Shown piece after piece: positions 1-64,000 of a stretch of 64,000 nt of DNA. Made by a program: the position numbers and the translations under genes. The notes beneath the pieces are model-generated. The model was given only the letters and a program-made list of their open reading frames with translations, did no database searches and was not told the DNA's origin. Within the stretch, counting starts at the first letter, position 1. Each line of letters begins with the position of its first letter. This stretch comes from Bacillota bacterium (GTDB lineage Bacteria > Bacillota_I > Bacilli_A > RF39 > UBA660), in assembly GCA_015059335.1 (NCBI GenBank), contig SVAP01000001.1:194413-258412 (forward strand), read 5' to 3'.

Positions 1-304
1 ATAAGGATTTAAAAAAATTTGAGATAGTAGCACATGTTTCCTCAACGTAAGTTTGGATTTTATCTAAAAAACTCTGACTACTAACAAAAATGCTTTCTGC
101 TTTTTTAGTAGTGACAGCACCTGAAATACTATTTACTTTTGGTTTGGTTTTTATTTGAAAAATTTCGCTGTTTATATCTACAGTTTCAACATTTGTTTTG
201 ATGTTATTTGTTTGAAAACTTTCCGAGTTTTTATTACTAAAACTCGAAAATTTATTAGAGTAATTATCACCAATTGATGAATTGATTTTCTCAGAAATTC
301 CCAT
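1..304 (-). CDS. Unknown protein downstream of EssC/EsaB (partial, N-terminal 101 residues)
   Basis: An open frame starts at an ATG at 304 and runs off the left edge, giving 101 visible residues. A good ribosome site (AGGTGAT) lies just upstream and overlaps the end of the esaB-like gene, so it is translated as part of the same operon. The visible part is Ser/Asn/Lys-rich with no signal peptide or obvious transmembrane segment (begins MGISEKINSSIGDNYSNKFS). I do not recognise the family. Its place right after esaB in a type VII locus makes a secretion component or a secreted substrate reasonable guesses, but that is inference from position only. Confidence 0.6.
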   Translation of the reverse strand, partial: MGISEKINSSIGDNYSNKFSSFSNKNSESFQTNNIKTNVETVDINSEIFQIKTKPKVNSISGAVTTKKAESIFVSSQSFLDKIQTYVEETCATISNFFKSL

Positions 305-311
305 AGTATAA

Positions 312-572
312 TCACCTACTTACTAATATTATTTCGCTACTATTTCTAACATCAGTATCAACAATAACATCATTATTTTTATATACTTTACAGGTATCTT
401 TATTGATTAATAAGTATTCACTATTAATATCTATTGGAATATTTGTTAAATCCGAAATAGACATTAAAATAAGTTTTCTTATTTTCCAAACAACTTCATT
501 AACAGGGATAAAAATGTCAAAACTAGTATCTAATTCTGGAACTATTAGTTTAATTAATACTTTATTTTGCAT
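312..572 (-). CDS. esaB: EsaB/YukD-like ubiquitin-fold protein of type VII secretion
   Basis: This small protein (86 residues from the chosen start) resembles the YukD/EsaB family, cytosolic ubiquitin-like accessory proteins encoded beside EssC in type VIIb secretion systems. The pattern fits a ubiquitin fold: an N-terminal beta hairpin (VLIKLIVPE), an amphipathic helix (VVWKIRKLILMSISDL), then YLLINKD and a C-terminal strand (SEIILVSR). The ATG at 572 is preferred over the upstream in-frame ATG at 587 because GAGGAGG stands just before it. The start overlaps the end of essC, which implies translational coupling. The family call rests on the pattern plus the adjacent EssC. Confidence 0.72.
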   Translation of the reverse strand: MQNKVLIKLIVPELDTSFDIFIPVNEVVWKIRKLILMSISDLTNIPIDINSEYLLINKDTCKVYKNNDVIVDTDVRNSSEIILVSR

Positions 573-3500
573 TTTTATCCTCCTCATCCTTTGTTATATA
601 ATCTAATAATTTTAAGAAAGTACTTTGTCCTTCATTTATTAAATATCCCATATTATTTTTACAATCTTTCATCATATCTTTGTTTACATTTGATAAATGT
701 AATAGGTTTTGGTCAGAAATTCCTCTACCAACCCAAATACCATCATTCACACTAAATAGGGTAGTAAACCAAGTTTCAAATGCAAAACTTTTTATTTTAG
801 ATGCATCATCAACTACTATTAAACTTATTTTTTCATATTCTTTGATATATTGAGCTAATGTTTGAATTTTACTTGAATTGTTTATTTTTGATATAAATTT
901 ATTCAATCCATAAATTAGAATAATTCCTTCTTGATTACTTTTAGAGTCAATTAATTTTTTAACAAAATCAATGATACTATCTAATATTTCTTCTAAATTA
1001 TCTGTGTAGTAATTTTTAAAAATTTCTCTATTTAGATTTAATAATTTCATTGAGTCAAATATTATTAAACTTGTATTTTTTATAGTTCTAATATTTTCTA
1101 ATAAACTTACAACGAAGTTTTTAGTATTAGCTAGTTTATTTGAAGTTATAATATTACCTAATACTGATAAATAATCTATTGTTGTTATTTCTAATTCTTT
1201 TTTATCTATACCAATTGGAACGTTTTTAATAGTTGAAATTTCTTCTTGAATATCCTCATATCTAACTATTTCAGGAAGAGTAGGTATTCTTTTTGCTTTA
1301 TATTTATTGATAGATTTTTGATTAGAAATAAATTCTTGTATTAATCCATTTAATTTTGTTTCATCTGATGTAATACTTGCAACTTGGAATTCATGTATTC
1401 CATCATTATTTATTAATCCTCTACCATCAATATCCCTTGGCACTATTTTTGTTCTAACACCAAATATAGATGAATATTCACTTGAGTCTTTTACTTTAAA
1501 TGCATAAGTATTATGGAAATTCTGTGAAATTTTACTGTGTACTGAATTAGATGCGTTTGCAGTTAGTATAAATATAATTCCATATCTTTCTGAATCTCTA
1601 ACTAATTCAGGTAATTCTTCATATATATTTGGATTACTTTCATATACGGAATCATAATTGTTAATTATAATAACTTTTAAAGGTAATTTATTACCACTAT
1701 TTACGATATAGTTTTTATATTCTCCACCAAAGTCAACAAACAATTTTTTTCTGTTTTGTATTTCTTCTTTTATTTGTTTAAATAAATTATTATATTTTTC
1801 TTCCTCACTAGAAAACACTACACCACCAACTTGTGGTAAAGAATTCCATTTTCCAAGTGATTCTGAACCATAATCTATAACATAAATATTTACTTCTTCA
1901 GCAGTATGATTTTTAGCAGTTCCATATATAATGCTATTTAAAAGCATTTCTCTTTCACTACCATCTGTTCCATAAACAAGTGTGTTTCCTTGTTCTAGAT
2001 AGTTAAATTTAACTAATCCCTGTTCTTGTTTTTCTGGTGCATCGTATTCACCAATTATTGTTTCTACATTAAATGGTTGTTTATTATATGGATATTTATT
2101 TTCTAAATCACTTATTAAAATAATATTTGGTATATTTTCCAACCATAATTTTCTTGCTTTTTTATCAGCCATTTTAGATACATCTATTATGGTGTTTATA
2201 ATTGCTGATAGTTGTTCACCTTGAGCTGGAACTTTTACTCCACCTGATGCTTGAATACTTTTAATATGTGTTCCACAATCATTTATAAAATTAATACTTT
2301 TATCGACATTAATAATTGGTTTATCTGATGGATAGTATTTAGCACCGCACCATGCAGATTGACCTAATGCAAAATATTCATTGTATCCCACTTGTAAATA
2401 GAATCTACCAGTTTGTTTTAGTGAAGCCGCTTCTGGTCTTTTTAACATTTCTTTACTATCTTGTTCATCTTGTACTTTAAGACAAACCCTAAATTTTGTA
2501 TTTGACCAAATTTGGTCATTAACAACACCACTTGGTTTTTGAGTGGCAAGTATCAAGTGGACTCCTAAACTACGTCCAATACGTGCGACACTTATTAGAT
2601 TATCCATAAACTCTGGTTGCTGACTTTTAAGTTCTGCAAACTCATCACATATAATAAATAAATGTGGTACTGGTTCAGTTAGTTTTCCTTCTTGATAATA
2701 TCTTTGATATTTATATATATCAATTGTACTTTCACCTAACGAATCTCTCGCCTCATTAAATACATGTTGTCTTCTTTTAATTTCAGCATCAATACTAACT
2801 AAAGTTCTATCCATTTCTGCTTTATCTAGGTTTGTAATTGTACCTGCTAAATGTGGTAAAACTATATTGTTTGTTTTATTTTCAAAGGCATATGCTAAAC
2901 CTCCACCTTTGTAGTCTATTAATATAAAGGAAACATAATCAGGACTATAATTCATTGCCATAGATAAAATATATGTAATAATAAATTCTGACTTACCACT
3001 ACCTGTCATACCTGCAATAAGCCCATGAGGTCCATGATATTTTTCGTGCAAATCTAAATACATTAATTCTCCCTCTTCATCAACACCAACTTCAGTTCTT
3101 AATGTTGTAGTAGGGTCGTTTGAATTCCATCTATTTAAAACATTTAATTGTTCAACTTTACCAACTTTTTCCATTTCTAAAAATGAAATGGCACTTGGAA
3201 GTTGTTTAATTCCTTCTTCAAATTCAATTGGAATATTAGATAAAATCTTTGCTATTCTCATCATATTAATTCCATAATGAATTTCATCTCTAAATTTAAT
3301 TTGTTCTTGCTTTTCATATGAGTTTTTTAATACTCCGGAATTTTTTTGAGCAAGAGTTATAAAGTTATTACATTTACTTGGTAATTTACCTAAACTTTGT
3401 TCTAATATAACTAAACTAAATCCATAATTTTCGTCTATTTCAGTTAAAGTTTTAATAAATTCTTGACGTTTAACTTTATCATAGTCATCAACAATAATAA

Positions 3501-5127
3501 AGTAATATGGTTTTGGTGTGTCACCATCATTTTTTTGTTCATTTAATCTGTTATTTAATTCAAAATTTAAATACTCACAAACTTCTTTTATACTGTCAGC
3601 ATCTGAGCCAAAAAATCTTATGTCTTTACTATTGTTAAAGTTATAATTTAAATATTTAATATAATCCCATCTTTTTTCATTATTTTCATTTGTGAATACT
3701 ACTAATTTTAAATCATCATAACTATAAAAAGTTAATAGTTGAATAATTATGTTGTTCATAAAATTTGTACTTTGATAATCATTACCCATAATTGCTGTTA
3801 TTCTATTATCATAAAACGAATATGAGATTGGTACGTAAGGAATATATTTATATTGTGAAACTAACTCATCTGCTTTCTCTCTTAGTTTGTTTTCTTCAAT
3901 AGCGAATTCCTCTTCAGGATATTCAAATTTTACATCTAAAAGTTCATCACCAACTCCAATTCTCACTGTCATAATATCATTTTGATCTAATCTCTTATCC
4001 CAAAAGTTATTTTTTCTTTGTTCAATAATTTTTAAACATTCTTCAACTGTAATTAAATTTTCTAATAAAATTGATTTTTGTAGTTCTTTTTCTTCTTCTA
4101 AAACTTTTTTCTTATCATTTAAATATTTTGAATATTTTTTTACTATTTGTCTTGCTTTACTTTTTTTAGTAAATCTATTATAAAATTGTGTTAACAATGG
4201 CCATACTAACATTGAAACAAGCATTATCCCACTTGTTAAAAGTTGTGGCATAGCATCATCAAGAGTTGTTTGTTTAGAAGCAACCTTTTCCATAGTGTTC
4301 ATGATTGTAATAACTGAAATTGCTCCCATTGTAAGCATAGGTCCAACTACTAATGCCATAGGCATTTCTTGATTGTTTCCATCTTTTGGTGGGGCAGAGA
4401 ATTTAATTGTTTTTGTTTCAATTATTCTTCTTATACGTGGTGACTTATAAAAGTAATCATTTTTCTGATATAAATCAACATCCTTAATTTCAAAATCTTT
4501 AGGTTTTTCATCACTATCTGGTACATACAATTCAATATGAGTATCATCTTTGTTAATTGTTATTTTATCATTTAATTTATTAATTAAAATAAAACCATTA
4601 ATAATTATTATCCTTAAACCATATATTTCTATTTCATCACCAATAGTTAAGTTATATGTGTTGTTTACAACTCTGGTTTTATTTATATATATTACACTGT
4701 TATCCTTATTTTCTAATACTAATACATTGTTTTTGATATATATTAATATTTCACAACTTTTTAAATATTCACAATTATATTTAATGTTACATGAATCTGT
4801 ATTTCCAATTGATAATTTTAAATTGGTATCATATTTATATATTGAAAAAGAATTAACATTTAAATCACTTACAAATATTAAATAAGTTTTTTCTTCTTTT
4901 TTTAAAATATAAAAGTTATTTGGAACTAATTGAATACTTTCTAAATATTTATTATTTTGAATAATCTTTACATCAGTAGTTTCATAGAGAGTCCAATATT
5001 CGTTACGAGCTTCAACATTTATTAATTTACTTTCAATTTCAGATGCATCGAACGAATAACTTCCAGAAATTTCACTTGGCAATTTAAAATTAATTATTTT
5101 TTCATTTAAAAATAGTGTTATTTCCAT
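562..5127 (-). CDS. essC: EssC-type FtsK/SpoIIIE ATPase, motor of a type VIIb secretion system
   Basis: This 1521-residue protein has the full EssC layout. The N-terminal about 200 residues look like two FHA-type beta domains. A membrane hairpin lies near residues 255-320 (MALVVGPMLTMGAISVITIM and GIMLVSMLVWPLL), and three FtsK/SpoIIIE-like ATPase modules follow. Only the first is intact: Walker A GMTGSGKSE near residue 707 and Walker B LFIICDEFAEL near 825. The second (GTDGSERE, near 1054) and third (NIITSNKLANTKN, near 1325) have lost the P-loop lysine, as is usual for the distal EssC domains. EssC is the inner-membrane motor that recognises WXG100/LXG substrates. GGGAGG precedes the ATG. 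The rest of the locus must lie to the left. Confidence 0.93.
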   Translation of the reverse strand: MEITLFLNEKIINFKLPSEISGSYSFDASEIESKLINVEARNEYWTLYETTDVKIIQNNKYLESIQLVPNNFYILKKEEKTYLIFVSDLNVNSFSIYKYDTNLKLSIGNTDSCNIKYNCEYLKSCEILIYIKNNVLVLENKDNSVIYINKTRVVNNTYNLTIGDEIEIYGLRIIIINGFILINKLNDKITINKDDTHIELYVPDSDEKPKDFEIKDVDLYQKNDYFYKSPRIRRIIETKTIKFSAPPKDGNNQEMPMALVVGPMLTMGAISVITIMNTMEKVASKQTTLDDAMPQLLTSGIMLVSMLVWPLLTQFYNRFTKKSKARQIVKKYSKYLNDKKKVLEEEKELQKSILLENLITVEECLKIIEQRKNNFWDKRLDQNDIMTVRIGVGDELLDVKFEYPEEEFAIEENKLREKADELVSQYKYIPYVPISYSFYDNRITAIMGNDYQSTNFMNNIIIQLLTFYSYDDLKLVVFTNENNEKRWDYIKYLNYNFNNSKDIRFFGSDADSIKEVCEYLNFELNNRLNEQKNDGDTPKPYYFIIVDDYDKVKRQEFIKTLTEIDENYGFSLVILEQSLGKLPSKCNNFITLAQKNSGVLKNSYEKQEQIKFRDEIHYGINMMRIAKILSNIPIEFEEGIKQLPSAISFLEMEKVGKVEQLNVLNRWNSNDPTTTLRTEVGVDEEGELMYLDLHEKYHGPHGLIAGMTGSGKSEFIITYILSMAMNYSPDYVSFILIDYKGGGLAYAFENKTNNIVLPHLAGTITNLDKAEMDRTLVSIDAEIKRRQHVFNEARDSLGESTIDIYKYQRYYQEGKLTEPVPHLFIICDEFAELKSQQPEFMDNLISVARIGRSLGVHLILATQKPSGVVNDQIWSNTKFRVCLKVQDEQDSKEMLKRPEAASLKQTGRFYLQVGYNEYFALGQSAWCGAKYYPSDKPIINVDKSINFINDCGTHIKSIQASGGVKVPAQGEQLSAIINTIIDVSKMADKKARKLWLENIPNIILISDLENKYPYNKQPFNVETIIGEYDAPEKQEQGLVKFNYLEQGNTLVYGTDGSEREMLLNSIIYGTAKNHTAEEVNIYVIDYGSESLGKWNSLPQVGGVVFSSEEEKYNNLFKQIKEEIQNRKKLFVDFGGEYKNYIVNSGNKLPLKVIIINNYDSVYESNPNIYEELPELVRDSERYGIIFILTANASNSVHSKISQNFHNTYAFKVKDSSEYSSIFGVRTKIVPRDIDGRGLINNDGIHEFQVASITSDETKLNGLIQEFISNQKSINKYKAKRIPTLPEIVRYEDIQEEISTIKNVPIGIDKKELEITTIDYLSVLGNIITSNKLANTKNFVVSLLENIRTIKNTSLIIFDSMKLLNLNREIFKNYYTDNLEEILDSIIDFVKKLIDSKSNQEGIILIYGLNKFISKINNSSKIQTLAQYIKEYEKISLIVVDDASKIKSFAFETWFTTLFSVNDGIWVGRGISDQNLLHLSNVNKDMMKDCKNNMGYLINEGQSTFLKLLDYITKDEEDKNAK

Positions 5128-5296
5128 TTGTCATTCCTCCCATACTTTAAAACCTATATATGTTTTATTTAAATATCTTTATTAGAAAACCACTTTTTAT
5201 CTTTTATCTGTAATCATTATATCACAAATGCTCATAATGTCCTAACTTTTTCTGATTTTTTTCTTTATAATGGGAAAATGATTTTGGTGAACGACA

Positions 5297-5752
5297 ATGA
5301 TGAACTTTGATAGATTGTACTTTTTAAGAGAAGAACAAGATTTAACTCAAACAGAAATAGGAAAAATTGTTAATACTACAAAAGTATCTATTTGTAATTG
5401 GGAAAAAGGGAAAGAAATTATTCCCTTAAAAAAACTTAATATGTATTCTAATTATTTTAATGTAAGTCTAGATTATATTTTAAGTTTATCCAACAAAAAA
5501 ATTCCTTCTAGTAAAATTTCATTTTTAGATAGTGAACTAATTGGTAACAGAATCAAAGAAATTAGAAAAGAACATAATTTATCACAAAGAGATTTAGCTA
5601 AAATTTTAAATACCTCGTGTTCTAATATATGTTATTATGAAACAGGTAAAAATTTAATTTTAACGGCTTTTGCATATCAAATTTGTTTAAAGTTTAATGT
5701 ATCAATGGATTGGCTTTGTGGTAAGACAGATGACAAATTAATAAATAATTAA
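5297..5752 (+). CDS. Tandem HTH (XRE) transcriptional regulator
   Basis: The 151 residues contain two consecutive Cro/C1-type helix-turn-helix domains, residues about 5-65 (LREEQDLTQTEIGKIVNTTK, WEKGKEIIPL) and about 85-145 (IRKEHNLSQRDLAKILNTSC, YYETGKN). No sensor domain is visible. Two adjacent ATG codons (5297, 5300) could start it; GGTGA at 5286 serves either. It is divergent from essC across about 170 bp, so it may control the type VII operon, itself, or both. That role is inferred from position. A TATAAT at 5266-5271 is a plausible -10. Confidence 0.85.
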   Translation: MMNFDRLYFLREEQDLTQTEIGKIVNTTKVSICNWEKGKEIIPLKKLNMYSNYFNVSLDYILSLSNKKIPSSKISFLDSELIGNRIKEIRKEHNLSQRDLAKILNTSCSNICYYETGKNLILTAFAYQICLKFNVSMDWLCGKTDDKLINN

Positions 5753-5783
5753 AAGAAAGTAAATGTGTTACTTTCTTTTAATT
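5751..5783 (+). terminator. Terminator of the tandem-HTH gene
   Basis: A perfect 12-bp stem (AAAAGAAAGTAA, 5751-5762, with its complement at 5768-5779) and a 5-nt loop begin at the stop codon of the regulator. Confidence 0.75.
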
Positions 5784-5839
5784 ATAATTATGAATCTATT
5801 TCATTAATATGAATATGGGTTATAATTGAAAAATAATGA

Positions 5840-5883
5840 AAAAAGGAAACACAGTACTTTAGGATAAACTGTATTTCCTTTTT
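5840..5883 (-). terminator. Terminator downstream of the toxN-like gene
   Basis: Sixteen-base arms at 5840-5855 and 5868-5883 pair with a single mismatch and are A/T-flanked on both sides. It ends the minus-strand toxin mRNA and may work in both directions. Confidence 0.78.
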
Positions 5884-5899
5884 AAATATATTTTAAAAA

Positions 5900-6406
5900 C
5901 TAATTATTTTTATTATATTCACTACATTTTTCTTCCAATAATTTAAAATTACAACATCTTTTTGCGATACTTTCATTCAATGTACCATTAATATATTTAT
6001 CATATAGTTTTTTAGATCTACCATATAATTTATCATCATTACGATTTAACCAAAATATTTGTTCTTTTAACATCTTAGTATATTTCTCTTCTGTTTTTGT
6101 CAAACATTCTTTGTCTAAATCTAATTTAATAATATTTTTATCTGTTACAGGAAGCATGTTATTAAAATTAATTGCACCTAAATCACCATTTGCTATTTTC
6201 AAAAAATCTAAAGTGGTTTTCATAGTTTTATGCTTTGGTTTAGGACTAGATAATGGTGCAAAATATTTGCAATCATTTACTTCAAATAAAACACCAATAA
6301 ATGGTCTTAATTCTTTTTTATCATAATTATATGGAACTCTTTTATCAAATTGTCTTAAATAATCACAGTATTTTGAATCTAATCTAACTAAAATTAAACT
6401 TTCCAT
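5900..6406 (-). CDS. toxN: ToxN/AbiQ-family endoribonuclease toxin of a type III toxin-antitoxin system
   Basis: This 168-residue protein matches the ToxN/AbiQ family. Its N-terminus (LVRLDSKYCDYLRQFDKRVPYN) is followed by RPFIGVLFEVNDCKYFAPLS and then SSPKPKHKTMK, the segment that carries the family's Ser/Lys active-site region, then GAINFNNMLPV. ToxN proteins cut A-rich RNA and are held inactive by a small repeated RNA bound in a ring. GAGGTG precedes the ATG. The gene is led by a long perfect terminator hairpin and three tandem RNA repeats on the same strand, exactly the type III arrangement. In other bacteria such modules act in phage defence and plasmid maintenance; here that is inference. 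Confidence 0.92.
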   Translation of the reverse strand: MESLILVRLDSKYCDYLRQFDKRVPYNYDKKELRPFIGVLFEVNDCKYFAPLSSPKPKHKTMKTTLDFLKIANGDLGAINFNNMLPVTDKNIIKLDLDKECLTKTEEKYTKMLKEQIFWLNRNDDKLYGRSKKLYDKYINGTLNESIAKRCCNFKLLEEKCSEYNKNN

Positions 6407-6434
6407 ATCATCACCTCAAAATTTATTATATATT

Positions 6435-6484
6435 AAAAAATAAAATAAAACTAGAGTGTGCTCTCTAGTTTTATTTTATTTTTT
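6435..6484 (-). terminator. Intrinsic terminator/attenuator between antitoxin RNA and toxN
   Basis: A perfect 22-bp stem (6435-6456 with 6463-6484) encloses a 6-nt loop. On the minus strand the transcript reaches it directly after the last antitoxin repeat, and it ends in U6. In type III TA loci this structure sets the excess of antitoxin RNA over toxin mRNA. Confidence 0.92.
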
Positions 6485-6590
6485 AAGTTCACTGTTATGG
6501 CCGGAATCGCCGCTTTTTTAAATTCCTGTCAAAGCCGGAATCGCTTCTTTTTTAAGTTCCTCTTATAGTGGGAATCACTAGCTTTTTTAG
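6479..6590 (-). ncRNA. toxI: ToxI-type antitoxin RNA: three tandem repeats of 35, 34 and 35 nt
   Basis: On the minus strand, three head-to-tail units (6548-6582, 6514-6547, 6479-6513) each end in six A residues, with a partial tail at 6583-6590. All keep a core GAUUCC or AUUCC and a GAACUU/GGAAUU/GGAACUU before the A-run. Each unit can form an H-type pseudoknot. Stem 1 covaries between units: GGC/GCC (unit nearest toxN), AAGC/GCUU (middle), UAGUG/CACUA (first transcribed). Stem 2 is loop UUC(C) with downstream (G)GAA. The A-run junction suits processing by an A-cutting ToxN. Length and copy number match known ToxI RNAs (about 34-37 nt, 2-5 copies). Confidence 0.9.
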
Positions 6591-6652
6591 CGCTACTAAG
6601 TAGCATTATTATTATATGCAAAAATGCACAACATAATCACTTATGTGCCTAT

Positions 6653-6681
6653 ACTATAACACAAACATAGTGAAATGTCTA
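6653..6681 (-). promoter_or_regulatory. SigA-type promoter of the toxI-toxN module
   Basis: On the minus strand, TAGACA (6681-6676) and TATAGT (6658-6653) are separated by exactly 17 bp, which puts transcription start near 6646, about 60 nt before the first antitoxin repeat. It is the best-scoring arrangement I see upstream of the repeats. Confidence 0.72.
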
Positions 6682-6764
6682 GTTTTTTAGAAAAAAATTA
6701 GAATTCTCATTATAGTGTTTTCCAATATAACATTAGAATATCATACTTTGTACTTATCGATTTT

Positions 6765-6780
6765 GTACGATGCATCGTAC
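6765..6780. repeat. 16-bp perfect palindrome GTACGATGCATCGTAC
   Basis: This self-complementary sequence is followed on plus by TTTTTT. The surrounding 6749-6885 carries related TTTTGTAC/GTAC motifs and a second inverted repeat at 6829-6854 (ATTTTGTTTAG, 4-nt loop, perfect complement) followed by a T-run. No gene is seen in 6690-6925. Confidence 0.6.
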
Positions 6781-6925
6781 TTTTTTGCTTTTTTTGAAAA
6801 TTTTGTACGACAGAAATGTTGTTTGCGAATTTTGTTTAGTATGCTAAACAAAATCGGTTTTTTTGACAGTTTTGTACAGTAGAAAAAATATTATTCTTGT
6901 ATATGCTAATAAATCTTTAAATAAA

Positions 6926-7402
6926 CTAATCGCTAAAATCTATGTTTTCAAGTTCTAATGACATAATTGTTTTAGTATCTACAAATCCAATTTTTTTATA
7001 TAGCGAAATTGCATTAACGTTATTATTACATACCTTTAATTCAATATATTTTACATGTTGTTTCTTTGTCCATTTTTTAAATTCTTCAATAAGTGCATTG
7101 CCAATACCTAATTTACGATATTTTTCATCAATAAATATAGTATCTAGTTGAGCAACATCATTTATATAAGTATCTCCATTATTTTGGATAAAACCATACA
7201 GATAACCAATTATCTTATTATTCTCTTCAACCACTAATATACAATTTTTATCATCATGAATAATATTTTCATAGAACGAATATATTATGCAGTTTTCATT
7301 AATATTGTCATCATATTGTTTTTCATCTCGGATTAATCTTGTAAGAAAATTATTAATATCTTTAATGTCACTTGTTTTAGCTTTTCTGATTGTATAATTC
7401 AT
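6926..7402 (-). CDS. GNAT-family N-acetyltransferase
   Basis: This 158-residue protein has the GNAT fold from end to end: an N-terminal IRKAKTSDIKDI strand-helix, a central VVEENNKIIGYLYGF hairpin, the acetyl-CoA binding segment (DTIFIDEKYRKLGIGNALIEEFKKW, Q/RxxGxG/A-like) and the C-terminal NVNAISLYKKIGF motif. It would transfer acetyl from acetyl-CoA to an amine; substrate unknown (small molecule or protein N-terminus). AGGAGG stands 11 nt before the ATG. A 14-codon leader ORF and a hairpin precede it. Confidence 0.85.
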   Translation of the reverse strand: MNYTIRKAKTSDIKDINNFLTRLIRDEKQYDDNINENCIIYSFYENIIHDDKNCILVVEENNKIIGYLYGFIQNNGDTYINDVAQLDTIFIDEKYRKLGIGNALIEEFKKWTKKQHVKYIELKVCNNNVNAISLYKKIGFVDTKTIMSLELENIDFSD

Positions 7403-7425
7403 TTCTATAATTTCCTCCTATCAAA

Positions 7426-7450
7426 AGAGAACAAAATATATTTGTCCTCT
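7426..7450 (-). promoter_or_regulatory. Hairpin between leader ORF and the GNAT start
   Basis: Ten-base arms at 7426-7435 and 7441-7450 pair completely in the minus-strand RNA (one G-U pair), whereas the plus-strand RNA would have an A-C mismatch. This argues that the structure works in the GNAT transcript. It ends in U4, only a few bases before the AGGAGG of the acetyltransferase, so it could act as an attenuator or a translation switch. Confidence 0.45.
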
Positions 7451-7456
7451 AATTAT

Positions 7457-7501
7457 TTACTTATTCATAACATTTCCTAAAATTATTTCTTTATCATTCA
7501 T
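7457..7501 (-). CDS. Possible 14-residue leader peptide upstream of the GNAT gene
   Basis: The minus-strand frame encodes MNDKEIILGNVMNK after a fair ribosome site (AAGGTG, 7514-7509). It is followed after about 7 nt by the hairpin at 7426-7450 and then by the GNAT ribosome site. Such short ORFs ahead of a hairpin can be translation-attenuation leaders, as known for some antibiotic-inducible genes. It could equally be a chance ORF. Confidence 0.35.
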   Translation of the reverse strand: MNDKEIILGNVMNK

Positions 7502-7643
7502 TACTTCACACCTTACAAAATAATATTACAACAATAGTATAACAGATGTATTATAATAATTCTATATAAATAACATTATTATTAATACATAATACATTCG
7601 TACACTATCAATTTTGTTTTTTATATTTTTTATAAATTTAAGG

Positions 7644-7672
7644 TTGTGATTTTGAAAAAGGTTGTGTATAAT
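7644..7672 (+). promoter_or_regulatory. Promoter of a small RNA candidate
   Basis: TTGTGA (7644-7649) and TATAAT (7667-7672) are 17 bp apart. Start would be near 7679, directly before the structured segment that ends at the terminator at 7735-7758. Confidence 0.5.
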
Positions 7673-7678
7673 AAATTC

Positions 7679-7758
7679 AGAAAGAGAACTAATTAGTTCG
7701 CAAGTTGCAGTTTAACCGCTCCATTGAGAGAATCACTCACACTTTTGTGTGAGTTTTT
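7679..7758 (+). ncRNA. Candidate small RNA, about 80 nt
   Basis: The segment has its own promoter, a 14-nt perfect palindrome (GAACTAATTAGTTC, 7686-7699) and ends in a textbook terminator: ACTCACAC, TTTT loop, GTGTGAGT, then T4 (7735-7758). It holds no convincing ORF. I do not recognise a known RNA family. It could also be a leader transcript whose downstream gene was lost, since the next 380 bp contain only a decayed gene on the other strand. Confidence 0.5.
7735..7758 (+). terminator. Terminator of the small RNA candidate
   Basis: A perfect 8-bp stem with a T4 loop is followed by a T-run on plus. Confidence 0.75.
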
Positions 7759-7768
7759 AATTTATAAA

Positions 7769-7814
7769 AGCGTTATTTAACTGGAATATATCAATTAAAT
7801 AAACGCTCTTTTTT
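7769..7814. terminator. Bidirectional terminator hairpin
   Basis: AGCGTTATTTAA (7769-7780) pairs with 7795-7807 apart from one bulged A, and T6 follows on plus. It lies just past the end of the minus-strand gene remnant, so it may originally have served that gene. Confidence 0.6.
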
Positions 7815-8065
7815 ATTTTAAAACATTTTTAAATTCTTCAATTTTTCTCTTATATTCATCTATATTGCTTTCTAAATCATTAATTTTTTCCTCAAGTTCT
7901 GTTATCATATTATTCTTTTCATATATCATATTTTCACATCTGTTATTACATTATGTTGTTTTTGTTTCCTAAGATTTTGATAATATGATATTTCATTATT
8001 CTTAATAATTTCAATGATATTTAAATATATATATACTTTTAAATTGCATATATAGTTATTATATC
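7813..8065 (-). pseudogene. Decayed coding remnant, frameshifted, C-terminal coiled coil
   Basis: Two overlapping minus-strand frames look coding but have no proper start. The upstream frame reads LKVYIYLNIIEIIKNNEIS then YYQNLRKQKQHNVITDVKI and stops at 7926. The downstream frame (7813-7929) gives a 38-residue heptad-like Glu/Lys coiled coil (ITELEEKINDLESNIDEY). A single frameshift near 7930 would join them. In-frame stops lie just upstream of both. I cannot name the parent family. Codon use is like the neighbours. Confidence 0.35.
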
Positions 8066-8147
8066 ATTCCCACAATTTAACACAATTAATACATAATACT
8101 TAATATATTTATTTAAAAAAAATGTTACAATAGAATTGGTGGTATAT

Positions 8148-8801
8148 ATGTATAAGATATGTTTAGTTGAAGATGAAAAAGATTTAAATAATCTTATATC
8201 TGCTTATCTAAAAAATGCGGGATATGATGTAATTAGTCTGACAAGGGGAATAGAAGCATTAAATTTAGATGAAAAAGTAGATTTATGGATTTTAGACATA
8301 ATGTTAGAAGATGACATAAGTGGATATGACATAATCAAAAAAATAAGGGAGGTTAATGATGTTGTTCCAGTTATTTTTACTTCAGCACGTGATCAAGACT
8401 TAGATAAAATAATTGGATTAGAATTAGGTAGTGATGATTATATTACAAAACCATATTCACCTAAAGAACTAGTATTAAGAGTAAACAACATTATTAAAAG
8501 AGTATATAAATCAGAATATAATTATTTAAATTATGAGGATTATGAAATTGATTTAAATAAAAGAATTGTTAAATGTAATAATAAAGAGATTAATTTAACC
8601 ACATTAGAATTTGATTTATTAGTTTTATTTTTAGAAAACAAAAATAAATCATTAGATAGAGAATTAATATTAAACAAATTATGGGGTACAGGATATTATG
8701 GTAGTGATAGAGTAGTTGATGATTTAGTTAGAAGATTAAGAAAAAAAATGAATAAACTTAAAATTAATACAATATATGGGTTTGGGTATAGATTATCATG
8801 A
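8148..8801 (+). CDS. OmpR/PhoB-type response regulator
   Basis: From the ATG at 8148 (GGTGG upstream) the protein has 217 residues. A receiver domain spans residues 1-115 with acidic D9, phospho-acceptor D50 (WILDIML), T78 (IFTSA) and K101 (TKPYSP). A winged-helix Trans_reg_C domain (about 125-216) ends in the typical RRLRKKMNK and YGFGYRLS. It overlaps the histidine kinase gene by 4 nt (ATGA), so the pair is translationally coupled. The stimulus is not evident; the neighbours are not transporters. Confidence 0.93.
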   Translation: MYKICLVEDEKDLNNLISAYLKNAGYDVISLTRGIEALNLDEKVDLWILDIMLEDDISGYDIIKKIREVNDVVPVIFTSARDQDLDKIIGLELGSDDYITKPYSPKELVLRVNNIIKRVYKSEYNYLNYEDYEIDLNKRIVKCNNKEINLTTLEFDLLVLFLENKNKSLDRELILNKLWGTGYYGSDRVVDDLVRRLRKKMNKLKINTIYGFGYRLS

Positions 8802-10066
8802 AAAAAAATATACCAATATCAAATCAACTAGTATTAATTTCATTTGTAGTATTTATCATTTTAACCTTATCATTAACAATATTTGTACCTAAATCGTTAT
8901 CTCCATATTTTGAAGAAACTGTATATAATTTTTTAAATCAGCCATTCAAATATTTTAATAATATATCTGAAAAAAACTTTACTAATAATATAGTATATCT
9001 GCAAGTGGATAAAAATAATAATAATATTTTGATAAGTGAGAACGCTAATGATATTTTAAAAATTAATAATTATGAAAAATTACTGTCAAAGATAAATGGT
9101 GAAAAGGGTAAATTTAAACTAAATAATAATAAATTTTATTATGTTGCAAATTACTCTAATAATATAATTAAAATCACAATAACAGATACAAAATTAATAA
9201 ACAATATGAGAAGTAAACTATTTGTTTCAATATTGCCAGTTTTAATTTTAACTTTTTTAATGATATTAATTTCACTACTAATATGGTGTAATTTTGTTGT
9301 ACATAAAATTAATATATTAATTAATAAGGTTAAAAATTTAAACAATGATAATTATGATCATTCTTCTAAGATAAAAGTAGAGGATGAATTACAAATATTA
9401 GAGAAAACAATAGAAGATGTTAGAATTATGATAAAAGAACAAGAAAGTTTTAAAAATGAGATGTATCAAAATATTTCGCATGATTTTAAAACACCTATTT
9501 CAGTTATTAAATCATATTTAGAAGCCTATAAAGATGGTGTGATTAATGAAGAAGAAACAAGAGTAATCATTGAAGAACAAATAAATAAGCTAGATAGTAA
9601 GGTAAGAAGTTTATTACAGTTAAATAAATTAGAATATTTAAAAGAACATTTTCAAAACACCAATGAAGAAATTAATATTGTTGATGTTTTAAATAAAAGC
9701 GTGGAAAAGTTTAGTGTAGAGAATAAAAAAATTAAATTTAAAATATCGTATAAAAAAGATACTATAATGTATCGTGGAACCATTGATATGTGGGAATCAA
9801 TAATTGATAATTTATTAGGAAATTTTATGAGATACGCTAAAAATAGAATTGAAATTACTGCCACACAAAAAAGAATAGTGTTTTATAACGATGGGGAACC
9901 AATTGATGAAACAATAATTACAGACATTTTTTCTCCTTATAAAAAAGGAATAAAAGGACAATTTGGTTTAGGACTTTCAATTGTAAGTAAGACATGTAGA
10001 TTACTTGACTATAATATTAAAGTAGAAAATGTAAAGAAAGGTGTTAAATTTATTATTGAAAAATAA
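8798..10066 (+). CDS. Membrane sensor histidine kinase
   Basis: This 422-residue kinase has two transmembrane helices (about 10-30 and 142-167) flanking a roughly 110-residue extracellular sensor, then a HAMP-like linker. The dimerisation helix carries H228 in NISHDFKTPISVIKSYLEAY. The HATPase domain has an N-box (IIDNLLGNFMRYA), VFYNDGEPI and a G-box (KGQFGLGLSIV). It phosphorylates the regulator encoded immediately upstream. The ectodomain is Asn/Lys-rich with no recognisable ligand motif, so the signal is unknown. Confidence 0.92.
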   Translation: MKKNIPISNQLVLISFVVFIILTLSLTIFVPKSLSPYFEETVYNFLNQPFKYFNNISEKNFTNNIVYLQVDKNNNNILISENANDILKINNYEKLLSKINGEKGKFKLNNNKFYYVANYSNNIIKITITDTKLINNMRSKLFVSILPVLILTFLMILISLLIWCNFVVHKINILINKVKNLNNDNYDHSSKIKVEDELQILEKTIEDVRIMIKEQESFKNEMYQNISHDFKTPISVIKSYLEAYKDGVINEEETRVIIEEQINKLDSKVRSLLQLNKLEYLKEHFQNTNEEINIVDVLNKSVEKFSVENKKIKFKISYKKDTIMYRGTIDMWESIIDNLLGNFMRYAKNRIEITATQKRIVFYNDGEPIDETIITDIFSPYKKGIKGQFGLGLSIVSKTCRLLDYNIKVENVKKGVKFIIEK

Positions 10067-10117
10067 TCCTATATTATGTACATAATCAAATTATAATGAT
10101 ATAATCAAATTATAGGA

Positions 10118-10202
10118 GGGTAATGTTGATATGAAAGAATTAGTACAAAAATTAAAAATAACATTACCCATAAGCTCACAATAATTTTTTGTGTGCTTTT
10201 TT
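10118..10202 (+). promoter_or_regulatory. Leader region with competing hairpins ahead of the RNB nuclease gene
   Basis: GGGTAATGTT (10118-10127), which includes part of the leader peptide's ribosome site, is perfectly complementary to AACATTACCC (10160-10169). Immediately after it a terminator-like stem (10172-10181 with 10189-10198, one T-T mismatch) is followed by T6. Between the arms lies a 17-codon ORF. This is the layout of a transcription attenuator in which ribosome progress over the leader changes folding. Confidence 0.55.
10131..10184 (+). CDS. Leader peptide MKELVQKLKITLPISSQ
   Basis: This 17-residue ORF has an excellent ribosome site (AGGAGGG, 10114-10120), better than expected for chance. 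It ends inside the left arm of the terminator-like hairpin at 10172-10202. No run of a single regulatory amino acid is obvious, so control by general translation rate is more likely than by one charged tRNA. Confidence 0.5.
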   Translation: MKELVQKLKITLPISSQ

Positions 10203-10223
10203 ATTGGTAAACAGGAGGCATTT

Positions 10224-12182
10224 ATGGAAGGCAACAGATTAGAAGTAATAAAAAAATATTTAAAAAGCGATAATATAGATATAGAAACTTTAAAAACTAT
10301 AACTAATGAATCAACAGTTAAAAACTTATTAAGAAATTTAATAAATGTACAAAGAGAGTATTTAGTATATTGTGATATCAAATCTACACCACCAAAATAT
10401 AAAGTATTTGAAAATATTAAAACATTAATTATGGCCGCAAAAGATAGTGAAGAAGTAATAGATTATACTCCATATATAGGTAAAGTTAGAAAGTTAAAAA
10501 CTAATTTAAATGTACTTGAAAAGAAACTTACAGAAAGAAATTTATATAATAGTGAATGGGAAATTTTTATTAATAAGATAAATGAGGATATAGATATTAT
10601 AGAAATAGAGTTTATGTGTGAAGCACAAAAACAATATAAGAATAATAATTATGAATTTCTAAGTTATATCGTACATGAAATAAAAAATAGAAGTCACTTA
10701 AAACAAATACTCGCAATGTCACCACATTATATAAATACTAAAAATGAGGAGAAGAAACATATTGTTATTGATTTAATTGAGAAATTTGTGGAAGAAATGA
10801 AAACTCATAATAAAAATAATATTAATTCAATATTATACTTTGAATCAATAATAGAAGAATTTATAACTAATCCTAGATTTAGAATAACAAATGAAGAAAA
10901 AGAATATTTATCAAGAATAATAGAAAACGCTAAAAAGTATATTGAAGAACACCACGGAAAGATTAATAGATATAATCAGAAAATAGTATGTTTAAAAGAT
11001 TTAGAAGATAAATTATGTTCAAATAGTATTACAAGAGAAAAAATAGAAAAATTAAATTTTAAATATAATATTAGTAGTGGATTTAGTCCTAATATTCAAC
11101 ATGAGATTTCTAATATAGAAATAACTCCTAATCATAAAATAATAACAATTGATAAAGAAAATACTTTAGATATGGATGATGCACTATCGATAGATAAAAA
11201 AGATGGAGTGTATAAACTAAACGTATATATATCGGATGTTGCGACTGCGATAAAAGAAGGAACATATTTAGATATAGAAGCTAAAAAACGTTATTCAACT
11301 ATATACTTATCAGATAATATTATTCCTATGTTACCTTTTGAATTATCAAATAATATATTGTCATTAAATTCTAATAGTTATAAGAATGTAATAGTATATG
11401 AAATATATATTGACGGACACGGTCAAATATTAGAAACAAATATTAACAAAAGACAAGTCTTAATTTCTAATAAATTAAGTTACAATGATGTAAACAACAT
11501 CATTGTAAGTGGTAGTCATATAAATAAAGATATAGAAAATACTGTATTATACTTAAGTGAGTTAGCATCTATATTAAAAAATAATAATACTAAAAAAGAT
11601 GGATATAGAGAAATTGAATATTTATTTAATTCTCTTGCTGGGGTATCTAGTCAAGAAAATAAACAAAATGAAAAAAGTAAGGCTGAAATAATAATTGAAG
11701 AAATTATGATACTAACAAATATTGTAACTGCTTTAACATTTGATCAAAAATATTTGCCTTTTATTTATAGAGTTCATCCTAATATTAAAAATACTAAAGA
11801 TTATGAATCATTAAAAAACTTAGAAGAAATTGTTAATAATAAATTTTATCAATCAAATACTAAAAGTTATTTAAAAATGATAGAAACACTAATTAAGTTA
11901 TATCCTAAAGCTTATTATACGACTGAAAATATTGGACATTTTGGTATTGATACACCATATTATTCACATTCAACTTCACCAATACGTAGATATTCAGATT
12001 TGACAATACAAAGATTAATACATGATTTTATTTTTGATGCACCTACTGATGATAAATATAAATATTGGGAAAGTGTATTAAATGATTTATGTGCACATAT
12101 GAATAGTCAAGAAGAAATAAATTATTCATACCAATGTGAATATGAAAAATTAAAAAAACTAATAAGAAAAGAAGGTAGATAA
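10224..12182 (+). CDS. RNB-domain 3'-5' exoribonuclease (RNase R/II-like)
   Basis: The ATG at 10224 follows AGGAGG by 5 nt and gives 652 residues. The catalytic RNB domain is clear: the metal-binding Asp cluster DKENTLDMDDALSI near residue 315, VYISDVA, and the C-terminal YSHSTSPIRRYSDLTIQRL near 580. RNB enzymes degrade RNA processively from the 3' end. The N-terminal about 300 residues are divergent and Lys/Glu-rich, without clear cold-shock motifs, and the protein ends about 50 residues after the RNB core, so the usual C-terminal S1 domain seems absent. It is preceded by a leader peptide and attenuator, and followed 1 nt later by the flavoprotein gene. Confidence 0.85.
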   Translation: MEGNRLEVIKKYLKSDNIDIETLKTITNESTVKNLLRNLINVQREYLVYCDIKSTPPKYKVFENIKTLIMAAKDSEEVIDYTPYIGKVRKLKTNLNVLEKKLTERNLYNSEWEIFINKINEDIDIIEIEFMCEAQKQYKNNNYEFLSYIVHEIKNRSHLKQILAMSPHYINTKNEEKKHIVIDLIEKFVEEMKTHNKNNINSILYFESIIEEFITNPRFRITNEEKEYLSRIIENAKKYIEEHHGKINRYNQKIVCLKDLEDKLCSNSITREKIEKLNFKYNISSGFSPNIQHEISNIEITPNHKIITIDKENTLDMDDALSIDKKDGVYKLNVYISDVATAIKEGTYLDIEAKKRYSTIYLSDNIIPMLPFELSNNILSLNSNSYKNVIVYEIYIDGHGQILETNINKRQVLISNKLSYNDVNNIIVSGSHINKDIENTVLYLSELASILKNNNTKKDGYREIEYLFNSLAGVSSQENKQNEKSKAEIIIEEIMILTNIVTALTFDQKYLPFIYRVHPNIKNTKDYESLKNLEEIVNNKFYQSNTKSYLKMIETLIKLYPKAYYTTENIGHFGIDTPYYSHSTSPIRRYSDLTIQRLIHDFIFDAPTDDKYKYWESVLNDLCAHMNSQEEINYSYQCEYEKLKKLIRKEGR

Positions 12183-12183
12183 T

Positions 12184-13575
12184 ATGTATGATGTAATTAT
12201 TATAGGTGGTGGGCCAGCTGGATTATTTACCGCATATGAATTAATAAATAAGAATCCTAAATTAAAAATTATCATGTTAGATAAAGGAAAATTAGCCGAA
12301 AATAGAGTTTGTCCGATGAATAAAAACAAAACAAATTGTACAAATTGTAATCCATGTTCAATACTTTCTGGATATGGTGGTGCAGGTACTTTTTCTGATG
12401 GTAAATTAAATTTTATTCCAAAGTTAGGAAAATCAAATCTATTTAAATATATGGATAAAGATGAAGCATATAAATTAATTGACGATACTGAAGAAATATT
12501 CAATAAATTTAATATGGATAGTGATATTTATCCAAGTAATATGGAAGAAGCTTTAAAATTACAACAAAAAATTGCTAAAGCAGGAGATAATCTATTAATA
12601 ATTAAACAAAAACATCTTGGCAGCGATAAATTACCAACATATATTAAAGATTTTACTGACTACTTAAGAAATAATAACGTTGAAATTGTTGAAAGAGCTA
12701 ATGTATGTGATGTAAAAAGTATTAAAAAAAATATACATGAGGTAACATATACAAAATCAAAAAAGAATACCACTATACAAGCTAGAAATGTAGTGATCGC
12801 ACCTGGAAGAACAGGAGCAAAGTGGATACAAGAATTAGCTGATAATTATAATATACCTTATATTTCGCAAAGTATAGAAATAGGTGTAAGAGTAGAAGTA
12901 AGAAAAGAAATAATGGAAGAAATATGTTCAATAATTTATGATCCTACAATATTTATAAAAACTGATACTTATAATGATGAAATAAGAACATTTTGTACTA
13001 ATCCGGGTGGATATGTAGCTAAAGAAAATTATTATGGTTATATCTGTGTGAATGGACATGCATTAAAAGAAAAAAAATCTAATAATAGTAACTTTGCATT
13101 TATATCAAAAGTAAACTTAACTGAACCAGCAACTAATACTAGACAATATGGTGAATCAATAGCAAGAATTGCCAATGTATTAGGTGATGGAAAACCAATC
13201 ATTCAAACATTAAGGGATTTAAGACAAGGTAGAAGATCAACAATTCATAGAATTGAAAAGAGTTTTATTTCTCCAACATTAAAAGATTGTGTAGCTGGTG
13301 ATTTAGCATTAGTATTACCACATAGAATAATTATTAATATATTAGAGGGATTAAAAAAATTAGATGAGATAATACCCGGAGTTAATAATGATGAAACATT
13401 ATTGTATGGACCAGAAATTAAATTTTTTAGCAATGAAATTATTACAAATAATAATATGAAATTAAATGATTATGATGTATATTTTATTGGTGATGGAGCA
13501 GGTAAGGCTGGTAATATAGTAACAGCTGCAGCTACAGGACTTATAGCAGCAAGAGATATTTTAAAAAGATATTAA
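12184..13575 (+). CDS. FAD-dependent oxidoreductase, COG2509-like
   Basis: This 463-residue flavoprotein has an N-terminal Rossmann motif (VIIIGGGPAGLFTAYEL, GGGPAG at 8-13), the Cys-rich segment CPMNKNKTNCTNCNPCSILS, GYGGAGTFSDGKLN, a second nucleotide-contact segment VVIAPGRTG and a C-terminal FAD motif YFIGDGAGKAGNIVTAAATGLIAA. These features match the uncharacterised FAD dehydrogenase family COG2509, widespread in Bacillota with no settled substrate. The cysteines near residues 38-58 could bind a metal or act in redox. Translation is probably coupled to the nuclease gene upstream. Confidence 0.82.
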   Translation: MYDVIIIGGGPAGLFTAYELINKNPKLKIIMLDKGKLAENRVCPMNKNKTNCTNCNPCSILSGYGGAGTFSDGKLNFIPKLGKSNLFKYMDKDEAYKLIDDTEEIFNKFNMDSDIYPSNMEEALKLQQKIAKAGDNLLIIKQKHLGSDKLPTYIKDFTDYLRNNNVEIVERANVCDVKSIKKNIHEVTYTKSKKNTTIQARNVVIAPGRTGAKWIQELADNYNIPYISQSIEIGVRVEVRKEIMEEICSIIYDPTIFIKTDTYNDEIRTFCTNPGGYVAKENYYGYICVNGHALKEKKSNNSNFAFISKVNLTEPATNTRQYGESIARIANVLGDGKPIIQTLRDLRQGRRSTIHRIEKSFISPTLKDCVAGDLALVLPHRIIINILEGLKKLDEIIPGVNNDETLLYGPEIKFFSNEIITNNNMKLNDYDVYFIGDGAGKAGNIVTAAATGLIAARDILKRY

Positions 13576-13604
13576 CATTTATTAATATAATAAATGTTTT
13601 TTAT
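13574..13604 (+). terminator. Terminator after the flavoprotein gene
   Basis: An 11-bp stem (13574-13584 with 13588-13598) is followed by a T-run. A TATAAT at 13607-13612 starts the next unit immediately after. Confidence 0.72.
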
Positions 13605-13634
13605 GATATAATTAAAAAGAATGGAGGATAAACC

Positions 13635-14591
13635 ATGGATGAATTTATTGATGTAAGTGAAAATAATAACGAAGAACAAGAATTTAGTATTTTAGAAAGA
13701 TATGGAGAAGATTTAACAAAGAAAACATATGTTACTAATCCAGCTATAGCTCGTGATGAAGAAATAAAATCATTAATGTTAGTTTTACTAACACCAGATA
13801 AATCAGCTGTTTTAACTGGTAAGGCTGGTATAGGTAAAACTGCAATTGTTGAAGGATTAGCATATAAAATTCAAAATAATGATGTTCCAGATGCTTTAAA
13901 AGATTATACGATAATAGATATAGCAACATCATCACTATTAGGTGAAAGTGTAAGTGATGGAGAAAGAGATTCTAGAATTCAATTATTAGTTCAAGAAGTA
14001 ATAAAGAAAGATAAAGTAATTTTGTTTATAGATGAAATTCATACTCTTATGGGTGCTGGAGCAAAAACAGGGTCATCATTAGATTTTGCTAATATTTTAA
14101 AACCAGCTTTAGCACGTGGTAATGTTAAATTAATTGGTGCAACTACTAGTGAAGAATATGAAAGATATATGTTAAGAGATAGAGCGTTTATTAGACGTTT
14201 TGAAAAAATTGAAATAGAAGAACCGGATATACCTACAACTGTTAAAATAATGATGGGAACATACCCTAAAATGGAGAAAAAAACAGGTGTTAAAATTAAT
14301 TATACACATTACATTATTGAAAGAATATTTACTTTTTTAGTAGAGATGACTTCAGAATATAAAAGATTATATGAAATATCATCAAGATATCCAGATATAT
14401 CCTTAGCTTTACTACAGAAGATATTTTCATATGCAGTATTTGATAATGAAAAAGAAGTAAAAATGAAACATGTTTGGCTAGGAATCAAAAATTGTAATAG
14501 TATTTATCCAGATACTTTACAAAAAGAAATCATAAGATTCAAATCAGAATTTGAAGATTTATTAAAAGAAGAACAAGTGTTAACAAATTAA
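13635..14591 (+). CDS. Single-ring AAA+ ATPase resembling ClpA/ClpB domain D1
   Basis: The 318 residues match only the first ATPase domain of Clp/Hsp100 proteins: YGEDLTKKTYVTNPAIARDEEI, Walker A GKAGIGKT (about 62-69), Walker B LFIDEIH (about 131-137) followed by TLMGAGA, sensor GATTSEEYE and an arginine finger in DRAFIRRFEKI. The pore-loop position lacks the usual aromatic-Gly (KYRGEFE is replaced by GESVSDGERDS), so substrate threading may differ. There is no D2, no N-domain and no ClpP tripeptide. A complete ClpB lies at 60547, so this is a separate, specialised protein; target unknown. ATGGAGG precedes the start. Confidence 0.8.
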   Translation: MDEFIDVSENNNEEQEFSILERYGEDLTKKTYVTNPAIARDEEIKSLMLVLLTPDKSAVLTGKAGIGKTAIVEGLAYKIQNNDVPDALKDYTIIDIATSSLLGESVSDGERDSRIQLLVQEVIKKDKVILFIDEIHTLMGAGAKTGSSLDFANILKPALARGNVKLIGATTSEEYERYMLRDRAFIRRFEKIEIEEPDIPTTVKIMMGTYPKMEKKTGVKINYTHYIIERIFTFLVEMTSEYKRLYEISSRYPDISLALLQKIFSYAVFDNEKEVKMKHVWLGIKNCNSIYPDTLQKEIIRFKSEFEDLLKEEQVLTN

Positions 14592-14616
14592 AATAAACGT
14601 TATCGTTTATTTTTTT
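14591..14616 (+). terminator. Terminator after the single-ring AAA+ gene
   Basis: AAATAAACG and its complement enclose a TTAT loop and run into T7 (14591-14616). Confidence 0.78.
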
Positions 14617-14662
14617 ATTAAATATATCTTTTTATGATAAAATTATTATAGGATGTGACAAT

Positions 14663-16639
14663 ATGAATAATAAATATATCGGATTAAATGATAATGAAGT
14701 ATTAAATAATCAAAAATTATATGGTAAGAACACATTAACTAATAATAATAAAAATAGTTACATAAAATTGATAATTCCTATAATATTATCATTAATAATA
14801 TGTGTAATACTATATTTAATTTTAAATAAAACAATATATGCAGTAATAATGATATTTATAAGTATATTAATTTTAATAATTCAAATATATAAACGTATTA
14901 AACTTTCCAAAATAATTGAAAATTTAAACAAATTTAAAAACAACATATGTAAAGTAATAAGGAACAATAAAGAATTAATAATTAATAGCGAAGATATAAC
15001 CATAAATGATATCATCCTTTTAAAAGAAGGAGATAAAGTGTGTGCTGATGCTATAATTTTAGAAAGTAATAATTTATATGTAGATGAGTCAAACTTAATA
15101 AAAGATAGAAATAGTATATTAAAAAGTTATGATTTACTAGATAAAGATGCACAATTAAAATCAAATTATATATATAAAGAGTCATTAATTATAAATGGTA
15201 GTGTAATTGCTAAAGTGGTTAATATAGGTAATAAAACATGGTTTGCTAAAAACAAGAGTGATATACCTAATAATGAAAATGAATTTAATTTACAAAAACG
15301 AATAAATAATCTTTATAGAATATTTACAATTATATCAATTATTATATTTGCAATTATAATAATAGTTTCAATATTTATAAATGATAATGTAATATATGGA
15401 TTAATATCAGGTATTACAATATCTATTGCCACTTTACCACTAATAACACCATTAACATATCTACTTTTAATTTATAATAACATATATACACTTACTAAAA
15501 ACAATGTGATAATAAAGAATATTTCAAGTTTAGATATAATTAGTAAAATAAAATGTCTATGTGTAGATAAATTTGGGATAATAACTGAAAATAAAATAGT
15601 AGTAAAAGAATTATACTCATCACTTGATAAAAATGATGCACTTGTACATTGTGCATTAGCATGTGATAAAAACACTAATGATTTATTTGAAAATGCAATA
15701 AATGAATATGTTAAAAATAATAATATTATAATAAATGATGAATATAAATTAGTGGAAAAGTATCCATTTAATAACAAAACAAAAATGATGGCTAATGTAT
15801 ATGAATACAATGGCGAATTATATATATTTGTAAAGGGTACATTAAATAGTTTATTTGATATTTGTGATTTAGATGTGGAAGAAAAATATAAATTGCATAA
15901 TTTTCAAAAGCAATTATTTCAACAAGGACTAGAAGTTATGGCATTTGGATCAAATAAAATTAAAAAAATTGAAAAAGATATTTTTAAATATAATATAAGC
16001 TTTGATGGGATAATAAGTTTATATAATTATCCAAAAGCTAATACAAAAGAAGCAACAGAAATATGTAAACAATTAGATATAAAATTAGTTGTGTTGTCAG
16101 AAGATAAAAAAGAAATAGCGGCACATATAGGAAAAGAAATTGGTATAAATAGTAGTACAATACTAAAAGGAAAAGAAATAGAAAATATGTCTGATTCTGA
16201 ATTATTAGATAAACTTAAAAACGTTAATATATTTTCTAGAATAAACTCCGATCATAAATTAAGAATACTTAAAACATTAAAACATAATTATGATATTGTT
16301 GCGATTACTGGTAATAAAGTAAATGATAGATTTATATTAAATGATGCAGATATTGGAATATCAATGAATAAATTTGGCACAGATGTTTCTAAAAATTTTT
16401 CAGATATAATAATATTAGATGATAATTTTTCAACTATTGTAAATACTATTAAAGAGGTTAGAAAAGTTTATGACAAATTTAAAAAAACAATAAATTATGT
16501 TCTAATAACGAATATATTACTAACATTATTATCAATATTTTTAGTTATTTTTAACCATAATATATTATTACCATTATATATAATTATAATAAAATTATTA
16601 TTAGAATTAGTGATTGGTGTAATTCTTACAAAAAATTAA
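14663..16639 (+). CDS. Degenerate P-type ATPase-like membrane protein
   Basis: The order of domains follows a P2-type cation ATPase: N-terminal cation-ATPase segment (GLNDNEVLNNQKLYGKN), two membrane hairpins, actuator domain, P/N domains and a further membrane pair. The signatures are eroded. The actuator TGES is missing (VDESNLIKDRNS). The phosphorylation motif DKTGT reads DKFGI near residue 302, keeping the Asp but not the TGT. The hinge TGDGVNDAP reads TGNKVNDRF near 548. Length is 658 against about 870 for the intact homologue at 23409, lacking the last four transmembrane helices. The frame is fully open, so it is kept, perhaps as a non-pumping regulator. Substrate cannot be inferred. 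Confidence 0.8.
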   Translation: MNNKYIGLNDNEVLNNQKLYGKNTLTNNNKNSYIKLIIPIILSLIICVILYLILNKTIYAVIMIFISILILIIQIYKRIKLSKIIENLNKFKNNICKVIRNNKELIINSEDITINDIILLKEGDKVCADAIILESNNLYVDESNLIKDRNSILKSYDLLDKDAQLKSNYIYKESLIINGSVIAKVVNIGNKTWFAKNKSDIPNNENEFNLQKRINNLYRIFTIISIIIFAIIIIVSIFINDNVIYGLISGITISIATLPLITPLTYLLLIYNNIYTLTKNNVIIKNISSLDIISKIKCLCVDKFGIITENKIVVKELYSSLDKNDALVHCALACDKNTNDLFENAINEYVKNNNIIINDEYKLVEKYPFNNKTKMMANVYEYNGELYIFVKGTLNSLFDICDLDVEEKYKLHNFQKQLFQQGLEVMAFGSNKIKKIEKDIFKYNISFDGIISLYNYPKANTKEATEICKQLDIKLVVLSEDKKEIAAHIGKEIGINSSTILKGKEIENMSDSELLDKLKNVNIFSRINSDHKLRILKTLKHNYDIVAITGNKVNDRFILNDADIGISMNKFGTDVSKNFSDIIILDDNFSTIVNTIKEVRKVYDKFKKTINYVLITNILLTLLSIFLVIFNHNILLPLYIIIIKLLLELVIGVILTKN

Positions 16640-16672
16640 CAATAAGATATTGTAAACCTATAAATTAAAATA

Positions 16673-16701
16673 TTTACTTTTATAATCATTTTAGATATAA
16701 T
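16673..16701 (+). promoter_or_regulatory. Promoter of the queuosine-precursor transporter gene
   Basis: TTTACT (16673-16678), 17 bp, TATAAT (16696-16701). The 60-nt leader holds a small hairpin (GATAG...CTATC, about 16711-16733) before AAGGAGG. Confidence 0.6.
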
Positions 16702-16761
16702 GTTAATGTATGATAGGAAAGTGTAATGACTATCAAAATATTTTATATAAGGAGGATTTTT

Positions 16762-17421
16762 ATGAAAGATGGTAGAAAGGTATTTTTCTCAACATTATTA
16801 AGTGTATTACTTATAATATCTAATATTGTTGCAATTAAAGTGACTGTTGTTGCGAAACTTCCATTATCTTGTAGTGTGTTTATTTACCCATTTACATATT
16901 TATGTACTGCATTAATTTCAGAATTATATGGTAATAAGGATGCGAGAAAGAGTATATTATACGCAATTATAATACAAATAATTGTATTACTTGCATATAT
17001 ACTTGTAACTAATGTTCCAAATCAAATTAATTCAATCGATAAAGCAAATGCATTACAAAAAGTATTAACACCATATGGAATCAATGGAAATTATTATCCT
17101 GAATTAAGACCTATAATTGCAACTCTAGTAGCATTCACTATTGGACATATTGTAAATGTTGGTTTATATTCATTTGCTAAAAAGAATACATTTAAATTAA
17201 TTGCTGTTGCGTTATCAGTAATTATTGGTATGATAGTTGATACATGTATTTATGTATTAATATCACAAATGGGAACTCTAGCTGGTAATGAATTAGTATT
17301 ACAATTAATAAACAGATTTGTTGTTAATGTTGTAGCTTCTGTTATTATCATTATATTATTTATGATATTTAGTATAAGGAAAAAAGAAGAAGTAAAAACC
17401 ACAAAAAAACAAAAAGGGTAG
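16762..17421 (+). CDS. Queuosine precursor transporter (YhhQ/VUT family)
   Basis: Starting at the ATG at 16762, 7 nt after AAGGAGG, the protein has 219 residues and about six hydrophobic helices. The family hallmark is YPFTYLCTALISELYGNKDARK, matching the FPLTYLxTDxxxExYGxKxAR pattern of YhhQ/VUT proteins, with a second conserved segment LVAFTIGHIVNVGLYSFAKK. These import queuosine precursors such as preQ0/preQ1 or queuine for tRNA modification. The C-terminus is a short Lys-rich tail. No queuosine biosynthesis gene is nearby, consistent with salvage. Confidence 0.85.
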   Translation: MKDGRKVFFSTLLSVLLIISNIVAIKVTVVAKLPLSCSVFIYPFTYLCTALISELYGNKDARKSILYAIIIQIIVLLAYILVTNVPNQINSIDKANALQKVLTPYGINGNYYPELRPIIATLVAFTIGHIVNVGLYSFAKKNTFKLIAVALSVIIGMIVDTCIYVLISQMGTLAGNELVLQLINRFVVNVVASVIIIILFMIFSIRKKEEVKTTKKQKG

Positions 17422-17445
17422 ACAAAGTGTCTATCCTTTTTTATT
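17415..17445. terminator. Bidirectional terminator between the transporter and oapA-like genes
   Basis: AGGGTAGACA and TGTCTATCCT (17415-17424, 17428-17437) pair with one G-U. T-runs on both strands fit the two convergent genes. Confidence 0.78.
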
Positions 17446-17988
17446 ATTTTGTTTAACAGGCCAAATATAATGAATAATTGTACCAGCTATATATATAATA
17501 TTAGTACATTTATTAATAGCAAACTTTTTACCAAGCGCCTTTCCTCCAACAGTTATAGAAGCAATTATTGCACTAATTAATAAGCTTACTACTATAATGT
17601 CCAAATTTAATTTAGAACTTATACTTACAGAAAGTAATGCACCTATTGATCCACTAATTATTCCACATATATCACCAATAACATCATTACAGATATTAGA
17701 AACCATTGGAGCATTACGAACTAATCTAATTGATTCTTTAGCACCTTTATGTTTTTTTGCTGCTTTAGCATGAAATGGTGCTTCAACTGCACTAGCTACA
17801 GCCATACCAACTAGGTCAAATACAATACCAATTCCTATAATTATAAAAAGAAGTATTGTAGCTATATATATATTAAGTTTATTAACTACAGTATTAGATA
17901 TTGCTCCAAATCCCATTGCTAATAAGAAAGTAACAATAAATACTTGCCATAACCAATTATCTTTTTTTTGTTTATTTGATTTTTTCAT
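17431..17988 (-). CDS. oapA: OapA-like membrane protein, partner of OLE RNA (DUF21/CorB-like)
   Basis: This 185-residue protein has four hydrophobic helices and the conserved core VFDLVGMAVASAVEAPFHAK, then KGAKESIRLVRNAPMVSNIC and NDVIGDICGIISGSIGALL. That pattern matches the small DUF21-type proteins often labelled CorB-like, whose characterised member is OLE-associated protein A. OapA binds OLE RNA and carries it to the membrane, where the complex affects responses to alcohols, cold and magnesium in Halalkalibacterium halodurans. Here it lies directly downstream, same strand, of a roughly 575-nt structured non-coding segment, the classic ole-oapA order. AAAGGAA precedes the ATG. Confidence 0.82.
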   Translation of the reverse strand: MKKSNKQKKDNWLWQVFIVTFLLAMGFGAISNTVVNKLNIYIATILLFIIIGIGIVFDLVGMAVASAVEAPFHAKAAKKHKGAKESIRLVRNAPMVSNICNDVIGDICGIISGSIGALLSVSISSKLNLDIIVVSLLISAIIASITVGGKALGKKFAINKCTNIIYIAGTIIHYIWPVKQNNKKG

Positions 17989-18012
17989 CTAATTTTCATT
18001 CCTTTATAATAT

Positions 18013-18037
18013 AAAAAAAACATGTATGGTAACACGT
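18013..18037 (-). terminator. Weak terminator at the 3' end of the OLE RNA
   Basis: On the minus strand ACGTGT, a TACCAT loop and ACATGT (one G-U pair) run into U8 (18020-18013). Readthrough would transcribe the oapA-like gene 25 nt further on. Confidence 0.65.
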
Positions 18038-18587
18038 TAAGTAAATTTTGCGGCTTAGGTCCAGTTGGATTTCCCTGACTTCTACTAAACGTTGCCATTT
18101 AGCGATTTCTCTTTGAAGAAGTCAACTACACGTCACCAATGTAGTTACTCGATTACCACTTAGTCCGCACCTCAATCCTTAAAGTGCCTGTTTCTCTTAA
18201 TACAACATTCTAGAGGTTTTCCCAAACAAAGTCTTAAACTAAGCTTATCCGTTTTTGCAAAGGTAATTTCGAAAATCCTTTATCATATCAGTTGGCCGAC
18301 CAATATAATAATCAATCATTTTATCCCTTAACTTCACTCACGGCAGGCTACATATATATAGTACTCTCTATATATATGGAAAATTACTATTTAGTAATGA
18401 GCAGAATATAAGGCAAACATCTATATGCCATTATAGCGTCACCGTATATTCATAAACTTGATAAAATCACCCCAACCTGGGCTGCTGAAGCAACAATACC
18501 AAGCGCGATTATGTGCCCTTTGATGGATTTTTAGGCCCACCTTCGTCATAGTAACTTTGACTAGAATAATGCACCACACATGAAACG
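18013..18587 (-). ncRNA. ole: OLE-type large structured non-coding RNA
   Basis: A stretch of about 600 bp has no coding frame yet is clearly less AT-rich than its surroundings and full of helices. Perfect examples are an 11-bp stem at 18351-18361/18368-18378, AACTACA at 18124-18130 with 18140-18146, GACTTCT at 18077-18083 with 18117-18123, and ATTACT at 18383-18388 with 18393-18398. It has its own consensus promoter and a U-run terminator. Size, strand and position immediately upstream of an OapA-like gene match OLE RNAs (about 600 nt). The identification rests on this context and structure; I could not align it to the covariance model. Confidence 0.78.
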
Positions 18588-18593
18588 TTTTTA

Positions 18594-18622
18594 ATTATAT
18601 CAAAAATAAGCAAAAAAGTCAA
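18594..18622 (-). promoter_or_regulatory. Strong promoter of the OLE RNA
   Basis: On minus: TTGACT (18622-18617), 17 bp, TATAAT (18599-18594). One of the best SigA matches in the window, fitting an abundant RNA. Confidence 0.78.
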
Positions 18623-18630
18623 ATTTGTGT

Positions 18631-19152
18631 CTAGTTTTCCAAAGCATCATACTCTTTTAATAACTCATTAAATATTTCCATATGTCTTTCTTCATCCATT
18701 ATAATTCTTCTTAATATATTTTTGATATTAGGGTCATTAGTTTCCTTGATTAGTTTATTATAATCCCTTATAGCAATAATTTCAGAATTTATATTAGATA
18801 GTAACATATCTCTATAATCAACTGTATAATCAATATTATCTGAATTCCATGGAATAGGTGTGTTTCTACAGTCATAGGTAACATAATATGGTGTAAGACC
18901 AAGTAATAAAATCAGTTTAGCAAGTATCTTTAAATGATACATTTCAACCATAGCTATTTGTTCTATTAAATTACTAAGATCTTTATATTCATTTAAATAA
19001 AAACTTTGGAAACTATACTGTGAAGTAGCAGTAAGCTCACTTATATTACCTGCGTATACATTTAACAATTTATAAGCTAAATCTAAATTCTTACCGGTAA
19101 CTTCTATTTTAGGATAAGGAGCATTAACTATAGGATTTAAAATTTCATTCAT
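18631..19152 (-). CDS. Rubrerythrin-like ferritin-fold protein
   Basis: The ATG at 19152 follows GGGGTGATT and gives 173 residues, a four-helix bundle with regularly spaced ligands: E39, E70-x-x-H73 (VEMYHL), E124 and E154-x-x-H157 (DEERHM). That set fits a dimetal (iron or manganese) centre of the rubrerythrin/ferritin-like superfamily. There is no rubredoxin domain. Likely roles are peroxide reduction or metal handling in the cytoplasm. The OLE RNA promoter lies directly after its stop codon, so some readthrough into ole is possible. Confidence 0.75.
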   Translation of the reverse strand: MNEILNPIVNAPYPKIEVTGKNLDLAYKLLNVYAGNISELTATSQYSFQSFYLNEYKDLSNLIEQIAMVEMYHLKILAKLILLLGLTPYYVTYDCRNTPIPWNSDNIDYTVDYRDMLLSNINSEIIAIRDYNKLIKETNDPNIKNILRRIIMDEERHMEIFNELLKEYDALEN

Positions 19153-19258
19153 ACTAATCACCCCATATATCATATGAATATTTTTAAAAATAATGCTACT
19201 TATTGCATTATTTTAAAAAATATGGTTTAATTTAATATGTAAATAAGGAGTGTGTGAT

Positions 19259-19705
19259 ATGTTTAAAGATATTTATAAAAGACTTGGAATACAAATATTA
19301 ATATATTTAATCATTATGTATTTAATTCCATGGATTTCGATAGAATTCTTTAGTGAAAGCATAAGAGACATAATAACAGCGTTATTTTTAGTAGTATTTA
19401 ATTTATTGATTATAATATTTGTATCAACAATAGATTCATTTAAATATAAATTAAATTTCTTTATGTGGATTATCCCAGGATTATTATTTTATCCAACAAT
19501 ACACTTATTCTATTCAAATGATTTATGGGTATATTCATTAATATATGTATTTAGTTATGGAATAGGTATGTTACTTGGATGGGCATATAAAACATATGGA
19601 TATCAATTAAAACCCGGATATAAAAAAATATATAAAGAAGAAAAGGAAAGAATGGAAAAAGAAAGAATTACAAATACAACTAAAAAGAAAAGTAAGAAAA
19701 AATAG
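19259..19705 (+). CDS. Small integral membrane protein, unknown
   Basis: The ATG at 19259, 8 nt after AAGGAG, gives 148 residues with four hydrophobic helices (about residues 9-30, 36-60, 66-88, 94-115) and a cytosolic tail that is strongly basic and charged (KKIYKEEKERMEKERI, then a Lys cluster). No family recognised. It is a monocistronic unit with its own terminator. Confidence 0.65.
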   Translation: MFKDIYKRLGIQILIYLIIMYLIPWISIEFFSESIRDIITALFLVVFNLLIIIFVSTIDSFKYKLNFFMWIIPGLLFYPTIHLFYSNDLWVYSLIYVFSYGIGMLLGWAYKTYGYQLKPGYKKIYKEEKERMEKERITNTTKKKSKKK

Positions 19706-19730
19706 GACTTTGAATAAAGTTCTTTTTTTA
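19704..19730 (+). terminator. Terminator after the membrane protein gene
   Basis: AGGACTTT/AAAGTTCT (one G-U pair) with a GAAT loop and T7. Confidence 0.7.
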
Positions 19731-19787
19731 ATGTTGAATTTAAATAAAAATAATGGTAAAATATACATTCTTAAACGGGGTGTTTAT

Positions 19788-20675
19788 ATGATTGATATAA
19801 AACAAATAAAATTACAAAATAATATTGAAGAAGCAATATATATAACAAACAATAAAGATTGTAAAACAAATTATATGGGTTCGTATTCAAAAATTGTTGG
19901 TTCAACCAATGAAAACCAATATCAAATAAATGATATTTTAAATTTCAAAGATAAAAAAGTATTATTAACAGGATCAAGTGCAGATCAATATTTATCATCT
20001 ATATTTTTCGGTTCAAGAGAAGAAACAATATATGATATTAATGCTTTAGCTGAATTTTATATATATTTAAAAATAAGTGCGATTAGAAATTTAAAATATG
20101 AAGATTTTATTGAATTTATTCTTCCATATATAAATAAAGAAAAATACTTAAATGTCAATCTAATAAAACAACTTATCTATGAATTACCACCATATATTAA
20201 AGAGTTTTGGATATCTTATTTGAGTGAAGTAGATTCTAGTAAAATAGGTAACCTAGTTTCATTTTTAGATAACGATATATCTAATATCAAAAATAAAACC
20301 CCATATTATATTAAAGAAAATTATTATACTTTAAAAAAAATCTTAACAAAAAAGGATTACCCTAAATTTATAGAAACTGATATATCATATTTTGAATATT
20401 CAATCAAAGATAACTATGATATTATATCATTATCAAATATTATAGAATGTAATCAACAACCATTTGATGATGTATTAGAAAGAAAATTATATACAGATGA
20501 AGAATGGATTGAATATATAAAAACAGTTATCTATAAACAACTTAATTCAAATGGAAAAATATTAGTGTTTCAAACAATTGATTGGAATAGCGAACAATAT
20601 GTAAATGAAGGCTTTGAAAAATATACAATTAATAATAATAAAGAAAAAAATATTGCGCTAGTATTAAAAAAATAA
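19788..20675 (+). CDS. DUF3419/BtaA-like protein, putative SAM-dependent transferase
   Basis: The start is the ATG at 19788 behind GGGGTG (295 residues). Its central segment, VLLTGSSADQYLSSIFFG followed by TIYDINALAEFYIYLKISAI and RNLKYEDFIEFI, matches the nucleotide-binding core of the DUF3419 family, whose best-known member BtaA transfers the aminocarboxypropyl group of SAM to diacylglycerol. A second conserved turn is NYDIISLSNII. The homologies are distant, so the acceptor here is unknown. No transmembrane segments. Confidence 0.55.
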   Translation: MIDIKQIKLQNNIEEAIYITNNKDCKTNYMGSYSKIVGSTNENQYQINDILNFKDKKVLLTGSSADQYLSSIFFGSREETIYDINALAEFYIYLKISAIRNLKYEDFIEFILPYINKEKYLNVNLIKQLIYELPPYIKEFWISYLSEVDSSKIGNLVSFLDNDISNIKNKTPYYIKENYYTLKKILTKKDYPKFIETDISYFEYSIKDNYDIISLSNIIECNQQPFDDVLERKLYTDEEWIEYIKTVIYKQLNSNGKILVFQTIDWNSEQYVNEGFEKYTINNNKEKNIALVLKK

Positions 20676-20676
20676 A

Positions 20677-21057
20677 TTAGTTTTGTTCACTTTCTTTTAA
20701 CGAAATAAATTGTTTAATAGTTAAATAAACTTCTGTTGTAACTGATAAAAGGGCAAAAGTAGAAACTAAAAGTCTAAGACTTTGATTATTTATTTGTTCT
20801 TCGTTGTTAGTCTTTAATATATCGTTATAATTTGAAAAAGAAAATGAAAAAAATAATAAAACAACAAAAAATGCAATAATCCTATTTATTAAAGATTGAA
20901 TCAATAAATTTTCATCACTAATTGTTTCAATTTTTAATATTTTCTTTTTCTCAACTAACAATAAATAAATAGAGTGTATTAAAATACAAATAAATATTAT
21001 TACACCAATAATTGATAAATCAATTTGATTTAATCTTTTATTTTCTTCATTATACAT
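20677..21057 (-). CDS. Small membrane protein, unknown
   Basis: The 126 residues include three hydrophobic stretches (about 13-33, 62-80, 87-106) and charged ends. AAGGAG precedes the ATG. It converges tail-to-tail with the DUF3419-like gene, one base apart, with no clear terminator between. No family recognised. Confidence 0.6.
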   Translation of the reverse strand: MYNEENKRLNQIDLSIIGVIIFICILIHSIYLLLVEKKKILKIETISDENLLIQSLINRIIAFFVVLLFFSFSFSNYNDILKTNNEEQINNQSLRLLVSTFALLSVTTEVYLTIKQFISLKESEQN

Positions 21058-21146
21058 AAAAATACTCCTTAATAAAGAATATGAATGTAACTTAAAAATA
21101 GTATTGTATAGTAATTAAAAAATTATCATATAAATTGATAAAATTA

Positions 21147-21176
21147 TTGAATATGTATAATTTATTCTGTTATAAT
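21147..21176 (+). promoter_or_regulatory. Promoter of tsaE-tsaB-rimI
   Basis: TTGAAT (21147-21152), 18 bp, TATAAT (21171-21176), 34 bp before the tsaE start. Confidence 0.58.
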
Positions 21177-21209
21177 ATTATTGTAAATAATATTGAAAGG
21201 TGATAAATA

Positions 21210-21662
21210 ATGATGGAATATAAAATAACAACAAAAAATGAAGACGAAACAATTGAATTAGCTCAAAATATTGAATCAGAAAAATTTCCAAACATGGTTA
21301 TTTGCCTTCGTGGTGATTTGGGAAGTGGCAAAACAATATTTACAAAAGGAATCGCTGATGCCTTAGGAATTACTGAAACAATAACATCTCCAACTTTTAA
21401 CATAATAAAAGAATATGAAGGAGAACTACCTCTATATCATATGGATGTATATCGACTAGATGGAAATGTAGAAGGACTTGGTATAGAAGAATATTATAAA
21501 AAGGGTGGAGTAGTAGTTATAGAATGGGCAGATATGATTGAAGATTATCTACCAGAAGAAAGATTAGACATTAATATTAAAGTAGTAGATGAAGATGTAA
21601 GAGTATTTAAAATTACACCTTATGGTAGTAAATATGAAGAAATCTGTGAGGCTGTTTTATGA
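21210..21662 (+). CDS. tsaE: tRNA t6A biosynthesis ATPase TsaE
   Basis: TsaE works with TsaB and TsaD to transfer threonylcarbamoyl onto A37 of ANN-decoding tRNAs. The 150-residue protein has the compact P-loop of the family: LRGDLGSGKTIFTKGIADAL (Walker A near residues 34-41), the SPTFNIIKEYEG segment, YHMDVYRL and VVIEWADMI. AAAGGTGAT precedes two adjacent ATGs (21210, 21213). Its TGA stop overlaps the tsaB start (ATGA), giving translational coupling. Confidence 0.93.
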   Translation: MMEYKITTKNEDETIELAQNIESEKFPNMVICLRGDLGSGKTIFTKGIADALGITETITSPTFNIIKEYEGELPLYHMDVYRLDGNVEGLGIEEYYKKGGVVVIEWADMIEDYLPEERLDINIKVVDEDVRVFKITPYGSKYEEICEAVL

Positions 21663-22252
21663 CAAGCCTTTTTTTCGATACATCTACAAGTACTTTAGTA
21701 TTATCAATTGTTAAAGATAATAAACTAATCGATAAATTAACACTAGAATCTGCTAGAGAACACTCTATTTATGCAGTAGAAAAATTAAAAGAAATACTAG
21801 AAAATAACAACTTGACACCAAATGACATTGATAAAATATTTGTTGTAAATGGACCTGGTTCATTTACAGGAATTAGAATTGCAATTACTATTGCGAAAAC
21901 ATATGCTTATACACTAAACAAACAAATAACACCAGTGTCTAGTTTAAAAATGAAAATATTAGAATTTAATGGATATGATAATTATATTTCAATAATGAAA
22001 GATAAAAGAGATAAATCATTTATAGGAATATATAACAATAATTATGATACAATTTTTGAGGGGTTAATTAGTGATGAAGAAATTGAAGAAAGAATTTCTA
22101 ACTTGTCTGGCAACAATAAAATTATTAGATATGATTCAGAAGATGTTGATAGAAAAGATTTAGATGTTTTATCAATAGTTAATTACTATGATAAAATTCC
22201 TACAGTTAATCCTCACAATGTTAATCCTAACTATTTAAAAGAAGTGATTTAA
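21659..22252 (+). CDS. tsaB: tRNA t6A biosynthesis protein TsaB
   Basis: TsaB is the inactive ASKHA-fold partner of TsaD in the t6A complex. The 197-residue sequence begins LFFDTSTSTLVLSIV and carries the family signature VNGPGSFTGIRIAITIAKTYAYTL. The C-terminal half is shorter than in many orthologues. It overlaps tsaE by 4 nt and rimI by 1 nt (TAATG). Confidence 0.92.
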   Translation: MTSLFFDTSTSTLVLSIVKDNKLIDKLTLESAREHSIYAVEKLKEILENNNLTPNDIDKIFVVNGPGSFTGIRIAITIAKTYAYTLNKQITPVSSLKMKILEFNGYDNYISIMKDKRDKSFIGIYNNNYDTIFEGLISDEEIEERISNLSGNNKIIRYDSEDVDRKDLDVLSIVNYYDKIPTVNPHNVNPNYLKEVI

Positions 22253-22644
22253 TGATTATAGAAACAGAAAAGTATAACGATATAATAGAAAAAATTAGTG
22301 ATAATAAAAATGTTTTGAAGGGTGATAATCCGTTCACACATACAATGGTATTTTTAGATAACCAAAAAGTTGTTGGTTTTATAAAATATGATGTTATATA
22401 CGAAAAAGTGGAGATAATTTACATTTTTATTTGTAAACATTGTCGAAATAAAGGTATCGCAACAAAATTAATTAAAAGTTTAATTAATAAAGTTAGCGAT
22501 AAAGAAAATATTACATTAGAAGTTAGAACCGATAATAAACCAGCAATTAAGTTATATCAAAATAATGGATTTGAAATTATTGCGACTAGAAAAAAATATT
22601 ATGATAACTGTGATGGTTATCTAATGGAAAAGAAATTAAATTAA
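22252..22644 (+). CDS. rimI: RimI-like GNAT acetyltransferase
   Basis: This 130-residue GNAT has the acetyl-CoA loop CKHCRNKGIATKLIKSLI and the C-terminal LEVRTDNKPAIKLYQNNGFEIIATRKKYY typical of RimI. RimI acetylates ribosomal protein S18 N-terminally and is commonly encoded between tsaB and tsaD. Assignment as RimI depends partly on this context, and the N-terminal third is abbreviated. Confidence 0.82.
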   Translation: MIIETEKYNDIIEKISDNKNVLKGDNPFTHTMVFLDNQKVVGFIKYDVIYEKVEIIYIFICKHCRNKGIATKLIKSLINKVSDKENITLEVRTDNKPAIKLYQNNGFEIIATRKKYYDNCDGYLMEKKLN

Positions 22645-22680
22645 AATCATCTCATATATTATTATGAGGTGATTTTTTTG
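22643..22680 (+). terminator. Terminator-like hairpin that contains the next gene's ribosome site
   Basis: Left arm 22643-22656 pairs with 22663-22676 (14 bp, one G-U) and runs into T-residues. The right arm includes GAGGTGAT, the Shine-Dalgarno of the DUF5661-like gene, whose TTG start is at 22678. Confidence 0.6.
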
Positions 22681-22935
22681 ATAACTAATGAACAAGTTTT
22701 ACAGGTTGGTAAATTATTGAATATTACTTTTGATAAATTTTCTTTCGAGGATTTTAAAGTAGGACTAAATATAGAGTTGGAGCACGGTAATATTAATTCA
22801 AACACTAATGTTACTAACGATAATTTATTCTTAACAGGTAAAATTGCTTTAGCGCATTTAAATGAATTTCCAAATTATTATAATAAAGAATATGGATTAC
22901 CTAAGTTTGAAGAATTCTTAAAGAAAAGGTTGTGA
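22678..22935 (+). CDS. DUF5661-like small protein
   Basis: The likely start is TTG at 22678, 5 nt after GAGGTGAT, giving about 85 residues. The pattern LNITFDKFSFEDFKVGLNIE, LEHGNINSNTNVTNDN, TGKIALAHLNEFPNYY matches the DUF5661 family (GLxxExEHG...TGKIALAHLxExPxYY), function unknown. It follows the tsaEB-rimI operon behind a terminator-type hairpin, so expression may depend on readthrough and unfolding of its ribosome site. Confidence 0.68.
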   Translation: MITNEQVLQVGKLLNITFDKFSFEDFKVGLNIELEHGNINSNTNVTNDNLFLTGKIALAHLNEFPNYYNKEYGLPKFEEFLKKRL

Positions 22936-22939
22936 AAAA

Positions 22940-23408
22940 ATGTAATGTTATTGTAAAGATGATTATGAAAAACAAAATAGAGTGATGTATGAGTATAATT
23001 GTTTATTGTTTTTGAAAAATAGATTATTGAGGTATTATAATAAATGTTCAAGGAAACTTGCCTAAAATAAAAAATAGGAATTGATTTTATATGCAAAGGT
23101 ATGTTTAATAACATATCTTTTTTAAGTTTTGTATTGTAGTTTTTTCGCATTTCAACAAAATTACCACCACTATTAATTTGACTTTTGTAGGAAAATTATA
23201 TAATCGTTACTTCAATTTTACTTGAAGTGTGTTATAATTTTATTAAAGTAATAATTGTACATGAAGGTACAAATGAAAGATAAAACTTAATAACCAAATA
23301 TGTAAATTACAAAGGAAAATGAAAAATCAAGATTAGCTATTTTAGATAGATTAAAACAATCAGAACCAAAAGGGAAAGAAATTATTATCAATAAGTGGAG
23401 GTTTAAAA
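22940..23408. other. Intergenic region with two operator-like palindromes and a gene fragment
   Basis: No intact gene is seen. Features are a terminator-like hairpin (about 23096-23122, AAAGGTATGTT/AACATATCTTT), an inverted repeat ACTTCAA-N6-TTGAAGT (23209-23228), a TATAAT at 23233-23238, a second inverted repeat TTGTAC-N6-GTACAA (23255-23272), and a 34-codon open stretch ending inside the next gene (ITKENEKSRLAILDRLKQSE...) without a start, probably a remnant. The palindromes flank the probable transcription start of the calcium ATPase gene. Confidence 0.5.
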
Positions 23409-26012
23409 ATGAAGTATTATAGTTTAGATGTTAAAGAAGTATTAAATAATTTAAATTCTTGCGAATTAGGTCTTTCATCGAAAGAAGTTGAAATTAGATT
23501 AAAAAAAGATGGACAAAACAAAATAATAGAAGCAAAAAAACAATCTAAAATTTCAAAATTTTTAAATGAATTTAAAGATTTAATGATTATTATTTTAATT
23601 GTTTCTGCAATAGTTTCATTTATTTTATCAATTTTAAATAATGAGCCATTTACAGATAGCATTATAATTCTTGCGATAGTAGTATTAAATGCTATACTTG
23701 GTTTCATCCAAGAATTGAAGGCAGATAAGGCAATAGAATCACTAAAAAAAATGCAAGTGTCAAAAATAAAAGTTAAGCGACAAAATAAAATATATGTTGT
23801 TAATAGTGAAGATATTGTAAAAGGAGATATTCTAGTTTTAGAAGCTGGAGATACCATACCTGCAGATGCTAGAATAATTTGGGAAGCATCTTTAAAGGTT
23901 GATGAATCATCTTTAACAGGAGAATCTATTCCTGTTAAAAAAAATATTATTACTTTAGATGAAAATACACCTTTATCTTCAAGAAAAAATATGATTTATT
24001 CGGGAACGCATATTGTTTATGGTAAGTGTTTAGCAGTAGTGTGTGAAATTGGAATGAATACAGAATTTGGTCTTATTGCAAAAAGTTTAAATGACGAAGA
24101 AAAAGAAATAACTCCACTACAAAAGAAAATTGATGGTATTAGCAAATTTTTATCACTTATAATAGTTATAATAATAGTAATTATGTTTTTAATAGGTATT
24201 GTAAGAGGTATGGGTGTTGTAGAAGTTATTATGTTATCAATTTCACTTGCGGTTGCAGCAATTCCAGAAGGACTACCCGCTGTTATTACAATTACTCTAT
24301 CACTAGGTATGAGTACAATGGCTAAAAAAAGAGCTATTGTAAGAAAAATGTCTAGTGTCGAAACTCTTGGCTGTACTGAAATTATATGTTCTGACAAAAC
24401 AGGAACAATAACTCAAAATAAAATGAAAGTAAGAGAAGTTTATTTCAATAATAAATTATGTAGCGCTAATGATTTAGATAGTAATAATATATTATTTAAT
24501 ATTATGGCTTTAAATAATGATGTAGAAAAAAATAGTAATGAATACATTGGAGAGCCAACTGAAATAGCACTTTATGAATGTTGCGAAGAATGTTTTGATA
24601 TAATAAAATTAAGGAATGATAACAAAAGAATCGATGAATTACCTTTTGATTCTGACAGAAAAATGATGTCAACAATTAATACGAGAAAAAATAATGTTAG
24701 GTTATACACTAAAGGTAGTTTTGATTCTTTAATTAAACATTGCTCTTATATTTATGAAAACGATGAAATATTGGAATTAACAGAAAATAAAATATTAGAA
24801 TTGAAACAAGTAGAAACTGATGAATCTAATAAAGCTTATAGAATTTTAGCGTACGCTTATAAAGAAATAGATAATTCTTATATATTAGATAACAATTTAG
24901 AAAATGATTTAATTTTTGTAGGAATGACTGCAATGATAGATCCACCAAGAATAGATGTTAAAGATGCAATTAGTGAGTGCAAAACTGCTCATATTAAACC
25001 TATAATGATTACAGGAGATAGTTTATCTACTGCAACTTCTATTGCTAGAGAAATAGGAATTTTAGAAAATGATGAAGCGGCAATAAGTGGCGAATATTTG
25101 GATAAAATGAGTGAAAATGAATTAAAGGAAAATGTTGAAAAATATTCTGTATACGCAAGGGTTAGTCCAATGAATAAGCTTGCTATCGTAAATGCTTGGA
25201 AACAAAATAATAAAGTTGTTGCAATGACTGGTGATGGTGTAAATGATGCTCCTGCCTTAAAAAGTGCTAATATAGGTGTTGGAATGGGAATTACAGGAAC
25301 AGAGGTATCTAAAGGTGTATCAGATATAATATTAGTAGATGATAGTTTTTCTACAATCGTGACTGCTGTAAAAGAAGGTCGTAGAATATTTGATAATATT
25401 AGAAATGTGTTAGTATATTTATTGACAGGAAACATTGCAGAAGTTTTAGTCGTTTTTATAGGTATGTTATTTGGTATAGAAGTATTTTTACCAATTCAAT
25501 TATTATATATTAATCTAATAACAGATTCTATTCCTGCAATTGCCCTTGCTTTTGAAAAAGAAGAAGAAAACATTATGAAAAGAGATATTAGAAAAAAAGA
25601 TAGTTCTTTCTTTACACCATTTTTAATTGCTAAAATGAGTTTGTCAGCAATTTTAAAATCTATTACAATTTTACTTGTTTTTTTCTTAAATTTAAAATTG
25701 TATAATATAGAAGTAGCGACAACGATGTCATTTTTAACTTTAGTTTTATTAGAAATGATATATGCTTATTCTTGTAGAAACTTGAAAAAAAGCGTTTTAA
25801 ATAAAAATATTTTTAGTAATAGTTATATGAATAAAAGTATGCTAGTGCTTGGGATTATTCAAATAATTATTTTTAATACACCACTCAAAAATATGTTTAG
25901 TATAGTTAGTTTAAATTTATCACAATTCATTTATTGCTTTTTGATAGTAATATTCATATTTCTAATAGATGAAACATCAAAAAGTTTGATAAATAAATTA
26001 TTTAAAGACTAG
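23409..26012 (+). CDS. P2-type cation-transporting ATPase, probably calcium
   Basis: This 867-residue pump is complete: N-terminal cation-ATPase domain, ten membrane helices, actuator motif SLTGESIPV near residue 170, phosphorylation motif CSDKTGTITQNKM near 328, KGSFDSL in the nucleotide domain, and TGDGVNDAPALKSANIGVGM near 608. The helix-4 sequence AAIPEGLPAV and helix-6 NLITDSIPA match calcium (SERCA/PMCA-like) pumps of bacteria. It exports or sequesters cations across the cell membrane using ATP. GTGGAGG precedes the ATG. Palindromes upstream suggest metal- or repressor-controlled expression. Confidence 0.9.
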   Translation: MKYYSLDVKEVLNNLNSCELGLSSKEVEIRLKKDGQNKIIEAKKQSKISKFLNEFKDLMIIILIVSAIVSFILSILNNEPFTDSIIILAIVVLNAILGFIQELKADKAIESLKKMQVSKIKVKRQNKIYVVNSEDIVKGDILVLEAGDTIPADARIIWEASLKVDESSLTGESIPVKKNIITLDENTPLSSRKNMIYSGTHIVYGKCLAVVCEIGMNTEFGLIAKSLNDEEKEITPLQKKIDGISKFLSLIIVIIIVIMFLIGIVRGMGVVEVIMLSISLAVAAIPEGLPAVITITLSLGMSTMAKKRAIVRKMSSVETLGCTEIICSDKTGTITQNKMKVREVYFNNKLCSANDLDSNNILFNIMALNNDVEKNSNEYIGEPTEIALYECCEECFDIIKLRNDNKRIDELPFDSDRKMMSTINTRKNNVRLYTKGSFDSLIKHCSYIYENDEILELTENKILELKQVETDESNKAYRILAYAYKEIDNSYILDNNLENDLIFVGMTAMIDPPRIDVKDAISECKTAHIKPIMITGDSLSTATSIAREIGILENDEAAISGEYLDKMSENELKENVEKYSVYARVSPMNKLAIVNAWKQNNKVVAMTGDGVNDAPALKSANIGVGMGITGTEVSKGVSDIILVDDSFSTIVTAVKEGRRIFDNIRNVLVYLLTGNIAEVLVVFIGMLFGIEVFLPIQLLYINLITDSIPAIALAFEKEEENIMKRDIRKKDSSFFTPFLIAKMSLSAILKSITILLVFFLNLKLYNIEVATTMSFLTLVLLEMIYAYSCRNLKKSVLNKNIFSNSYMNKSMLVLGIIQIIIFNTPLKNMFSIVSLNLSQFIYCFLIVIFIFLIDETSKSLINKLFKD

Positions 26013-26022
26013 GAGAATGTTT

Positions 26023-26166
26023 ATGAATGATTATGAAAATTATGATGCAACTGTTCTGCCTTTATCTAATGAACCTGGGTTAAGATTAGTTCAAGAAAAA
26101 ATATTAAATAATATACCATTATCAGTAAAAGAAAAAAGACATCCCCGCCTTCAGCAGTATAGCTGA
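26023..26166 (+). pseudogene. Truncated gene start (47 codons) after the calcium ATPase
   Basis: AGGAGA and an ATG at 26023 begin a normal-looking protein (MNDYENYDATVLPLSNEPGL, then RLVQEKILNNIPLSVKEK). The final residues RHPRLQQYS come from a locally more G+C-rich sequence (CATCCCCGCCTTCAGCAG) before TGA at 26164, as if the gene had been cut by an insertion or deletion here. Family not recognised. Confidence 0.4.
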
Positions 26167-26222
26167 CTTATGGAGTATCCTTTGGTTATTTATTTTAATT
26201 CTTCTGTTATTTTTTCTATAGT

Positions 26223-26515
26223 TCATACATCTAAAAAATCATAATTTTCTAATTTAGTAATAAGAGTTGATAGCCTACCTCTACAATCCCTTACATTAGC
26301 TCTTTTTTGGAAAGAGTCACCTAATAAATCCGTTTGCGATAGTTTATATTCTTTAACTAATTTTTCATCTATTTTAAATTCATTATCAAGAAAATTACCA
26401 TTTTTTTGTCTAAACATATATGCTATTTGATTATAAGCTGCGTCCGTCATTAATATTTCTAAACTTAAATCTAATTCTTTTGCTATCTTTCTTAAACTTA
26501 GACGGCACCAACAGA
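26223..26515 (-). pseudogene. C-terminal gene fragment in opposite orientation
   Basis: The minus strand holds about 95 codons without a credible start at the junction: RLSLRKIAKELDLSLEILMT, then DAAYNQIAYMFRQKNGNFLD and a normal C-terminus ending NYDFLDV-stop at 26223. Composition is like a real soluble protein. Its 5' part is missing at about 26515, where sequence of another gene begins on plus. Family not recognised. Confidence 0.4.
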
Positions 26516-26710
26516 ATATGGAAAGACAAGCAAATTAATCTAGTGGATAAATTAATATATTTAACAGTTTACTCGAAAGGATTTGATAAGATTGTAGATA
26601 CAAATAGTAAGATTTATTTTAAAACAGGTGTAGAATATAAAACTATAATTGATAACAACAATAAAGGTAAAAATAATAATCAAGATGTGTCATTTGTAAC
26701 AAAAGAGTAG
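26512..26710 (+). pseudogene. C-terminal gene fragment
   Basis: From about 26512 a plus frame resumes (GTNRIWKDKQINLVDKLIYL, then TVYSKGFDKIVDTNSKIYFK) and ends at TAG 26708-26710. Upstream of 26512 the same frame is only the shadow of the minus fragment, so the true N-terminus is lost. It may be the tail of the gene whose start is at 26023; AAAGAC occurs at both break points. Confidence 0.35.
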
Positions 26711-26890
26711 AAAATCTTTCTTAGTCATTTCACAACCTTCTTTCTGAGGTAAGCACCCAACTGTTAAAATATTCCCATATACATAATAACACAAATTAAC
26801 TCTCAAAACGATAACTTTTAATTAACTTTTGTAAAATTTGAAAAACTATTAAATTTGTAGTAAAATATAAACGAATTACAGGTGATTAGT
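26711..26890 (+). promoter_or_regulatory. Intergenic region with tsaD promoter
   Basis: TTGAAA (26838-26843), 17 bp, TAAAAT (26861-26866), then AGGTGAT and the tsaD ATG. The rest of the stretch shows nothing else I can support. Confidence 0.62.
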
Positions 26891-27907
26891 ATGAAAAGTA
26901 AAGTTATTTTAGCAATTGAATCTAGTTGTGATGAAACAAGTATGAGTATAGTAAAAGATGGTCATATAGAATTATCAACAGTTACATTATCTCAAATAGA
27001 TATACATACATTATATGGTGGAGTAGTACCAGAAATAGCGTCAAGAAACCATATAGAAAATATAACTATAGTGTTAGATGAATGTTTAAAAAAAGCTAAT
27101 ATGAAAATAGAAGATATAGATGCAGTTGGAGTAACATATGGTCCAGGATTATCAGGATCATTATTAGTAGGATTACAATGTGCGAAAACATTGGCATATC
27201 TATATAATAAGCCATTAATACCAGTTCATCATATTGCGGGACATATATATGCTAATAGATTAGTTGGGGAGTTTAAATTTCCGTTACTTGCATTAGTTGT
27301 TAGTGGTGGTCATACTGATATAATTCTTATGAAAGAAGATTATTCATTTGAAAGACTAGGTGGTACATTAGATGATGCAATTGGGGAAGCATACGATAAG
27401 GTAGCGCGTGTTATTGATTTACCATATCCAGGTGGACCTAGAATAGATAAACTTGCATCAATTGGAAAACACACATATAACTTACCAACTCCAATGGATG
27501 ATGATAGTTTTAATTTTAGTTTTAGTGGTATTAAAAGTGCGGTTATAAATTTAGTTCATAATGAAAAACAAAGAGGTAACGAAATAAACAAAGAAGATTT
27601 AGCTTGTTCATTCCAAGAAACTGTAGTAAATCTAGTTTCTAAAAAAGCTATGCATGCAATTAAAGAAAATAATATAAAACAATTAATTGTAGCAGGTGGG
27701 GTAGCAGCTAATAATGGACTTAGAAATAAACTTAAAAATCTATGTGAAGAAAACGATGTAGAGTTGTTAATCCCACCAATTTCATATTGTACAGATAATG
27801 CAACTATGATAGGGTGTGCGGCATACTATGCATTACAAAAAGGTAAAACTTCAGACTTAAAACTTAATGCGAAACCAGTAGAATCATTAAAAGAATATCT
27901 TAATTGA
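26891..27907 (+). CDS. tsaD: tRNA N6-adenosine threonylcarbamoyltransferase TsaD
   Basis: TsaD catalyses the last step of t6A37 formation with TsaB/TsaE. From the ATG at 26891 (AGGTGAT upstream) it has 338 residues with all hallmarks: AIESSCDETSMSIV at the N-terminus, VTYGPGLSGSLLVG, the iron-binding HxxxH (PVHHIAGHIYAN), VVSGGHTDI, GEAYDKVAR, FSGIKSAV and the C-terminal VAGGVAANNGLR. It lies 4.6 kb from tsaEB, separated by the ATPase and gene-fragment region. Confidence 0.95.
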   Translation: MKSKVILAIESSCDETSMSIVKDGHIELSTVTLSQIDIHTLYGGVVPEIASRNHIENITIVLDECLKKANMKIEDIDAVGVTYGPGLSGSLLVGLQCAKTLAYLYNKPLIPVHHIAGHIYANRLVGEFKFPLLALVVSGGHTDIILMKEDYSFERLGGTLDDAIGEAYDKVARVIDLPYPGGPRIDKLASIGKHTYNLPTPMDDDSFNFSFSGIKSAVINLVHNEKQRGNEINKEDLACSFQETVVNLVSKKAMHAIKENNIKQLIVAGGVAANNGLRNKLKNLCEENDVELLIPPISYCTDNATMIGCAAYYALQKGKTSDLKLNAKPVESLKEYLN

Positions 27908-27962
27908 TATTTTTTTATTGCATTTTATTTTTTTATGATATACTATATAGTAGGTGTTAGAA

Positions 27963-28544
27963 ATGAAAAAGAAAAATAAGATAATTATAATTATTTTAAT
28001 AATATTAACTGTTATAACAATGTTAGGGTTAATAATATATAATTTTTATAAAGGATATAAAGAAGATAAAATTAAAACACAAAACAAAATAATAAAAATC
28101 AACGAGAACTATACTAATTTTAATTATTATTTAAATGAATTTAATAATCAAAGAACAACTATATATAGTGAAATCTTTGAGGATAAATATTATAGTGATT
28201 TTAACAACAATATTAATAATTGGAATACACTAATGAGTAGTTATAATGATTTAATTAAGAAAATAGATAACGAATCTAAATATTTAAAAGAAAACTGTAT
28301 TAATTCAAAAATTTATCACATTGAAATAACACCAAAGTGTAGTTCATTTGTTGATAATTTAGAAATGATGATAAATTTATATATATCAGATGTTAATGTA
28401 TATAATGAGAATATTAATACATATAATGCATGGGTCTTAGAAAATCCAGAAGAATCATATAATGTTATAGACAATTTTATTAATAAGGATTATACTGTAT
28501 ATGTAGACTTTAATAATGACGGGGTATTTTTAGGAAAAGAATAA
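27963..28544 (+). CDS. Membrane-anchored extracellular protein, unknown
   Basis: The ATG at 27963 after TAGGTG gives 193 residues. One N-terminal transmembrane helix (residues about 7-27, IIIIILIILTVITMLGLII) anchors a roughly 165-residue outside domain rich in Asn, Tyr and charged residues and predicted helical; two cysteines (NCINS and KCSSF) could form a disulfide. Not recognised. It is followed after 13 nt by the phosphodiester glycosidase gene, suggesting a shared cell-surface role. Confidence 0.65.
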   Translation: MKKKNKIIIIILIILTVITMLGLIIYNFYKGYKEDKIKTQNKIIKINENYTNFNYYLNEFNNQRTTIYSEIFEDKYYSDFNNNINNWNTLMSSYNDLIKKIDNESKYLKENCINSKIYHIEITPKCSSFVDNLEMMINLYISDVNVYNENINTYNAWVLENPEESYNVIDNFINKDYTVYVDFNNDGVFLGKE

Positions 28545-28557
28545 AAGGTGAGTATTA

Positions 28558-29820
28558 ATGGCGTATAACAATTTCAAAACTGAAATTATAAAGGATCTTG
28601 TAGATAATATAAAAAATGAAATACAAAAACAAAAATTAAAAAAGTTTGAGGAAGACACAAATCCAAAAAAAGATATTAAAAAAAATGATAAAAAATCAAA
28701 AAAAAATTCTAAAACAAAAAAGAAAACAACAAACAAAAAAAACAGTAAAAATAAAATAGCTAAAGAAACAAAAAAGAAAAATATTAAAAAGAGCGAAAAA
28801 AAATTATCGTTAACTAAAAAAATATTAATAATCACATCATTAGTATTTGTTACACTAACAGGTGGAGGATTATTTTTATTGTATGGACCATGGTCATATT
28901 TTAGAGAACTTTTAATAACTACAGCAATGACTACATTACATCACCAATATTTGGCTACATGGTTTTATGATGATGAGACTATAAAAGAAGTATTAGAAAA
29001 AAATAAAGTAGTAAATTCAAATGATGTAAGTGATTTAAATCAAATTACCATAAAAAAATTTAATAAAAATTTTAAAAATTATGCAAATAAATATGAAGAA
29101 CAAATATTAAAGAAGAATAATGATAGTGATCAATATAAGTTAATAGAGGTTAATGGCGCAACATATAAGGGATACTTAGTTGCTGCGTATGATCCATCAA
29201 AAATTGAGATTGTTCATTCAAAATATTTAGGAAATCAAGGACAACTTATTACTACTATGGCTAAGGATAATGATGCATTAGTCGCTATAAATGGTGGTGG
29301 ATTTTATGATCCTGATTGGAAGAGCCAAGGTGGTATTCCTAGTGGTTTAACTATAAATAATGGTGAAGTTTTATATGATTTTAAATCTGGTGGTGCGGGT
29401 GAATTAATCGGTTTTACAAAGGATAATAAACTATTACTTGGATATATGACTGTTGAACAAGCAAGAAAGAATAATATAGAGGATGCTATAGAATTTGGAC
29501 CATATTTAATTATTAATGGAAGAAGAACAACAATATATGGAAATGGTGGATGGGGATATGGCCCTAGAACAGTAATTGGTCAAAGAAAAGATGGAATAGT
29601 TTTAATGCTAGTAATTGATGGAAGAAGAGCACATAGTATTGGAGCTAGTATAAAGGATATTCAAGACATAATGGTTAATTATGGTGCTTATAATGCTGCT
29701 AATTTAGACGGTGGATCATCATCTACTTTAGTAATTGAAAACAAAGTAATAAATAATCCAGTTGCTTCTACACCTAGTGGTATGAGAAATATTCCTAATG
29801 CAATAATATTAAAAAAATAA
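28558..29820 (+). CDS. Phosphodiester glycosidase (NAGPA) family membrane protein
   Basis: This 420-residue protein starts after AAAGGTGAG. Residues about 25-85 are an extreme Lys/Asn low-complexity tract, followed by a single transmembrane helix (about 92-110), so the C-terminal enzyme is extracellular. That domain (about 195-420) shows NAGPA motifs: ALVAINGGGFYDPDW, GPYLIINGRRT, GPRTVIGQRKDGI and the signature YNAANLDGGSSSTLV. Family members cleave GlcNAc-1-P diesters; in Gram-positives they are linked to wall or exopolysaccharide turnover. The Lys-rich cytosolic tail is unusual and may bind nucleic acid or acidic lipid. Confidence 0.85.
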   Translation: MAYNNFKTEIIKDLVDNIKNEIQKQKLKKFEEDTNPKKDIKKNDKKSKKNSKTKKKTTNKKNSKNKIAKETKKKNIKKSEKKLSLTKKILIITSLVFVTLTGGGLFLLYGPWSYFRELLITTAMTTLHHQYLATWFYDDETIKEVLEKNKVVNSNDVSDLNQITIKKFNKNFKNYANKYEEQILKKNNDSDQYKLIEVNGATYKGYLVAAYDPSKIEIVHSKYLGNQGQLITTMAKDNDALVAINGGGFYDPDWKSQGGIPSGLTINNGEVLYDFKSGGAGELIGFTKDNKLLLGYMTVEQARKNNIEDAIEFGPYLIINGRRTTIYGNGGWGYGPRTVIGQRKDGIVLMLVIDGRRAHSIGASIKDIQDIMVNYGAYNAANLDGGSSSTLVIENKVINNPVASTPSGMRNIPNAIILKK

Positions 29821-29839
29821 GGGTTACTCCCTTATTTTT
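29813..29839. terminator. Bidirectional terminator
   Basis: AAAAATAAGGG and its complement enclose TTACT (29813-29823, 29829-29839) between convergent genes. Confidence 0.8.
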
Positions 29840-30803
29840 ATTTTGAATTCATTAGGTTATCCATGTATGATTCATATTGTTTTTTTGTTGCATCATCATG
29901 TATTTCTAATCCAGCTTCTTTTCTTATTTCATATAATGCTTTATGTTTTAATGTTGAATCATTATTTAATTTTTCAGTTACTAAATTATCAATAATTTCA
30001 TCTTTTACTTCTTTTAACTTTGGTTTGTCTTTTTGATCAACTTTTAAAATGATATGATATCCATAAGTTGATTTAACTGGTTCAGTAGAATATTTTCCTA
30101 CTTCAAGTTTAACAACAGCATTTTCAAATTCATCTATCATTTTACCTTTAGAAAAATATCCTAAATTACCACCATCAGCTGCAGAACCTTCATCATCAGA
30201 TAATTCTTTTGCTAAATCTTCAAACTTTTCACCTTTATTTAATCTAACAATAACATCTTTAGCTTTATTTAAAGCTGCTTCTTCAGCAGTAGCTTTTTCT
30301 TCATCAGTGCTGTTATCAGTAGTATCAGGTTTAATTAAAATATGACTTGCTTTAATATCTCCTCTAACACTATTTTCATAATATTTATTTATTTCATCTT
30401 CAGTAATAGTATTTTTAACATAATCTTCAACAGCTAAATTTCTTCTATAATCTAAAGCAATTGTAGCTCTTAAATCATTTTCTGTTAAATTAGATTGTTT
30501 TAAAGCTTGTTGAAATCCTTCTTCACCATATGATTGAATATAATAATCAATTTGCGAATCAACATATTTCTTTAATTCATCATTTTCTTCATATTTTTCT
30601 TCTAAAATAATTTTGTCCATTATTTCAAGAATTTGATCTCTAGCATATGACTCTTTTAATTCTTCATATACATCATTCGCACTAACATTTTTTCCATTTA
30701 CTTGTAAAAATACTTCTTCCCCATTTTTTAATTGTGGAACTTTACCACAACCAGTAACAAATAATAAACCAAAACAAAGCATTAAACCAATTTTCTTATT
30801 CAT
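29838..30803 (-). CDS. prsA: PrsA-like lipoprotein foldase (parvulin PPIase)
   Basis: The 321-residue precursor has a lipoprotein signal with lipobox FVTGC (C19). A helical chaperone-like N-domain (about 30-145) precedes one PpiC parvulin domain (about 151-258) with IKASHILIKP, AKELSDDEGSAADGGNLGYF and STYGYHIILKV, then a C-terminal helical segment. PrsA folds secreted proteins at the outer face of the membrane, here plausibly including sortase substrates and the amidase. Length is typical (about 290-330). Confidence 0.92.
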   Translation of the reverse strand: MNKKIGLMLCFGLLFVTGCGKVPQLKNGEEVFLQVNGKNVSANDVYEELKESYARDQILEIMDKIILEEKYEENDELKKYVDSQIDYYIQSYGEEGFQQALKQSNLTENDLRATIALDYRRNLAVEDYVKNTITEDEINKYYENSVRGDIKASHILIKPDTTDNSTDEEKATAEEAALNKAKDVIVRLNKGEKFEDLAKELSDDEGSAADGGNLGYFSKGKMIDEFENAVVKLEVGKYSTEPVKSTYGYHIILKVDQKDKPKLKEVKDEIIDNLVTEKLNNDSTLKHKALYEIRKEAGLEIHDDATKKQYESYMDNLMNSK

Positions 30804-31189
30804 GTCTATTCTCCTTTCAATGTAACAATATAATCATAACAAAATAAAATAAAAAAAACAATAAAATCACCTAATTCAAATTAAAAAATGCTATAATTGA
30901 ATTGATGATATATCATTTGATTATGATGATATTAAAAAAATTTGTGTTCAAAAAACAAAAAAACATATTCAATAAAAACTTTTACATTTGAAGAAAAGAT
31001 AAAATATTTAAATAAATTAGAGGAACACAACAAATTATTAACTGAACTACATATTAACAGTTATAAATATAAATGTTTAAAATTAAAGTTAGGAAATGCT
31101 AAAATATAGCATTTCTTTTTATATTATTACTCACACTTTTTTCAAATTTGTATAAAATACTGTGAATAAGAAAAAAGGAGGAATGAAAT
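30804..31189. other. Intergenic region with a probable decayed ORF
   Basis: A plus frame without credible start (about 30943-31109) reads KTYSIKTFTFEEKIKYLNKL then EEHNKLLTELHINSYKYKCL and ends just before a good terminator (31093-31120). In-frame and neighbouring-frame stops suggest a remnant. No other feature seen. Confidence 0.35.
31093..31120 (+). terminator. Terminator before the YjcZ-like genes
   Basis: GAAATGCTA/TAGCATTTC perfect 9-bp stem with T5. Confidence 0.75.
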
Positions 31190-31273
31190 ATGGGTCAATC
31201 ATGTGGAACTGGTGCTGCAATCATTTTAGTATTATTTATCTTATTAGTAATCATACTAGGGGCATTTATTTAG
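31190..31273 (+). CDS. YjcZ-family microprotein 1
   Basis: A 27-residue protein with AAGGAGG before its ATG. After a short Gly/Cys head (MGQSCGTGAA) the rest is one hydrophobic helix (IILVLFILLVIILGAFI), the pattern of YjcZ-type sporulation microproteins (xGGGFALIVVLFILLIIVG). Such peptides are found in spores or associated with membranes; function not established. Its neighbour is a second member, 15 nt downstream. Confidence 0.72.
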   Translation: MGQSCGTGAAIILVLFILLVIILGAFI

Positions 31274-31288
31274 TAAGGAGGTGTAACA

Positions 31289-31399
31289 ATGTCTTGTGTT
31301 CAAAATTCATGTGAAGGAAACCATAATAATGGATTCGTAATTATTATTGTTTTATATGTATTATTAGCTATTATACTTGGATCAGCATTCTTTTATTAA
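31289..31399 (+). CDS. YjcZ-family microprotein 2
   Basis: A 36-residue protein behind TAAGGAGGTG. The head MSCVQNSCEGNHNNG carries two cysteines and is followed by a single hydrophobic helix VIIIVLYVLLAIILGSAFFY. The tandem arrangement with the previous ORF and the strong ribosome sites support both as real. Confidence 0.72.
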   Translation: MSCVQNSCEGNHNNGFVIIIVLYVLLAIILGSAFFY

Positions 31400-31414
31400 T
31401 AAAAATATATAAAA

Positions 31415-31450
31415 ATAAAATAATGGGGATTTCTCATTATTTTATTTTTA
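31415..31450 (+). terminator. Terminator of the YjcZ-like pair
   Basis: ATAAAATAATG pairs with 31435-31445 around a 9-nt loop, then T-run. Confidence 0.75.
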
Positions 31451-31511
31451 TATTTAATTGACATAAATCATATAATTAGATTATACTTATATAGTAGTAA
31501 AGGAGATTTAT

Positions 31512-32027
31512 ATGACAGAAGGATTAGTACATTTTTTTATAAATATATTTGGAGGATTAATTAACATGCCTTTTGGAAAAGAAATAATAATATTTGTTGT
31601 TTCTCTTATGCCAATTTTAGAACTTAGAGGAGGATTAATTGCCGCAACATTATTACATGTTAATCCAGTAATTGCTTTTATAATATGTTTAATTGGTAAT
31701 ATGATTCCAATACCATTTATATTATGGGGAATAACTCCATTATTTAATAAATTAAAAACGTTAAAAAAAGTAGACAAGTGGGTTGAAAAATTAGAAAAAA
31801 GAGCACTTAAGAAAAAAGACAAAATAGAAAAAGCAGAATTTTGGGGTCTAATGTTATTTGTTGGTATTCCTTTGCCTGGAACAGGAGCTTGGACCGGATG
31901 TTTAATTGCTGCACTTCTAAATATGAACAAGAAAAAATCTCTATTTGCAGCATGCCTAGGTGTTTTACTTGCAGGATTAATAATGATGATAGTATCATAT
32001 GGAATATTAGGTGGAATTATAAATTAA
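31512..32027 (+). CDS. Small multi-drug export family membrane protein
   Basis: The 171 residues match the Sm_multidrug_ex (COG2426) family: IFVVSLMPILELRGGLIAA, CLIGNMIPIPFILWGI and LFVGIPLPGTGAWTGCLIAA, with four to five membrane helices and a charged loop (KKVDKWVEKLEKRALKKKDK). Despite the name, function is not established; the paired re-entrant PxxxxRGG and PLPGTGAWTG motifs are conserved. AGGAG precedes the ATG. Confidence 0.85.
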   Translation: MTEGLVHFFINIFGGLINMPFGKEIIIFVVSLMPILELRGGLIAATLLHVNPVIAFIICLIGNMIPIPFILWGITPLFNKLKTLKKVDKWVEKLEKRALKKKDKIEKAEFWGLMLFVGIPLPGTGAWTGCLIAALLNMNKKKSLFAACLGVLLAGLIMMIVSYGILGGIIN

Positions 32028-32055
32028 AAAAGTGAATAGTTGCTATTCACTTTTT
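32027..32055. terminator. Bidirectional terminator
   Basis: Perfect 13-bp stem AAAAAGTGAATAG with TTG loop, between convergent genes and overlapping the end of the HIT gene. Confidence 0.85.
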
Positions 32056-32435
32056 AGTTTGTTAAATATTTCTTCAACACTGTTTTTATTATTCATATCA
32101 TAACTATTTTTCCAACCATCATTTTGATATCTTGGAATCAAATGCATATGATAATGCTTTACATCTTGACCTAAATCATTATTTTGTGCAAAAGTCGCAC
32201 CCTCCGCACCAAGTTTTTCTTTGACTAATTCGTACATTTCCTTTTGAATTTTAATAATATGACTCATTGTATCAATATCAATATCAACAATATTTGTATA
32301 ATGTTTTTTAGGTATAATTAACATATGACCATTAGTATTAGGTTCAATATCTAAAAATACTTTTACAATATCATCTTCATAAATAGTATATGATGGTATA
32401 TCTCCATTAATTATTTTACAAAAAATACAATCCAT
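32043..32435 (-). CDS. HIT-family nucleotide-binding hydrolase
   Basis: The start at 32435 follows AGGAG and gives 130 residues. CIFCKIINGDIP at the N-terminus, GHMLIIPKKHY and the histidine triad H94-x-H96-x-H98 (KHYHMHLIPR) identify a HIT protein of the HinT type, which hydrolyses purine nucleoside phosphoramidates such as aminoacyl-adenylates. C3 and C6 match the zinc-site cysteines of many bacterial HIT proteins. Confidence 0.9.
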   Translation of the reverse strand: MDCIFCKIINGDIPSYTIYEDDIVKVFLDIEPNTNGHMLIIPKKHYTNIVDIDIDTMSHIIKIQKEMYELVKEKLGAEGATFAQNNDLGQDVKHYHMHLIPRYQNDGWKNSYDMNNKNSVEEIFNKLKSE

Positions 32436-32470
32436 TTTATCATCTCCTAACTTTATTTTATAAAAAAAAG

Positions 32471-32490
32471 AAAATGCATTCAAGCATTTT
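32471..32490 (-). terminator. Terminator after the GDPD gene
   Basis: AAAATGC/GCATTTT stem with ATTCAA loop. Confidence 0.55.
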
Positions 32491-32533
32491 TCATGAATAC
32501 TATCAAATATCTATTTTAATTATGGTGTATATT

Positions 32534-33337
32534 TTATTTTTTATTCAAATTATTTAAATATTTATAAATTAAATCTGGATAATTAGTAATAATATTTAAT
32601 TCGTTAATCTTACCGTCAACATTTTTAACAAGATTTCTAAATTGTTTGTAATAATCAACTGTCCATATATTGATTATCTTCTTTTTGTATAACTCATTAT
32701 CTAATATGTTTGAATTAATCACATTATCCTTAATTGATATAAAATTAGTTTTAATTTTAATTTTTTCTTCTATATTTGTATCCCAGATTAATATTCCTAA
32801 TTTTAATTTATTATCTATTTTCTTCAAATCTTTGATAATTTTTTTACTAAAACATTGTATTTCAATATTTTTATTTTTATATTTACTAATAATATTATAA
32901 AATTCTTTTAAATCAAATTTATCAAAAGTATTATATTTAATTTCAATTAATAAAATTTTATCTTTAATAATATCTAATACTTCTTCTAGAGTAACAACTT
33001 TATATGTGTATTTTCTAATTTTTTTTAATCTTTTTCTTTGTAATACTCCATCTTTATTAATAAAAGATTTTAATAAACTAATTTTATAATCCGTTTTATT
33101 ATAGTGAAAGTCAATCTTTTTTAATTCTTCTAATGTATAATCATTCACGTTTCCAATATCTTTAGAAATATCACTAATATCTCTATTATGAATTAAAACA
33201 AACTTTTTATCTTTAGTCATTCTAACATCTATTTCAATCCCATCAATATAATCGTATTTAATTGCTTCTTTAATAGAATCCATACTATTTTCTGGATAAA
33301 TAGAGGAAAAACCTCTATGTGCATAAATTTTAGTCAT
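32534..33337 (-). CDS. Glycerophosphodiester phosphodiesterase
   Basis: From the ATG at 33337 (GAGGAAGTG upstream) the protein has 267 residues in a TIM barrel. The catalytic pattern is complete: AHRGFSSIYPENSMDSI (first His-Arg), GIEIDVRMTKD (metal Glu/Asp), LIHNRDISDIS (second His), LIEIKYN and a late NIWTVDYY. It hydrolyses glycerophosphodiesters to glycerol-3-phosphate and an alcohol, recycling phospholipid head groups. No signal peptide, so cytoplasmic. Confidence 0.9.
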   Translation of the reverse strand: MTKIYAHRGFSSIYPENSMDSIKEAIKYDYIDGIEIDVRMTKDKKFVLIHNRDISDISKDIGNVNDYTLEELKKIDFHYNKTDYKISLLKSFINKDGVLQRKRLKKIRKYTYKVVTLEEVLDIIKDKILLIEIKYNTFDKFDLKEFYNIISKYKNKNIEIQCFSKKIIKDLKKIDNKLKLGILIWDTNIEEKIKIKTNFISIKDNVINSNILDNELYKKKIINIWTVDYYKQFRNLVKNVDGKINELNIITNYPDLIYKYLNNLNKK

Positions 33338-33392
33338 TAAACACTTCCTCAATTAATTATATTTTTTATATAAAACTAATTATACATTAAAA

Positions 33393-33833
33393 TTATTTTT
33401 GAATTTTATTTTTTTTTACTTTGGTTAAAGTTTTAACCTCTTTATTACTTTTTGAGCTTGTGTTTTCTTTTTCGATGCCCAATGTTTTTAAAACAGGTTC
33501 CGATAACATTACAGTTAATAATTCAAATGGTATAAAACCTCTAAAACGATATAAATCTTTACTAGTTATATTAAGTTTCATTACAAATAATAGATTATTT
33601 TGCGAATTATATGTGTCACCATGAACATCAAAATATTTATTATAATTAATAAAATTAATTGTTTTATTTCTACTCATATCAAAGCCAAATGTTATCTTTC
33701 TTCTTTTTAGTTCTTCTGAAATAGCATCTTGATATTTATTGATAGTTTTTAAATCAACTCTATCTATACCTTTTTCGTTAAAAAGTGAACATACTGCATT
33801 TCCAACAAGATCTTCTAAATCAATAATCATCAT
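33393..33833 (-). CDS. Unknown soluble protein
   Basis: The chosen ATG at 33833 follows GGGTGAT by 8 nt (a GTG at 33851 is possible) and gives 146 residues. N-terminal MMIIDLEDLVGNAVCSLFNE, a middle with HGDTYNSQNNLLFVMKLNI and a basic tail (TLTKVKKNKIQK) are not a family I know. No membrane segment or signal. Confidence 0.55.
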   Translation of the reverse strand: MMIIDLEDLVGNAVCSLFNEKGIDRVDLKTINKYQDAISEELKRRKITFGFDMSRNKTINFINYNKYFDVHGDTYNSQNNLLFVMKLNITSKDLYRFRGFIPFELLTVMLSEPVLKTLGIEKENTSSKSNKEVKTLTKVKKNKIQK

Positions 33834-33902
33834 ATTAAAATTATCACCCACATAATTATATCACATATACAATTAATAAAAATAAATTTTGTAACAACAA
33901 TA

Positions 33903-33931
33903 TTGATTACCGAACAGATGTTTGATATAAT
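33903..33931 (+). promoter_or_regulatory. dinD promoter with SOS box in its spacer
   Basis: TTGATT (33903-33908), 17 bp, TATAAT (33926-33931). The spacer is filled by the LexA-type box at 33911-33924. Confidence 0.8.
33911..33924. promoter_or_regulatory. LexA/DinR SOS box CGAACAGATGTTTG
   Basis: Matches the Gram-positive SOS box CGAAC-N4-GTTCG with one deviation (GTTTG), between the -35 and -10 of dinD. Confidence 0.82.
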
Positions 33932-33976
33932 AGTGATGAGCAATGAATGGAATCTATGAGAATGGAGGAAATATCT

Positions 33977-34792
33977 ATGAATGAAATTGAAAATTATAAT
34001 GAAAAAATATTTGAAAGTATTAGACATGTTGATAAAAATGGAAATGAATATTGGGAAGCAAGAGAATTAATGTCACTTTTAGAATATAATAAGTGGGAAA
34101 ATTTTCATAAGGTTATTAAAAAGGCAATGATTGCTTGTGAGACTAGTAATAACAGTGTTTCAGATTGCTTTCCTGAAGTCAGGAAGCCAATAATCAGTGG
34201 AAAAGGTAGGGAAAGTTTTATTGTTGACTATAATCTTAATAGATATGCCTGTTATTTAATAGTGCAAAATTCTAATCCAAATAAAAAATCTGTTGCATTA
34301 GGTCAAACTTACTTTGCTGTTCAAACTAGGAAACAAGAATTAACTGAAGCAGAATACAGTAAATTAAACGAAGATGAAAAAAGATTATATAGAAGAAGAC
34401 AAACAAAAGATGGAAATAAACTTTTATACAAAATTGCAAAAGAAAAAGGAGTAAATAATTTTGATAAATTTACTAATGCTGGGTATAAAGGATTATATAA
34501 TGGTGAAACAGCTGATGATATAGCAAAAAGAAAAAATGTAAGATATAGAGAAGACATTTTAGATAAAATGGGAAGTGTTGAATTAGGGGCGAATATATTT
34601 AGAATTACTCAAACAGAAGCCTTATTAGAAAAACAAGAAACACCAAATGAAACAGTCGCAACTAATACACATTTTAAAGTTGGTAAAGCTGTTAGAGAAA
34701 CGATAGAAAAATTAGGTGGTACAATGCCAGAAGATTTACCAACACCTAAGAAATCGATTAAAGAAATAGAAAAAATGAATTATATAAAATAA
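33977..34792 (+). CDS. dinD: DNA-damage-inducible protein D
   Basis: The ATG at 33977 follows GGAGG and gives 271 residues. The N-terminal BRO/KilA-like half (YWEARELMSLLEYNKWENFH, VIKKAMIACETSN) and the C-terminal segment (GANIFRITQTEALL, NTHFKVGKAVRETIEKLGGT MPEDLPTP) are characteristic of DinD. In E. coli DinD is an SOS-induced protein reported to inhibit RecA activity. The LexA-type box in the promoter fits the same control here. RecX at 56361 is another RecA modulator. Confidence 0.9.
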   Translation: MNEIENYNEKIFESIRHVDKNGNEYWEARELMSLLEYNKWENFHKVIKKAMIACETSNNSVSDCFPEVRKPIISGKGRESFIVDYNLNRYACYLIVQNSNPNKKSVALGQTYFAVQTRKQELTEAEYSKLNEDEKRLYRRRQTKDGNKLLYKIAKEKGVNNFDKFTNAGYKGLYNGETADDIAKRKNVRYREDILDKMGSVELGANIFRITQTEALLEKQETPNETVATNTHFKVGKAVRETIEKLGGTMPEDLPTPKKSIKEIEKMNYIK

Positions 34793-34856
34793 CAAGTAAA
34801 TAATGTAAATAGATTGTTTTTATGATGTAATAATAAGTATATAGACGAGGTTGCTT

Positions 34857-35321
34857 ATGAAAAACGAAAAAAAGAACTTATACGCTATTTTATTTGCAAT
34901 TACTGGAATAATATTTATCACAGGGTTGACTAGTATAGGTTTGTGGCCTGCTGCTATTATGCTTGGTGGAGTATGTGCCGTAATGCCAGTTGCAGTTATT
35001 CTCGAAAAATTTGGGATAATTGAATTAGCGGATAAAAAAACTAATACAACTGAATATAACAAACAATTAAGAGATGCAGAATATAAAAAATCAAAAAATA
35101 TATTAGAACAACCTTATGTAAAATTAAAGATAACAGAAAAAACAAGAGAAGATGTATTAAAACATCCTAGTCTATATGCTAATTGTGATGTTAGAATCCA
35201 AATGGGAAAATTCTATACTGATGAGGAAAAAGAAAAATATTTTGATGAAACACTAAAAAGACCATTGCCTGGAGAAGAAAAAAGTAAAACACTAATAAAA
35301 ATAATTAAAAAACACAAATAA
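34857..35321 (+). CDS. Membrane protein with cytosolic tail, unknown
   Basis: The ATG at 34857 (ACGAGG) gives 154 residues: two adjacent hydrophobic helices (about 8-26 and 31-50, rich in Gly/Ala) and a 100-residue charged soluble domain ending in a basic tail (SKTLIKIIKKHK). Not recognised. Confidence 0.6.
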   Translation: MKNEKKNLYAILFAITGIIFITGLTSIGLWPAAIMLGGVCAVMPVAVILEKFGIIELADKKTNTTEYNKQLRDAEYKKSKNILEQPYVKLKITEKTREDVLKHPSLYANCDVRIQMGKFYTDEEKEKYFDETLKRPLPGEEKSKTLIKIIKKHK

Positions 35322-35337
35322 ATTCTAAAAATATGCA

Positions 35338-35367
35338 AAAAGGCAACCTGTTGTCTTTTATTTTTTT
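35338..35367 (+). terminator. Terminator after the membrane protein gene
   Basis: AAAAGGCAAC/GTTGTCTTTT (one G-U pair) followed by ATTTTTTT. Confidence 0.7.
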
Positions 35368-35386
35368 ATAACAATATATTAAACAA

Positions 35387-35415
35387 TTGTCTAATTTTAA
35401 AAAAAGTGTTAGAAT
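35387..35415 (+). promoter_or_regulatory. suf operon promoter
   Basis: TTGTCT (35387-35392), 17 bp, TAGAAT (35410-35415), 20 bp before the sufC start. The leader is too short for a riboswitch. Confidence 0.62.
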
Positions 35416-35435
35416 TTTAAATAGAGGTGAACCAA

Positions 35436-36191
35436 ATGTTAAGAGTTAATAATCTTAATGTTAGCATAGATAACAAAGAAATATTAAATGATTTTGATTT
35501 AGAAGTAAATCCTGGTGAGATACATGCAATAATGGGTCCAAATGGAGTTGGTAAATCAACTTTATCTAGAGTACTAATGGGTGATAGCAATTATAAGGTT
35601 AATAATGGCGAAATTATATTTCTAGGTAAAAATATTAGTAAAATGTCTGTTGATGAAAGAGCTCGTCTAGGAATTTTTATTGCTTATCAACATCCTCAAG
35701 AAATTGAAGGAGTAAGTAATGTAGATTTTTTAAAAGAAGCATTAAAATCAAAAACAGATAGTCCAATTAATCTGTATGAATTTGCAAAAGAAACAGAGAA
35801 ATTAACTGATAAGCTTAAACTTAATAAAAATATGCTTTACAGAAATATAAATACAGGATTTTCTGGTGGAGAAAAGAAAAAAAATGAAATACTACAAATG
35901 AGACTTTTAAAACCTAAATTAATAATATTAGATGAGATAGACTCTGGTTTAGATGTTGATAGCTTAAAAGTAGTTTCAACTAATGTATTAGAATATATTA
36001 AAGAAAATAAAGATACAAGTATAATAATTATTACTCATTATCCAAGAATATTAGAATATATAAAACCAGATTTTGTACACATATTAAAAGCTGGGAAAAT
36101 AGTAAAAACGTCAGATGTATCATTGGCATTTCAAATTGAAAAAGAAGGATTTGAAAATATTGGTACAAATGATATAAAGGAAAATAAATAA
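35436..36191 (+). CDS. sufC: Fe-S cluster assembly ATPase SufC
   Basis: SufC drives the SufBCD scaffold. From the ATG at 35436 (AGAGGTGAA) it has 251 residues with Walker A MGPNGVGKST (34-42), the SufC-specific signature FSGGEKKKNEILQM, Walker B KLIILDEIDSGLDVD and the H-loop ITHYPRILEYI. First gene of the operon; sufD begins 1 nt after its stop. Confidence 0.95.
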   Translation: MLRVNNLNVSIDNKEILNDFDLEVNPGEIHAIMGPNGVGKSTLSRVLMGDSNYKVNNGEIIFLGKNISKMSVDERARLGIFIAYQHPQEIEGVSNVDFLKEALKSKTDSPINLYEFAKETEKLTDKLKLNKNMLYRNINTGFSGGEKKKNEILQMRLLKPKLIILDEIDSGLDVDSLKVVSTNVLEYIKENKDTSIIIITHYPRILEYIKPDFVHILKAGKIVKTSDVSLAFQIEKEGFENIGTNDIKENK

Positions 36192-36192
36192 T

Positions 36193-36954
36193 ATGAATAT
36201 ACTAAATATAGTAGATGGGATAATAGAAGATAAAACAAATAATTCTATTACTTGTACTAATAAAAATAATAAATTGCATATAAATATAAAGAAAGATATA
36301 GAATTTTGTATTTGTTTTGAAAACAATAAATTAATAGATGGAATTAATATTAATATTGATGAAAATTCAAGTGTTAGAATATTTTTAATATTAAATGCTC
36401 GCAATAAATTAAATATTAAAATTAACATTCAAAAAAACTCCAATTTGTTGTTGAATAAATTTATAAGTACAGAAAAATTAGAAGAAAATATAAATATAAA
36501 TTTAAATGGAATAAACAGTCAAATTGAATATTATCATTCTTGTTTAGGAAATATAAAAGAAGATTTAAATATTTATCATAATAGTAAAAAAACTAATAGT
36601 TTAGTTAAAAATTATGGGATTACTAATAATGAAACTCAAGAATTTAATATTACTGAAATAGTACCTAAAGGTATGACAGAATGTAAGTTGTCTCAAAAAA
36701 GTAAAATAATAAATTTAGGTATAAATAGTTCAACAATAAGACCTATATTACTAATAGATGAAAAAGAAGTAAACGCTATACATTCTTCAGTAATTTCTCC
36801 AATAAATAAATCAGATGTATTTTATTTAATGAGTAGAGGAATAACAGAAGAAAATAGTATTAGATTACTTACTAATGGATTTTTAATAAATAATTTAAAT
36901 TTAAAGGAAAAAGAAAAACATTTATTATTTGAAAAATACATTTTTAGGAGGTGA
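36193..36954 (+). CDS. sufD: SufB/SufD-family scaffold protein, short SufD
   Basis: The 253-residue protein has the beta-helix rhythm of SufD and the family's C-terminal tail: IRPILLIDEKEVNAIHSSVI, SPINKSDVFYLMSRGITEENSIRLLTNGFL. It is much shorter than usual SufD (about 400), lacking most of the N-terminal domain, as in other reduced Bacilli genomes. The C-terminal helix pairs are kept, so heterodimerisation with SufB is plausible. Confidence 0.85.
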   Translation: MNILNIVDGIIEDKTNNSITCTNKNNKLHINIKKDIEFCICFENNKLIDGININIDENSSVRIFLILNARNKLNIKINIQKNSNLLLNKFISTEKLEENININLNGINSQIEYYHSCLGNIKEDLNIYHNSKKTNSLVKNYGITNNETQEFNITEIVPKGMTECKLSQKSKIINLGINSSTIRPILLIDEKEVNAIHSSVISPINKSDVFYLMSRGITEENSIRLLTNGFLINNLNLKEKEKHLLFEKYIFRR

Positions 36955-36958
36955 AAAT

Positions 36959-38164
36959 ATGGATATTAGAGAAGAATTTCCTATGTTAGTTAACAATAAT
37001 AATTTAATATATTTTGACAATGGCGCAACAACATTTAAACCAAGATTAGTAATAGATAGTATTAAAGATTATTATGAAAATTATACATCTAATGCGCATA
37101 GGGGAGATTATAATATTAGTTTAAAAACTGATATGAAATATGAAGCAACTAGAAAAAAGGTAAAAGAATTTATTAATGCGGAAAGATTAGAAGAAATAAT
37201 ATTTACAAGTGGGACAACAGAAAGTCTTAATATGATAATAAAATCATATTTTAAATATAATTTAAATCCAGGTGATGAAGTACTTATAACTAAAAGTGAA
37301 CACGCATCAAATGTACTTCCATGGTTTGATCTTGCAAATGAAATTGGTATTAAAGTTAAATATATAGAATTAGATAATGATTTTAAAGTGACTTTGGATA
37401 GTATTAAAAAAGCTACAACTCCAAATACTAGAGTAATATCAATTGCGCACATTACTAATGTTGTAGGGGATGTAAGACCAATTAAAGAAATCACAGAATA
37501 TGCACATCAATTAGGAATTAAAGTTATTGTAGATGGAGCACAGTCTGTACCACATATGAAAGTTGATGTTCAAGATTTAGATTGTGACTTTTTAGCATTT
37601 TCTGCTCATAAAATGTGTGGACCAACAGGTATAGGAATATTATATGGGAAATATGAATTACTTGATAAAATGAAGCCTTACAATCTAGGTGGTGGAATGA
37701 ATTCATCATTTACTTCAGATGGAATAATTGAATATAAAAGTCTTCCACAACGTTTAGAAGCTGGAACACAAAATATTGCAGGAGTAATAGGATTAGGAGC
37801 TGCAATAGATTATCTAAGTTTATTAGATATGGATAAAGTTCACGAATATGAATTAAAGTTAAAAGAATATTTAGTAAAAAAATTAAAAGAAAACGATATG
37901 ATTGAAGTATATAATGAAAACAGTGAAAGTGGGATAGTTGCTTTTAACATAAAGAATATATTTAGTCAGGATACAGCAATATTTTTAAATGACTATAACA
38001 TTTGTGTTAGAGCAGGAAATCATTGTGCGAAAATCTTAAAAGATGAATTGGAAATTAAAAACACATGTAGAATTAGCTTATATTTTTACAACACAAAAGA
38101 AGAAATAGATAAACTCATCGAAGTATTGAAAAATAGTGATATGCTTTATCAACAAATATTATAA
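36959..38164 (+). CDS. sufS: Cysteine desulfurase SufS
   Basis: The PLP enzyme supplies sulfur from cysteine to SufU/SufBCD. Start ATG 36959 after AGGAGGTG; 401 residues. K218 in FSAHKMCGPTGIG is the PLP Schiff-base lysine, SGTTESLNMI and SKSEHASNVLPW-like segments bind cofactor, and C356 in CVRAGNHCAK is the catalytic persulfide cysteine. The start lies within the end of sufD, so the two are coupled. Confidence 0.95.
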   Translation: MDIREEFPMLVNNNNLIYFDNGATTFKPRLVIDSIKDYYENYTSNAHRGDYNISLKTDMKYEATRKKVKEFINAERLEEIIFTSGTTESLNMIIKSYFKYNLNPGDEVLITKSEHASNVLPWFDLANEIGIKVKYIELDNDFKVTLDSIKKATTPNTRVISIAHITNVVGDVRPIKEITEYAHQLGIKVIVDGAQSVPHMKVDVQDLDCDFLAFSAHKMCGPTGIGILYGKYELLDKMKPYNLGGGMNSSFTSDGIIEYKSLPQRLEAGTQNIAGVIGLGAAIDYLSLLDMDKVHEYELKLKEYLVKKLKENDMIEVYNENSESGIVAFNIKNIFSQDTAIFLNDYNICVRAGNHCAKILKDELEIKNTCRISLYFYNTKEEIDKLIEVLKNSDMLYQQIL

Positions 38165-38165
38165 A

Positions 38166-38591
38166 ATGGACTCTAATTTAAAAAGAAGTTTATTATTAGA
38201 AAATTTTCAAAATCCAACAAATAGAGGATTAATTGATGATAAAAGCTATATCAAAATAAATACTAATAATGAAAGTTGTATAGATGAGTTAGACATTATG
38301 ATTAAAATAGAAGATAATTTAATAAAAGATATGAGATTTGATGGAGAAGCATGTGCCATATCAACATCAACAGCTTCAGTAATGATTAAAACCCTAATAG
38401 GAAAAACTGTAGATGAAGCGCTAAATATAATAAATAATTATCAAAATATGATAAATGAAAAAGAATATAATGAAAATATTATTGGAGAAGCAATAATATA
38501 TAATGAAATATATAAACAACCAAATAGAAAAAAATGCGCACTACTTCCATGGGATGGTATTAAAGAAGTATTAACGCAATATAAATCTTAA
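38166..38591 (+). CDS. sufU: Sulfur-transfer protein SufU
   Basis: SufU accepts persulfide from SufS. The 141-residue protein has the three zinc/sulfur cysteines: C38 (NNESCIDEL), C63 (GEACAISTSTAS) and C124 (RKKCALLPW). It starts one base after the sufS stop. This zinc-dependent SufU type is typical of Bacillota rather than the IscU scaffold. Confidence 0.93.
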   Translation: MDSNLKRSLLLENFQNPTNRGLIDDKSYIKINTNNESCIDELDIMIKIEDNLIKDMRFDGEACAISTSTASVMIKTLIGKTVDEALNIINNYQNMINEKEYNENIIGEAIIYNEIYKQPNRKKCALLPWDGIKEVLTQYKS

Positions 38592-38619
38592 TTGTAATAA
38601 GTAACTAAGGATGGTATAC

Positions 38620-39111
38620 ATGATAAGTAACAATATAAATAATTTAAAAACATTAAAAAATGATATAAAAAATAATAATTTAAATGGATTAAGATTACTA
38701 AAAGAAAAAACTAATAACCGTTATCTAAAAGAAAAAAACTTTGTTTTATTTGATGTAATATTAAAATCAAAAGATAAATCAAATATTACTGGTGTTAGAA
38801 CATCAGTAGGATATATATTACCAAATAATGAAATATATGACTTTATATCAAAAAAAATATATAAAATATATAAATTATATGATAAGTCTAATAAAGAAAA
38901 AGAAGGTAACTATGCACTAATTAGTAATATTATGTTTGAAAATTCTACAAAAAGAATTAAACTTAATTATGCAAATTTACAAGAAATAGAAGACCTACTA
39001 AAAAAATATATAATAGAGTATAATAGTGGTATTAAAGAAATTAAAAAGCAACAAAAGGAACTTAAAAACGAAGAACATATACCACGTGTTTTAAAAGATT
39101 ATCAAAATTAA
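38620..39111 (+). CDS. Unknown protein in the suf operon, paralogue A
   Basis: 163 residues from the ATG at 38620 (AAGGATGG). Soluble, Lys/Asn-rich, with SVGYILPNNEIYDFIS near the middle and EDLLKKYIIEYN near the end. The same two landmarks occur in the next gene (AIGYIVPEENLVFCIS, PLLEKYVLDED), so the two are probable paralogues. It sits between sufU and sufB, pointing to a link with Fe-S assembly or merely co-transcription. Family not recognised. Confidence 0.65.
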   Translation: MISNNINNLKTLKNDIKNNNLNGLRLLKEKTNNRYLKEKNFVLFDVILKSKDKSNITGVRTSVGYILPNNEIYDFISKKIYKIYKLYDKSNKEKEGNYALISNIMFENSTKRIKLNYANLQEIEDLLKKYIIEYNSGIKEIKKQQKELKNEEHIPRVLKDYQN

Positions 39112-39147
39112 ATTTATTATTAATACATGAAAAGGAAGTAAGTACAC

Positions 39148-39606
39148 ATGAAAAAAGTAGAATTTAATAATATAGAAGAGAATAAGTTTATTATGGGATA
39201 TATACATTACAAAAACAATAAAAACAAATTAGTTTATAAGAAAGCTATAGGTTATATTGTTCCAGAAGAAAATCTTGTGTTTTGTATTTCTTCACATAAT
39301 TTTAACAACGCTAATAATAATCTTGAAGATTTAATGTATGAAAGAACAGAATTAAATGAAAATTTATATATATCTCAAACAAATCAAAATGTATTTGAAA
39401 TAAAGAAATATATATATCCTAATTCAAGTAGAAAAGTTTCAAATAAAGTAATGGGAGAACTAATACCATTGTTAGAAAAATATGTCTTAGATGAAGATTT
39501 TGACTTAAATGAAAAATTGGTTGAAGATTATAAAAATGATACTTCTAATAATCTAAAAAAAGAAGTAAAACAATTAATATTACATAATGTATCAACAATA
39601 CAATAA
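39148..39606 (+). CDS. Unknown protein in the suf operon, paralogue B
   Basis: 152 residues after AAAGGAAG. It shares the GYI(L/V)P and LL(K/E)KY landmarks and overall length with the preceding protein. It has one cysteine (VFCISSHNF), none clustered, so direct cluster binding looks unlikely. A hairpin follows before sufB. Confidence 0.65.
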   Translation: MKKVEFNNIEENKFIMGYIHYKNNKNKLVYKKAIGYIVPEENLVFCISSHNFNNANNNLEDLMYERTELNENLYISQTNQNVFEIKKYIYPNSSRKVSNKVMGELIPLLEKYVLDEDFDLNEKLVEDYKNDTSNNLKKEVKQLILHNVSTIQ

Positions 39607-39640
39607 AAGTTCTATTTATTACAAATAGACTTTTTTTTCT
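39605..39640 (+). terminator. Hairpin between paralogue B and sufB
   Basis: AAAAGT-T-CTATTT pairs with AAATAGACTTTT (one bulge) and is followed by T8. It would divide the suf genes into sufCDSU-A-B and sufB, or attenuate sufB. Confidence 0.6.
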
Positions 39641-39680
39641 TATCTTTTTCTAGTATAATTTATTTAAAGCCGGTGATTAA

Positions 39681-41003
39681 ATGAACAAATTAAATGAAAG
39701 ATTAATACGAGAAATATCAATGATAAAACAAGAACCAGAATGGGTAAGAGATTTTAGATTAAAATCTCTAGAGGCTTTTCATGAATTAGAAATGCCTGAC
39801 TTTGGTCCTAAAATAAAAATAAATTTTAATAAAATCAACTATTATAAAAAAGCAACAGAGAAAATTGCTGAAAACTGGGATGAAGTATCAGATAACATTG
39901 AAGAAACTTTTGATAATATTGGTGTTATTAAAGCAGAAAAAGAATACTTAGGTGGGATTTCCGCACAATATGAAAGTGAAGTTGTATATCATAATATGCT
40001 TGACTATATAAAAGATAAAGGAATTATTTTTTTAGATACTGATACTGCAATTAAAAAATATCCGGAATTATTTAAAAAATATTTTAACAAATTAGTCAAC
40101 TATAAAGAAAACAAATTTACTGCTTTAAATGGAGCGGTATTTAGTGGGGGAACATTTATATATATTCCTAAAAACACTAAATTAGATAGACCGTTACAAA
40201 GTTATTTTAGAATAAACACAAAAAATATGGGTCAATTTGAAAGAACAATAATAGTAGTTGATGATGATAGTGAGCTTCATTATATAGAAGGATGTACTGC
40301 GCCTATTTATAGTACTGATGCCCTTCATGCTGCCGTTGTCGAAATATATGTAGGCAAAAACGCTAAGTGTAGATATACAACAATACAAAATTGGAGTGAA
40401 GATGTTTATAATTTAGTAACTAAACGTGCGATTGTAGAAGATGGCGGAATGATGGAATGGATAGATGGTAATGTTGGTTCAAAAGTTACAATGAAATATC
40501 CGGCATGTATCTTGAAAGGTAATAATTCTGTAGGCAGATGTATAACAATAGGATTAGCTAAAAAAAATCAAATACAAGATACCGGAGCTAAAATGATTCA
40601 TATTGGAAAAAATAGTAAAAGTGAAATAATTTCTAAATCTATTTCTAATAATGGTGGAGAAGCTAATTATAGAGGTACAGTTGAAATTAAAAAAGGAGCA
40701 GAAAATTCAAAAAGTAATATTAAATGTGATTCATTAATAATGGATAAGTATTCTAAAAGTGATACTATTCCAAGAAATACAAATAAAAATAATACTAGCA
40801 TCATAGAACATGAAGCTAGTGTATCAAAAATAGATGAAGATAAGTTATTCTATCTTATGAGTAGAGGACTTAACGAAGAAAAAGCAACAGAATTAATATT
40901 AATGGGGTTTATTGGTGATTTTAGAGAGGAATTACCAATTGAATATGCGGTTGAATTAAATAGATTATTAAAAGATAATATCACAATTGTTGGAGGAAAA
41001 TAA
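39681..41003 (+). CDS. sufB: Fe-S cluster scaffold SufB
   Basis: The 440-residue protein is a full-length SufB: EPEWVRDFRLKSLEAFHELE, the beta-helix core (HYIEGCTAPIYSTDALHAAVV, IQNWSEDVYNLVTKRAIVED, CILKGNNSVGRCITIGLAKK) and the C-terminus SDTIPRNTNKNNTSIIEHEASVSKI... LFYLMSRGLNEEKATELILMGF. CTAPIY and SDTIPR are diagnostic. It assembles clusters with SufC/D. The stop overlaps the next ATG. Confidence 0.95.
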   Translation: MNKLNERLIREISMIKQEPEWVRDFRLKSLEAFHELEMPDFGPKIKINFNKINYYKKATEKIAENWDEVSDNIEETFDNIGVIKAEKEYLGGISAQYESEVVYHNMLDYIKDKGIIFLDTDTAIKKYPELFKKYFNKLVNYKENKFTALNGAVFSGGTFIYIPKNTKLDRPLQSYFRINTKNMGQFERTIIVVDDDSELHYIEGCTAPIYSTDALHAAVVEIYVGKNAKCRYTTIQNWSEDVYNLVTKRAIVEDGGMMEWIDGNVGSKVTMKYPACILKGNNSVGRCITIGLAKKNQIQDTGAKMIHIGKNSKSEIISKSISNNGGEANYRGTVEIKKGAENSKSNIKCDSLIMDKYSKSDTIPRNTNKNNTSIIEHEASVSKIDEDKLFYLMSRGLNEEKATELILMGFIGDFREELPIEYAVELNRLLKDNITIVGGK

Positions 41004-42364
41004 TGATAAAAATCAAAAATATAATTATATTAATTATAACTGTTACATTAATAGGATATTGTATTTACTATTTTGTTGGTAGAGAAAGCAAAACAGTAAA
41101 ATTAACTAAAAAACTACTATACAATACTAGCGAAAAATTTGCAGAAATAGATAAATATATTGTGTATGGTACACATTTAAATATCGAAGGTAAAATAGAT
41201 GAAAAAATTTATGAGGATAATATTATAAGTGCTGAATTAGTTTTTAAAAGTGTAGAAGATAAAATGCAAAGTTTTGAAATAGAATACGAAATGAGCAATG
41301 ATGATAAATTTACTTTTTATACTTCTGAAAATATAAACGACGGTATAAATTTAGATAATTTAAAAAATGGAAATTACTATGTATTTATTAAAATCAAACA
41401 AAAAAATTTAAATACAAATACAGATGATGAAGAAATTGTTACATACTATTCTTTAAAAAACAAAACAAAATATAATAATATAGAATACTATACAATTACA
41501 AAGCAAAATAAAAATAATAAAATTGATATAGCATTTGATAATCTTGTTGTTGATGATTTAAAAAAATATTATATGAATATTAAGATTGAAGAAACTAAAC
41601 TACCTGAAAATGTTTATGATATAGTAATTGACCCAGGTCATGGTGGAAAAGATGGTGGTGCAGTTACAAAATATAATGGTAAAGAATATGCTGAAAAAGA
41701 TATTACTTTAGATTATGCAAAAGATTTAAAAAAATCTTTAGAAAAATTAGGGTTAAAAATAAAATTAACAAGGGATGGAAATAATGAAGAAGAACTTGGA
41801 ATATATGATATGTATGGTAAAGGTGGTAGAGCTGTAATTCCAAATGAAGTAAAGGCTAAGTATACCTTATCTTTACATTTAAATAGTGCTGAATATAAAA
41901 TGAATAAGGGTGGAATTGAAATATATGCTCCTTCTAATGCTAGATTAGAATTTGCCAAACTTTTATCAGATAATATAGTTGAATACGCTAAAACCAATTA
42001 TTCACCAAATGTTACAGCTAGAGTATATGATGGGGTTTATGTAAGAAACTTTTCATATTATGAAATACAAAGTTCAGCTAATTCAGCTAAAGAATCTGGT
42101 TATGAACCATATAATATAACTGCTGATACACCATATTTATTTATGGTAAGAGAGCCAGGTGGGCTTGCAACTAATGCTTATGTAGATGGTAGAAATAAAT
42201 TATATGGTAAAAATCCATATTATAATTCAAATATCGGGGTAGAATCATATTTGCTTGAACTCGGATTTATGAATTCAACTAGTGATTTTGAAAATGTTTT
42301 AAATAATAAAAAATTATATATTGAAGGTATAAAAGAAACTTTTAAAAATTATCTAGATTTATAA
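41003..42364 (+). CDS. Membrane-anchored N-acetylmuramoyl-L-alanine amidase (Amidase_3)
   Basis: The 453 residues start with a signal-anchor helix (about 5-24), then an unassigned extracellular domain (about 30-200) and a zinc amidase domain (about 206-453). Zinc ligands are H213 (DPGHGGKDGG), E231 (AEKDITLD) and H292 (LSLHLNSA), with the late catalytic Glu in SYLLELGFMNS. It cuts the bond between muramic acid and the stem peptide, for cell separation or wall turnover. It overlaps sufB by 1 nt (TAATG), an odd coupling of an autolysin to Fe-S assembly. Confidence 0.9.
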   Translation: MIKIKNIIILIITVTLIGYCIYYFVGRESKTVKLTKKLLYNTSEKFAEIDKYIVYGTHLNIEGKIDEKIYEDNIISAELVFKSVEDKMQSFEIEYEMSNDDKFTFYTSENINDGINLDNLKNGNYYVFIKIKQKNLNTNTDDEEIVTYYSLKNKTKYNNIEYYTITKQNKNNKIDIAFDNLVVDDLKKYYMNIKIEETKLPENVYDIVIDPGHGGKDGGAVTKYNGKEYAEKDITLDYAKDLKKSLEKLGLKIKLTRDGNNEEELGIYDMYGKGGRAVIPNEVKAKYTLSLHLNSAEYKMNKGGIEIYAPSNARLEFAKLLSDNIVEYAKTNYSPNVTARVYDGVYVRNFSYYEIQSSANSAKESGYEPYNITADTPYLFMVREPGGLATNAYVDGRNKLYGKNPYYNSNIGVESYLLELGFMNSTSDFENVLNNKKLYIEGIKETFKNYLDL

Positions 42365-42414
42365 TATCTGATAATAATAACTATACAAATAAATAAAAAG
42401 TTATATACAAAATA

Positions 42415-42455
42415 AAAAAAACACTTTAAAAAGTACATAAAAAAAGTGTTTTTTT
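42415..42455 (+). terminator. Terminator after the amidase gene
   Basis: AAAAAACACTTT (42415-42426) and AAAGTGTTTTTT (42443-42454) form a perfect 12-bp stem. Confidence 0.8.
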
Positions 42456-42460
42456 GCTAT

Positions 42461-42489
42461 TTGATAACATTTTAAAATTATATTATTAT
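42461..42489 (+). promoter_or_regulatory. ssb promoter
   Basis: TTGATA, 17 bp, TATTAT; the ssb ribosome site (GGAGGG) lies within 15 nt, giving a very short leader. Confidence 0.5.
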
Positions 42490-42508
42490 CAAAACAAAGG
42501 AGGGAAAA

Positions 42509-42844
42509 ATGATTAATAATGTAATTTTAATTGGAAGATTAGTAAGAACGCCAGAGTTAAGAGAAACAGAAAACAAAAACAAGGTAACTAATATTACTGT
42601 TGCTGTTCCAAGATCTTTTAAAAATCCTAATGGTGAATATGAAAGTGATTTTATAGATTGTACATTATGGGCAGGACTTGCAGAAACTGCAACTACTTTT
42701 TGTAAAAAAGGAGACTTAATTGCTCTAAAAGGCAGATTACAAACAACTACATTAGAAAAAGAAAACGTTCCTAAAATGAACGTTATAAACTTTATTGTAG
42801 AGAAACTAAGCTTTTTGTCTTCCAAAGAAAAGACTATTGAATAG
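42509..42844 (+). CDS. ssb: Single-stranded DNA-binding protein, short form
   Basis: The 111-residue OB-fold protein begins MINNVILIGRLVRTPELRET and contains NKVTNITVAVPR and DFIDCTLWAGLAET, all typical of SSB. It ends soon after the fold (SFLSSKEKTIE), with no Gly/Gln linker and no acidic tail (DDDLPF type), so it cannot recruit partners as replicative SSB does. It may be a secondary SSB, as in B. subtilis SsbB. Confidence 0.88.
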   Translation: MINNVILIGRLVRTPELRETENKNKVTNITVAVPRSFKNPNGEYESDFIDCTLWAGLAETATTFCKKGDLIALKGRLQTTTLEKENVPKMNVINFIVEKLSFLSSKEKTIE

Positions 42845-42851
42845 TCTTTTT
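42828..42851. terminator. Bidirectional terminator inside overlapping gene ends
   Basis: AAAAGACTATT/AATAGTCTTTT, a near-perfect palindrome that covers the overlapping stop regions of ssb and the minus-strand XRE gene. Confidence 0.75.
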
Positions 42852-43043
42852 ATTGTATTCATCATAAAATAAATCATCTGGTTTTAATCCAAATATTTTT
42901 GATATTTTAAATGCCATATCATAGGATAATTTTCTTTGTTCGTGTTCTAGTTGCCAATAAAAAGGTTTACTAATATTAAGTTGATCAGCCATATACTGAT
43001 TAGAAAATTTATTTTCTTTTCTAAGTTCTGAGAGTTTACTCAT
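42834..43043 (-). CDS. Small XRE-family HTH regulator
   Basis: 69 residues from the ATG at 43043 (GGTGG), entirely one Cro/C1 helix-turn-helix: LSELRKENKFSNQYMADQLN, ISKPFYWQLEHEQRKLSYDM, AFKISKIFGLKPDDLF. Its 3' end overlaps ssb by 11 bp tail to tail. Divergent from the next XRE gene. Confidence 0.85.
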   Translation of the reverse strand: MSKLSELRKENKFSNQYMADQLNISKPFYWQLEHEQRKLSYDMAFKISKIFGLKPDDLFYDEYNKKTIQ

Positions 43044-43185
43044 AATTAACCACCGTCCATTATAATTATAAAACATTTTGTGAGCTATAGCAATACAAAA
43101 ATTACTTTTTAGTTAATTTGTTACTATTATTGATATTGTCGATATATAATCATATTAACCATTTGATAACTATGAGGTGATAAGT

Positions 43186-43542
43186 ATGTTTAATGGTAAA
43201 AGATTAAAAGAATTAAGAACAAGTATGGGATTAACTCAAAAACAATTAGGAGATTTAGTAAATGTTACAAAAGTATCAATATGTGGATATGAAAAAAGTA
43301 ATAGAACACCAAATATTGAAACTCTTATTGATTTAGCAAATATTTTAAATACTACTCCAAATTATTTATTAGATAGTGAAGTTAGTGCGAAAGTAATGGA
43401 AGAAAAAGAAGAATATTCTGTGTCTATTTCCAGTGAAGATATGGAAATTTTAAGAGAATTGAAAAAATATCCTGATTTATATACAATTATAAAAGATAAC
43501 CCAAAAAGATTAATTGAAAAGATAAATAAAAAAATAAACTAA
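43186..43542 (+). CDS. XRE-family HTH regulator with C-terminal helix
   Basis: 118 residues from the ATG at 43186 (GAGGTGAT). An HTH (RLKELRTSMGLTQKQLGDLV, NVTKVSICGYEKSNRTPNIE, TLIDLANILNTTPNYLL) is followed by a short acidic-helical domain (SISSEDMEILRELKKYPDLY). It resembles the regulator at 5297 in its recognition helix (NxTKVSIC). Just upstream of the convergent sortase gene, a possible regulator of the sortase locus. Confidence 0.85.
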   Translation: MFNGKRLKELRTSMGLTQKQLGDLVNVTKVSICGYEKSNRTPNIETLIDLANILNTTPNYLLDSEVSAKVMEEKEEYSVSISSEDMEILRELKKYPDLYTIIKDNPKRLIEKINKKIN

Positions 43543-43562
43543 AGGGCAGAGTAATCTGTCTT

Positions 43563-45197
43563 TTAGTTTATTAATTTAGCGTGTACTACTAATCTTTGTT
43601 TACTATTGTTTTGACAAGTTGTTAATGTTAAAATCTTATCAAATTTTGTAACCTCTATTCCAAAATCTTTTATACTTCTTGATTTAAGTTTATCAACAAA
43701 CTCCTTGAATTCAACATCATAATCAAAGTTCGCATATAAATAATCATTTGTTACATTCACAACATATATTGAGAATATTTGCCATTTCATTTGTTTATTA
43801 GTCGTATTAAAAGTTATTGTTAAATTATCTGGATTATTATGCCATGATTCTTTTAATACTGTTTGTAATGTACCAAACATCATACCATTTTTAAGATTAT
43901 GACCATATATTATTGTATTTTGATCAACTCTATTAGGATCATTTCTATAATCCATATAAATCCACCCATTAAAATTACTTTGTTTATAAAAACTATGATT
44001 TAAATAATAATCATTATTACTAGCTTTAACAACGGGATAATCGATTTTTGTATTATTGACTTTTAACCATCCAACTGTTTCGTTGTTTATGGAAAGTAAT
44101 TTTTGATAATCTTCAGTAAGAGCGACTGTATTTGTATTACTATCACTATTACTATTATTACTATCACCATTTGGTGTTTCTTGTTCTATTTCTTCATCTT
44201 CTTGAACATTATTATTATTGTCTTCAATGTTTGTCTCATCAGAATCAGTTATTTCAACCTTTGATATTTCTTTTAATTCATCACCTTGTGTTTTAGTTAT
44301 AAAATTATTATATTCAATTAATATAAAACTTAAAATTGAAATAATTGATATAATTATACAACTAACTAATAAAACATTGTTTGATATTTGTTTCAATATG
44401 TTTTTTCTTTTATATTCAAAAGAATATTTGATTTTAAAATCCAGCTTTAATTTCTTTTTATATAATTTATCTAATGTTTTTAGATGTGGTATAGAATCTT
44501 GTATATTCTCTACATTATCTATATCAGCCCTAATTATTATTTGTATATTTTCTTTAATGCTATCAGCTAATTCACCAACTATTTGTTTGATTAATTCAAA
44601 AGAAAAATTATAAACATTAATTCTTTTTAAATGATTATTAATATTTAAAAACATTTTTAAATCTTTAATGTCATTATCTGAAAGTAATTTATCAATATTT
44701 ATTGTTTCTTTGTAATACATTTTAGAATATGAAAACAATTTATTCTTAATAATAAAATTACTATCAGAAAGGTATTCAACTCTAAAATTAACCTTAATAT
44801 TTTTCTTATCTAAATTATCTAACATATAAATAGGCGCAGTATGACAATTAACATTTTTAAGATATTTACATTTTAATAACTTATCATAAATTTCAAAACT
44901 AATTTCCTTATCATCAACAATAGTTAGAGTTGTTAATTTCTTTATATAACTTATTACATCAATAACATCAGGAATAATTTCATAATCAATAACATGTGCG
45001 CTATTAATATCTTTTTCTAATACAATTCCACTAATAATATTAGAAATTATTTTTTTATTTCCTAAAAAATATTCCATATCAAAAATTAATTCATTGTTAC
45101 TATTAATAGAATTATCAGAATTAACGATATCATCAACATATTGAAAAATAACTTTTTTATTTTCAATTGATACTTTAATCTTATTAATGTTAATCAC
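43563..45197 (-). CDS. Class B sortase with long N-terminal cytosolic domain
   Basis: The C-terminal part (from about residue 365) is a sortase B: TVGWLKVNNTKIDYPVV, NGWIYMDYRNDPN, the catalytic His in IIYGHNLKNGMMFG, and Cys in LTLTTCQNNSKQRLVVHAKL with the following Arg. A transmembrane helix (about 275-298) separates it from an unusual 270-residue N-terminal domain with no recognised fold and from an acidic Ser/Asn/Glu linker. The start is uncertain: GTG at 45197 overlaps its own GGGAGG, while ATT at 45188 has ideal spacing. Sortase B enzymes attach NPxTx-type proteins to the wall. Confidence 0.88.
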   Translation of the reverse strand: MININKIKVSIENKKVIFQYVDDIVNSDNSINSNNELIFDMEYFLGNKKIISNIISGIVLEKDINSAHVIDYEIIPDVIDVISYIKKLTTLTIVDDKEISFEIYDKLLKCKYLKNVNCHTAPIYMLDNLDKKNIKVNFRVEYLSDSNFIIKNKLFSYSKMYYKETINIDKLLSDNDIKDLKMFLNINNHLKRINVYNFSFELIKQIVGELADSIKENIQIIIRADIDNVENIQDSIPHLKTLDKLYKKKLKLDFKIKYSFEYKRKNILKQISNNVLLVSCIIISIISILSFILIEYNNFITKTQGDELKEISKVEITDSDETNIEDNNNNVQEDEEIEQETPNGDSNNSNSDSNTNTVALTEDYQKLLSINNETVGWLKVNNTKIDYPVVKASNNDYYLNHSFYKQSNFNGWIYMDYRNDPNRVDQNTIIYGHNLKNGMMFGTLQTVLKESWHNNPDNLTITFNTTNKQMKWQIFSIYVVNVTNDYLYANFDYDVEFKEFVDKLKSRSIKDFGIEVTKFDKILTLTTCQNNSKQRLVVHAKLIN

Positions 45198-45259
45198 CTC
45201 CCACTATTTATCATATTCACTAAATTAATATTAACATATTTGTATAATTTAAACAAGAA

Positions 45260-45276
45260 GTTACTAATATAGTAAC
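45260..45276. promoter_or_regulatory. Operator-like palindrome 1
   Basis: GTTACTA-ATA-TAGTAAC, a perfect 7-3-7 inverted repeat in the divergent sortase/surface-protein promoter region. Confidence 0.55.
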
Positions 45277-45289
45277 TAAAATAAACAAA

Positions 45290-45306
45290 AATTAGTCAAA
45301 CTAATT
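45290..45306. promoter_or_regulatory. Operator-like palindrome 2
   Basis: AATTAGT-CAA-ACTAATT, a perfect 7-3-7 inverted repeat whose right arm abuts the -35 of the surface-protein promoter. Centre-to-centre distance to palindrome 1 is 30 bp, about three helical turns. Confidence 0.55.
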
Positions 45307-45333
45307 GACATTCATAATAAAACAATGTATCAT
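45305..45333 (+). promoter_or_regulatory. Promoter of the surface-protein gene
   Basis: TTGACA (45305-45310), 17 bp, TATCAT (45328-45333). Confidence 0.75.
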
Positions 45334-45360
45334 TTATTTATGATAGGAGTGTAAGATAAT

Positions 45361-46575
45361 ATGAAAAAAATATTTAATTTGTTATTAGTTTCAATTATAT
45401 CGTTTATACCATTTGTAAGTGTAAAAGCTGCAGACTATGACAAATATACTAATTATTACTTATTTTATAGTACAACAAGTTCATGGGATATCACACTTGC
45501 TGAATTAGGACAACATGATACAGCTGAAATAGTTGATATTGATGGAGTAGAGTATTTTAACAATCATACAACACACACTGCATATGTGTTTGATGAAAGA
45601 ATTGATGAAGATAGCATAATTGAAGAAGGACTTATTGATTGTGAATATGATGGTGGAAAAATTGTTTGTACTGATGAAGATGATTATAGTATAAAAATTG
45701 ACTACAAAGAAAAACTATATGAAATATTTGATAAAAATGTAAATATTGGTGATGGTGTAGAACTTGAAAAAAATAGTACAGTTGATCACTTTGATACTTA
45801 TTATATACATTCATTATATGGAGATAACAATGGTAGTAACATACAAGAATCATATCCTTTCTTCTGGTATTATAATGAACCAAGTTCAGATATTACATAC
45901 AAATATTCTGATTTAACAACAGATGAAAGAGATGAATTAAAAAGTGATTTAAAATTTATTCCTCAAACATGGGAAACAACATGTAGAAACACATCAAATA
46001 CCAATTGTGTATCCATTAATAGAAACTGGTTTAATAATGGTTATGGTAGCGGATATAAATTTACTATTGAAAGAAAAGTTTCTTTCCCTAAAACTATCGT
46101 AAATCAAGGAATAGAAATGCAAGATTACTATGGTTCAGATGGATCAATAAAATATATAATGCATCCATATGTTTACAGAATAACATATAAAGTTGCTAAT
46201 GATGCTAGTAAATACAACGTAACATATCATGCAAATAATGGAACAGATAATAAAGTAATAGTTCAACTTGAAAAAGATGCAAAATTTAATATACAAGAAA
46301 ACACATTTAAAAGAGATGGGTATAGTTTCGTTGGATGGTCAACTGATGCATCAGCAAAAGAAGCAGATAAAACATATAATCCTGGTGAAACTCATACAAT
46401 CAGTAAAAATTTAGATTTGTATGCAGTATGGACAAATACAGGTACAGGTAAAGAAGAAGTAGATAATTCTAAAACTGGACTTGGTTATAGTATAGCAGTT
46501 CTTGGAACAATATTAATTGGTACTGTATACGGAGTAGTATATTTTAAAAAACGTAATAAATTTGAAAACATTTAA
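45361..46575 (+). CDS. Surface protein with InlB B-type repeat and sortase-like anchor (NSKTG)
   Basis: This 404-residue precursor has a signal peptide (residues 1-24, cleavage near VKA-AD), a roughly 250-residue unique domain with two close cysteines (TCRNTSNTNC), one Listeria-Bacteroides (InlB B) repeat of about 70 residues (VTYHANNGTD... DGYSFVGWS... LDLYAVW), a short linker, and a C-terminal cassette: N369-S-K-T-G373, a hydrophobic helix and a basic tail (FKKRNKFENI). That cassette is a sorting signal with a variant pentapeptide close to NPKTG. The divergent neighbour is sortase B, so it is the likely substrate. Confidence 0.82.
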   Translation: MKKIFNLLLVSIISFIPFVSVKAADYDKYTNYYLFYSTTSSWDITLAELGQHDTAEIVDIDGVEYFNNHTTHTAYVFDERIDEDSIIEEGLIDCEYDGGKIVCTDEDDYSIKIDYKEKLYEIFDKNVNIGDGVELEKNSTVDHFDTYYIHSLYGDNNGSNIQESYPFFWYYNEPSSDITYKYSDLTTDERDELKSDLKFIPQTWETTCRNTSNTNCVSINRNWFNNGYGSGYKFTIERKVSFPKTIVNQGIEMQDYYGSDGSIKYIMHPYVYRITYKVANDASKYNVTYHANNGTDNKVIVQLEKDAKFNIQENTFKRDGYSFVGWSTDASAKEADKTYNPGETHTISKNLDLYAVWTNTGTGKEEVDNSKTGLGYSIAVLGTILIGTVYGVVYFKKRNKFENI

Positions 46576-46600
46576 GGAATCAATTGATTCCTTTTTTTCT
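46574..46600 (+). terminator. Terminator of the surface-protein gene
   Basis: A 20-nt perfect palindrome (AAGGAATCAATTGATTCCTT) followed by T5 or more. Confidence 0.8.
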
Positions 46601-46628
46601 TAATGATAGAATTATAATAGGTGATAAT

Positions 46629-47906
46629 ATGAACATTATAGATATTATTGATAAAAAAAGAATAGGTAATAATCTTAGTAAAGAAGAAATACAATTTGTT
46701 GTAGATAATTATTTGAATGATTTTATTAGTGATTGTCAAATGAGTGCATTATTAATGGCTATATGTATCAATGGAATGAACGAAGAAGAAACAATTAACT
46801 TAACAAATTGCATGTTAAATAGTGGTGATACAATTGACTTATCAAAAATCAACGAAATTAAAATTGATAAACATTCTACAGGTGGTATAGGTGATAAAAC
46901 AACTTTAATTATTGCTCCACTAGTTGCTGCATGCGGAGTAAAAGTAGCTAAAATGAGTGGTAGAGGACTAGGTTATACTGGTGGTACTATTGATAAATTA
47001 GAATCAATTCCAAATTTTAATGTAAATATTGAAAATAATGATTTTATTAAACAAGTAAATGATTTAGGCGTTTGTATATGTTACGCAAAAAAAACATTAG
47101 TTCCAGCCGATAAGAAAATATATGCATTAAGAGACGTAACTGGAACAGTAAATTCTATTCCATTAATTGCATCATCTATTATGAGTAAAAAACTTGCAAG
47201 TGGCTGCGATAAAATAGTTATTGATTTAAAAGTTGGTAATGGCGCATTTATGAAAAATTTAGATGATGCTAGAATTTTAGCAAATCTAATGATCAAAATA
47301 GGGGAAAATAATAATAAAGAAGTCATATGTGTTTTATCAAACATGAATCAACCACTTGGTAATACAATTGGTAATTCGTTAGAAGTAAAAGAAGCAATAG
47401 AAACCTTATTAGGTAAAGGTCCAAAAGATTTAACAGAATTATCAATAATACTTGCAACACATATGGTCGCACTTGGTAAAAATATTGATATTGAAAGTGC
47501 TAATAAATTAGTTAAAGAAAAATTAAATGATATGAGTGCTTATAAGAAGTTTTTAGAATTTGTTAAGATACAAAATGGAGATTTAAATAAATGTAAAATA
47601 ACTGCTAAAGGTATACAAGTATTATCGTGTAAAGAAGGATACATTAATAAAATCGATTCTGAAACATTAGGTGAAATATCAATGAGATTAGGTGCAGGTA
47701 GAAATAATATATATGATTCTATTGACTATTCAGCAGGTATAATTATGAACAAAAAAATTGGTGACTATGTTAAGAAAAATGAATTGCTTGCTACATTATA
47801 TACTAATAAAGATATAGATAATATTATTTTAGATGTTATAAATTGTTATGAAATAGATAATGAATCAAAAGAATTAGAACCATTAATATATGAAGTAATA
47901 AAATAG
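46629..47906 (+). CDS. pdp: Pyrimidine-nucleoside phosphorylase
   Basis: From the ATG at 46629 (AGGTGAT) the protein has 425 residues. The glycosyl-transfer family signatures are present: KHSTGGIGDKTTLIIAPLVA (phosphate loop, about 80-99), MSGRGLGYTGGTIDKLESIP, and in the C-terminal domain GAGRNNIYDSIDYSAGI. It cleaves uridine/thymidine to base and (deoxy)ribose-1-phosphate for salvage. The active-site pattern suits the Bacillus-type enzyme (pdp) more than E. coli DeoA, but the distinction is tentative. Confidence 0.9.
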   Translation: MNIIDIIDKKRIGNNLSKEEIQFVVDNYLNDFISDCQMSALLMAICINGMNEEETINLTNCMLNSGDTIDLSKINEIKIDKHSTGGIGDKTTLIIAPLVAACGVKVAKMSGRGLGYTGGTIDKLESIPNFNVNIENNDFIKQVNDLGVCICYAKKTLVPADKKIYALRDVTGTVNSIPLIASSIMSKKLASGCDKIVIDLKVGNGAFMKNLDDARILANLMIKIGENNNKEVICVLSNMNQPLGNTIGNSLEVKEAIETLLGKGPKDLTELSIILATHMVALGKNIDIESANKLVKEKLNDMSAYKKFLEFVKIQNGDLNKCKITAKGIQVLSCKEGYINKIDSETLGEISMRLGAGRNNIYDSIDYSAGIIMNKKIGDYVKKNELLATLYTNKDIDNIILDVINCYEIDNESKELEPLIYEVIK

Positions 47907-47934
47907 ATACGATTTACAAAAGTATCTATTTTTT
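47904..47934 (+). terminator. Terminator after pdp
   Basis: TAGATAC/GTATCTA with an 11-nt loop and T6. Confidence 0.72.
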
Positions 47935-47974
47935 GTATAATATAATCAGTGATAACTAAAAGAAAGGAGAAAAC

Positions 47975-49630
47975 ATGAGTAAGATTAAAATTTTTAGTCT
48001 GGGTGGCTTAAATGAAAATGGAAAAAACATGTATATAGTAGAAGTTGACCAAGATATTTTTATATTTGATGCGGGTTTGAAATATGCGGATGATAAATTA
48101 TTTGGAATTGATTATATATTACCAAATTATGATTATATTAAAGAAAATATTGATAGAGTTAAGGGGTTATTTTTGACACATGGTCATAATGAGAATATTG
48201 GTGGAGTACCAGATATTGTATCTGAGCTTCCTAATATAAAGGTTTATGGAACAAAATTTACTTTGGAAGTTTTAAAAAGGGAATTAGAAAATTGCGAAAT
48301 TAAATTTAATAATATGATTGAGATTAAAGCACATAAAAAAATTCAATTTGGAGAAAACAGTATTTTTCCAATTAGTGTAACACACTCAATACCTGATTCA
48401 GTAGGATATGTATTAAATACTAAAGATGGTGCGATAGTTTATACTGGTGATTTTGTGTTTGATTCAACAATGATGGGACCATATAAAACAGATATTGGAA
48501 AAATTGCATATATAGGTAAACAAGGGGTTTTATGTTTATTATCAGAATCAATGTATGCAGAAAAATCAGGTTATACTTCGCCACATCATAGAACAGAAAA
48601 TATAATACGTGAAATTTTATCACGTAATGAAGATAGAATTGTATTTAATATCTTTTCTGCGCACATTTATAATATTCAAGAGCTTTTTAATGAAGTATCA
48701 AAAACTGAAAGAAAAATAGTTATCATGGGTAAAACATTACAAGGTATTATAAATAATGCGTTAGATTTAGGATATTTGAAATTTGATAAAAAACAAATTG
48801 GGGATTTATCTAATATAAATGATAAAAATGTAATAATACTAGTTGCGAATGAAAGAGAAAAAACATTCTCAAATATTAATAGAATGATTAATGGATATGA
48901 TAAATATATAAAGATAAAGGAAACAGATACTTTCGTATTTGCTGAACCTATAAGTGATTCTATTGAAAGAAGTGCGGTTAAAACTGCAGATGAACTTGCT
49001 AAACTTGGTGTTAATGTAATAATGTATGACAGAAAAAAACAATTGTTATATCATGCATCTAGTGAAGATTTAATGCTAATGATAAATCTATTAAATCCAA
49101 AGTATTATTTCCCGGTAAAAGGTGAATATCGCTTCCAAGTAGCAAATGCAAATATAGGAGCAAGATTAGGAATTAGTCCTGAAAATATTTTGCTTAAACA
49201 AAATGGAGAAATAGTGGAATTTGTTAATGGAAAATTAGTAGAAAGTTATGAAAAAGTTAAAACAGATGATATATTAATTGATGGTAATGTAGTATCTGAT
49301 ATTGGAGAAGCTGTTTTAAAAGATAGAGAAGTATTAAGTGAGAACGGAATAGTAATAATTAGTACTACTCTAGATAAAAAAACTAAAAAGATAGTTTCAG
49401 GTCCGGAAGTAATAACACGCGGATTTATCTATGTAAAAGATAGTGCAGAATTATTATCTGAAATAAAAAAATTATGTGTTACTGTTATAGAAAATAATAT
49501 AGATAATACTAAACATGTGGAATATAATAAAATTAAAAATGCATTAAGAGAAAATTTAGGAAAATATCTATATAAAGAAACAGAATGTAAACCAATGATT
49601 ATAACAGTGTTTCAAGAAGTAGAAATATAA
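47975..49630 (+). CDS. RNase J-family protein with degenerate active site
   Basis: The 551 residues follow RNase J throughout: beta-lactamase part, beta-CASP part (LCLLSESMYAEKSGYTSPHH, FNIFSAHIYNIQELF) and C-terminal domain. The metal site is altered. The expected HGHEDHIGG reads HGHNENIGG near residues 68-76, losing the Asp and third His, and the late PVHGE reads PVKGE. B. subtilis RNase J2, a poorly active partner of J1, shows a similar kind of decay, so this is best viewed as a J2-like subunit. A fully active J1 should exist elsewhere in the genome. AAAGGAG precedes the ATG. Confidence 0.88.
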   Translation: MSKIKIFSLGGLNENGKNMYIVEVDQDIFIFDAGLKYADDKLFGIDYILPNYDYIKENIDRVKGLFLTHGHNENIGGVPDIVSELPNIKVYGTKFTLEVLKRELENCEIKFNNMIEIKAHKKIQFGENSIFPISVTHSIPDSVGYVLNTKDGAIVYTGDFVFDSTMMGPYKTDIGKIAYIGKQGVLCLLSESMYAEKSGYTSPHHRTENIIREILSRNEDRIVFNIFSAHIYNIQELFNEVSKTERKIVIMGKTLQGIINNALDLGYLKFDKKQIGDLSNINDKNVIILVANEREKTFSNINRMINGYDKYIKIKETDTFVFAEPISDSIERSAVKTADELAKLGVNVIMYDRKKQLLYHASSEDLMLMINLLNPKYYFPVKGEYRFQVANANIGARLGISPENILLKQNGEIVEFVNGKLVESYEKVKTDDILIDGNVVSDIGEAVLKDREVLSENGIVIISTTLDKKTKKIVSGPEVITRGFIYVKDSAELLSEIKKLCVTVIENNIDNTKHVEYNKIKNALRENLGKYLYKETECKPMIITVFQEVEI

Positions 49631-49645
49631 GTGGGAGAAGTATAG

Positions 49646-50671
49646 ATGAAAAAAATAGTAATAAACATGTTGTCAAGTGCTGATAAAGTAGATGGTCAAG
49701 GCGTAGGAAGTGCATATTTAGAACAAGTTAATTTAGTAAAAGAAAGTAAATATTTCAAAGTTTTAGTTAATTCTAAAGAACAAGCTAATATTATTCACTG
49801 TCATACTATTGATCCAATTAACTACTATAGAATGAAAAAAAATAAAAAAGGTGTTAATGTATCATATGTTCATTTTTTACCAACAACATTAGATGGTTCA
49901 ATTAAACTACCAAAATTTGCATTTAATATATTTAAAAAATATGTAATTAAGTTTTATAATAGTGCAGATCACTTAGTAGTTGTTAATCCTATATTTATAA
50001 ATGACTTAGAAAAAGCTGGGATTAGTAGAGAAAAAATTACATATATTCCAAATTATGTTTCTAAAGAAAAATTTTATAAATATACTAAAAAACAAAAAAG
50101 TAATATTAGAAAAAAATATGATATTAACGAAAATGATTTTGTTGTTTTAGGTGCAGGACAAGTACAAACTAGAAAAGGTGTTAAAGACTTTGTGAATTGC
50201 GCTAAAAAGTTACCAAAAATTAAATTCGTTTGGTGTGGTGGTTTTTCGTTTGGAAAAATTACAGATGGATATGATGAGTTAAAAGAAATAATGGAAAATC
50301 CGCCTAAAAACGTAAAATTCTTAGGAATAATTCCTAGAGAAGAAATGAATGATATATACAATATGGCAGATGTATTATTTGTTCCATCATATAATGAATT
50401 GTTTCCTATGACAATATTAGAAGCTATTAATTCAGAAACACCTTTATTGTTAAGAAATTTGGAACTATATGAAGATATTTTGTTTAATGATTATTTAAAA
50501 GGTAAAAATAATAAAGAATTTGTTCAAATTTTAAAAGAATTATCTACTGATGAAAAGTTATATAAAAAATATTCTAAAAAATCTAAGATGATTTCAGAAT
50601 TTTATTCTAAAGAACATGTCTTAGAAATGTGGGAAGAGTTTTATAAAGAAATTGCAAAAGAAACTAAATAA
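49646..50671 (+). CDS. GT4-family glycosyltransferase
   Basis: A two-lobed GT-B enzyme of 341 residues. N-lobe: ADKVDGQGVGSAYLEQVNLV and IIHCHTIDPINYYR; C-lobe: VVLGAGQVQTRKGVKDFV, VKFLGIIPREEMNDIYNMAD and the nucleotide-sugar motif PSYNELFPMTILEAI (E-x7-E type). The overall pattern resembles Bacilli glycolipid or poly-glycerol glycosyltransferases, but the acceptor cannot be read. Spacing to the RNase J gene is 15 nt, so they are probably co-transcribed. Confidence 0.85.
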   Translation: MKKIVINMLSSADKVDGQGVGSAYLEQVNLVKESKYFKVLVNSKEQANIIHCHTIDPINYYRMKKNKKGVNVSYVHFLPTTLDGSIKLPKFAFNIFKKYVIKFYNSADHLVVVNPIFINDLEKAGISREKITYIPNYVSKEKFYKYTKKQKSNIRKKYDINENDFVVLGAGQVQTRKGVKDFVNCAKKLPKIKFVWCGGFSFGKITDGYDELKEIMENPPKNVKFLGIIPREEMNDIYNMADVLFVPSYNELFPMTILEAINSETPLLLRNLELYEDILFNDYLKGKNNKEFVQILKELSTDEKLYKKYSKKSKMISEFYSKEHVLEMWEEFYKEIAKETK

Positions 50672-50686
50672 AATTAGTTTCTTTTT
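50656..50686 (+). terminator. Terminator of the GT4 gene
   Basis: AAAAGAAACTAA/TTAGTTTCTTTT perfect 12-bp stem, overlapping the stop codon. Confidence 0.78.
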
Positions 50687-50731
50687 ATAATTGTACTGTG
50701 TTATAATAAGTGTAAGATAGAGGGAATAAAT

Positions 50732-51145
50732 ATGAAAAATAACAAGGGATTTACATTAGTAGAAATAATAAGTGTAATAGGAATATTAGTAGTAATAGCT
50801 TTAGTAGCTGTACCAAGTATAATTTCAATAAGTAATAATAACAAAGAAAAAAATTATCAAAAAACAGTTGATTTAATAGTTACTTCTGCTGAAAATTATT
50901 ATCATAATGATATTGATAAAACAAAACTTTTAGATAATGAATCTTGTTATGTAACATTAAAAGATTTAACAATAAGTAAGTATTTAAAGGCACCAATAAC
51001 AAACCCTAAAACAAATGATAAATTAGATTTAATGACATATGTAAAAATCACTAAAAATGTTGATGAAAATGATGTCATAACAATTGATTATGAATATGTT
51101 AATGATATTAATATGGAAGGATTAAATAAATGTTATTCTAAATAA
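50732..51145 (+). CDS. Type IV pilin-like (pseudopilin) protein
   Basis: The 137-residue protein has the prepilin signature at its N-terminus, NNKGFTLVEIISVIGILVVI: short basic leader, cleavage before Phe, Glu at position 5 of the mature form, and a hydrophobic assembly helix. Two cysteines (ESCYVT, NKCYS) may form the usual C-terminal disulfide. No pilus ATPase, peptidase or other com genes are nearby, so it is an orphan; it may join a ComG-type system elsewhere or be a surface protein. Confidence 0.78.
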   Translation: MKNNKGFTLVEIISVIGILVVIALVAVPSIISISNNNKEKNYQKTVDLIVTSAENYYHNDIDKTKLLDNESCYVTLKDLTISKYLKAPITNPKTNDKLDLMTYVKITKNVDENDVITIDYEYVNDINMEGLNKCYSK

Positions 51146-51171
51146 TAATAGGTAATAATTAAATTAATATT

Positions 51172-51197
51172 AAGAAGTTTTAATACTTCTTTTTTCT
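51172..51197 (+). terminator. Terminator of the pseudopilin gene
   Basis: AAGAAGT/ACTTCTT with 6-nt loop and T5. Confidence 0.68.
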
Positions 51198-51203
51198 TTT
51201 TAA

Positions 51204-51232
51204 TTGATATTATCAAGTATTTAATATATAAT
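51204..51232 (+). promoter_or_regulatory. Promoter of the ftsY-ylxM-ffh operon
   Basis: TTGATA (51204-51209), 17 bp, TATAAT (51227-51232), 20 bp before the ftsY ATG. Confidence 0.7.
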
Positions 51233-51251
51233 TTTAGTACGAGGTGATAAC

Positions 51252-52241
51252 ATGGGACTATTTGATAAATTTAAAAATATATTTAATAAAAATACAAAAG
51301 AAGATATAAAAGAAAAAGAAGAAATAGAGAAATATGATGAGGCATTAGAAAAAACTAGACAAGTATTTACGTCTAAATTAGGAATTCTTTCTAATAAATA
51401 TAAAAAAGTAAGTGAAGAATATTTTGAAGAATTAGAAGAAATATTAATCATGGCAGATATAGGTGTTAATACTGTTATGAACTTTATTGATGAAATAAAG
51501 AAAAGAGTAAAGAAAGAAAATATTGAATCAACAGAAGATTTAAAAGAAATAATTGTTGATGAATTATTTATTATATATGTAAATAATGATGTAATAGTAA
51601 ATAAAATTAATTATAGTAATGAAGGACCAACAGTTATTTTATTTGTTGGTGTTAATGGTGTAGGTAAAACTACTACTATAGGAAAAATCGCTAAAAAGTT
51701 AATTAGTGAAGGAAAAAAAGTTTTACTTGTTGCTGGTGATACATTTAGAGCTGGTGCCGTAGAACAAATTGAAGAGTGGGGTAAAAGAGTAGGAACTAAA
51801 GTTGTTGGTAAAGAAAATGCAGATCCTTCTAGTGTTATATATGATGGGTTAGAAATAGCCAAAGATGAAAATTATGATGTTGTTTTAGTAGATACTGCAG
51901 GAAGATTACAAAACAAAGTAAACCTAATGAAAGAATTAGAAAAAATGAACAAAGTAATTGGTAAATTAATTCCTAACGCACCACATGAAACTTTATTAGT
52001 GATTGATGCAACAACAGGTCAAAACGGTATTAGTCAAGCAAAAAGTTTTAAAGAAATAACAAATATAACTGGAATAGTACTTACTAAATTAGATGGTACA
52101 GCTAAAGGTGGAATAGTTTTAGCGATTAAAGAAGAAGTTAACATACCAGTTAAATTTATTGGACTTGGAGAAAGAGAAAATGATTTAAAAGTATTTGATA
52201 TAGAAAAATATATATACGGATTATTTAAAGATTTATTTTAG
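51252..52241 (+). CDS. ftsY: Signal recognition particle receptor FtsY
   Basis: FtsY docks SRP-ribosome complexes at the membrane. The 329 residues comprise a very short acidic/basic A region (FNKNTKEDIKEKEEIEKY), the four-helix N domain and a G domain with GVNGVGKTTTIGKIAKKL, DTFRAGAVEQIEEWG, DTAGRLQNK, TKLDGTAKGG and GLGERENDLKVFD. All GTPase motifs are intact. First gene of an SRP operon with ylxM and ffh. Confidence 0.95.
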   Translation: MGLFDKFKNIFNKNTKEDIKEKEEIEKYDEALEKTRQVFTSKLGILSNKYKKVSEEYFEELEEILIMADIGVNTVMNFIDEIKKRVKKENIESTEDLKEIIVDELFIIYVNNDVIVNKINYSNEGPTVILFVGVNGVGKTTTIGKIAKKLISEGKKVLLVAGDTFRAGAVEQIEEWGKRVGTKVVGKENADPSSVIYDGLEIAKDENYDVVLVDTAGRLQNKVNLMKELEKMNKVIGKLIPNAPHETLLVIDATTGQNGISQAKSFKEITNITGIVLTKLDGTAKGGIVLAIKEEVNIPVKFIGLGERENDLKVFDIEKYIYGLFKDLF

Positions 52242-52252
52242 GGGGTAATAAA

Positions 52253-52771
52253 ATGAATTTATATAAAAATAATAATTCAATAGTGCTTAACAAAGATGAA
52301 AAATGTTTTAATATACAAGATGAAAATAATTATAACTTATGGATAACAGGGGATAAAAACTCTAAATTAAGTGGAAAATCATTTAAAATAACAGAATATG
52401 ATAGAAAGATATATTATATATTTAGAGAGTTTTATTTATCATTATTAGATCAATATAATGCATATAAAGATTTTAATGATTATAAATATGAAGACTGTCC
52501 ACTTTACGATGAAGAACATAATTGGTTTACATTTTATGATGATTATTCAAATGTTAATGATGGAAATTTCTTTAGAATTATTAAAAATGAGACAAAAGAA
52601 CCATATACTATTGGAATTTATATTCAAAATAAAAATAATAGATTACAATCACATATAGTAGCTAAATCAGGTTCAAGGTATCAAGAATTTATTGGTTGTT
52701 TTTCTAACTTAATAAATGAATTAAATAAATTAGAAAAAGATAAAATATATCAAAAAAAGAAAGAAGTATAA
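52253..52771 (+). CDS. Unknown protein in the SRP operon
   Basis: 172 residues behind GGGGG, 11 nt after ftsY and 2 nt before ylxM. Aromatic and acidic (FREFYLSLLDQYNAYKDFND, NWFTFYDDYSNVNDGNFF) with a basic C-terminus; no membrane segment. Not recognised. Its tight placement between ftsY and ylxM suggests co-expression with protein targeting. Confidence 0.7.
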   Translation: MNLYKNNNSIVLNKDEKCFNIQDENNYNLWITGDKNSKLSGKSFKITEYDRKIYYIFREFYLSLLDQYNAYKDFNDYKYEDCPLYDEEHNWFTFYDDYSNVNDGNFFRIIKNETKEPYTIGIYIQNKNNRLQSHIVAKSGSRYQEFIGCFSNLINELNKLEKDKIYQKKKEV

Positions 52772-52773
52772 TT

Positions 52774-53067
52774 ATGGATAGTAATACAAAATTAATTTTA
52801 TTATATGATTATTATGGGGAGTTATTAACAGATAAACAAAAAATATATTTTGAAGATTATTATTTTAACAATTTAACTTTATCAGAAATTAGTGAAAATA
52901 ATAGTGTTAGTAGAAGTGCGGTTCAAAAGCAATTAAAAGATATTGAAGATAAATTAACAAACTATGAACAAAAATTACAGATTATTAAGAGAAATAAACA
53001 AATTGAAAAATTATTAAATAAAATTGATGATAGTAAATTAAAAAATGAAATATCTAAACTTTTATAA
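52774..53067 (+). CDS. ylxM: YlxM-like DNA-binding protein (UPF0122)
   Basis: 97 residues with the family pattern LYDYYGELLTDKQKIYFEDYY followed by the HTH NLTLSEISENNSVSRSAVQK and a C-terminal helix. YlxM is encoded next to ffh in Gram-positives and has been shown in streptococci to bind SRP RNA and Ffh. Same context here, which makes the call firm. Confidence 0.92.
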   Translation: MDSNTKLILLYDYYGELLTDKQKIYFEDYYFNNLTLSEISENNSVSRSAVQKQLKDIEDKLTNYEQKLQIIKRNKQIEKLLNKIDDSKLKNEISKLL

Positions 53068-53087
53068 ATCAAAGGATAGGGTAAATA

Positions 53088-53216
53088 ATGGATAAATCAG
53101 ATAATAATATAGAAAATTATAGTAAATATAATTTAGAGGATTTAATAAAATTAGATTTAGAAAGAATAGAAAGAGAAATAGAAGATAATAGAAAAACAAA
53201 AATAGAAGAACAATAA
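53088..53216 (+). CDS. Small acidic/basic helical protein between ylxM and ffh
   Basis: A 42-codon ORF with AAGGATAGGG before its ATG, filling the gap between ylxM and ffh exactly. The sequence (YSKYNLEDLIKLDLERIERE, IEDNRKTKIEEQ) is a single charged helix. Short but well placed and with a proper ribosome site. Function unknown. Confidence 0.55.
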   Translation: MDKSDNNIENYSKYNLEDLIKLDLERIEREIEDNRKTKIEEQ

Positions 53217-53228
53217 CGAGGTGATTTT

Positions 53229-54536
53229 ATGTTTGAAAATTTAGGTGATAGATTACAAAATGTATTAAAGAAAATAAGAGGTTATGGTAAGATTACAGAA
53301 GATAATATCGGTGAAATGACAAGAGAAATAAGATTAGCCTTATTAGAAGCTGATGTTAACTATAAAGTTGTCAAAGAATTTATTAACAATGTTAAAGAAA
53401 AAGCATTGGGTGAAGAAGTTAAAAAAAGTTTATCACCAGGTGAAATGTTTGTTAAGATTGTTAAGGATGAATTAGTAGAATTATTAGGTGGAGAAAAAGA
53501 AGATTTAGTTACAGATAAAAAACCGACAATAGTAATGCTTGTTGGATTACAAGGTAGTGGTAAAACTACTACAATAGGTAAACTTGGTAATCTTGTTCGT
53601 AAAAAGTATAAAAAAAATCCTTTGTTTGTGGCATGTGATATATATAGACCAGCTGCAATTGATCAATTGAAACAAATAGGTAGAGAACTTAATATTGAAG
53701 TTTACGATGAAGGAAAAACTAATCCTGTTGATATAGTTACTAATGCATTAGAATATGCTAAGGAACATAATAATGATTATATATTAATAGATACTGCTGG
53801 TAGATTACATATAGATGAAGAGTTAATGCAAGAACTGGTTAATATAAAAGATAAAATAAATCCACATGAAATATTACTTGTAGTTGATGGAATGGTTGGA
53901 CAAGATATAATTAATGTTATTGAAGGATTTAATAACACTTTACCTCTTACTGGAACTATTATTACTAAATTAGATGGGGATACAAGAGGTGGTGCAGCGC
54001 TTTCTATTAGACATTTAACTAATGTGCCAATAAAAATGGTAGGTGTATCTGAAAAATTAGATGGACTACAAGAATTTGATCCTGAAAGAATGGCAAGTAG
54101 AATACTTGGTATGGGGGATATTTTATCTATAGTAGAAAAAGCAGAAGAAGTGATAGATGAAGAAGAAGCTAAAAAAAGTGTTAAAAAAATGCAGTCAGGT
54201 AAATTTGATTTAGAAGATTTCTTATCACAAATGAAACAAATAAAAAAATTGGGACCATTAGAAAATATATTGAAAATGTTACCTGGAGCTTCTAAATTAG
54301 GACTTAATAAAATAAATATAGATCCTAAACAAATTGCACATATTGAAGCAATTGTATTATCTATGACTCCAAAAGAAAGAAGAAATCCAGAAATTATTAA
54401 AGCTAGTAGAAAAATGAGAATCGCAAAAGGTTCTGGAATGAAAGTAGAAGATGTAAATAGATTACTAACACAATTTGAACAAATGAAAAAAATGATGAAA
54501 CAGTTTTCAAACGGGAATATGAAATTACCATTTTAA
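53229..54536 (+). CDS. ffh: Signal recognition particle protein Ffh
   Basis: The 435-residue GTPase binds signal sequences and SRP RNA. N domain (MFENLGDRLQNVLKKIRGYG), G domain with GLQGSGKTTTIGKLG, CDIYRPAAIDQLKQIG, DTAGRLHIDEELM, TKLDGDTRGGAALS, and a methionine-rich M domain from about residue 320 (FLSQMKQIKKLGPLENILKM, MTPKERRNPEII, SRKMRIAKGSG binding SRP RNA, QFEQMKKMMKQF). GAGGTGAT precedes the ATG. Confidence 0.96.
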   Translation: MFENLGDRLQNVLKKIRGYGKITEDNIGEMTREIRLALLEADVNYKVVKEFINNVKEKALGEEVKKSLSPGEMFVKIVKDELVELLGGEKEDLVTDKKPTIVMLVGLQGSGKTTTIGKLGNLVRKKYKKNPLFVACDIYRPAAIDQLKQIGRELNIEVYDEGKTNPVDIVTNALEYAKEHNNDYILIDTAGRLHIDEELMQELVNIKDKINPHEILLVVDGMVGQDIINVIEGFNNTLPLTGTIITKLDGDTRGGAALSIRHLTNVPIKMVGVSEKLDGLQEFDPERMASRILGMGDILSIVEKAEEVIDEEEAKKSVKKMQSGKFDLEDFLSQMKQIKKLGPLENILKMLPGASKLGLNKINIDPKQIAHIEAIVLSMTPKERRNPEIIKASRKMRIAKGSGMKVEDVNRLLTQFEQMKKMMKQFSNGNMKLPF

Positions 54537-54604
54537 AATAGACTTATTACATGTACAATTTATCCCACAATTCATATTATAAATTAGAAAAGGGGGATAA
54601 ATTA

Positions 54605-55009
54605 ATGTTGTTTAACAAAAATAGATGTTATGATGGATCATGTCAAACTTCTATGCCTAGAACAGATATGTATACTAATATTGATATAGATCAAAATTAT
54701 ATCAAAAAAGAAGAAAAAAATATTACAATGATGCCAGGAATGGGAATGAAAAATTCGGGATGTGGATGTAATAAAGGTATGGATCATATTATGAATATGG
54801 GTGGGTGCAAAATGCAACCAGTATATGAACAACCAATTGAAAAATGTATCCATAGAACAATTTGTCATGAAGTACCACATGTATGTCCAATAAATACAAG
54901 AATAATAAACCATCATGTATATAAACATACATATTCACCATGTTATTCATGTTGTGAAGAAAATGAAGTTTGTCAAATAAATGAAGGTTCTTGTTGTTGT
55001 TTTAAATAA
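54605..55009 (+). CDS. Cys/His-rich CotD-like spore coat protein
   Basis: From the ATG at 54605 (AAAGGGGGAT) the protein has 134 residues with more than fifteen cysteines and many histidines and methionines. The segment EVPHVCPINTRIINHHVYKH resembles the HHxVHPxHxxxxHxHxxxxKH core of CotD-type inner-coat proteins, and the ends are Cys-clustered (GCGCNKG, SCCCFK). Such proteins are cross-linked in the spore coat; a metal-binding role is an alternative. With the YjcZ-like genes it hints at a sporulating organism. Confidence 0.62.
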   Translation: MLFNKNRCYDGSCQTSMPRTDMYTNIDIDQNYIKKEEKNITMMPGMGMKNSGCGCNKGMDHIMNMGGCKMQPVYEQPIEKCIHRTICHEVPHVCPINTRIINHHVYKHTYSPCYSCCEENEVCQINEGSCCCFK

Positions 55010-55015
55010 TTTTTA

Positions 55016-55046
55016 AAAATCTCTTATCATTTAAGAGATTTTTTTG
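55016..55046 (+). terminator. Terminator of the CotD-like gene
   Basis: AAAATCTCTTA/TAAGAGATTTT with 5-nt loop and T-run. Confidence 0.8.
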
Positions 55047-55070
55047 TATAATGTATTTATAGGTGATAAA

Positions 55071-55988
55071 ATGGAAAATAATTATAATGCATTAAAAGAG
55101 TTTCAAATCATCAAATTTCAAGACAGATTTAATTATGTTGTTAACAGATTAAAATCAAATAATATTAATGTTAATATACCGGAACTATCTAACTTTCATA
55201 TTGAAATAACTGATGAAATTGATGAAACACAAATGAAAAACACTATTTTAGAAAATGTTAAATCAGCTTATTCTCCATATACAAAAACAATATATATTCA
55301 TGAAACATTTGTTGATGCCCCACAATTAGAATATCATTTTACAAAAAGAATGTTAGAACATATGTCAACAAAGATTGAAGGAGAAAGAATTTTAAGCGGT
55401 GTATCAATTAATAGTAATAATACTAGCTACAATACTTCTCTAAATCAAGCAATTATAGAAAATGTTACAAATACGTTATTAGGAAACGAAACATTAGATG
55501 AGGATACATTTAAAAATTATATAATTGAAAGACATCATTTGGGATTAATTCAAAGTGTTGTTGGATTAGAAACAATATTAAATTCGTTTTTTAATTCCGA
55601 TTACATGATGTTTGAAACAAAGTTTGAAGAATATGGTTCTAAATATAAAGAACTTGCTAAAAAAATGGATAATTTAACGAGGATAAACTATGATTTATCA
55701 TATACACCAACACAAGAAGAAAATACTTTGGAAAATGATATATTTAAAATGATATTAGACTCATATGTAATGAAATCTGCAAAAAATCAAAAAATTGAAA
55801 ATAGGCAAGAATTTGAAAATCATATAGTTAATCCTCAAACAGTACGTGGTGCGTTTGGAACTACAGAAAAGTTTGGATATAAATCTGTTAATAGAAATCT
55901 TCAAACATTTAAATCAGTATTAATAGGGATTGAATCAGCAAATAATTTATCAAATATTAATAAAGAATCATCAAGAAGCATTGGATAA
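55071..55988 (+). CDS. Unknown protein
   Basis: 305 residues from the ATG at 55071 (AGGTGAT). Soluble, mostly helical. Landmarks are YSPYTKTIYIHETFVDAPQL, TKRMLEHMSTKIEGERILSG and LNQAIIENVTNTLLGN. The HETF and E-x-F segments recall neither a known protease motif nor a nuclease. Own terminator (55973-56002). Not recognised. Confidence 0.65.
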   Translation: MENNYNALKEFQIIKFQDRFNYVVNRLKSNNINVNIPELSNFHIEITDEIDETQMKNTILENVKSAYSPYTKTIYIHETFVDAPQLEYHFTKRMLEHMSTKIEGERILSGVSINSNNTSYNTSLNQAIIENVTNTLLGNETLDEDTFKNYIIERHHLGLIQSVVGLETILNSFFNSDYMMFETKFEEYGSKYKELAKKMDNLTRINYDLSYTPTQEENTLENDIFKMILDSYVMKSAKNQKIENRQEFENHIVNPQTVRGAFGTTEKFGYKSVNRNLQTFKSVLIGIESANNLSNINKESSRSIG

Positions 55989-56002
55989 TGCTTCTTTTTT
56001 TA
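55973..56002 (+). terminator. Terminator of the unknown gene
   Basis: AAGAAGCATT/AATGCTTCTT with GGAT loop and T-run. Confidence 0.82.
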
Positions 56003-56087
56003 AAATAAAAATGTAAAGTTTTGTAAAATCTATTGTAAAAAAAATCTTAGCATAATATTATTAATATAGAGGGAGTGTGTGATACAA

Positions 56088-56285
56088 ATGATATATCCAT
56101 CAATTGATAAATTATTGAATATTGTAGATTCAAAATATGCTTTAGTACATATTGCAGCAAGGCGTGCACATCAAATCGAAAAAGATGCATTCTTTCAAAT
56201 GAAAGAAAACGAATATATTTGCGATAAAGCAATAGGTAGAGCATTAGAAGAATTATCTCAGGGATTAATTATTATTAAGGATTAA
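56088..56285 (+). CDS. rpoZ: RNA polymerase omega subunit
   Basis: 65 residues from the ATG at 56088, with GAGGGAG about a dozen bases upstream. MIYPSIDKLLNIVDSKYALV then HIAARRAHQIEKDA matches the omega core (SKYxLVxxxAxRARQ), and the C-terminal helix KAIGRALEELSQGLI is the usual RpoZ tail. It helps assemble beta-prime. Monocistronic, with a terminator at its end. Confidence 0.88.
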   Translation: MIYPSIDKLLNIVDSKYALVHIAARRAHQIEKDAFFQMKENEYICDKAIGRALEELSQGLIIIKD

Positions 56286-56293
56286 TCCTTTTT
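56277..56293 (+). terminator. Terminator of rpoZ
   Basis: AAGGATTAATCCTT palindrome overlapping the stop codon and followed by T3-T5. Confidence 0.6.
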
Positions 56294-56324
56294 ATTATGT
56301 ATATTTTAAAAAAAACTTTTGTTT

Positions 56325-56338
56325 CGAACAAATGTATG
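56325..56338. promoter_or_regulatory. Possible weak SOS box before recX
   Basis: CGAACAAATGTATG matches CGAAC-N4-GTTCG in 8 of 10 fixed positions and sits next to TATAAT (56340-56345). Confidence 0.45.
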
Positions 56339-56360
56339 TTATAATGATTATGGTGATTTC

Positions 56361-57146
56361 ATGAAGATAGAAAAATTTAAAAAAAAAGGTAAAGATAAAT
56401 ATGAAGTCTTCTTCGAAGATGGTACTAGTATAGAATTATATGAAGATGTAATAATTAATAATCAATTACTTGTTAATAAATATGTTGATGAAACTGTTAT
56501 CAAAGATATTAAAAGTCAAAATAACAATTCTGAAATATATATTAAATGTGTTAAATATATAAGTATAAGAATGAGAAGTAAAAATGAAATACGAGAATAT
56601 TTAATTAAAAATAATTGTGATAAAAAAATTATAGATGAAATAATTAATAAATTATGTAACAATGGATTATTAAATGAGCAACAATTTGTTAAATCATTTA
56701 TAAATGATAAATTATTAATGACTAATCATGGTCCATATAAAATAAAAAAAGAATTATTAAAACATAAAATAGATGAGGCTTTAATTGATAATAATATTTT
56801 AAATATTGATGAAAAAATATTATTAGAAAAAATTGAAAAAATAATAAATAAATATGTTAAAACAAATCATAAATATTCTGGATATATTTTAAAAAACAAA
56901 ATTCAAGAACAACTGAATATATTAGGTTATCCTAAATATCTATATCAAGATAAAATTGATAATATTAGTATTAATAATGAAGATGAAATATTGAAAAAAG
57001 AAGCTTTAAAAGAATATAAAAAGTTATCAAAAAAATATAGTGAGTTGGAAATTAAATCAAAATTAAAACAAAAGCTATATCAAAAAGGATTTGGTAATAT
57101 AAATATTGATGATATTTTAAACAATATAATGGATTCAACTTCTTAA
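56361..57146 (+). CDS. recX: RecX, regulator of RecA
   Basis: Start ATG at 56361 behind GGTGAT; 261 residues made of repeated three-helix modules. Typical segments are CVKYISIRMRSKNEIREYLI, IINKLCNNGLLNEQQFVKSF, NDKLLMTNHGPYKIKKELLK and EYKKLSKKYSELEIKSKLKQ KLYQKGFG. The length is that of the longer RecX of Bacillota (about 260). It binds RecA filaments and limits recombination. A candidate SOS box precedes it. Confidence 0.88.
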   Translation: MKIEKFKKKGKDKYEVFFEDGTSIELYEDVIINNQLLVNKYVDETVIKDIKSQNNNSEIYIKCVKYISIRMRSKNEIREYLIKNNCDKKIIDEIINKLCNNGLLNEQQFVKSFINDKLLMTNHGPYKIKKELLKHKIDEALIDNNILNIDEKILLEKIEKIINKYVKTNHKYSGYILKNKIQEQLNILGYPKYLYQDKIDNISINNEDEILKKEALKEYKKLSKKYSELEIKSKLKQKLYQKGFGNINIDDILNNIMDSTS

Positions 57147-57192
57147 TTTTAATTATATATAGTATAATTGATATTGAAAGTTGGTGTTTTAA

Positions 57193-58137
57193 ATGTACAA
57201 AAAAGTTGTCATAATTGGTGGAGGGACTGGTATGTCTATTCTGCTAAGAGGTTTAAAACAATTTCCATTAGATATTACAGCAATTGTTTCTGTGTGTGAT
57301 AGTGGTAGAACCACAGGAAAATTACGTGATGAATTTAATATTCCTGCAGTAGGAGACATTAGAAAAGTTTTGATATCCTTATCAGAAACAGAACCGTTAG
57401 TTGAAAAATTACTTAGCTATCAATTTGAAGAAAGTAGTAGTTTAAATGGTCATAAAGTAGGGAATATTTTGTTAGCAGCAACTAAAAATATAACTGGTAA
57501 TATATCAGATGGAATAGAAGCATTAGGAAAAGTATTAAAACTAAAAGGTAAAGTTGTTCCATTAACTGAAGACGTAGTAACACTAGTAGGAGAAATGGAA
57601 GATGGTATAATAATTGAAGGTGAACACAATATTACTGCAGATAAACGTGCAGTAAAAAAAGTTTATTATAAAGAAGAACCAGAGGTAACAAAAGAGGCAT
57701 TACAAGCTATAAAAGAAGCAGATTTAATAATTTTAAGTATGGGTAGTTTATATACTAGTATAATCCCTAATTTAATATGTAACGAAATGGTATCTGAAAT
57801 AGAACAAAGCAAGGCTAAAATTATGTATGTATGTAATATGATGACTCAACCTGGTGAAACAGAAAATTATAAGGTAAGTGATCATGTAAAAACGATAAAC
57901 TCATATTTAGGGGATAGAAATGTTGATATAGTTTTAGCAAATAATGGATATATTAATCCAAAACTAATAGAAAAATATTCAATTGAAGAACAAAAAGACC
58001 CAGTAATTGTAGACTTTGAAAAAACAAAAAAATTAAATGTTAAATTAATTCAAGATAATTTTGTAGATATAGTTGATGATGTAATAAGACATAATACAAT
58101 AAAAATAGCATTTCATATATTCTCAAATTTATTATAG
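57193..58137 (+). CDS. yvcK: YvcK/CofD-like gluconeogenesis factor
   Basis: 314 residues with the nucleotide-binding start KKVVIIGGGTGMSILLRGLK, the VCDSGRTTGKLRDEFNIPAV segment, GDIRKVLISLS and MGSLYTSIIPNLI. YvcK binds UDP-GlcNAc and is needed for proper cell shape and growth on gluconeogenic carbon in B. subtilis. As usual it is immediately followed by whiA. RapZ, the common upstream neighbour, is absent here. Confidence 0.94.
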   Translation: MYKKVVIIGGGTGMSILLRGLKQFPLDITAIVSVCDSGRTTGKLRDEFNIPAVGDIRKVLISLSETEPLVEKLLSYQFEESSSLNGHKVGNILLAATKNITGNISDGIEALGKVLKLKGKVVPLTEDVVTLVGEMEDGIIIEGEHNITADKRAVKKVYYKEEPEVTKEALQAIKEADLIILSMGSLYTSIIPNLICNEMVSEIEQSKAKIMYVCNMMTQPGETENYKVSDHVKTINSYLGDRNVDIVLANNGYINPKLIEKYSIEEQKDPVIVDFEKTKKLNVKLIQDNFVDIVDDVIRHNTIKIAFHIFSNLL

Positions 58138-58153
58138 ATGGTGGTGATTAACT

Positions 58154-59080
58154 ATGTCTTTTACAAGTATAGTTAAAAATGAAATATCTAAATTAGAATG
58201 TGAAAAATCAGAGTATATTGCAGAACTATGCGGATTTTTGATTAATAGTGCTGAAATAGATAAAGAATGTGTAAAAATAATTACAGAAAATGCAAGTGTT
58301 GCTCGTAGATATTTCTCATTAATAAAAAATTTATACAATATAGTTCCTAGAATTATAGTACGTAGACAATATAATTTTAATAGAAATCAAGCATATATTT
58401 TAGAATATAATAACGTTAAAGATTTATTAGAGGATTTATCATTAAGTAAAAATAATAAAATTAATAAATATCCCGATGAATATATAATAAGTGGTGATGA
58501 AGAAATAAAATCATACCTAAGAGGATGTTTTATTTCAAGTGGTAGTGTTAATGACCCTAAAACAGCAAGATATCATTTAGAATTTTTAATTAAGAACGAA
58601 GAACAATCCATATTGATAAATAAATTATTAAATCAGTTTGATTTAAAAAGTAAGATATTACATAGAACAAAAGGATATATGGTATATATTAAAGAATCAG
58701 AAAAAATAAGTGATTTTTTAAGAATGTTAAAAGCATATTCAGCAGTATTATATTTTGAAGATATAAGAATATATAGAGATCATGTTAATATGACTAATAG
58801 ACTGAATAATTGTGAACAGGCTAATGTTGAGAAGATAATAAATACAGCAAATATGCAATTAGAATATATTAGAATATTAGAAGAAAATGACGCTCTTACA
58901 TTATTAGATGAAAAGGATAAACTAGTAATTGAATATAGAAAAAAATATCCTGAATCATCATTGTTAGAATTAAGTCAAATTATAAGTATTGAAACAAATC
59001 ATAAAATTACAAAATCAGGATTAAATCATAGATTTAGAAAAATAAAAGATTTAGCATTAAAACTTAGCAAGGATGTGTAA
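58154..59080 (+). CDS. whiA: WhiA, DNA-binding regulator of division/sporulation
   Basis: The 308 residues have the LAGLIDADG-like N-terminal part (KSEYIAELCGFLINSAEIDK, SYLRGCFISSGSVNDPKTAR, YHLEFLIKN) and the C-terminal HTH (SSLLELSQIISIETNHKITK, SGLNHRFRKIKDLA). WhiA is universal in Gram-positives and acts in cell division and chromosome segregation in Bacillus. GGTGGTGATT precedes the ATG, 17 nt after yvcK. Confidence 0.95.
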   Translation: MSFTSIVKNEISKLECEKSEYIAELCGFLINSAEIDKECVKIITENASVARRYFSLIKNLYNIVPRIIVRRQYNFNRNQAYILEYNNVKDLLEDLSLSKNNKINKYPDEYIISGDEEIKSYLRGCFISSGSVNDPKTARYHLEFLIKNEEQSILINKLLNQFDLKSKILHRTKGYMVYIKESEKISDFLRMLKAYSAVLYFEDIRIYRDHVNMTNRLNNCEQANVEKIINTANMQLEYIRILEENDALTLLDEKDKLVIEYRKKYPESSLLELSQIISIETNHKITKSGLNHRFRKIKDLALKLSKDV

Positions 59081-59081
59081 T

Positions 59082-59591
59082 ATGATAAATTTATATATAG
59101 ATTTTGATGGAGTCATAATGAATTCAATAGAAGTGGGATATGAAGAAATAAAAAAATTAGGGTTAGAAGTTAATGAAGAAACTTGTAAAAATTACTTTAC
59201 TAATATAGATTGGCATGAATTTTTAAATAAAAAATGTGAACCAATTAATAATTCTATTGAATGCATTCAAAGCATTATTGATAGTAATTTATTTAATGTT
59301 AATATATTATCTCATGTAGTATCTTTAGATGAAGCAGTTGAAAAAATAAAATACATCAGAAAATATTTTAAAGATATTACTTTTATCCCAGTTCCAAAAA
59401 AGATATCTAAAACTAAAATGGTACATACTGTAGGTTCTATTTTAATTGATGACTACTCAGGAAATTTAAGAGAATGGGAAAATGCAGGTGGGATAGGTGT
59501 TAGATTTTCAGAGAAATTAAATGGGAAAGGTTTCTATGTAATTAATCGTTTAGATCAAGTGATTGAATACATAAATTTGACAAAATCATAA
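59082..59591 (+). CDS. HAD-like 5'(3')-deoxyribonucleotidase
   Basis: 169 residues starting right after whiA (AAGGATGTG). The first HAD motif is YIDFDGVIMNS with both aspartates; motif II is ILSHVVSLDEA and motif III-IV lies in VPVPKKISKTKMVH then ILIDDYSGNLREWENAGGIG VRF. The pattern matches NT5C-type nucleotidases that dephosphorylate (d)NMPs. Substrate preference is not readable. Confidence 0.8.
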   Translation: MINLYIDFDGVIMNSIEVGYEEIKKLGLEVNEETCKNYFTNIDWHEFLNKKCEPINNSIECIQSIIDSNLFNVNILSHVVSLDEAVEKIKYIRKYFKDITFIPVPKKISKTKMVHTVGSILIDDYSGNLREWENAGGIGVRFSEKLNGKGFYVINRLDQVIEYINLTKS

Positions 59592-59627
59592 AAAAGTGTA
59601 TAATAATATCTCAAAAGAAGGGGTATT

Positions 59628-60452
59628 ATGGAATTATTAGAAAGAATCACGGATATTAAAATAAGTGATAAAAACAAATTTTTATTAGAAGAAACAAATG
59701 ATAAATATTATAAATATTTAGAAGAAATATCACAATTTGATAGTGAATTATTAAATAATTACTTGTACACAATTAAACATTCAGAAATTTTAAACAATCA
59801 ACAAACAGAAGATGAAAATTCATTTTTAATTTCTTTATATAATAGTATGAATAAGGAAAATTCACTAGATAAGATTATTAAACTTTTAAAAGATAAGAAT
59901 GAATTAACAAAAGAAGATTTACAATCACTTCATAAAACATTAATGACTGGAACTTATAGTGAAGAACTTGCTTATAATTTTAGATCTGACAATAATAAAT
60001 TTGTTGGCGCAATTAACAATGATGGAACTAAGAGAATTGACTACATACCAATTGATTATAAAAAAATACCTAATTCCATTGATAAGGCTTTAGAATTTCT
60101 TAATAACAACAATATTGATAATGTGTTTATTAATCCATTTATATTTCACGGTGCTTTAGCAGTTATGCAACCATTTGATGATGGTAACACTAGATTATCA
60201 AGATTAGTTCAACATGCTAAAATTTGGAAGAACACAAATCATATATATGGAAAAAACTTTAAAAAGCCAATAATATATTTATCAAAAAATTATTTGATGA
60301 CAAGAAAACAATATAGAGATTTAATTGCAAATCTTGCAATTAATTCAAATGATGAAGCATGGAATAAGTGGTTTACATATAATATGTATATGGTAGATGA
60401 ACAATTAAATTATTTAAATAATTCAGTAGAACTTGTTAAAAAACATTTTTAG
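59628..60452 (+). CDS. Fic/DOC-family protein lacking the motif histidine
   Basis: 274 residues after AAGGGG. The fold is Fic: an N-terminal helical part, LTKEDLQSLHKTLMTG, the flap VGAINNDGTKRIDYIPIDYK and the Fic loop. The loop reads MQPFDDGNTRLSRLVQHA (about residues 180-197) where HPFxDGNGRxxR is expected. The catalytic His is Gln and the second Gly is Thr, while Phe, Asp-Gly-Asn and both Arg are kept. AMP transfer is therefore doubtful. Its stop codon lies within the CIRCE element of clpB. Confidence 0.85.
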   Translation: MELLERITDIKISDKNKFLLEETNDKYYKYLEEISQFDSELLNNYLYTIKHSEILNNQQTEDENSFLISLYNSMNKENSLDKIIKLLKDKNELTKEDLQSLHKTLMTGTYSEELAYNFRSDNNKFVGAINNDGTKRIDYIPIDYKKIPNSIDKALEFLNNNNIDNVFINPFIFHGALAVMQPFDDGNTRLSRLVQHAKIWKNTNHIYGKNFKKPIIYLSKNYLMTRKQYRDLIANLAINSNDEAWNKWFTYNMYMVDEQLNYLNNSVELVKKHF

Positions 60453-60475
60453 CACTCACTCTTGACAAGTGCTAA
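60449..60475. promoter_or_regulatory. CIRCE element (HrcA operator)
   Basis: TTAGCACTC-N9-AAGTGCTAA, matching the TTAGCACTC-N9-GAGTGCTAA consensus with one deviation, overlapping the -35 of clpB. Confidence 0.9.
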
Positions 60476-60489
60476 AAGAGTGGTATAAT
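60462..60489 (+). promoter_or_regulatory. clpB promoter
   Basis: TTGACA (60462-60467), 16 bp, TATAAT (60484-60489); a 5' hairpin GTGAATGG/CCATTCAC followed by T6 (60494-60520) starts at the predicted transcript end. Confidence 0.82.
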
Positions 60490-60546
60490 AATAGTGAATG
60501 GAATAACCATTCACTTTTTTGATACACTAAAAAAGGAGGTATATAT

Positions 60547-62661
60547 ATGAATAATGGAATGAATCCGTTTGCTGAATCAATAGAAAAACCTCTTGAGAAA
60601 TATGGTAGAAATATAGTTGAAGATGTTAAAAAAGGTAAAATTGATCCAGTAATTGGAAGAGACGAAGAAGTACGTAATATAACACGTATATTATCTAGAA
60701 AAACAAAAAACAATCCTGTTTTAATTGGTGAACCTGGTGTAGGTAAAACCGCAATTGTTGAAGGCCTTGCATGGAGAATTGTTAAAGGTGATGTTCCAAA
60801 TAGTTTAAAAGATAAAACAATTTGGGAATTAGATATGGGTGCCTTAATAGCAGGCGCTAAATATCGTGGTGAGTTTGAAGAAAGACTTAAAGCAGTACTT
60901 AAAGAAATTAAAGAGAGTGAAGGAAATATAATTCTTTTCATTGATGAAATCCATATGATTGTTGGTGCAGGTGCTACAGAAGGTGCAATGGATGCCGGTA
61001 ATATGTTAAAACCAATGCTTGCAAGAGGTGAAATACATACAATAGGAGCAACAACATTAAATGAATACAGAAAACATATCGAAAAAGATGGAGCCTTAGA
61101 AAGACGTTTTCAAAAAGTTATAGTTTCTGAACCTACTGTATTAGATACAATTACAATTTTACGTGGATTAAAACAAAGATTTGAAGTGCATCATGGTGTT
61201 TCAATATCTGATAAAGCTTTAATTGCTGCAGCTAATATGTCAAATAGATATATTACAGATAGATTTTTGCCTGATAAAGCAATAGATTTAATAGATGAAG
61301 CTTGTGCTACAATTAAAGTACAAATGGATTCAGTACCTGTTGAACTTGATACTTTAACTAGAAAAATAATGCAATTAGAAATAGAAAAACAAGCATTAAA
61401 AAAAGAAAAAGATGAAATAAGTAAAAACAGATTAGATATAATAAATAAAGAATTAGATGAATTAAAAAATAAAGAGTCAGATATCCGCAATAAATGGGAA
61501 GAAGAAAAAAATATAAAGGATAAAATTAGTTATAAAAAGAAAGAATTAGAAGATGCAAAATTTAAATTAGATACTGCAGAAAATAACTATGATTTAGAGA
61601 GTGCGGCAAGACTTAGACATGGTACTATTCCAAAATTAGAACAAGAACTTAAAGAATTCCAAAATAAGAATAATAATAAAATGTTAAGTGATACAGTAAC
61701 AGAAGAAGATGTTGCTGAAATAATTTCCCGTTGGACTAAAGTTCCAGTAACAAAGCTAGTTGAGGGTGAAAAAGAAAAATTACTTCACCTAGAAGATAAC
61801 ATGAAAAAAAGAGTAATTGGACAGGATAATGCAATCCATTTAGTATCAGAATCAATTATTAGAGCACGTGCTGGAATTAAAGATCCGAATAGGCCAATTG
61901 GTTCATTCATTTTTCTTGGTCCAACAGGAGTAGGTAAAACAGAAGTTGCTCGTACCTTAGCTTATGAACTTTTTGATGATGAAAAACACATGATAAGAAT
62001 AGATATGTCAGAATATATGGAATCACATTCTGTAGCGCGTTTAATCGGTTCTCCACCTGGTTATGTAGGTTATGATGACGGTGGACAACTAACAGAAGCT
62101 GTTAGAAGAAATCCATATAGTATTGTATTATTTGATGAAATAGAAAAAGCACACAGAGACATATTTAATATTCTACTTCAAATTTTAGATGATGGTAGAA
62201 TAACTGATGGACAAGGAAGAACTGTGGATTTTAAAAATACAATTATAATTATGACATCTAACCTTGGAAGTGAATATATTTTAAATAATAACGAAAATAG
62301 TGAAGAACTAGTAATGAACGAATTAAAGAGAACTTTTAGACCAGAGTTTATAAACAGAATTGATGAAATAATTACCTTTAATTCACTAAATAATAATGTT
62401 ATGTATAAAATATTAGACAAACTAATTGATGAAATTGAATTAAGACTTAAGGACAAAAACATCAAACTTACATTAACTGATAAAGCTAAAGAGTTTATAA
62501 TAGAAAATGGTAGTGATAATATGTATGGTGCACGACCATTAAAAAGATTTGTAAGCAGAAATATAGAAACTTTATTAGCAAAAGAAATAATATTAGATAA
62601 CATTAAATATGGGCAAAATATTAGTGTTGATATTAAAAATAATAACCTTATTTTAGAGTGA
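60547..62661 (+). CDS. clpB: ClpB-type disaggregase without N-domain
   Basis: 704 residues with two AAA+ rings: D1 Walker [19 protein letters not shown] (about 59-66), pore loop [12 protein letters not shown], Walker [16 protein letters not shown]2 Walker [19 protein letters not shown] (about 458-465), pore GYVGYDDGG, Walker [11 protein letters not shown] coiled-coil M domain lies between (about 275-385), a little short. The N-terminal substrate domain is replaced by 25 residues ([20 protein letters not shown]). With HrcA-type CIRCE control it is the heat-inducible disaggregase. AAAAAGGAGG precedes the ATG. Confidence 0.93.
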
Positions 62662-62717
62662 TTTTACAAATTATTAAAAATATGTTAAAATAATTAATCA
62701 ATAAAGGGGGAAGTGCG

Positions 62718-63455
62718 ATGTTAGAACCAAATATATGGTTAATTCAAAAGGATAAACGAAAATTAAAAAAAGCACTTGATAATATCGATAAAAATAGTGT
62801 AAACAATTATTTTTACACTAATTGTATATCTCATTTTAACTTTGAAGAAGTAAATATGAATTCTAAAAATTTTAATACGTTTTTATACTGTGAAGATACT
62901 AATACATGTATAGTGTTTATGAAAGATAGTATAGATGAAATAAATTATACTAAAAAATATATGAATGAAAATAATATCCAATATCATGAAATATCATTTA
63001 AAAGTGAACATGATGACATCATAAATAGATTCCCACACTCACTTCATGATTATGAAAAAAATTCAAAAGAAATTTGGGTAATAAATAACGAAAAAGAATT
63101 AACAGAATTAATTGAAGAAGATTTGTATATACAAAGAAAAAAAATAACTTATTATCCACTTATTGATTCAAACATGATATTAAATTATTCAACTCATTCA
63201 GATAGTGAATGCGAAATAAAAAAATTTTTGTTTAATGGTGTAATTGTTACTAAAAATAAGATTATTTTAATACCAAAATCAACAAAAGATGCAGAAATTA
63301 TAAATTTTTTAGTTAAAACAACAATGAGAAATGTTGGTGCAAGATATGTAACAGTACACTTTAATAGACCAAAGTTTATAAATAATGAAGAAAAACGTAA
63401 TCAACAATATGAAAGTGAATATTTAGAAGAAAAACAATTATTATTTACGAAATAG
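62718..63455 (+). CDS. Unknown protein
   Basis: 245 residues from the ATG at 62718 (AAGGGGGAAG). Soluble alpha/beta pattern: EPNIWLIQKDKRKLKKALDN, a central IYTCEDTNTCIVFMK-like strand and a C-terminal half with IVTKNKIILIPKSTKDAEII, NFLVKTTMRNVGARYVTVHF. Not recognised. It lies downstream of clpB, but whether it shares its heat control is unclear (no terminator seen between). Confidence 0.65.
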   Translation: MLEPNIWLIQKDKRKLKKALDNIDKNSVNNYFYTNCISHFNFEEVNMNSKNFNTFLYCEDTNTCIVFMKDSIDEINYTKKYMNENNIQYHEISFKSEHDDIINRFPHSLHDYEKNSKEIWVINNEKELTELIEEDLYIQRKKITYYPLIDSNMILNYSTHSDSECEIKKFLFNGVIVTKNKIILIPKSTKDAEIINFLVKTTMRNVGARYVTVHFNRPKFINNEEKRNQQYESEYLEEKQLLFTK

Positions 63456-63482
63456 CATTAAAAATTTAATGCTATTTTATTT
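63451..63482. terminator. Bidirectional terminator
   Basis: AATAGCATTAAA/TTTAATGCTATT perfect 12-bp stem with T-rich flanks between convergent genes. Confidence 0.82.
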
Positions 63483-64000
63483 TAGACTTTTTTTAACAAT
63501 TTTATATTGATTATATGTTACATAAATAATATTGAATATGTTAGCAATTATTAATGGATACATTCCAATTTTAAATAAACAGCATATAAATAAAATAATA
63601 CTTTTAAATATTATCCCACTAAATGATACTTTAAAAGCTTCTTTAGCTTTATTCATTGCTTGAAGTGCGGACGTCAAAGGGCCTTCTAAATAGAATATTA
63701 AAAAGAATGGAGCAAGTACCCTAAGATATGTTGTACCTTCAGTGGTATTGAAAAAAAGTTTTAAAAAGAAATTAGGAAATAGAAATATTATTAATGTTAT
63801 TATAAAACCAATTCCAAACGAAATTAAACATGCTTGTTTAATTTTTTTCTTTATATAACTTATTCTATTTCTTGCATATTCTTTACTAATAACAGGAATT
63901 AATGCTTGTGAAATAGCCATTGTAAAAAATGATGGCATTAATAACATTTGCATCGCATAGCCTGAAACTATTCCATATTCTCTAGTTATAAAACTATTAT
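63477..64000 (-). CDS. MOP-superfamily flippase, SpoVB/MurJ-like (C-terminal part)
   Basis: The frame is open to the right edge; about 173 C-terminal residues are visible. They contain five hydrophobic helices and the MOP-family pattern YAMQMLLMPSFFTMAISQAL followed by IPVISKEYARNRISYIKKKI and LAPFFLIFYLEGPLTSALQAMNKA. The arrangement fits polysaccharide/lipid II flippases of the SpoVB-MurJ type. Which member it is cannot be decided without the N-terminus. Confidence 0.78.
   Translation of the reverse strand, partial: NSFITREYGIVSGYAMQMLLMPSFFTMAISQALIPVISKEYARNRISYIKKKIKQACLISFGIGFIITLIIFLFPNFFLKLFFNTTEGTTYLRVLAPFFLIFYLEGPLTSALQAMNKAKEAFKVSFSGIIFKSIILFICCLFKIGMYPLIIANIFNIIYVTYNQYKIVKKSLK

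Follow-up and report, generated by a model that had tools for sequence, protein, structure and literature searches.

To our knowledge, no biochemical role is known for the OLE RNA, which ranks among the largest conserved RNAs of bacteria and whose function has been unknown for two decades. In Halalkalibacterium, OLE serves adaptation to cold, alcohol, excess magnesium and poor carbon sources. In the cryo-EM structure of the OLE dimer, the A-rich loop of P4 forms homodimer bridge B1 and the palindromic P9 loop forms bridge B3 (PMC12286853). Two protein sites have been mapped elsewhere on the RNA: J4/5 holds the kink-turn strand for OapC (UC-NNU-GA), and the P13 region is the OapB site in Halalkalibacterium (PMC9723947). 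The membrane protein OapA has been remarked to be distantly related to MpfA, and the published anticorrelation between MpfA and OLE was computed leaving out species with variant OLEs. Such variants have been described from RF39 and TANB77, gut microbes with reduced genomes from which OapB and OapC are for the most part absent (Fernando and Breaker 2024, PMC11332333).

Here we analyzed a 64-kb stretch of DNA, called the window throughout, from a genome of the family UBA660 in the order RF39. An earlier note on this sequence had proposed that an OLE RNA in such a genome would widen the range of OLE. Since RF39 OLEs had already been published (PMC11332333), the known range is not widened and the claim of a new range was dropped; the window locus is instead a genuine OLE copy and a well-confirmed example of a known RNA.

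The window carries a full-length OLE RNA

Searching the window with the Rfam OLE covariance model (RF01071), which the earlier note had put forward as the check, returned an end-to-end match of 331.3 bits (E 1.2e-93, gathering cut-off 50 bits) that spans model positions 1–616. The features of the locus are:

18594–18622, minus strand: ole promoter (-35 TTGACT, 17-nt spacer, extended -10 TATAAT), adjoining the 5′ end of the OLE match
18010–18593, minus strand: ole, OLE RNA, 584 nt, as placed by the RF01071 covariance model
18013–18020, minus strand: U8 run at the 3′ end of ole, directly after the last helix
17431–17988, minus strand: oapA, 185-aa membrane protein with a predicted CNNM/CorC-type fold

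The 584-nt match bears out both the OLE identity and the structured non-coding segment of ∼575 nt that had been read from the sequence. No other Rfam family reaches cut-off in the window, and this is the single OLE match in the window's own genome, which is 90% complete; the best OLEs of the family score higher, at 435–437 bits. The promoter, described before as a consensus one, matches 11 of 12 consensus bases, has a TG ahead of the -10 element and ends one base before the model match. It was the top-ranking promoter-like match within 17400–19300, a region in which such matches were overall no more frequent than chance would give (11 observed against 14.1). The proposed U8 terminator stands in part: eight U do follow the last helix, but a simple scan for terminators did not report one of the hairpin type at this position.

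The downstream gene encodes OapA

The oapA frame starts at 17988, 21 nt beyond the end of the ole model match on the same strand. It is open, and its product is 77% and 70% identical to those of the two nearest OLE-bearing genomes. Against the window protein, neither Pfam nor NCBIfam yielded a model above cut-off; many of its relatives in the family reach Pfam CNNM (formerly DUF21, PF01595) weakly and some above cut-off, with a maximum of 38.6 bits. An AlphaFold2 model built with 23 sequences had a mean pLDDT of 86.5, and its comparison with the PDB placed the archaeal CNNM MtCorB at ranks 1–4 (probability 1.00) and a bacterial CNNM/CorC membrane domain at rank 6 (TM 0.53/0.61), with E-values that were weak throughout, the best being 4e-3. 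This predicted fold agrees with the published distant kinship between OapA and MpfA.

The window protein has the membrane-domain fold of the CNNM/CorC/MpfA magnesium exporters, as seen in MtCorB and bacterial CorC, but is without their CBS or C-terminal domains and resembles them weakly in sequence. With the OapAs of other OLE loci it has in common the adjacency to ole, the co-occurrence, the membrane helices and the sequence family, and it differs from OapA elsewhere in its length of 185 aa and in scoring, on sequence alone, under the cut-off of Pfam CNNM. The 185-aa protein is OapA, as judged from its conserved place next to ole, its near-perfect co-occurrence with OLE and a CNNM-type predicted fold; this is in line with the OapA/DUF21-type gene that the earlier note had placed directly downstream of the RNA.

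The RNA retains the OLE core and the dimer-contact loops

The RNA is as rich in helices as had been claimed, with P4, P5, P6, a short P7, P8, a long P9 and P12–P13 all present. Its main elements are:

18559–18577, minus strand: conserved 5′ segment GUGGUGCAUUAUUCUAGUC, within the OLE match
18522–18541, minus strand: P4 hairpin with A-rich loop CUAAAAA
18504–18521, minus strand: J4/5, sequence CACAUAAUCGCG, without the kink-turn motif
18457–18503, minus strand: P5 hairpin, loop GCCCA at 18478–18482
18404–18451, minus strand: P6 hairpin, loop AAUGGCAU at 18425–18432
18383–18398, minus strand: P7 hairpin, shortened to 6 bp with a 4-nt loop
18351–18378, minus strand: P8 hairpin
18249–18343, minus strand: P9, long, with palindromic GGCC in its loop (18291–18298)
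18084–18103, minus strand: P13 hairpin with a GCAA (GNRA) loop

The core nucleotides conserved across OLE are intact, and the homodimer contact sequences (L4 CUAAAAA, L5 GCCCA, L6 AAUGGCAU and palindromic L9.3 GGCC) are all present. Judged by its sequence, the window RNA thus retains the loops of the published dimer bridges and may well dimerize. The P9-loop palindromes change together across OLEs (GGCC, AGCU, GAUC), which we saw as well but set aside as a new argument for dimers, as it had been published by Kretsch et al. 2025 (PMC12286853); our P9-loop calls rest on inspection, automatic loop extraction being unreliable and some of its assignments wrong.

The core nucleotides, the P4–P9 domain, the 3′ domain, the dimer-contact loops and an oapA directly downstream are all common to the window and the RF01071 OLEs of Halalkalibacterium halodurans and Clostridium. 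The window RNA differs from these in being much more A+U-rich and in its shortened P7, and the window system differs from the H. halodurans-type complex in having no OapC kink-turn (J4a/5, J5/6) and no detected OapB or OapC. With the RF39/TANB77 variants (PMC11332333) the window has in common the order RF39, a reduced genome, OapA present and OapB/OapC missing. The window RNA matches neither named variant exactly: RF39 variant 2 lacks P7 and P8 entirely, whereas here P7 is short and P8 intact; TANB77 variant 1 has a shorter P7–P9 and often no OapB site, and here P7 is likewise short, but P9 is long and the P13 GNRA loop is retained.

ole and oapA occur together and are probably lost together

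Across 193 sampled genomes of the family UBA660, OLE was found in 129 (212 of 385 at the order level) and is missing in about a third. OapA was likewise found in 129; both were present in 126 genomes and neither in 61, leaving six discordant (Fisher p 1e-42 over the 193 genomes, kinship ignored). In four of these six (G018, G085, G087 and G146) the locus is cut by contig ends, which leaves G034 and G150 as the two that look genuinely discordant. G034 (L148) carries an intact OLE with OapA not found, and G150 (L151) carries OapA with no OLE found nearby. In a second genome collection, 80 loci were reached by way of OapA, and 79 of them have an OLE upstream on the same strand. Loci L040 and L053 have identical OLE segments. 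One further genome, G025, has two OLEs; the one at a contig end (L036:5956-6424), degenerate in its 5′ segment and P4, may be a second copy in decay or a contaminant.

In both the window and G162, the same pair of genes, Vut_1 and ferritin-like, flanks ole-oapA, an order also present in G178, where it is split across two contigs. In two sister genomes, G044 from the window's genus and G023 from the genus of G162, the Vut_1 and ferritin-like genes face one another and the whole ole-oapA unit is missing, not parts of it. The presence of the unit at a single site in two genera suggests that ole and oapA were lost jointly two or more times, with gain as the alternative.

Full-length CNNM (MpfA-like) proteins were found in 9 of 129 OLE-bearing versus 2 of 64 OLE-less family genomes (p 0.34). 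As they are rare both with and without OLE, an MpfA–OLE anticorrelation within the family was rejected, and OLE loss is unaccompanied by a gain of MpfA; the published idea that MpfA takes the place of OLE therefore fails to account for OLE loss here.

Partner proteins and the kink-turn

No L7Ae/YbxF protein (the OapC family, PF01248) was found in 58 family genomes, the window's own included, while the B. subtilis positive control was matched. KOW proteins number two in the window's genome and in nearly all family genomes, with lengths that fit L24 and NusG; one genome has three, and a few have one or none. By these counts and lengths, rather than by an OapB query, the 58 genomes show no sign of a further KOW protein, and so no OapB is apparent. 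Because its own genome is 90% complete, the absence of OapB and OapC from the window's genome rests on the whole family. The recently proposed OLE partner bS21 is encoded in the window's genome, and 13 of the 15 genomes examined for it have it.

The kink-turn strand C-NNU-GAA is absent from the window RNA. Of the long family OLEs whose P4 loop could be read, 29 of 36 carry it; none of five short ones and none of three mini-OLEs (described below) do. OapA led to 18 further OLE genomes, in which L7Ae accompanies the motif in 11 of 12 cases and is found in 1 of the 6 genomes without it (one-sided hypergeometric ∼0.004, kinship ignored), two of the six motif-less genomes (L053 and L108) being RF39 members already in the family set. 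These sequence patterns suggest that the L7Ae protein and the kink-turn site tend toward joint loss, as in the window's lineage. Most long RF39 OLEs (L002–L031) retain the kink-turn strand though L7Ae is absent from the 58 family genomes; for that reason, their kink-turn probably has a different use or is bound by something else.

Size classes and a mini-OLE

OLEs of the family fall into classes of roughly 530–618, 464–519 and 378–381 nt. The short class (464–519 nt) retains the L4, L5 and L6 loops and mostly has no P9 palindrome. The smallest class, which we call mini-OLE, was found in three genomes of two genera (G106, G035 and G170), which are all the members of those genera sampled, so that no further mini-OLE was found in them:

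L033:5669-6046: mini-OLE
L034:6016-6393, minus strand: mini-OLE
L035:6163-6543: mini-OLE

Mini-OLEs are without P5–P8 and the usual P9 tip, and retain the 5′ segment, the A-rich P4 loop and the 3′ domain; their shortened P9 bears a palindromic UGAUCA. In each of the three, TTGACA and a -10-like element lie exactly upstream of the RNA, and the ribosome-binding site of oapA follows it directly. The loss of P5–P8 removes the L5–L6 dimer bridge too. A form without P5–P8 was not found described in the main texts of the OLE articles surveyed. The chances are about even that the RF39 OLE has been pared down naturally to a functional heart made up of the 3′ domain, P4 and OapA; if so, a small core would be available for an RNA of long-unknown function. 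The lineage more broadly offers natural OLE–OapA systems missing OapB, OapC, the kink-turn, P5–P8 or the whole unit, gaps that help to tell the indispensable OLE core from its accessories.

A probable reduced OLE–OapA particle

The explanation that we favor, and consider very probable, is that the ole-oapA unit gives rise to a dimeric, membrane-bound OLE–OapA particle with a reduced set of partners that serves stress adaptation. A housekeeping-type promoter would start an OLE RNA of ∼580 nt, with the unit continuing into oapA. The RNA would fold into the OLE architecture with its homodimer contact sequences, dimerize by analogy with the cryo-EM dimers (PMC12286853), and bind OapA, a small membrane protein of predicted CNNM/CorC fold. 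By analogy with Halalkalibacterium, the resulting ribonucleoprotein would sit at the membrane and aid stress adaptation, operating without OapB, OapC and the OapC kink-turn. What the computation provides directly is the identity of the RNA, its promoter, the OapA relationship, the co-occurrence, the absence of the partner families and the loss of the kink-turn motif, while membrane localization, dimerization and a stress function in this uncultured lineage would carry over from other species.

It is improbable that ole acts mainly in cis, as a leader regulating oapA, rather than in trans as a ribonucleoprotein. The common strand and the 21-nt spacing would suit a leader, as would the mini-OLE loci, in which the RNA runs into the oapA ribosome-binding site; however, OLE and OapA lie apart in some family genomes (on different contigs in G003, 0.5–3 kb apart in several others), and the Halalkalibacterium OLE works as a particle with OapA (PMC12265935). 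Marginally less probable still is that the window ole is a decaying remnant. Its lost kink-turn motif and shortened P7, the sister genomes without ole-oapA and the third of the family without OLE would all fit decay, but the core nucleotides, consensus promoter and dimer-contact loops are intact, oapA is open and conserved in the two nearest OLE-bearing genomes, and in the sister genomes the entire unit is absent and not pieces of it. That the segment is another large RNA or a chance structure can be dismissed, as RNase P, tmRNA and other Rfam families gave no match in the 64-kb window, ARAGORN found no tRNA or tmRNA there, and RF01071 had no match in 14 control genomes.

Neighboring genes

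Immediately upstream of ole, on the same strand, lies a ferritin-like/manganese-catalase-like gene (18631–19173), the neighbor that is retained in G162 and in the OLE-less G044 and G023. The window also holds a 658-aa relative of P-type cation ATPases (14663–16639) with degenerate catalytic motifs: DKFGI stands for DKTGT and GNKVND for GDGVND, and TGES is absent. The syntenic ATPase in G023 (L143:1742-4249) has 835 aa and intact motifs; in G178, G162 and G044 the protein is again short and its motifs are degenerate. From these motifs, the short ATPases are likely a lineage of pseudo-enzymes.
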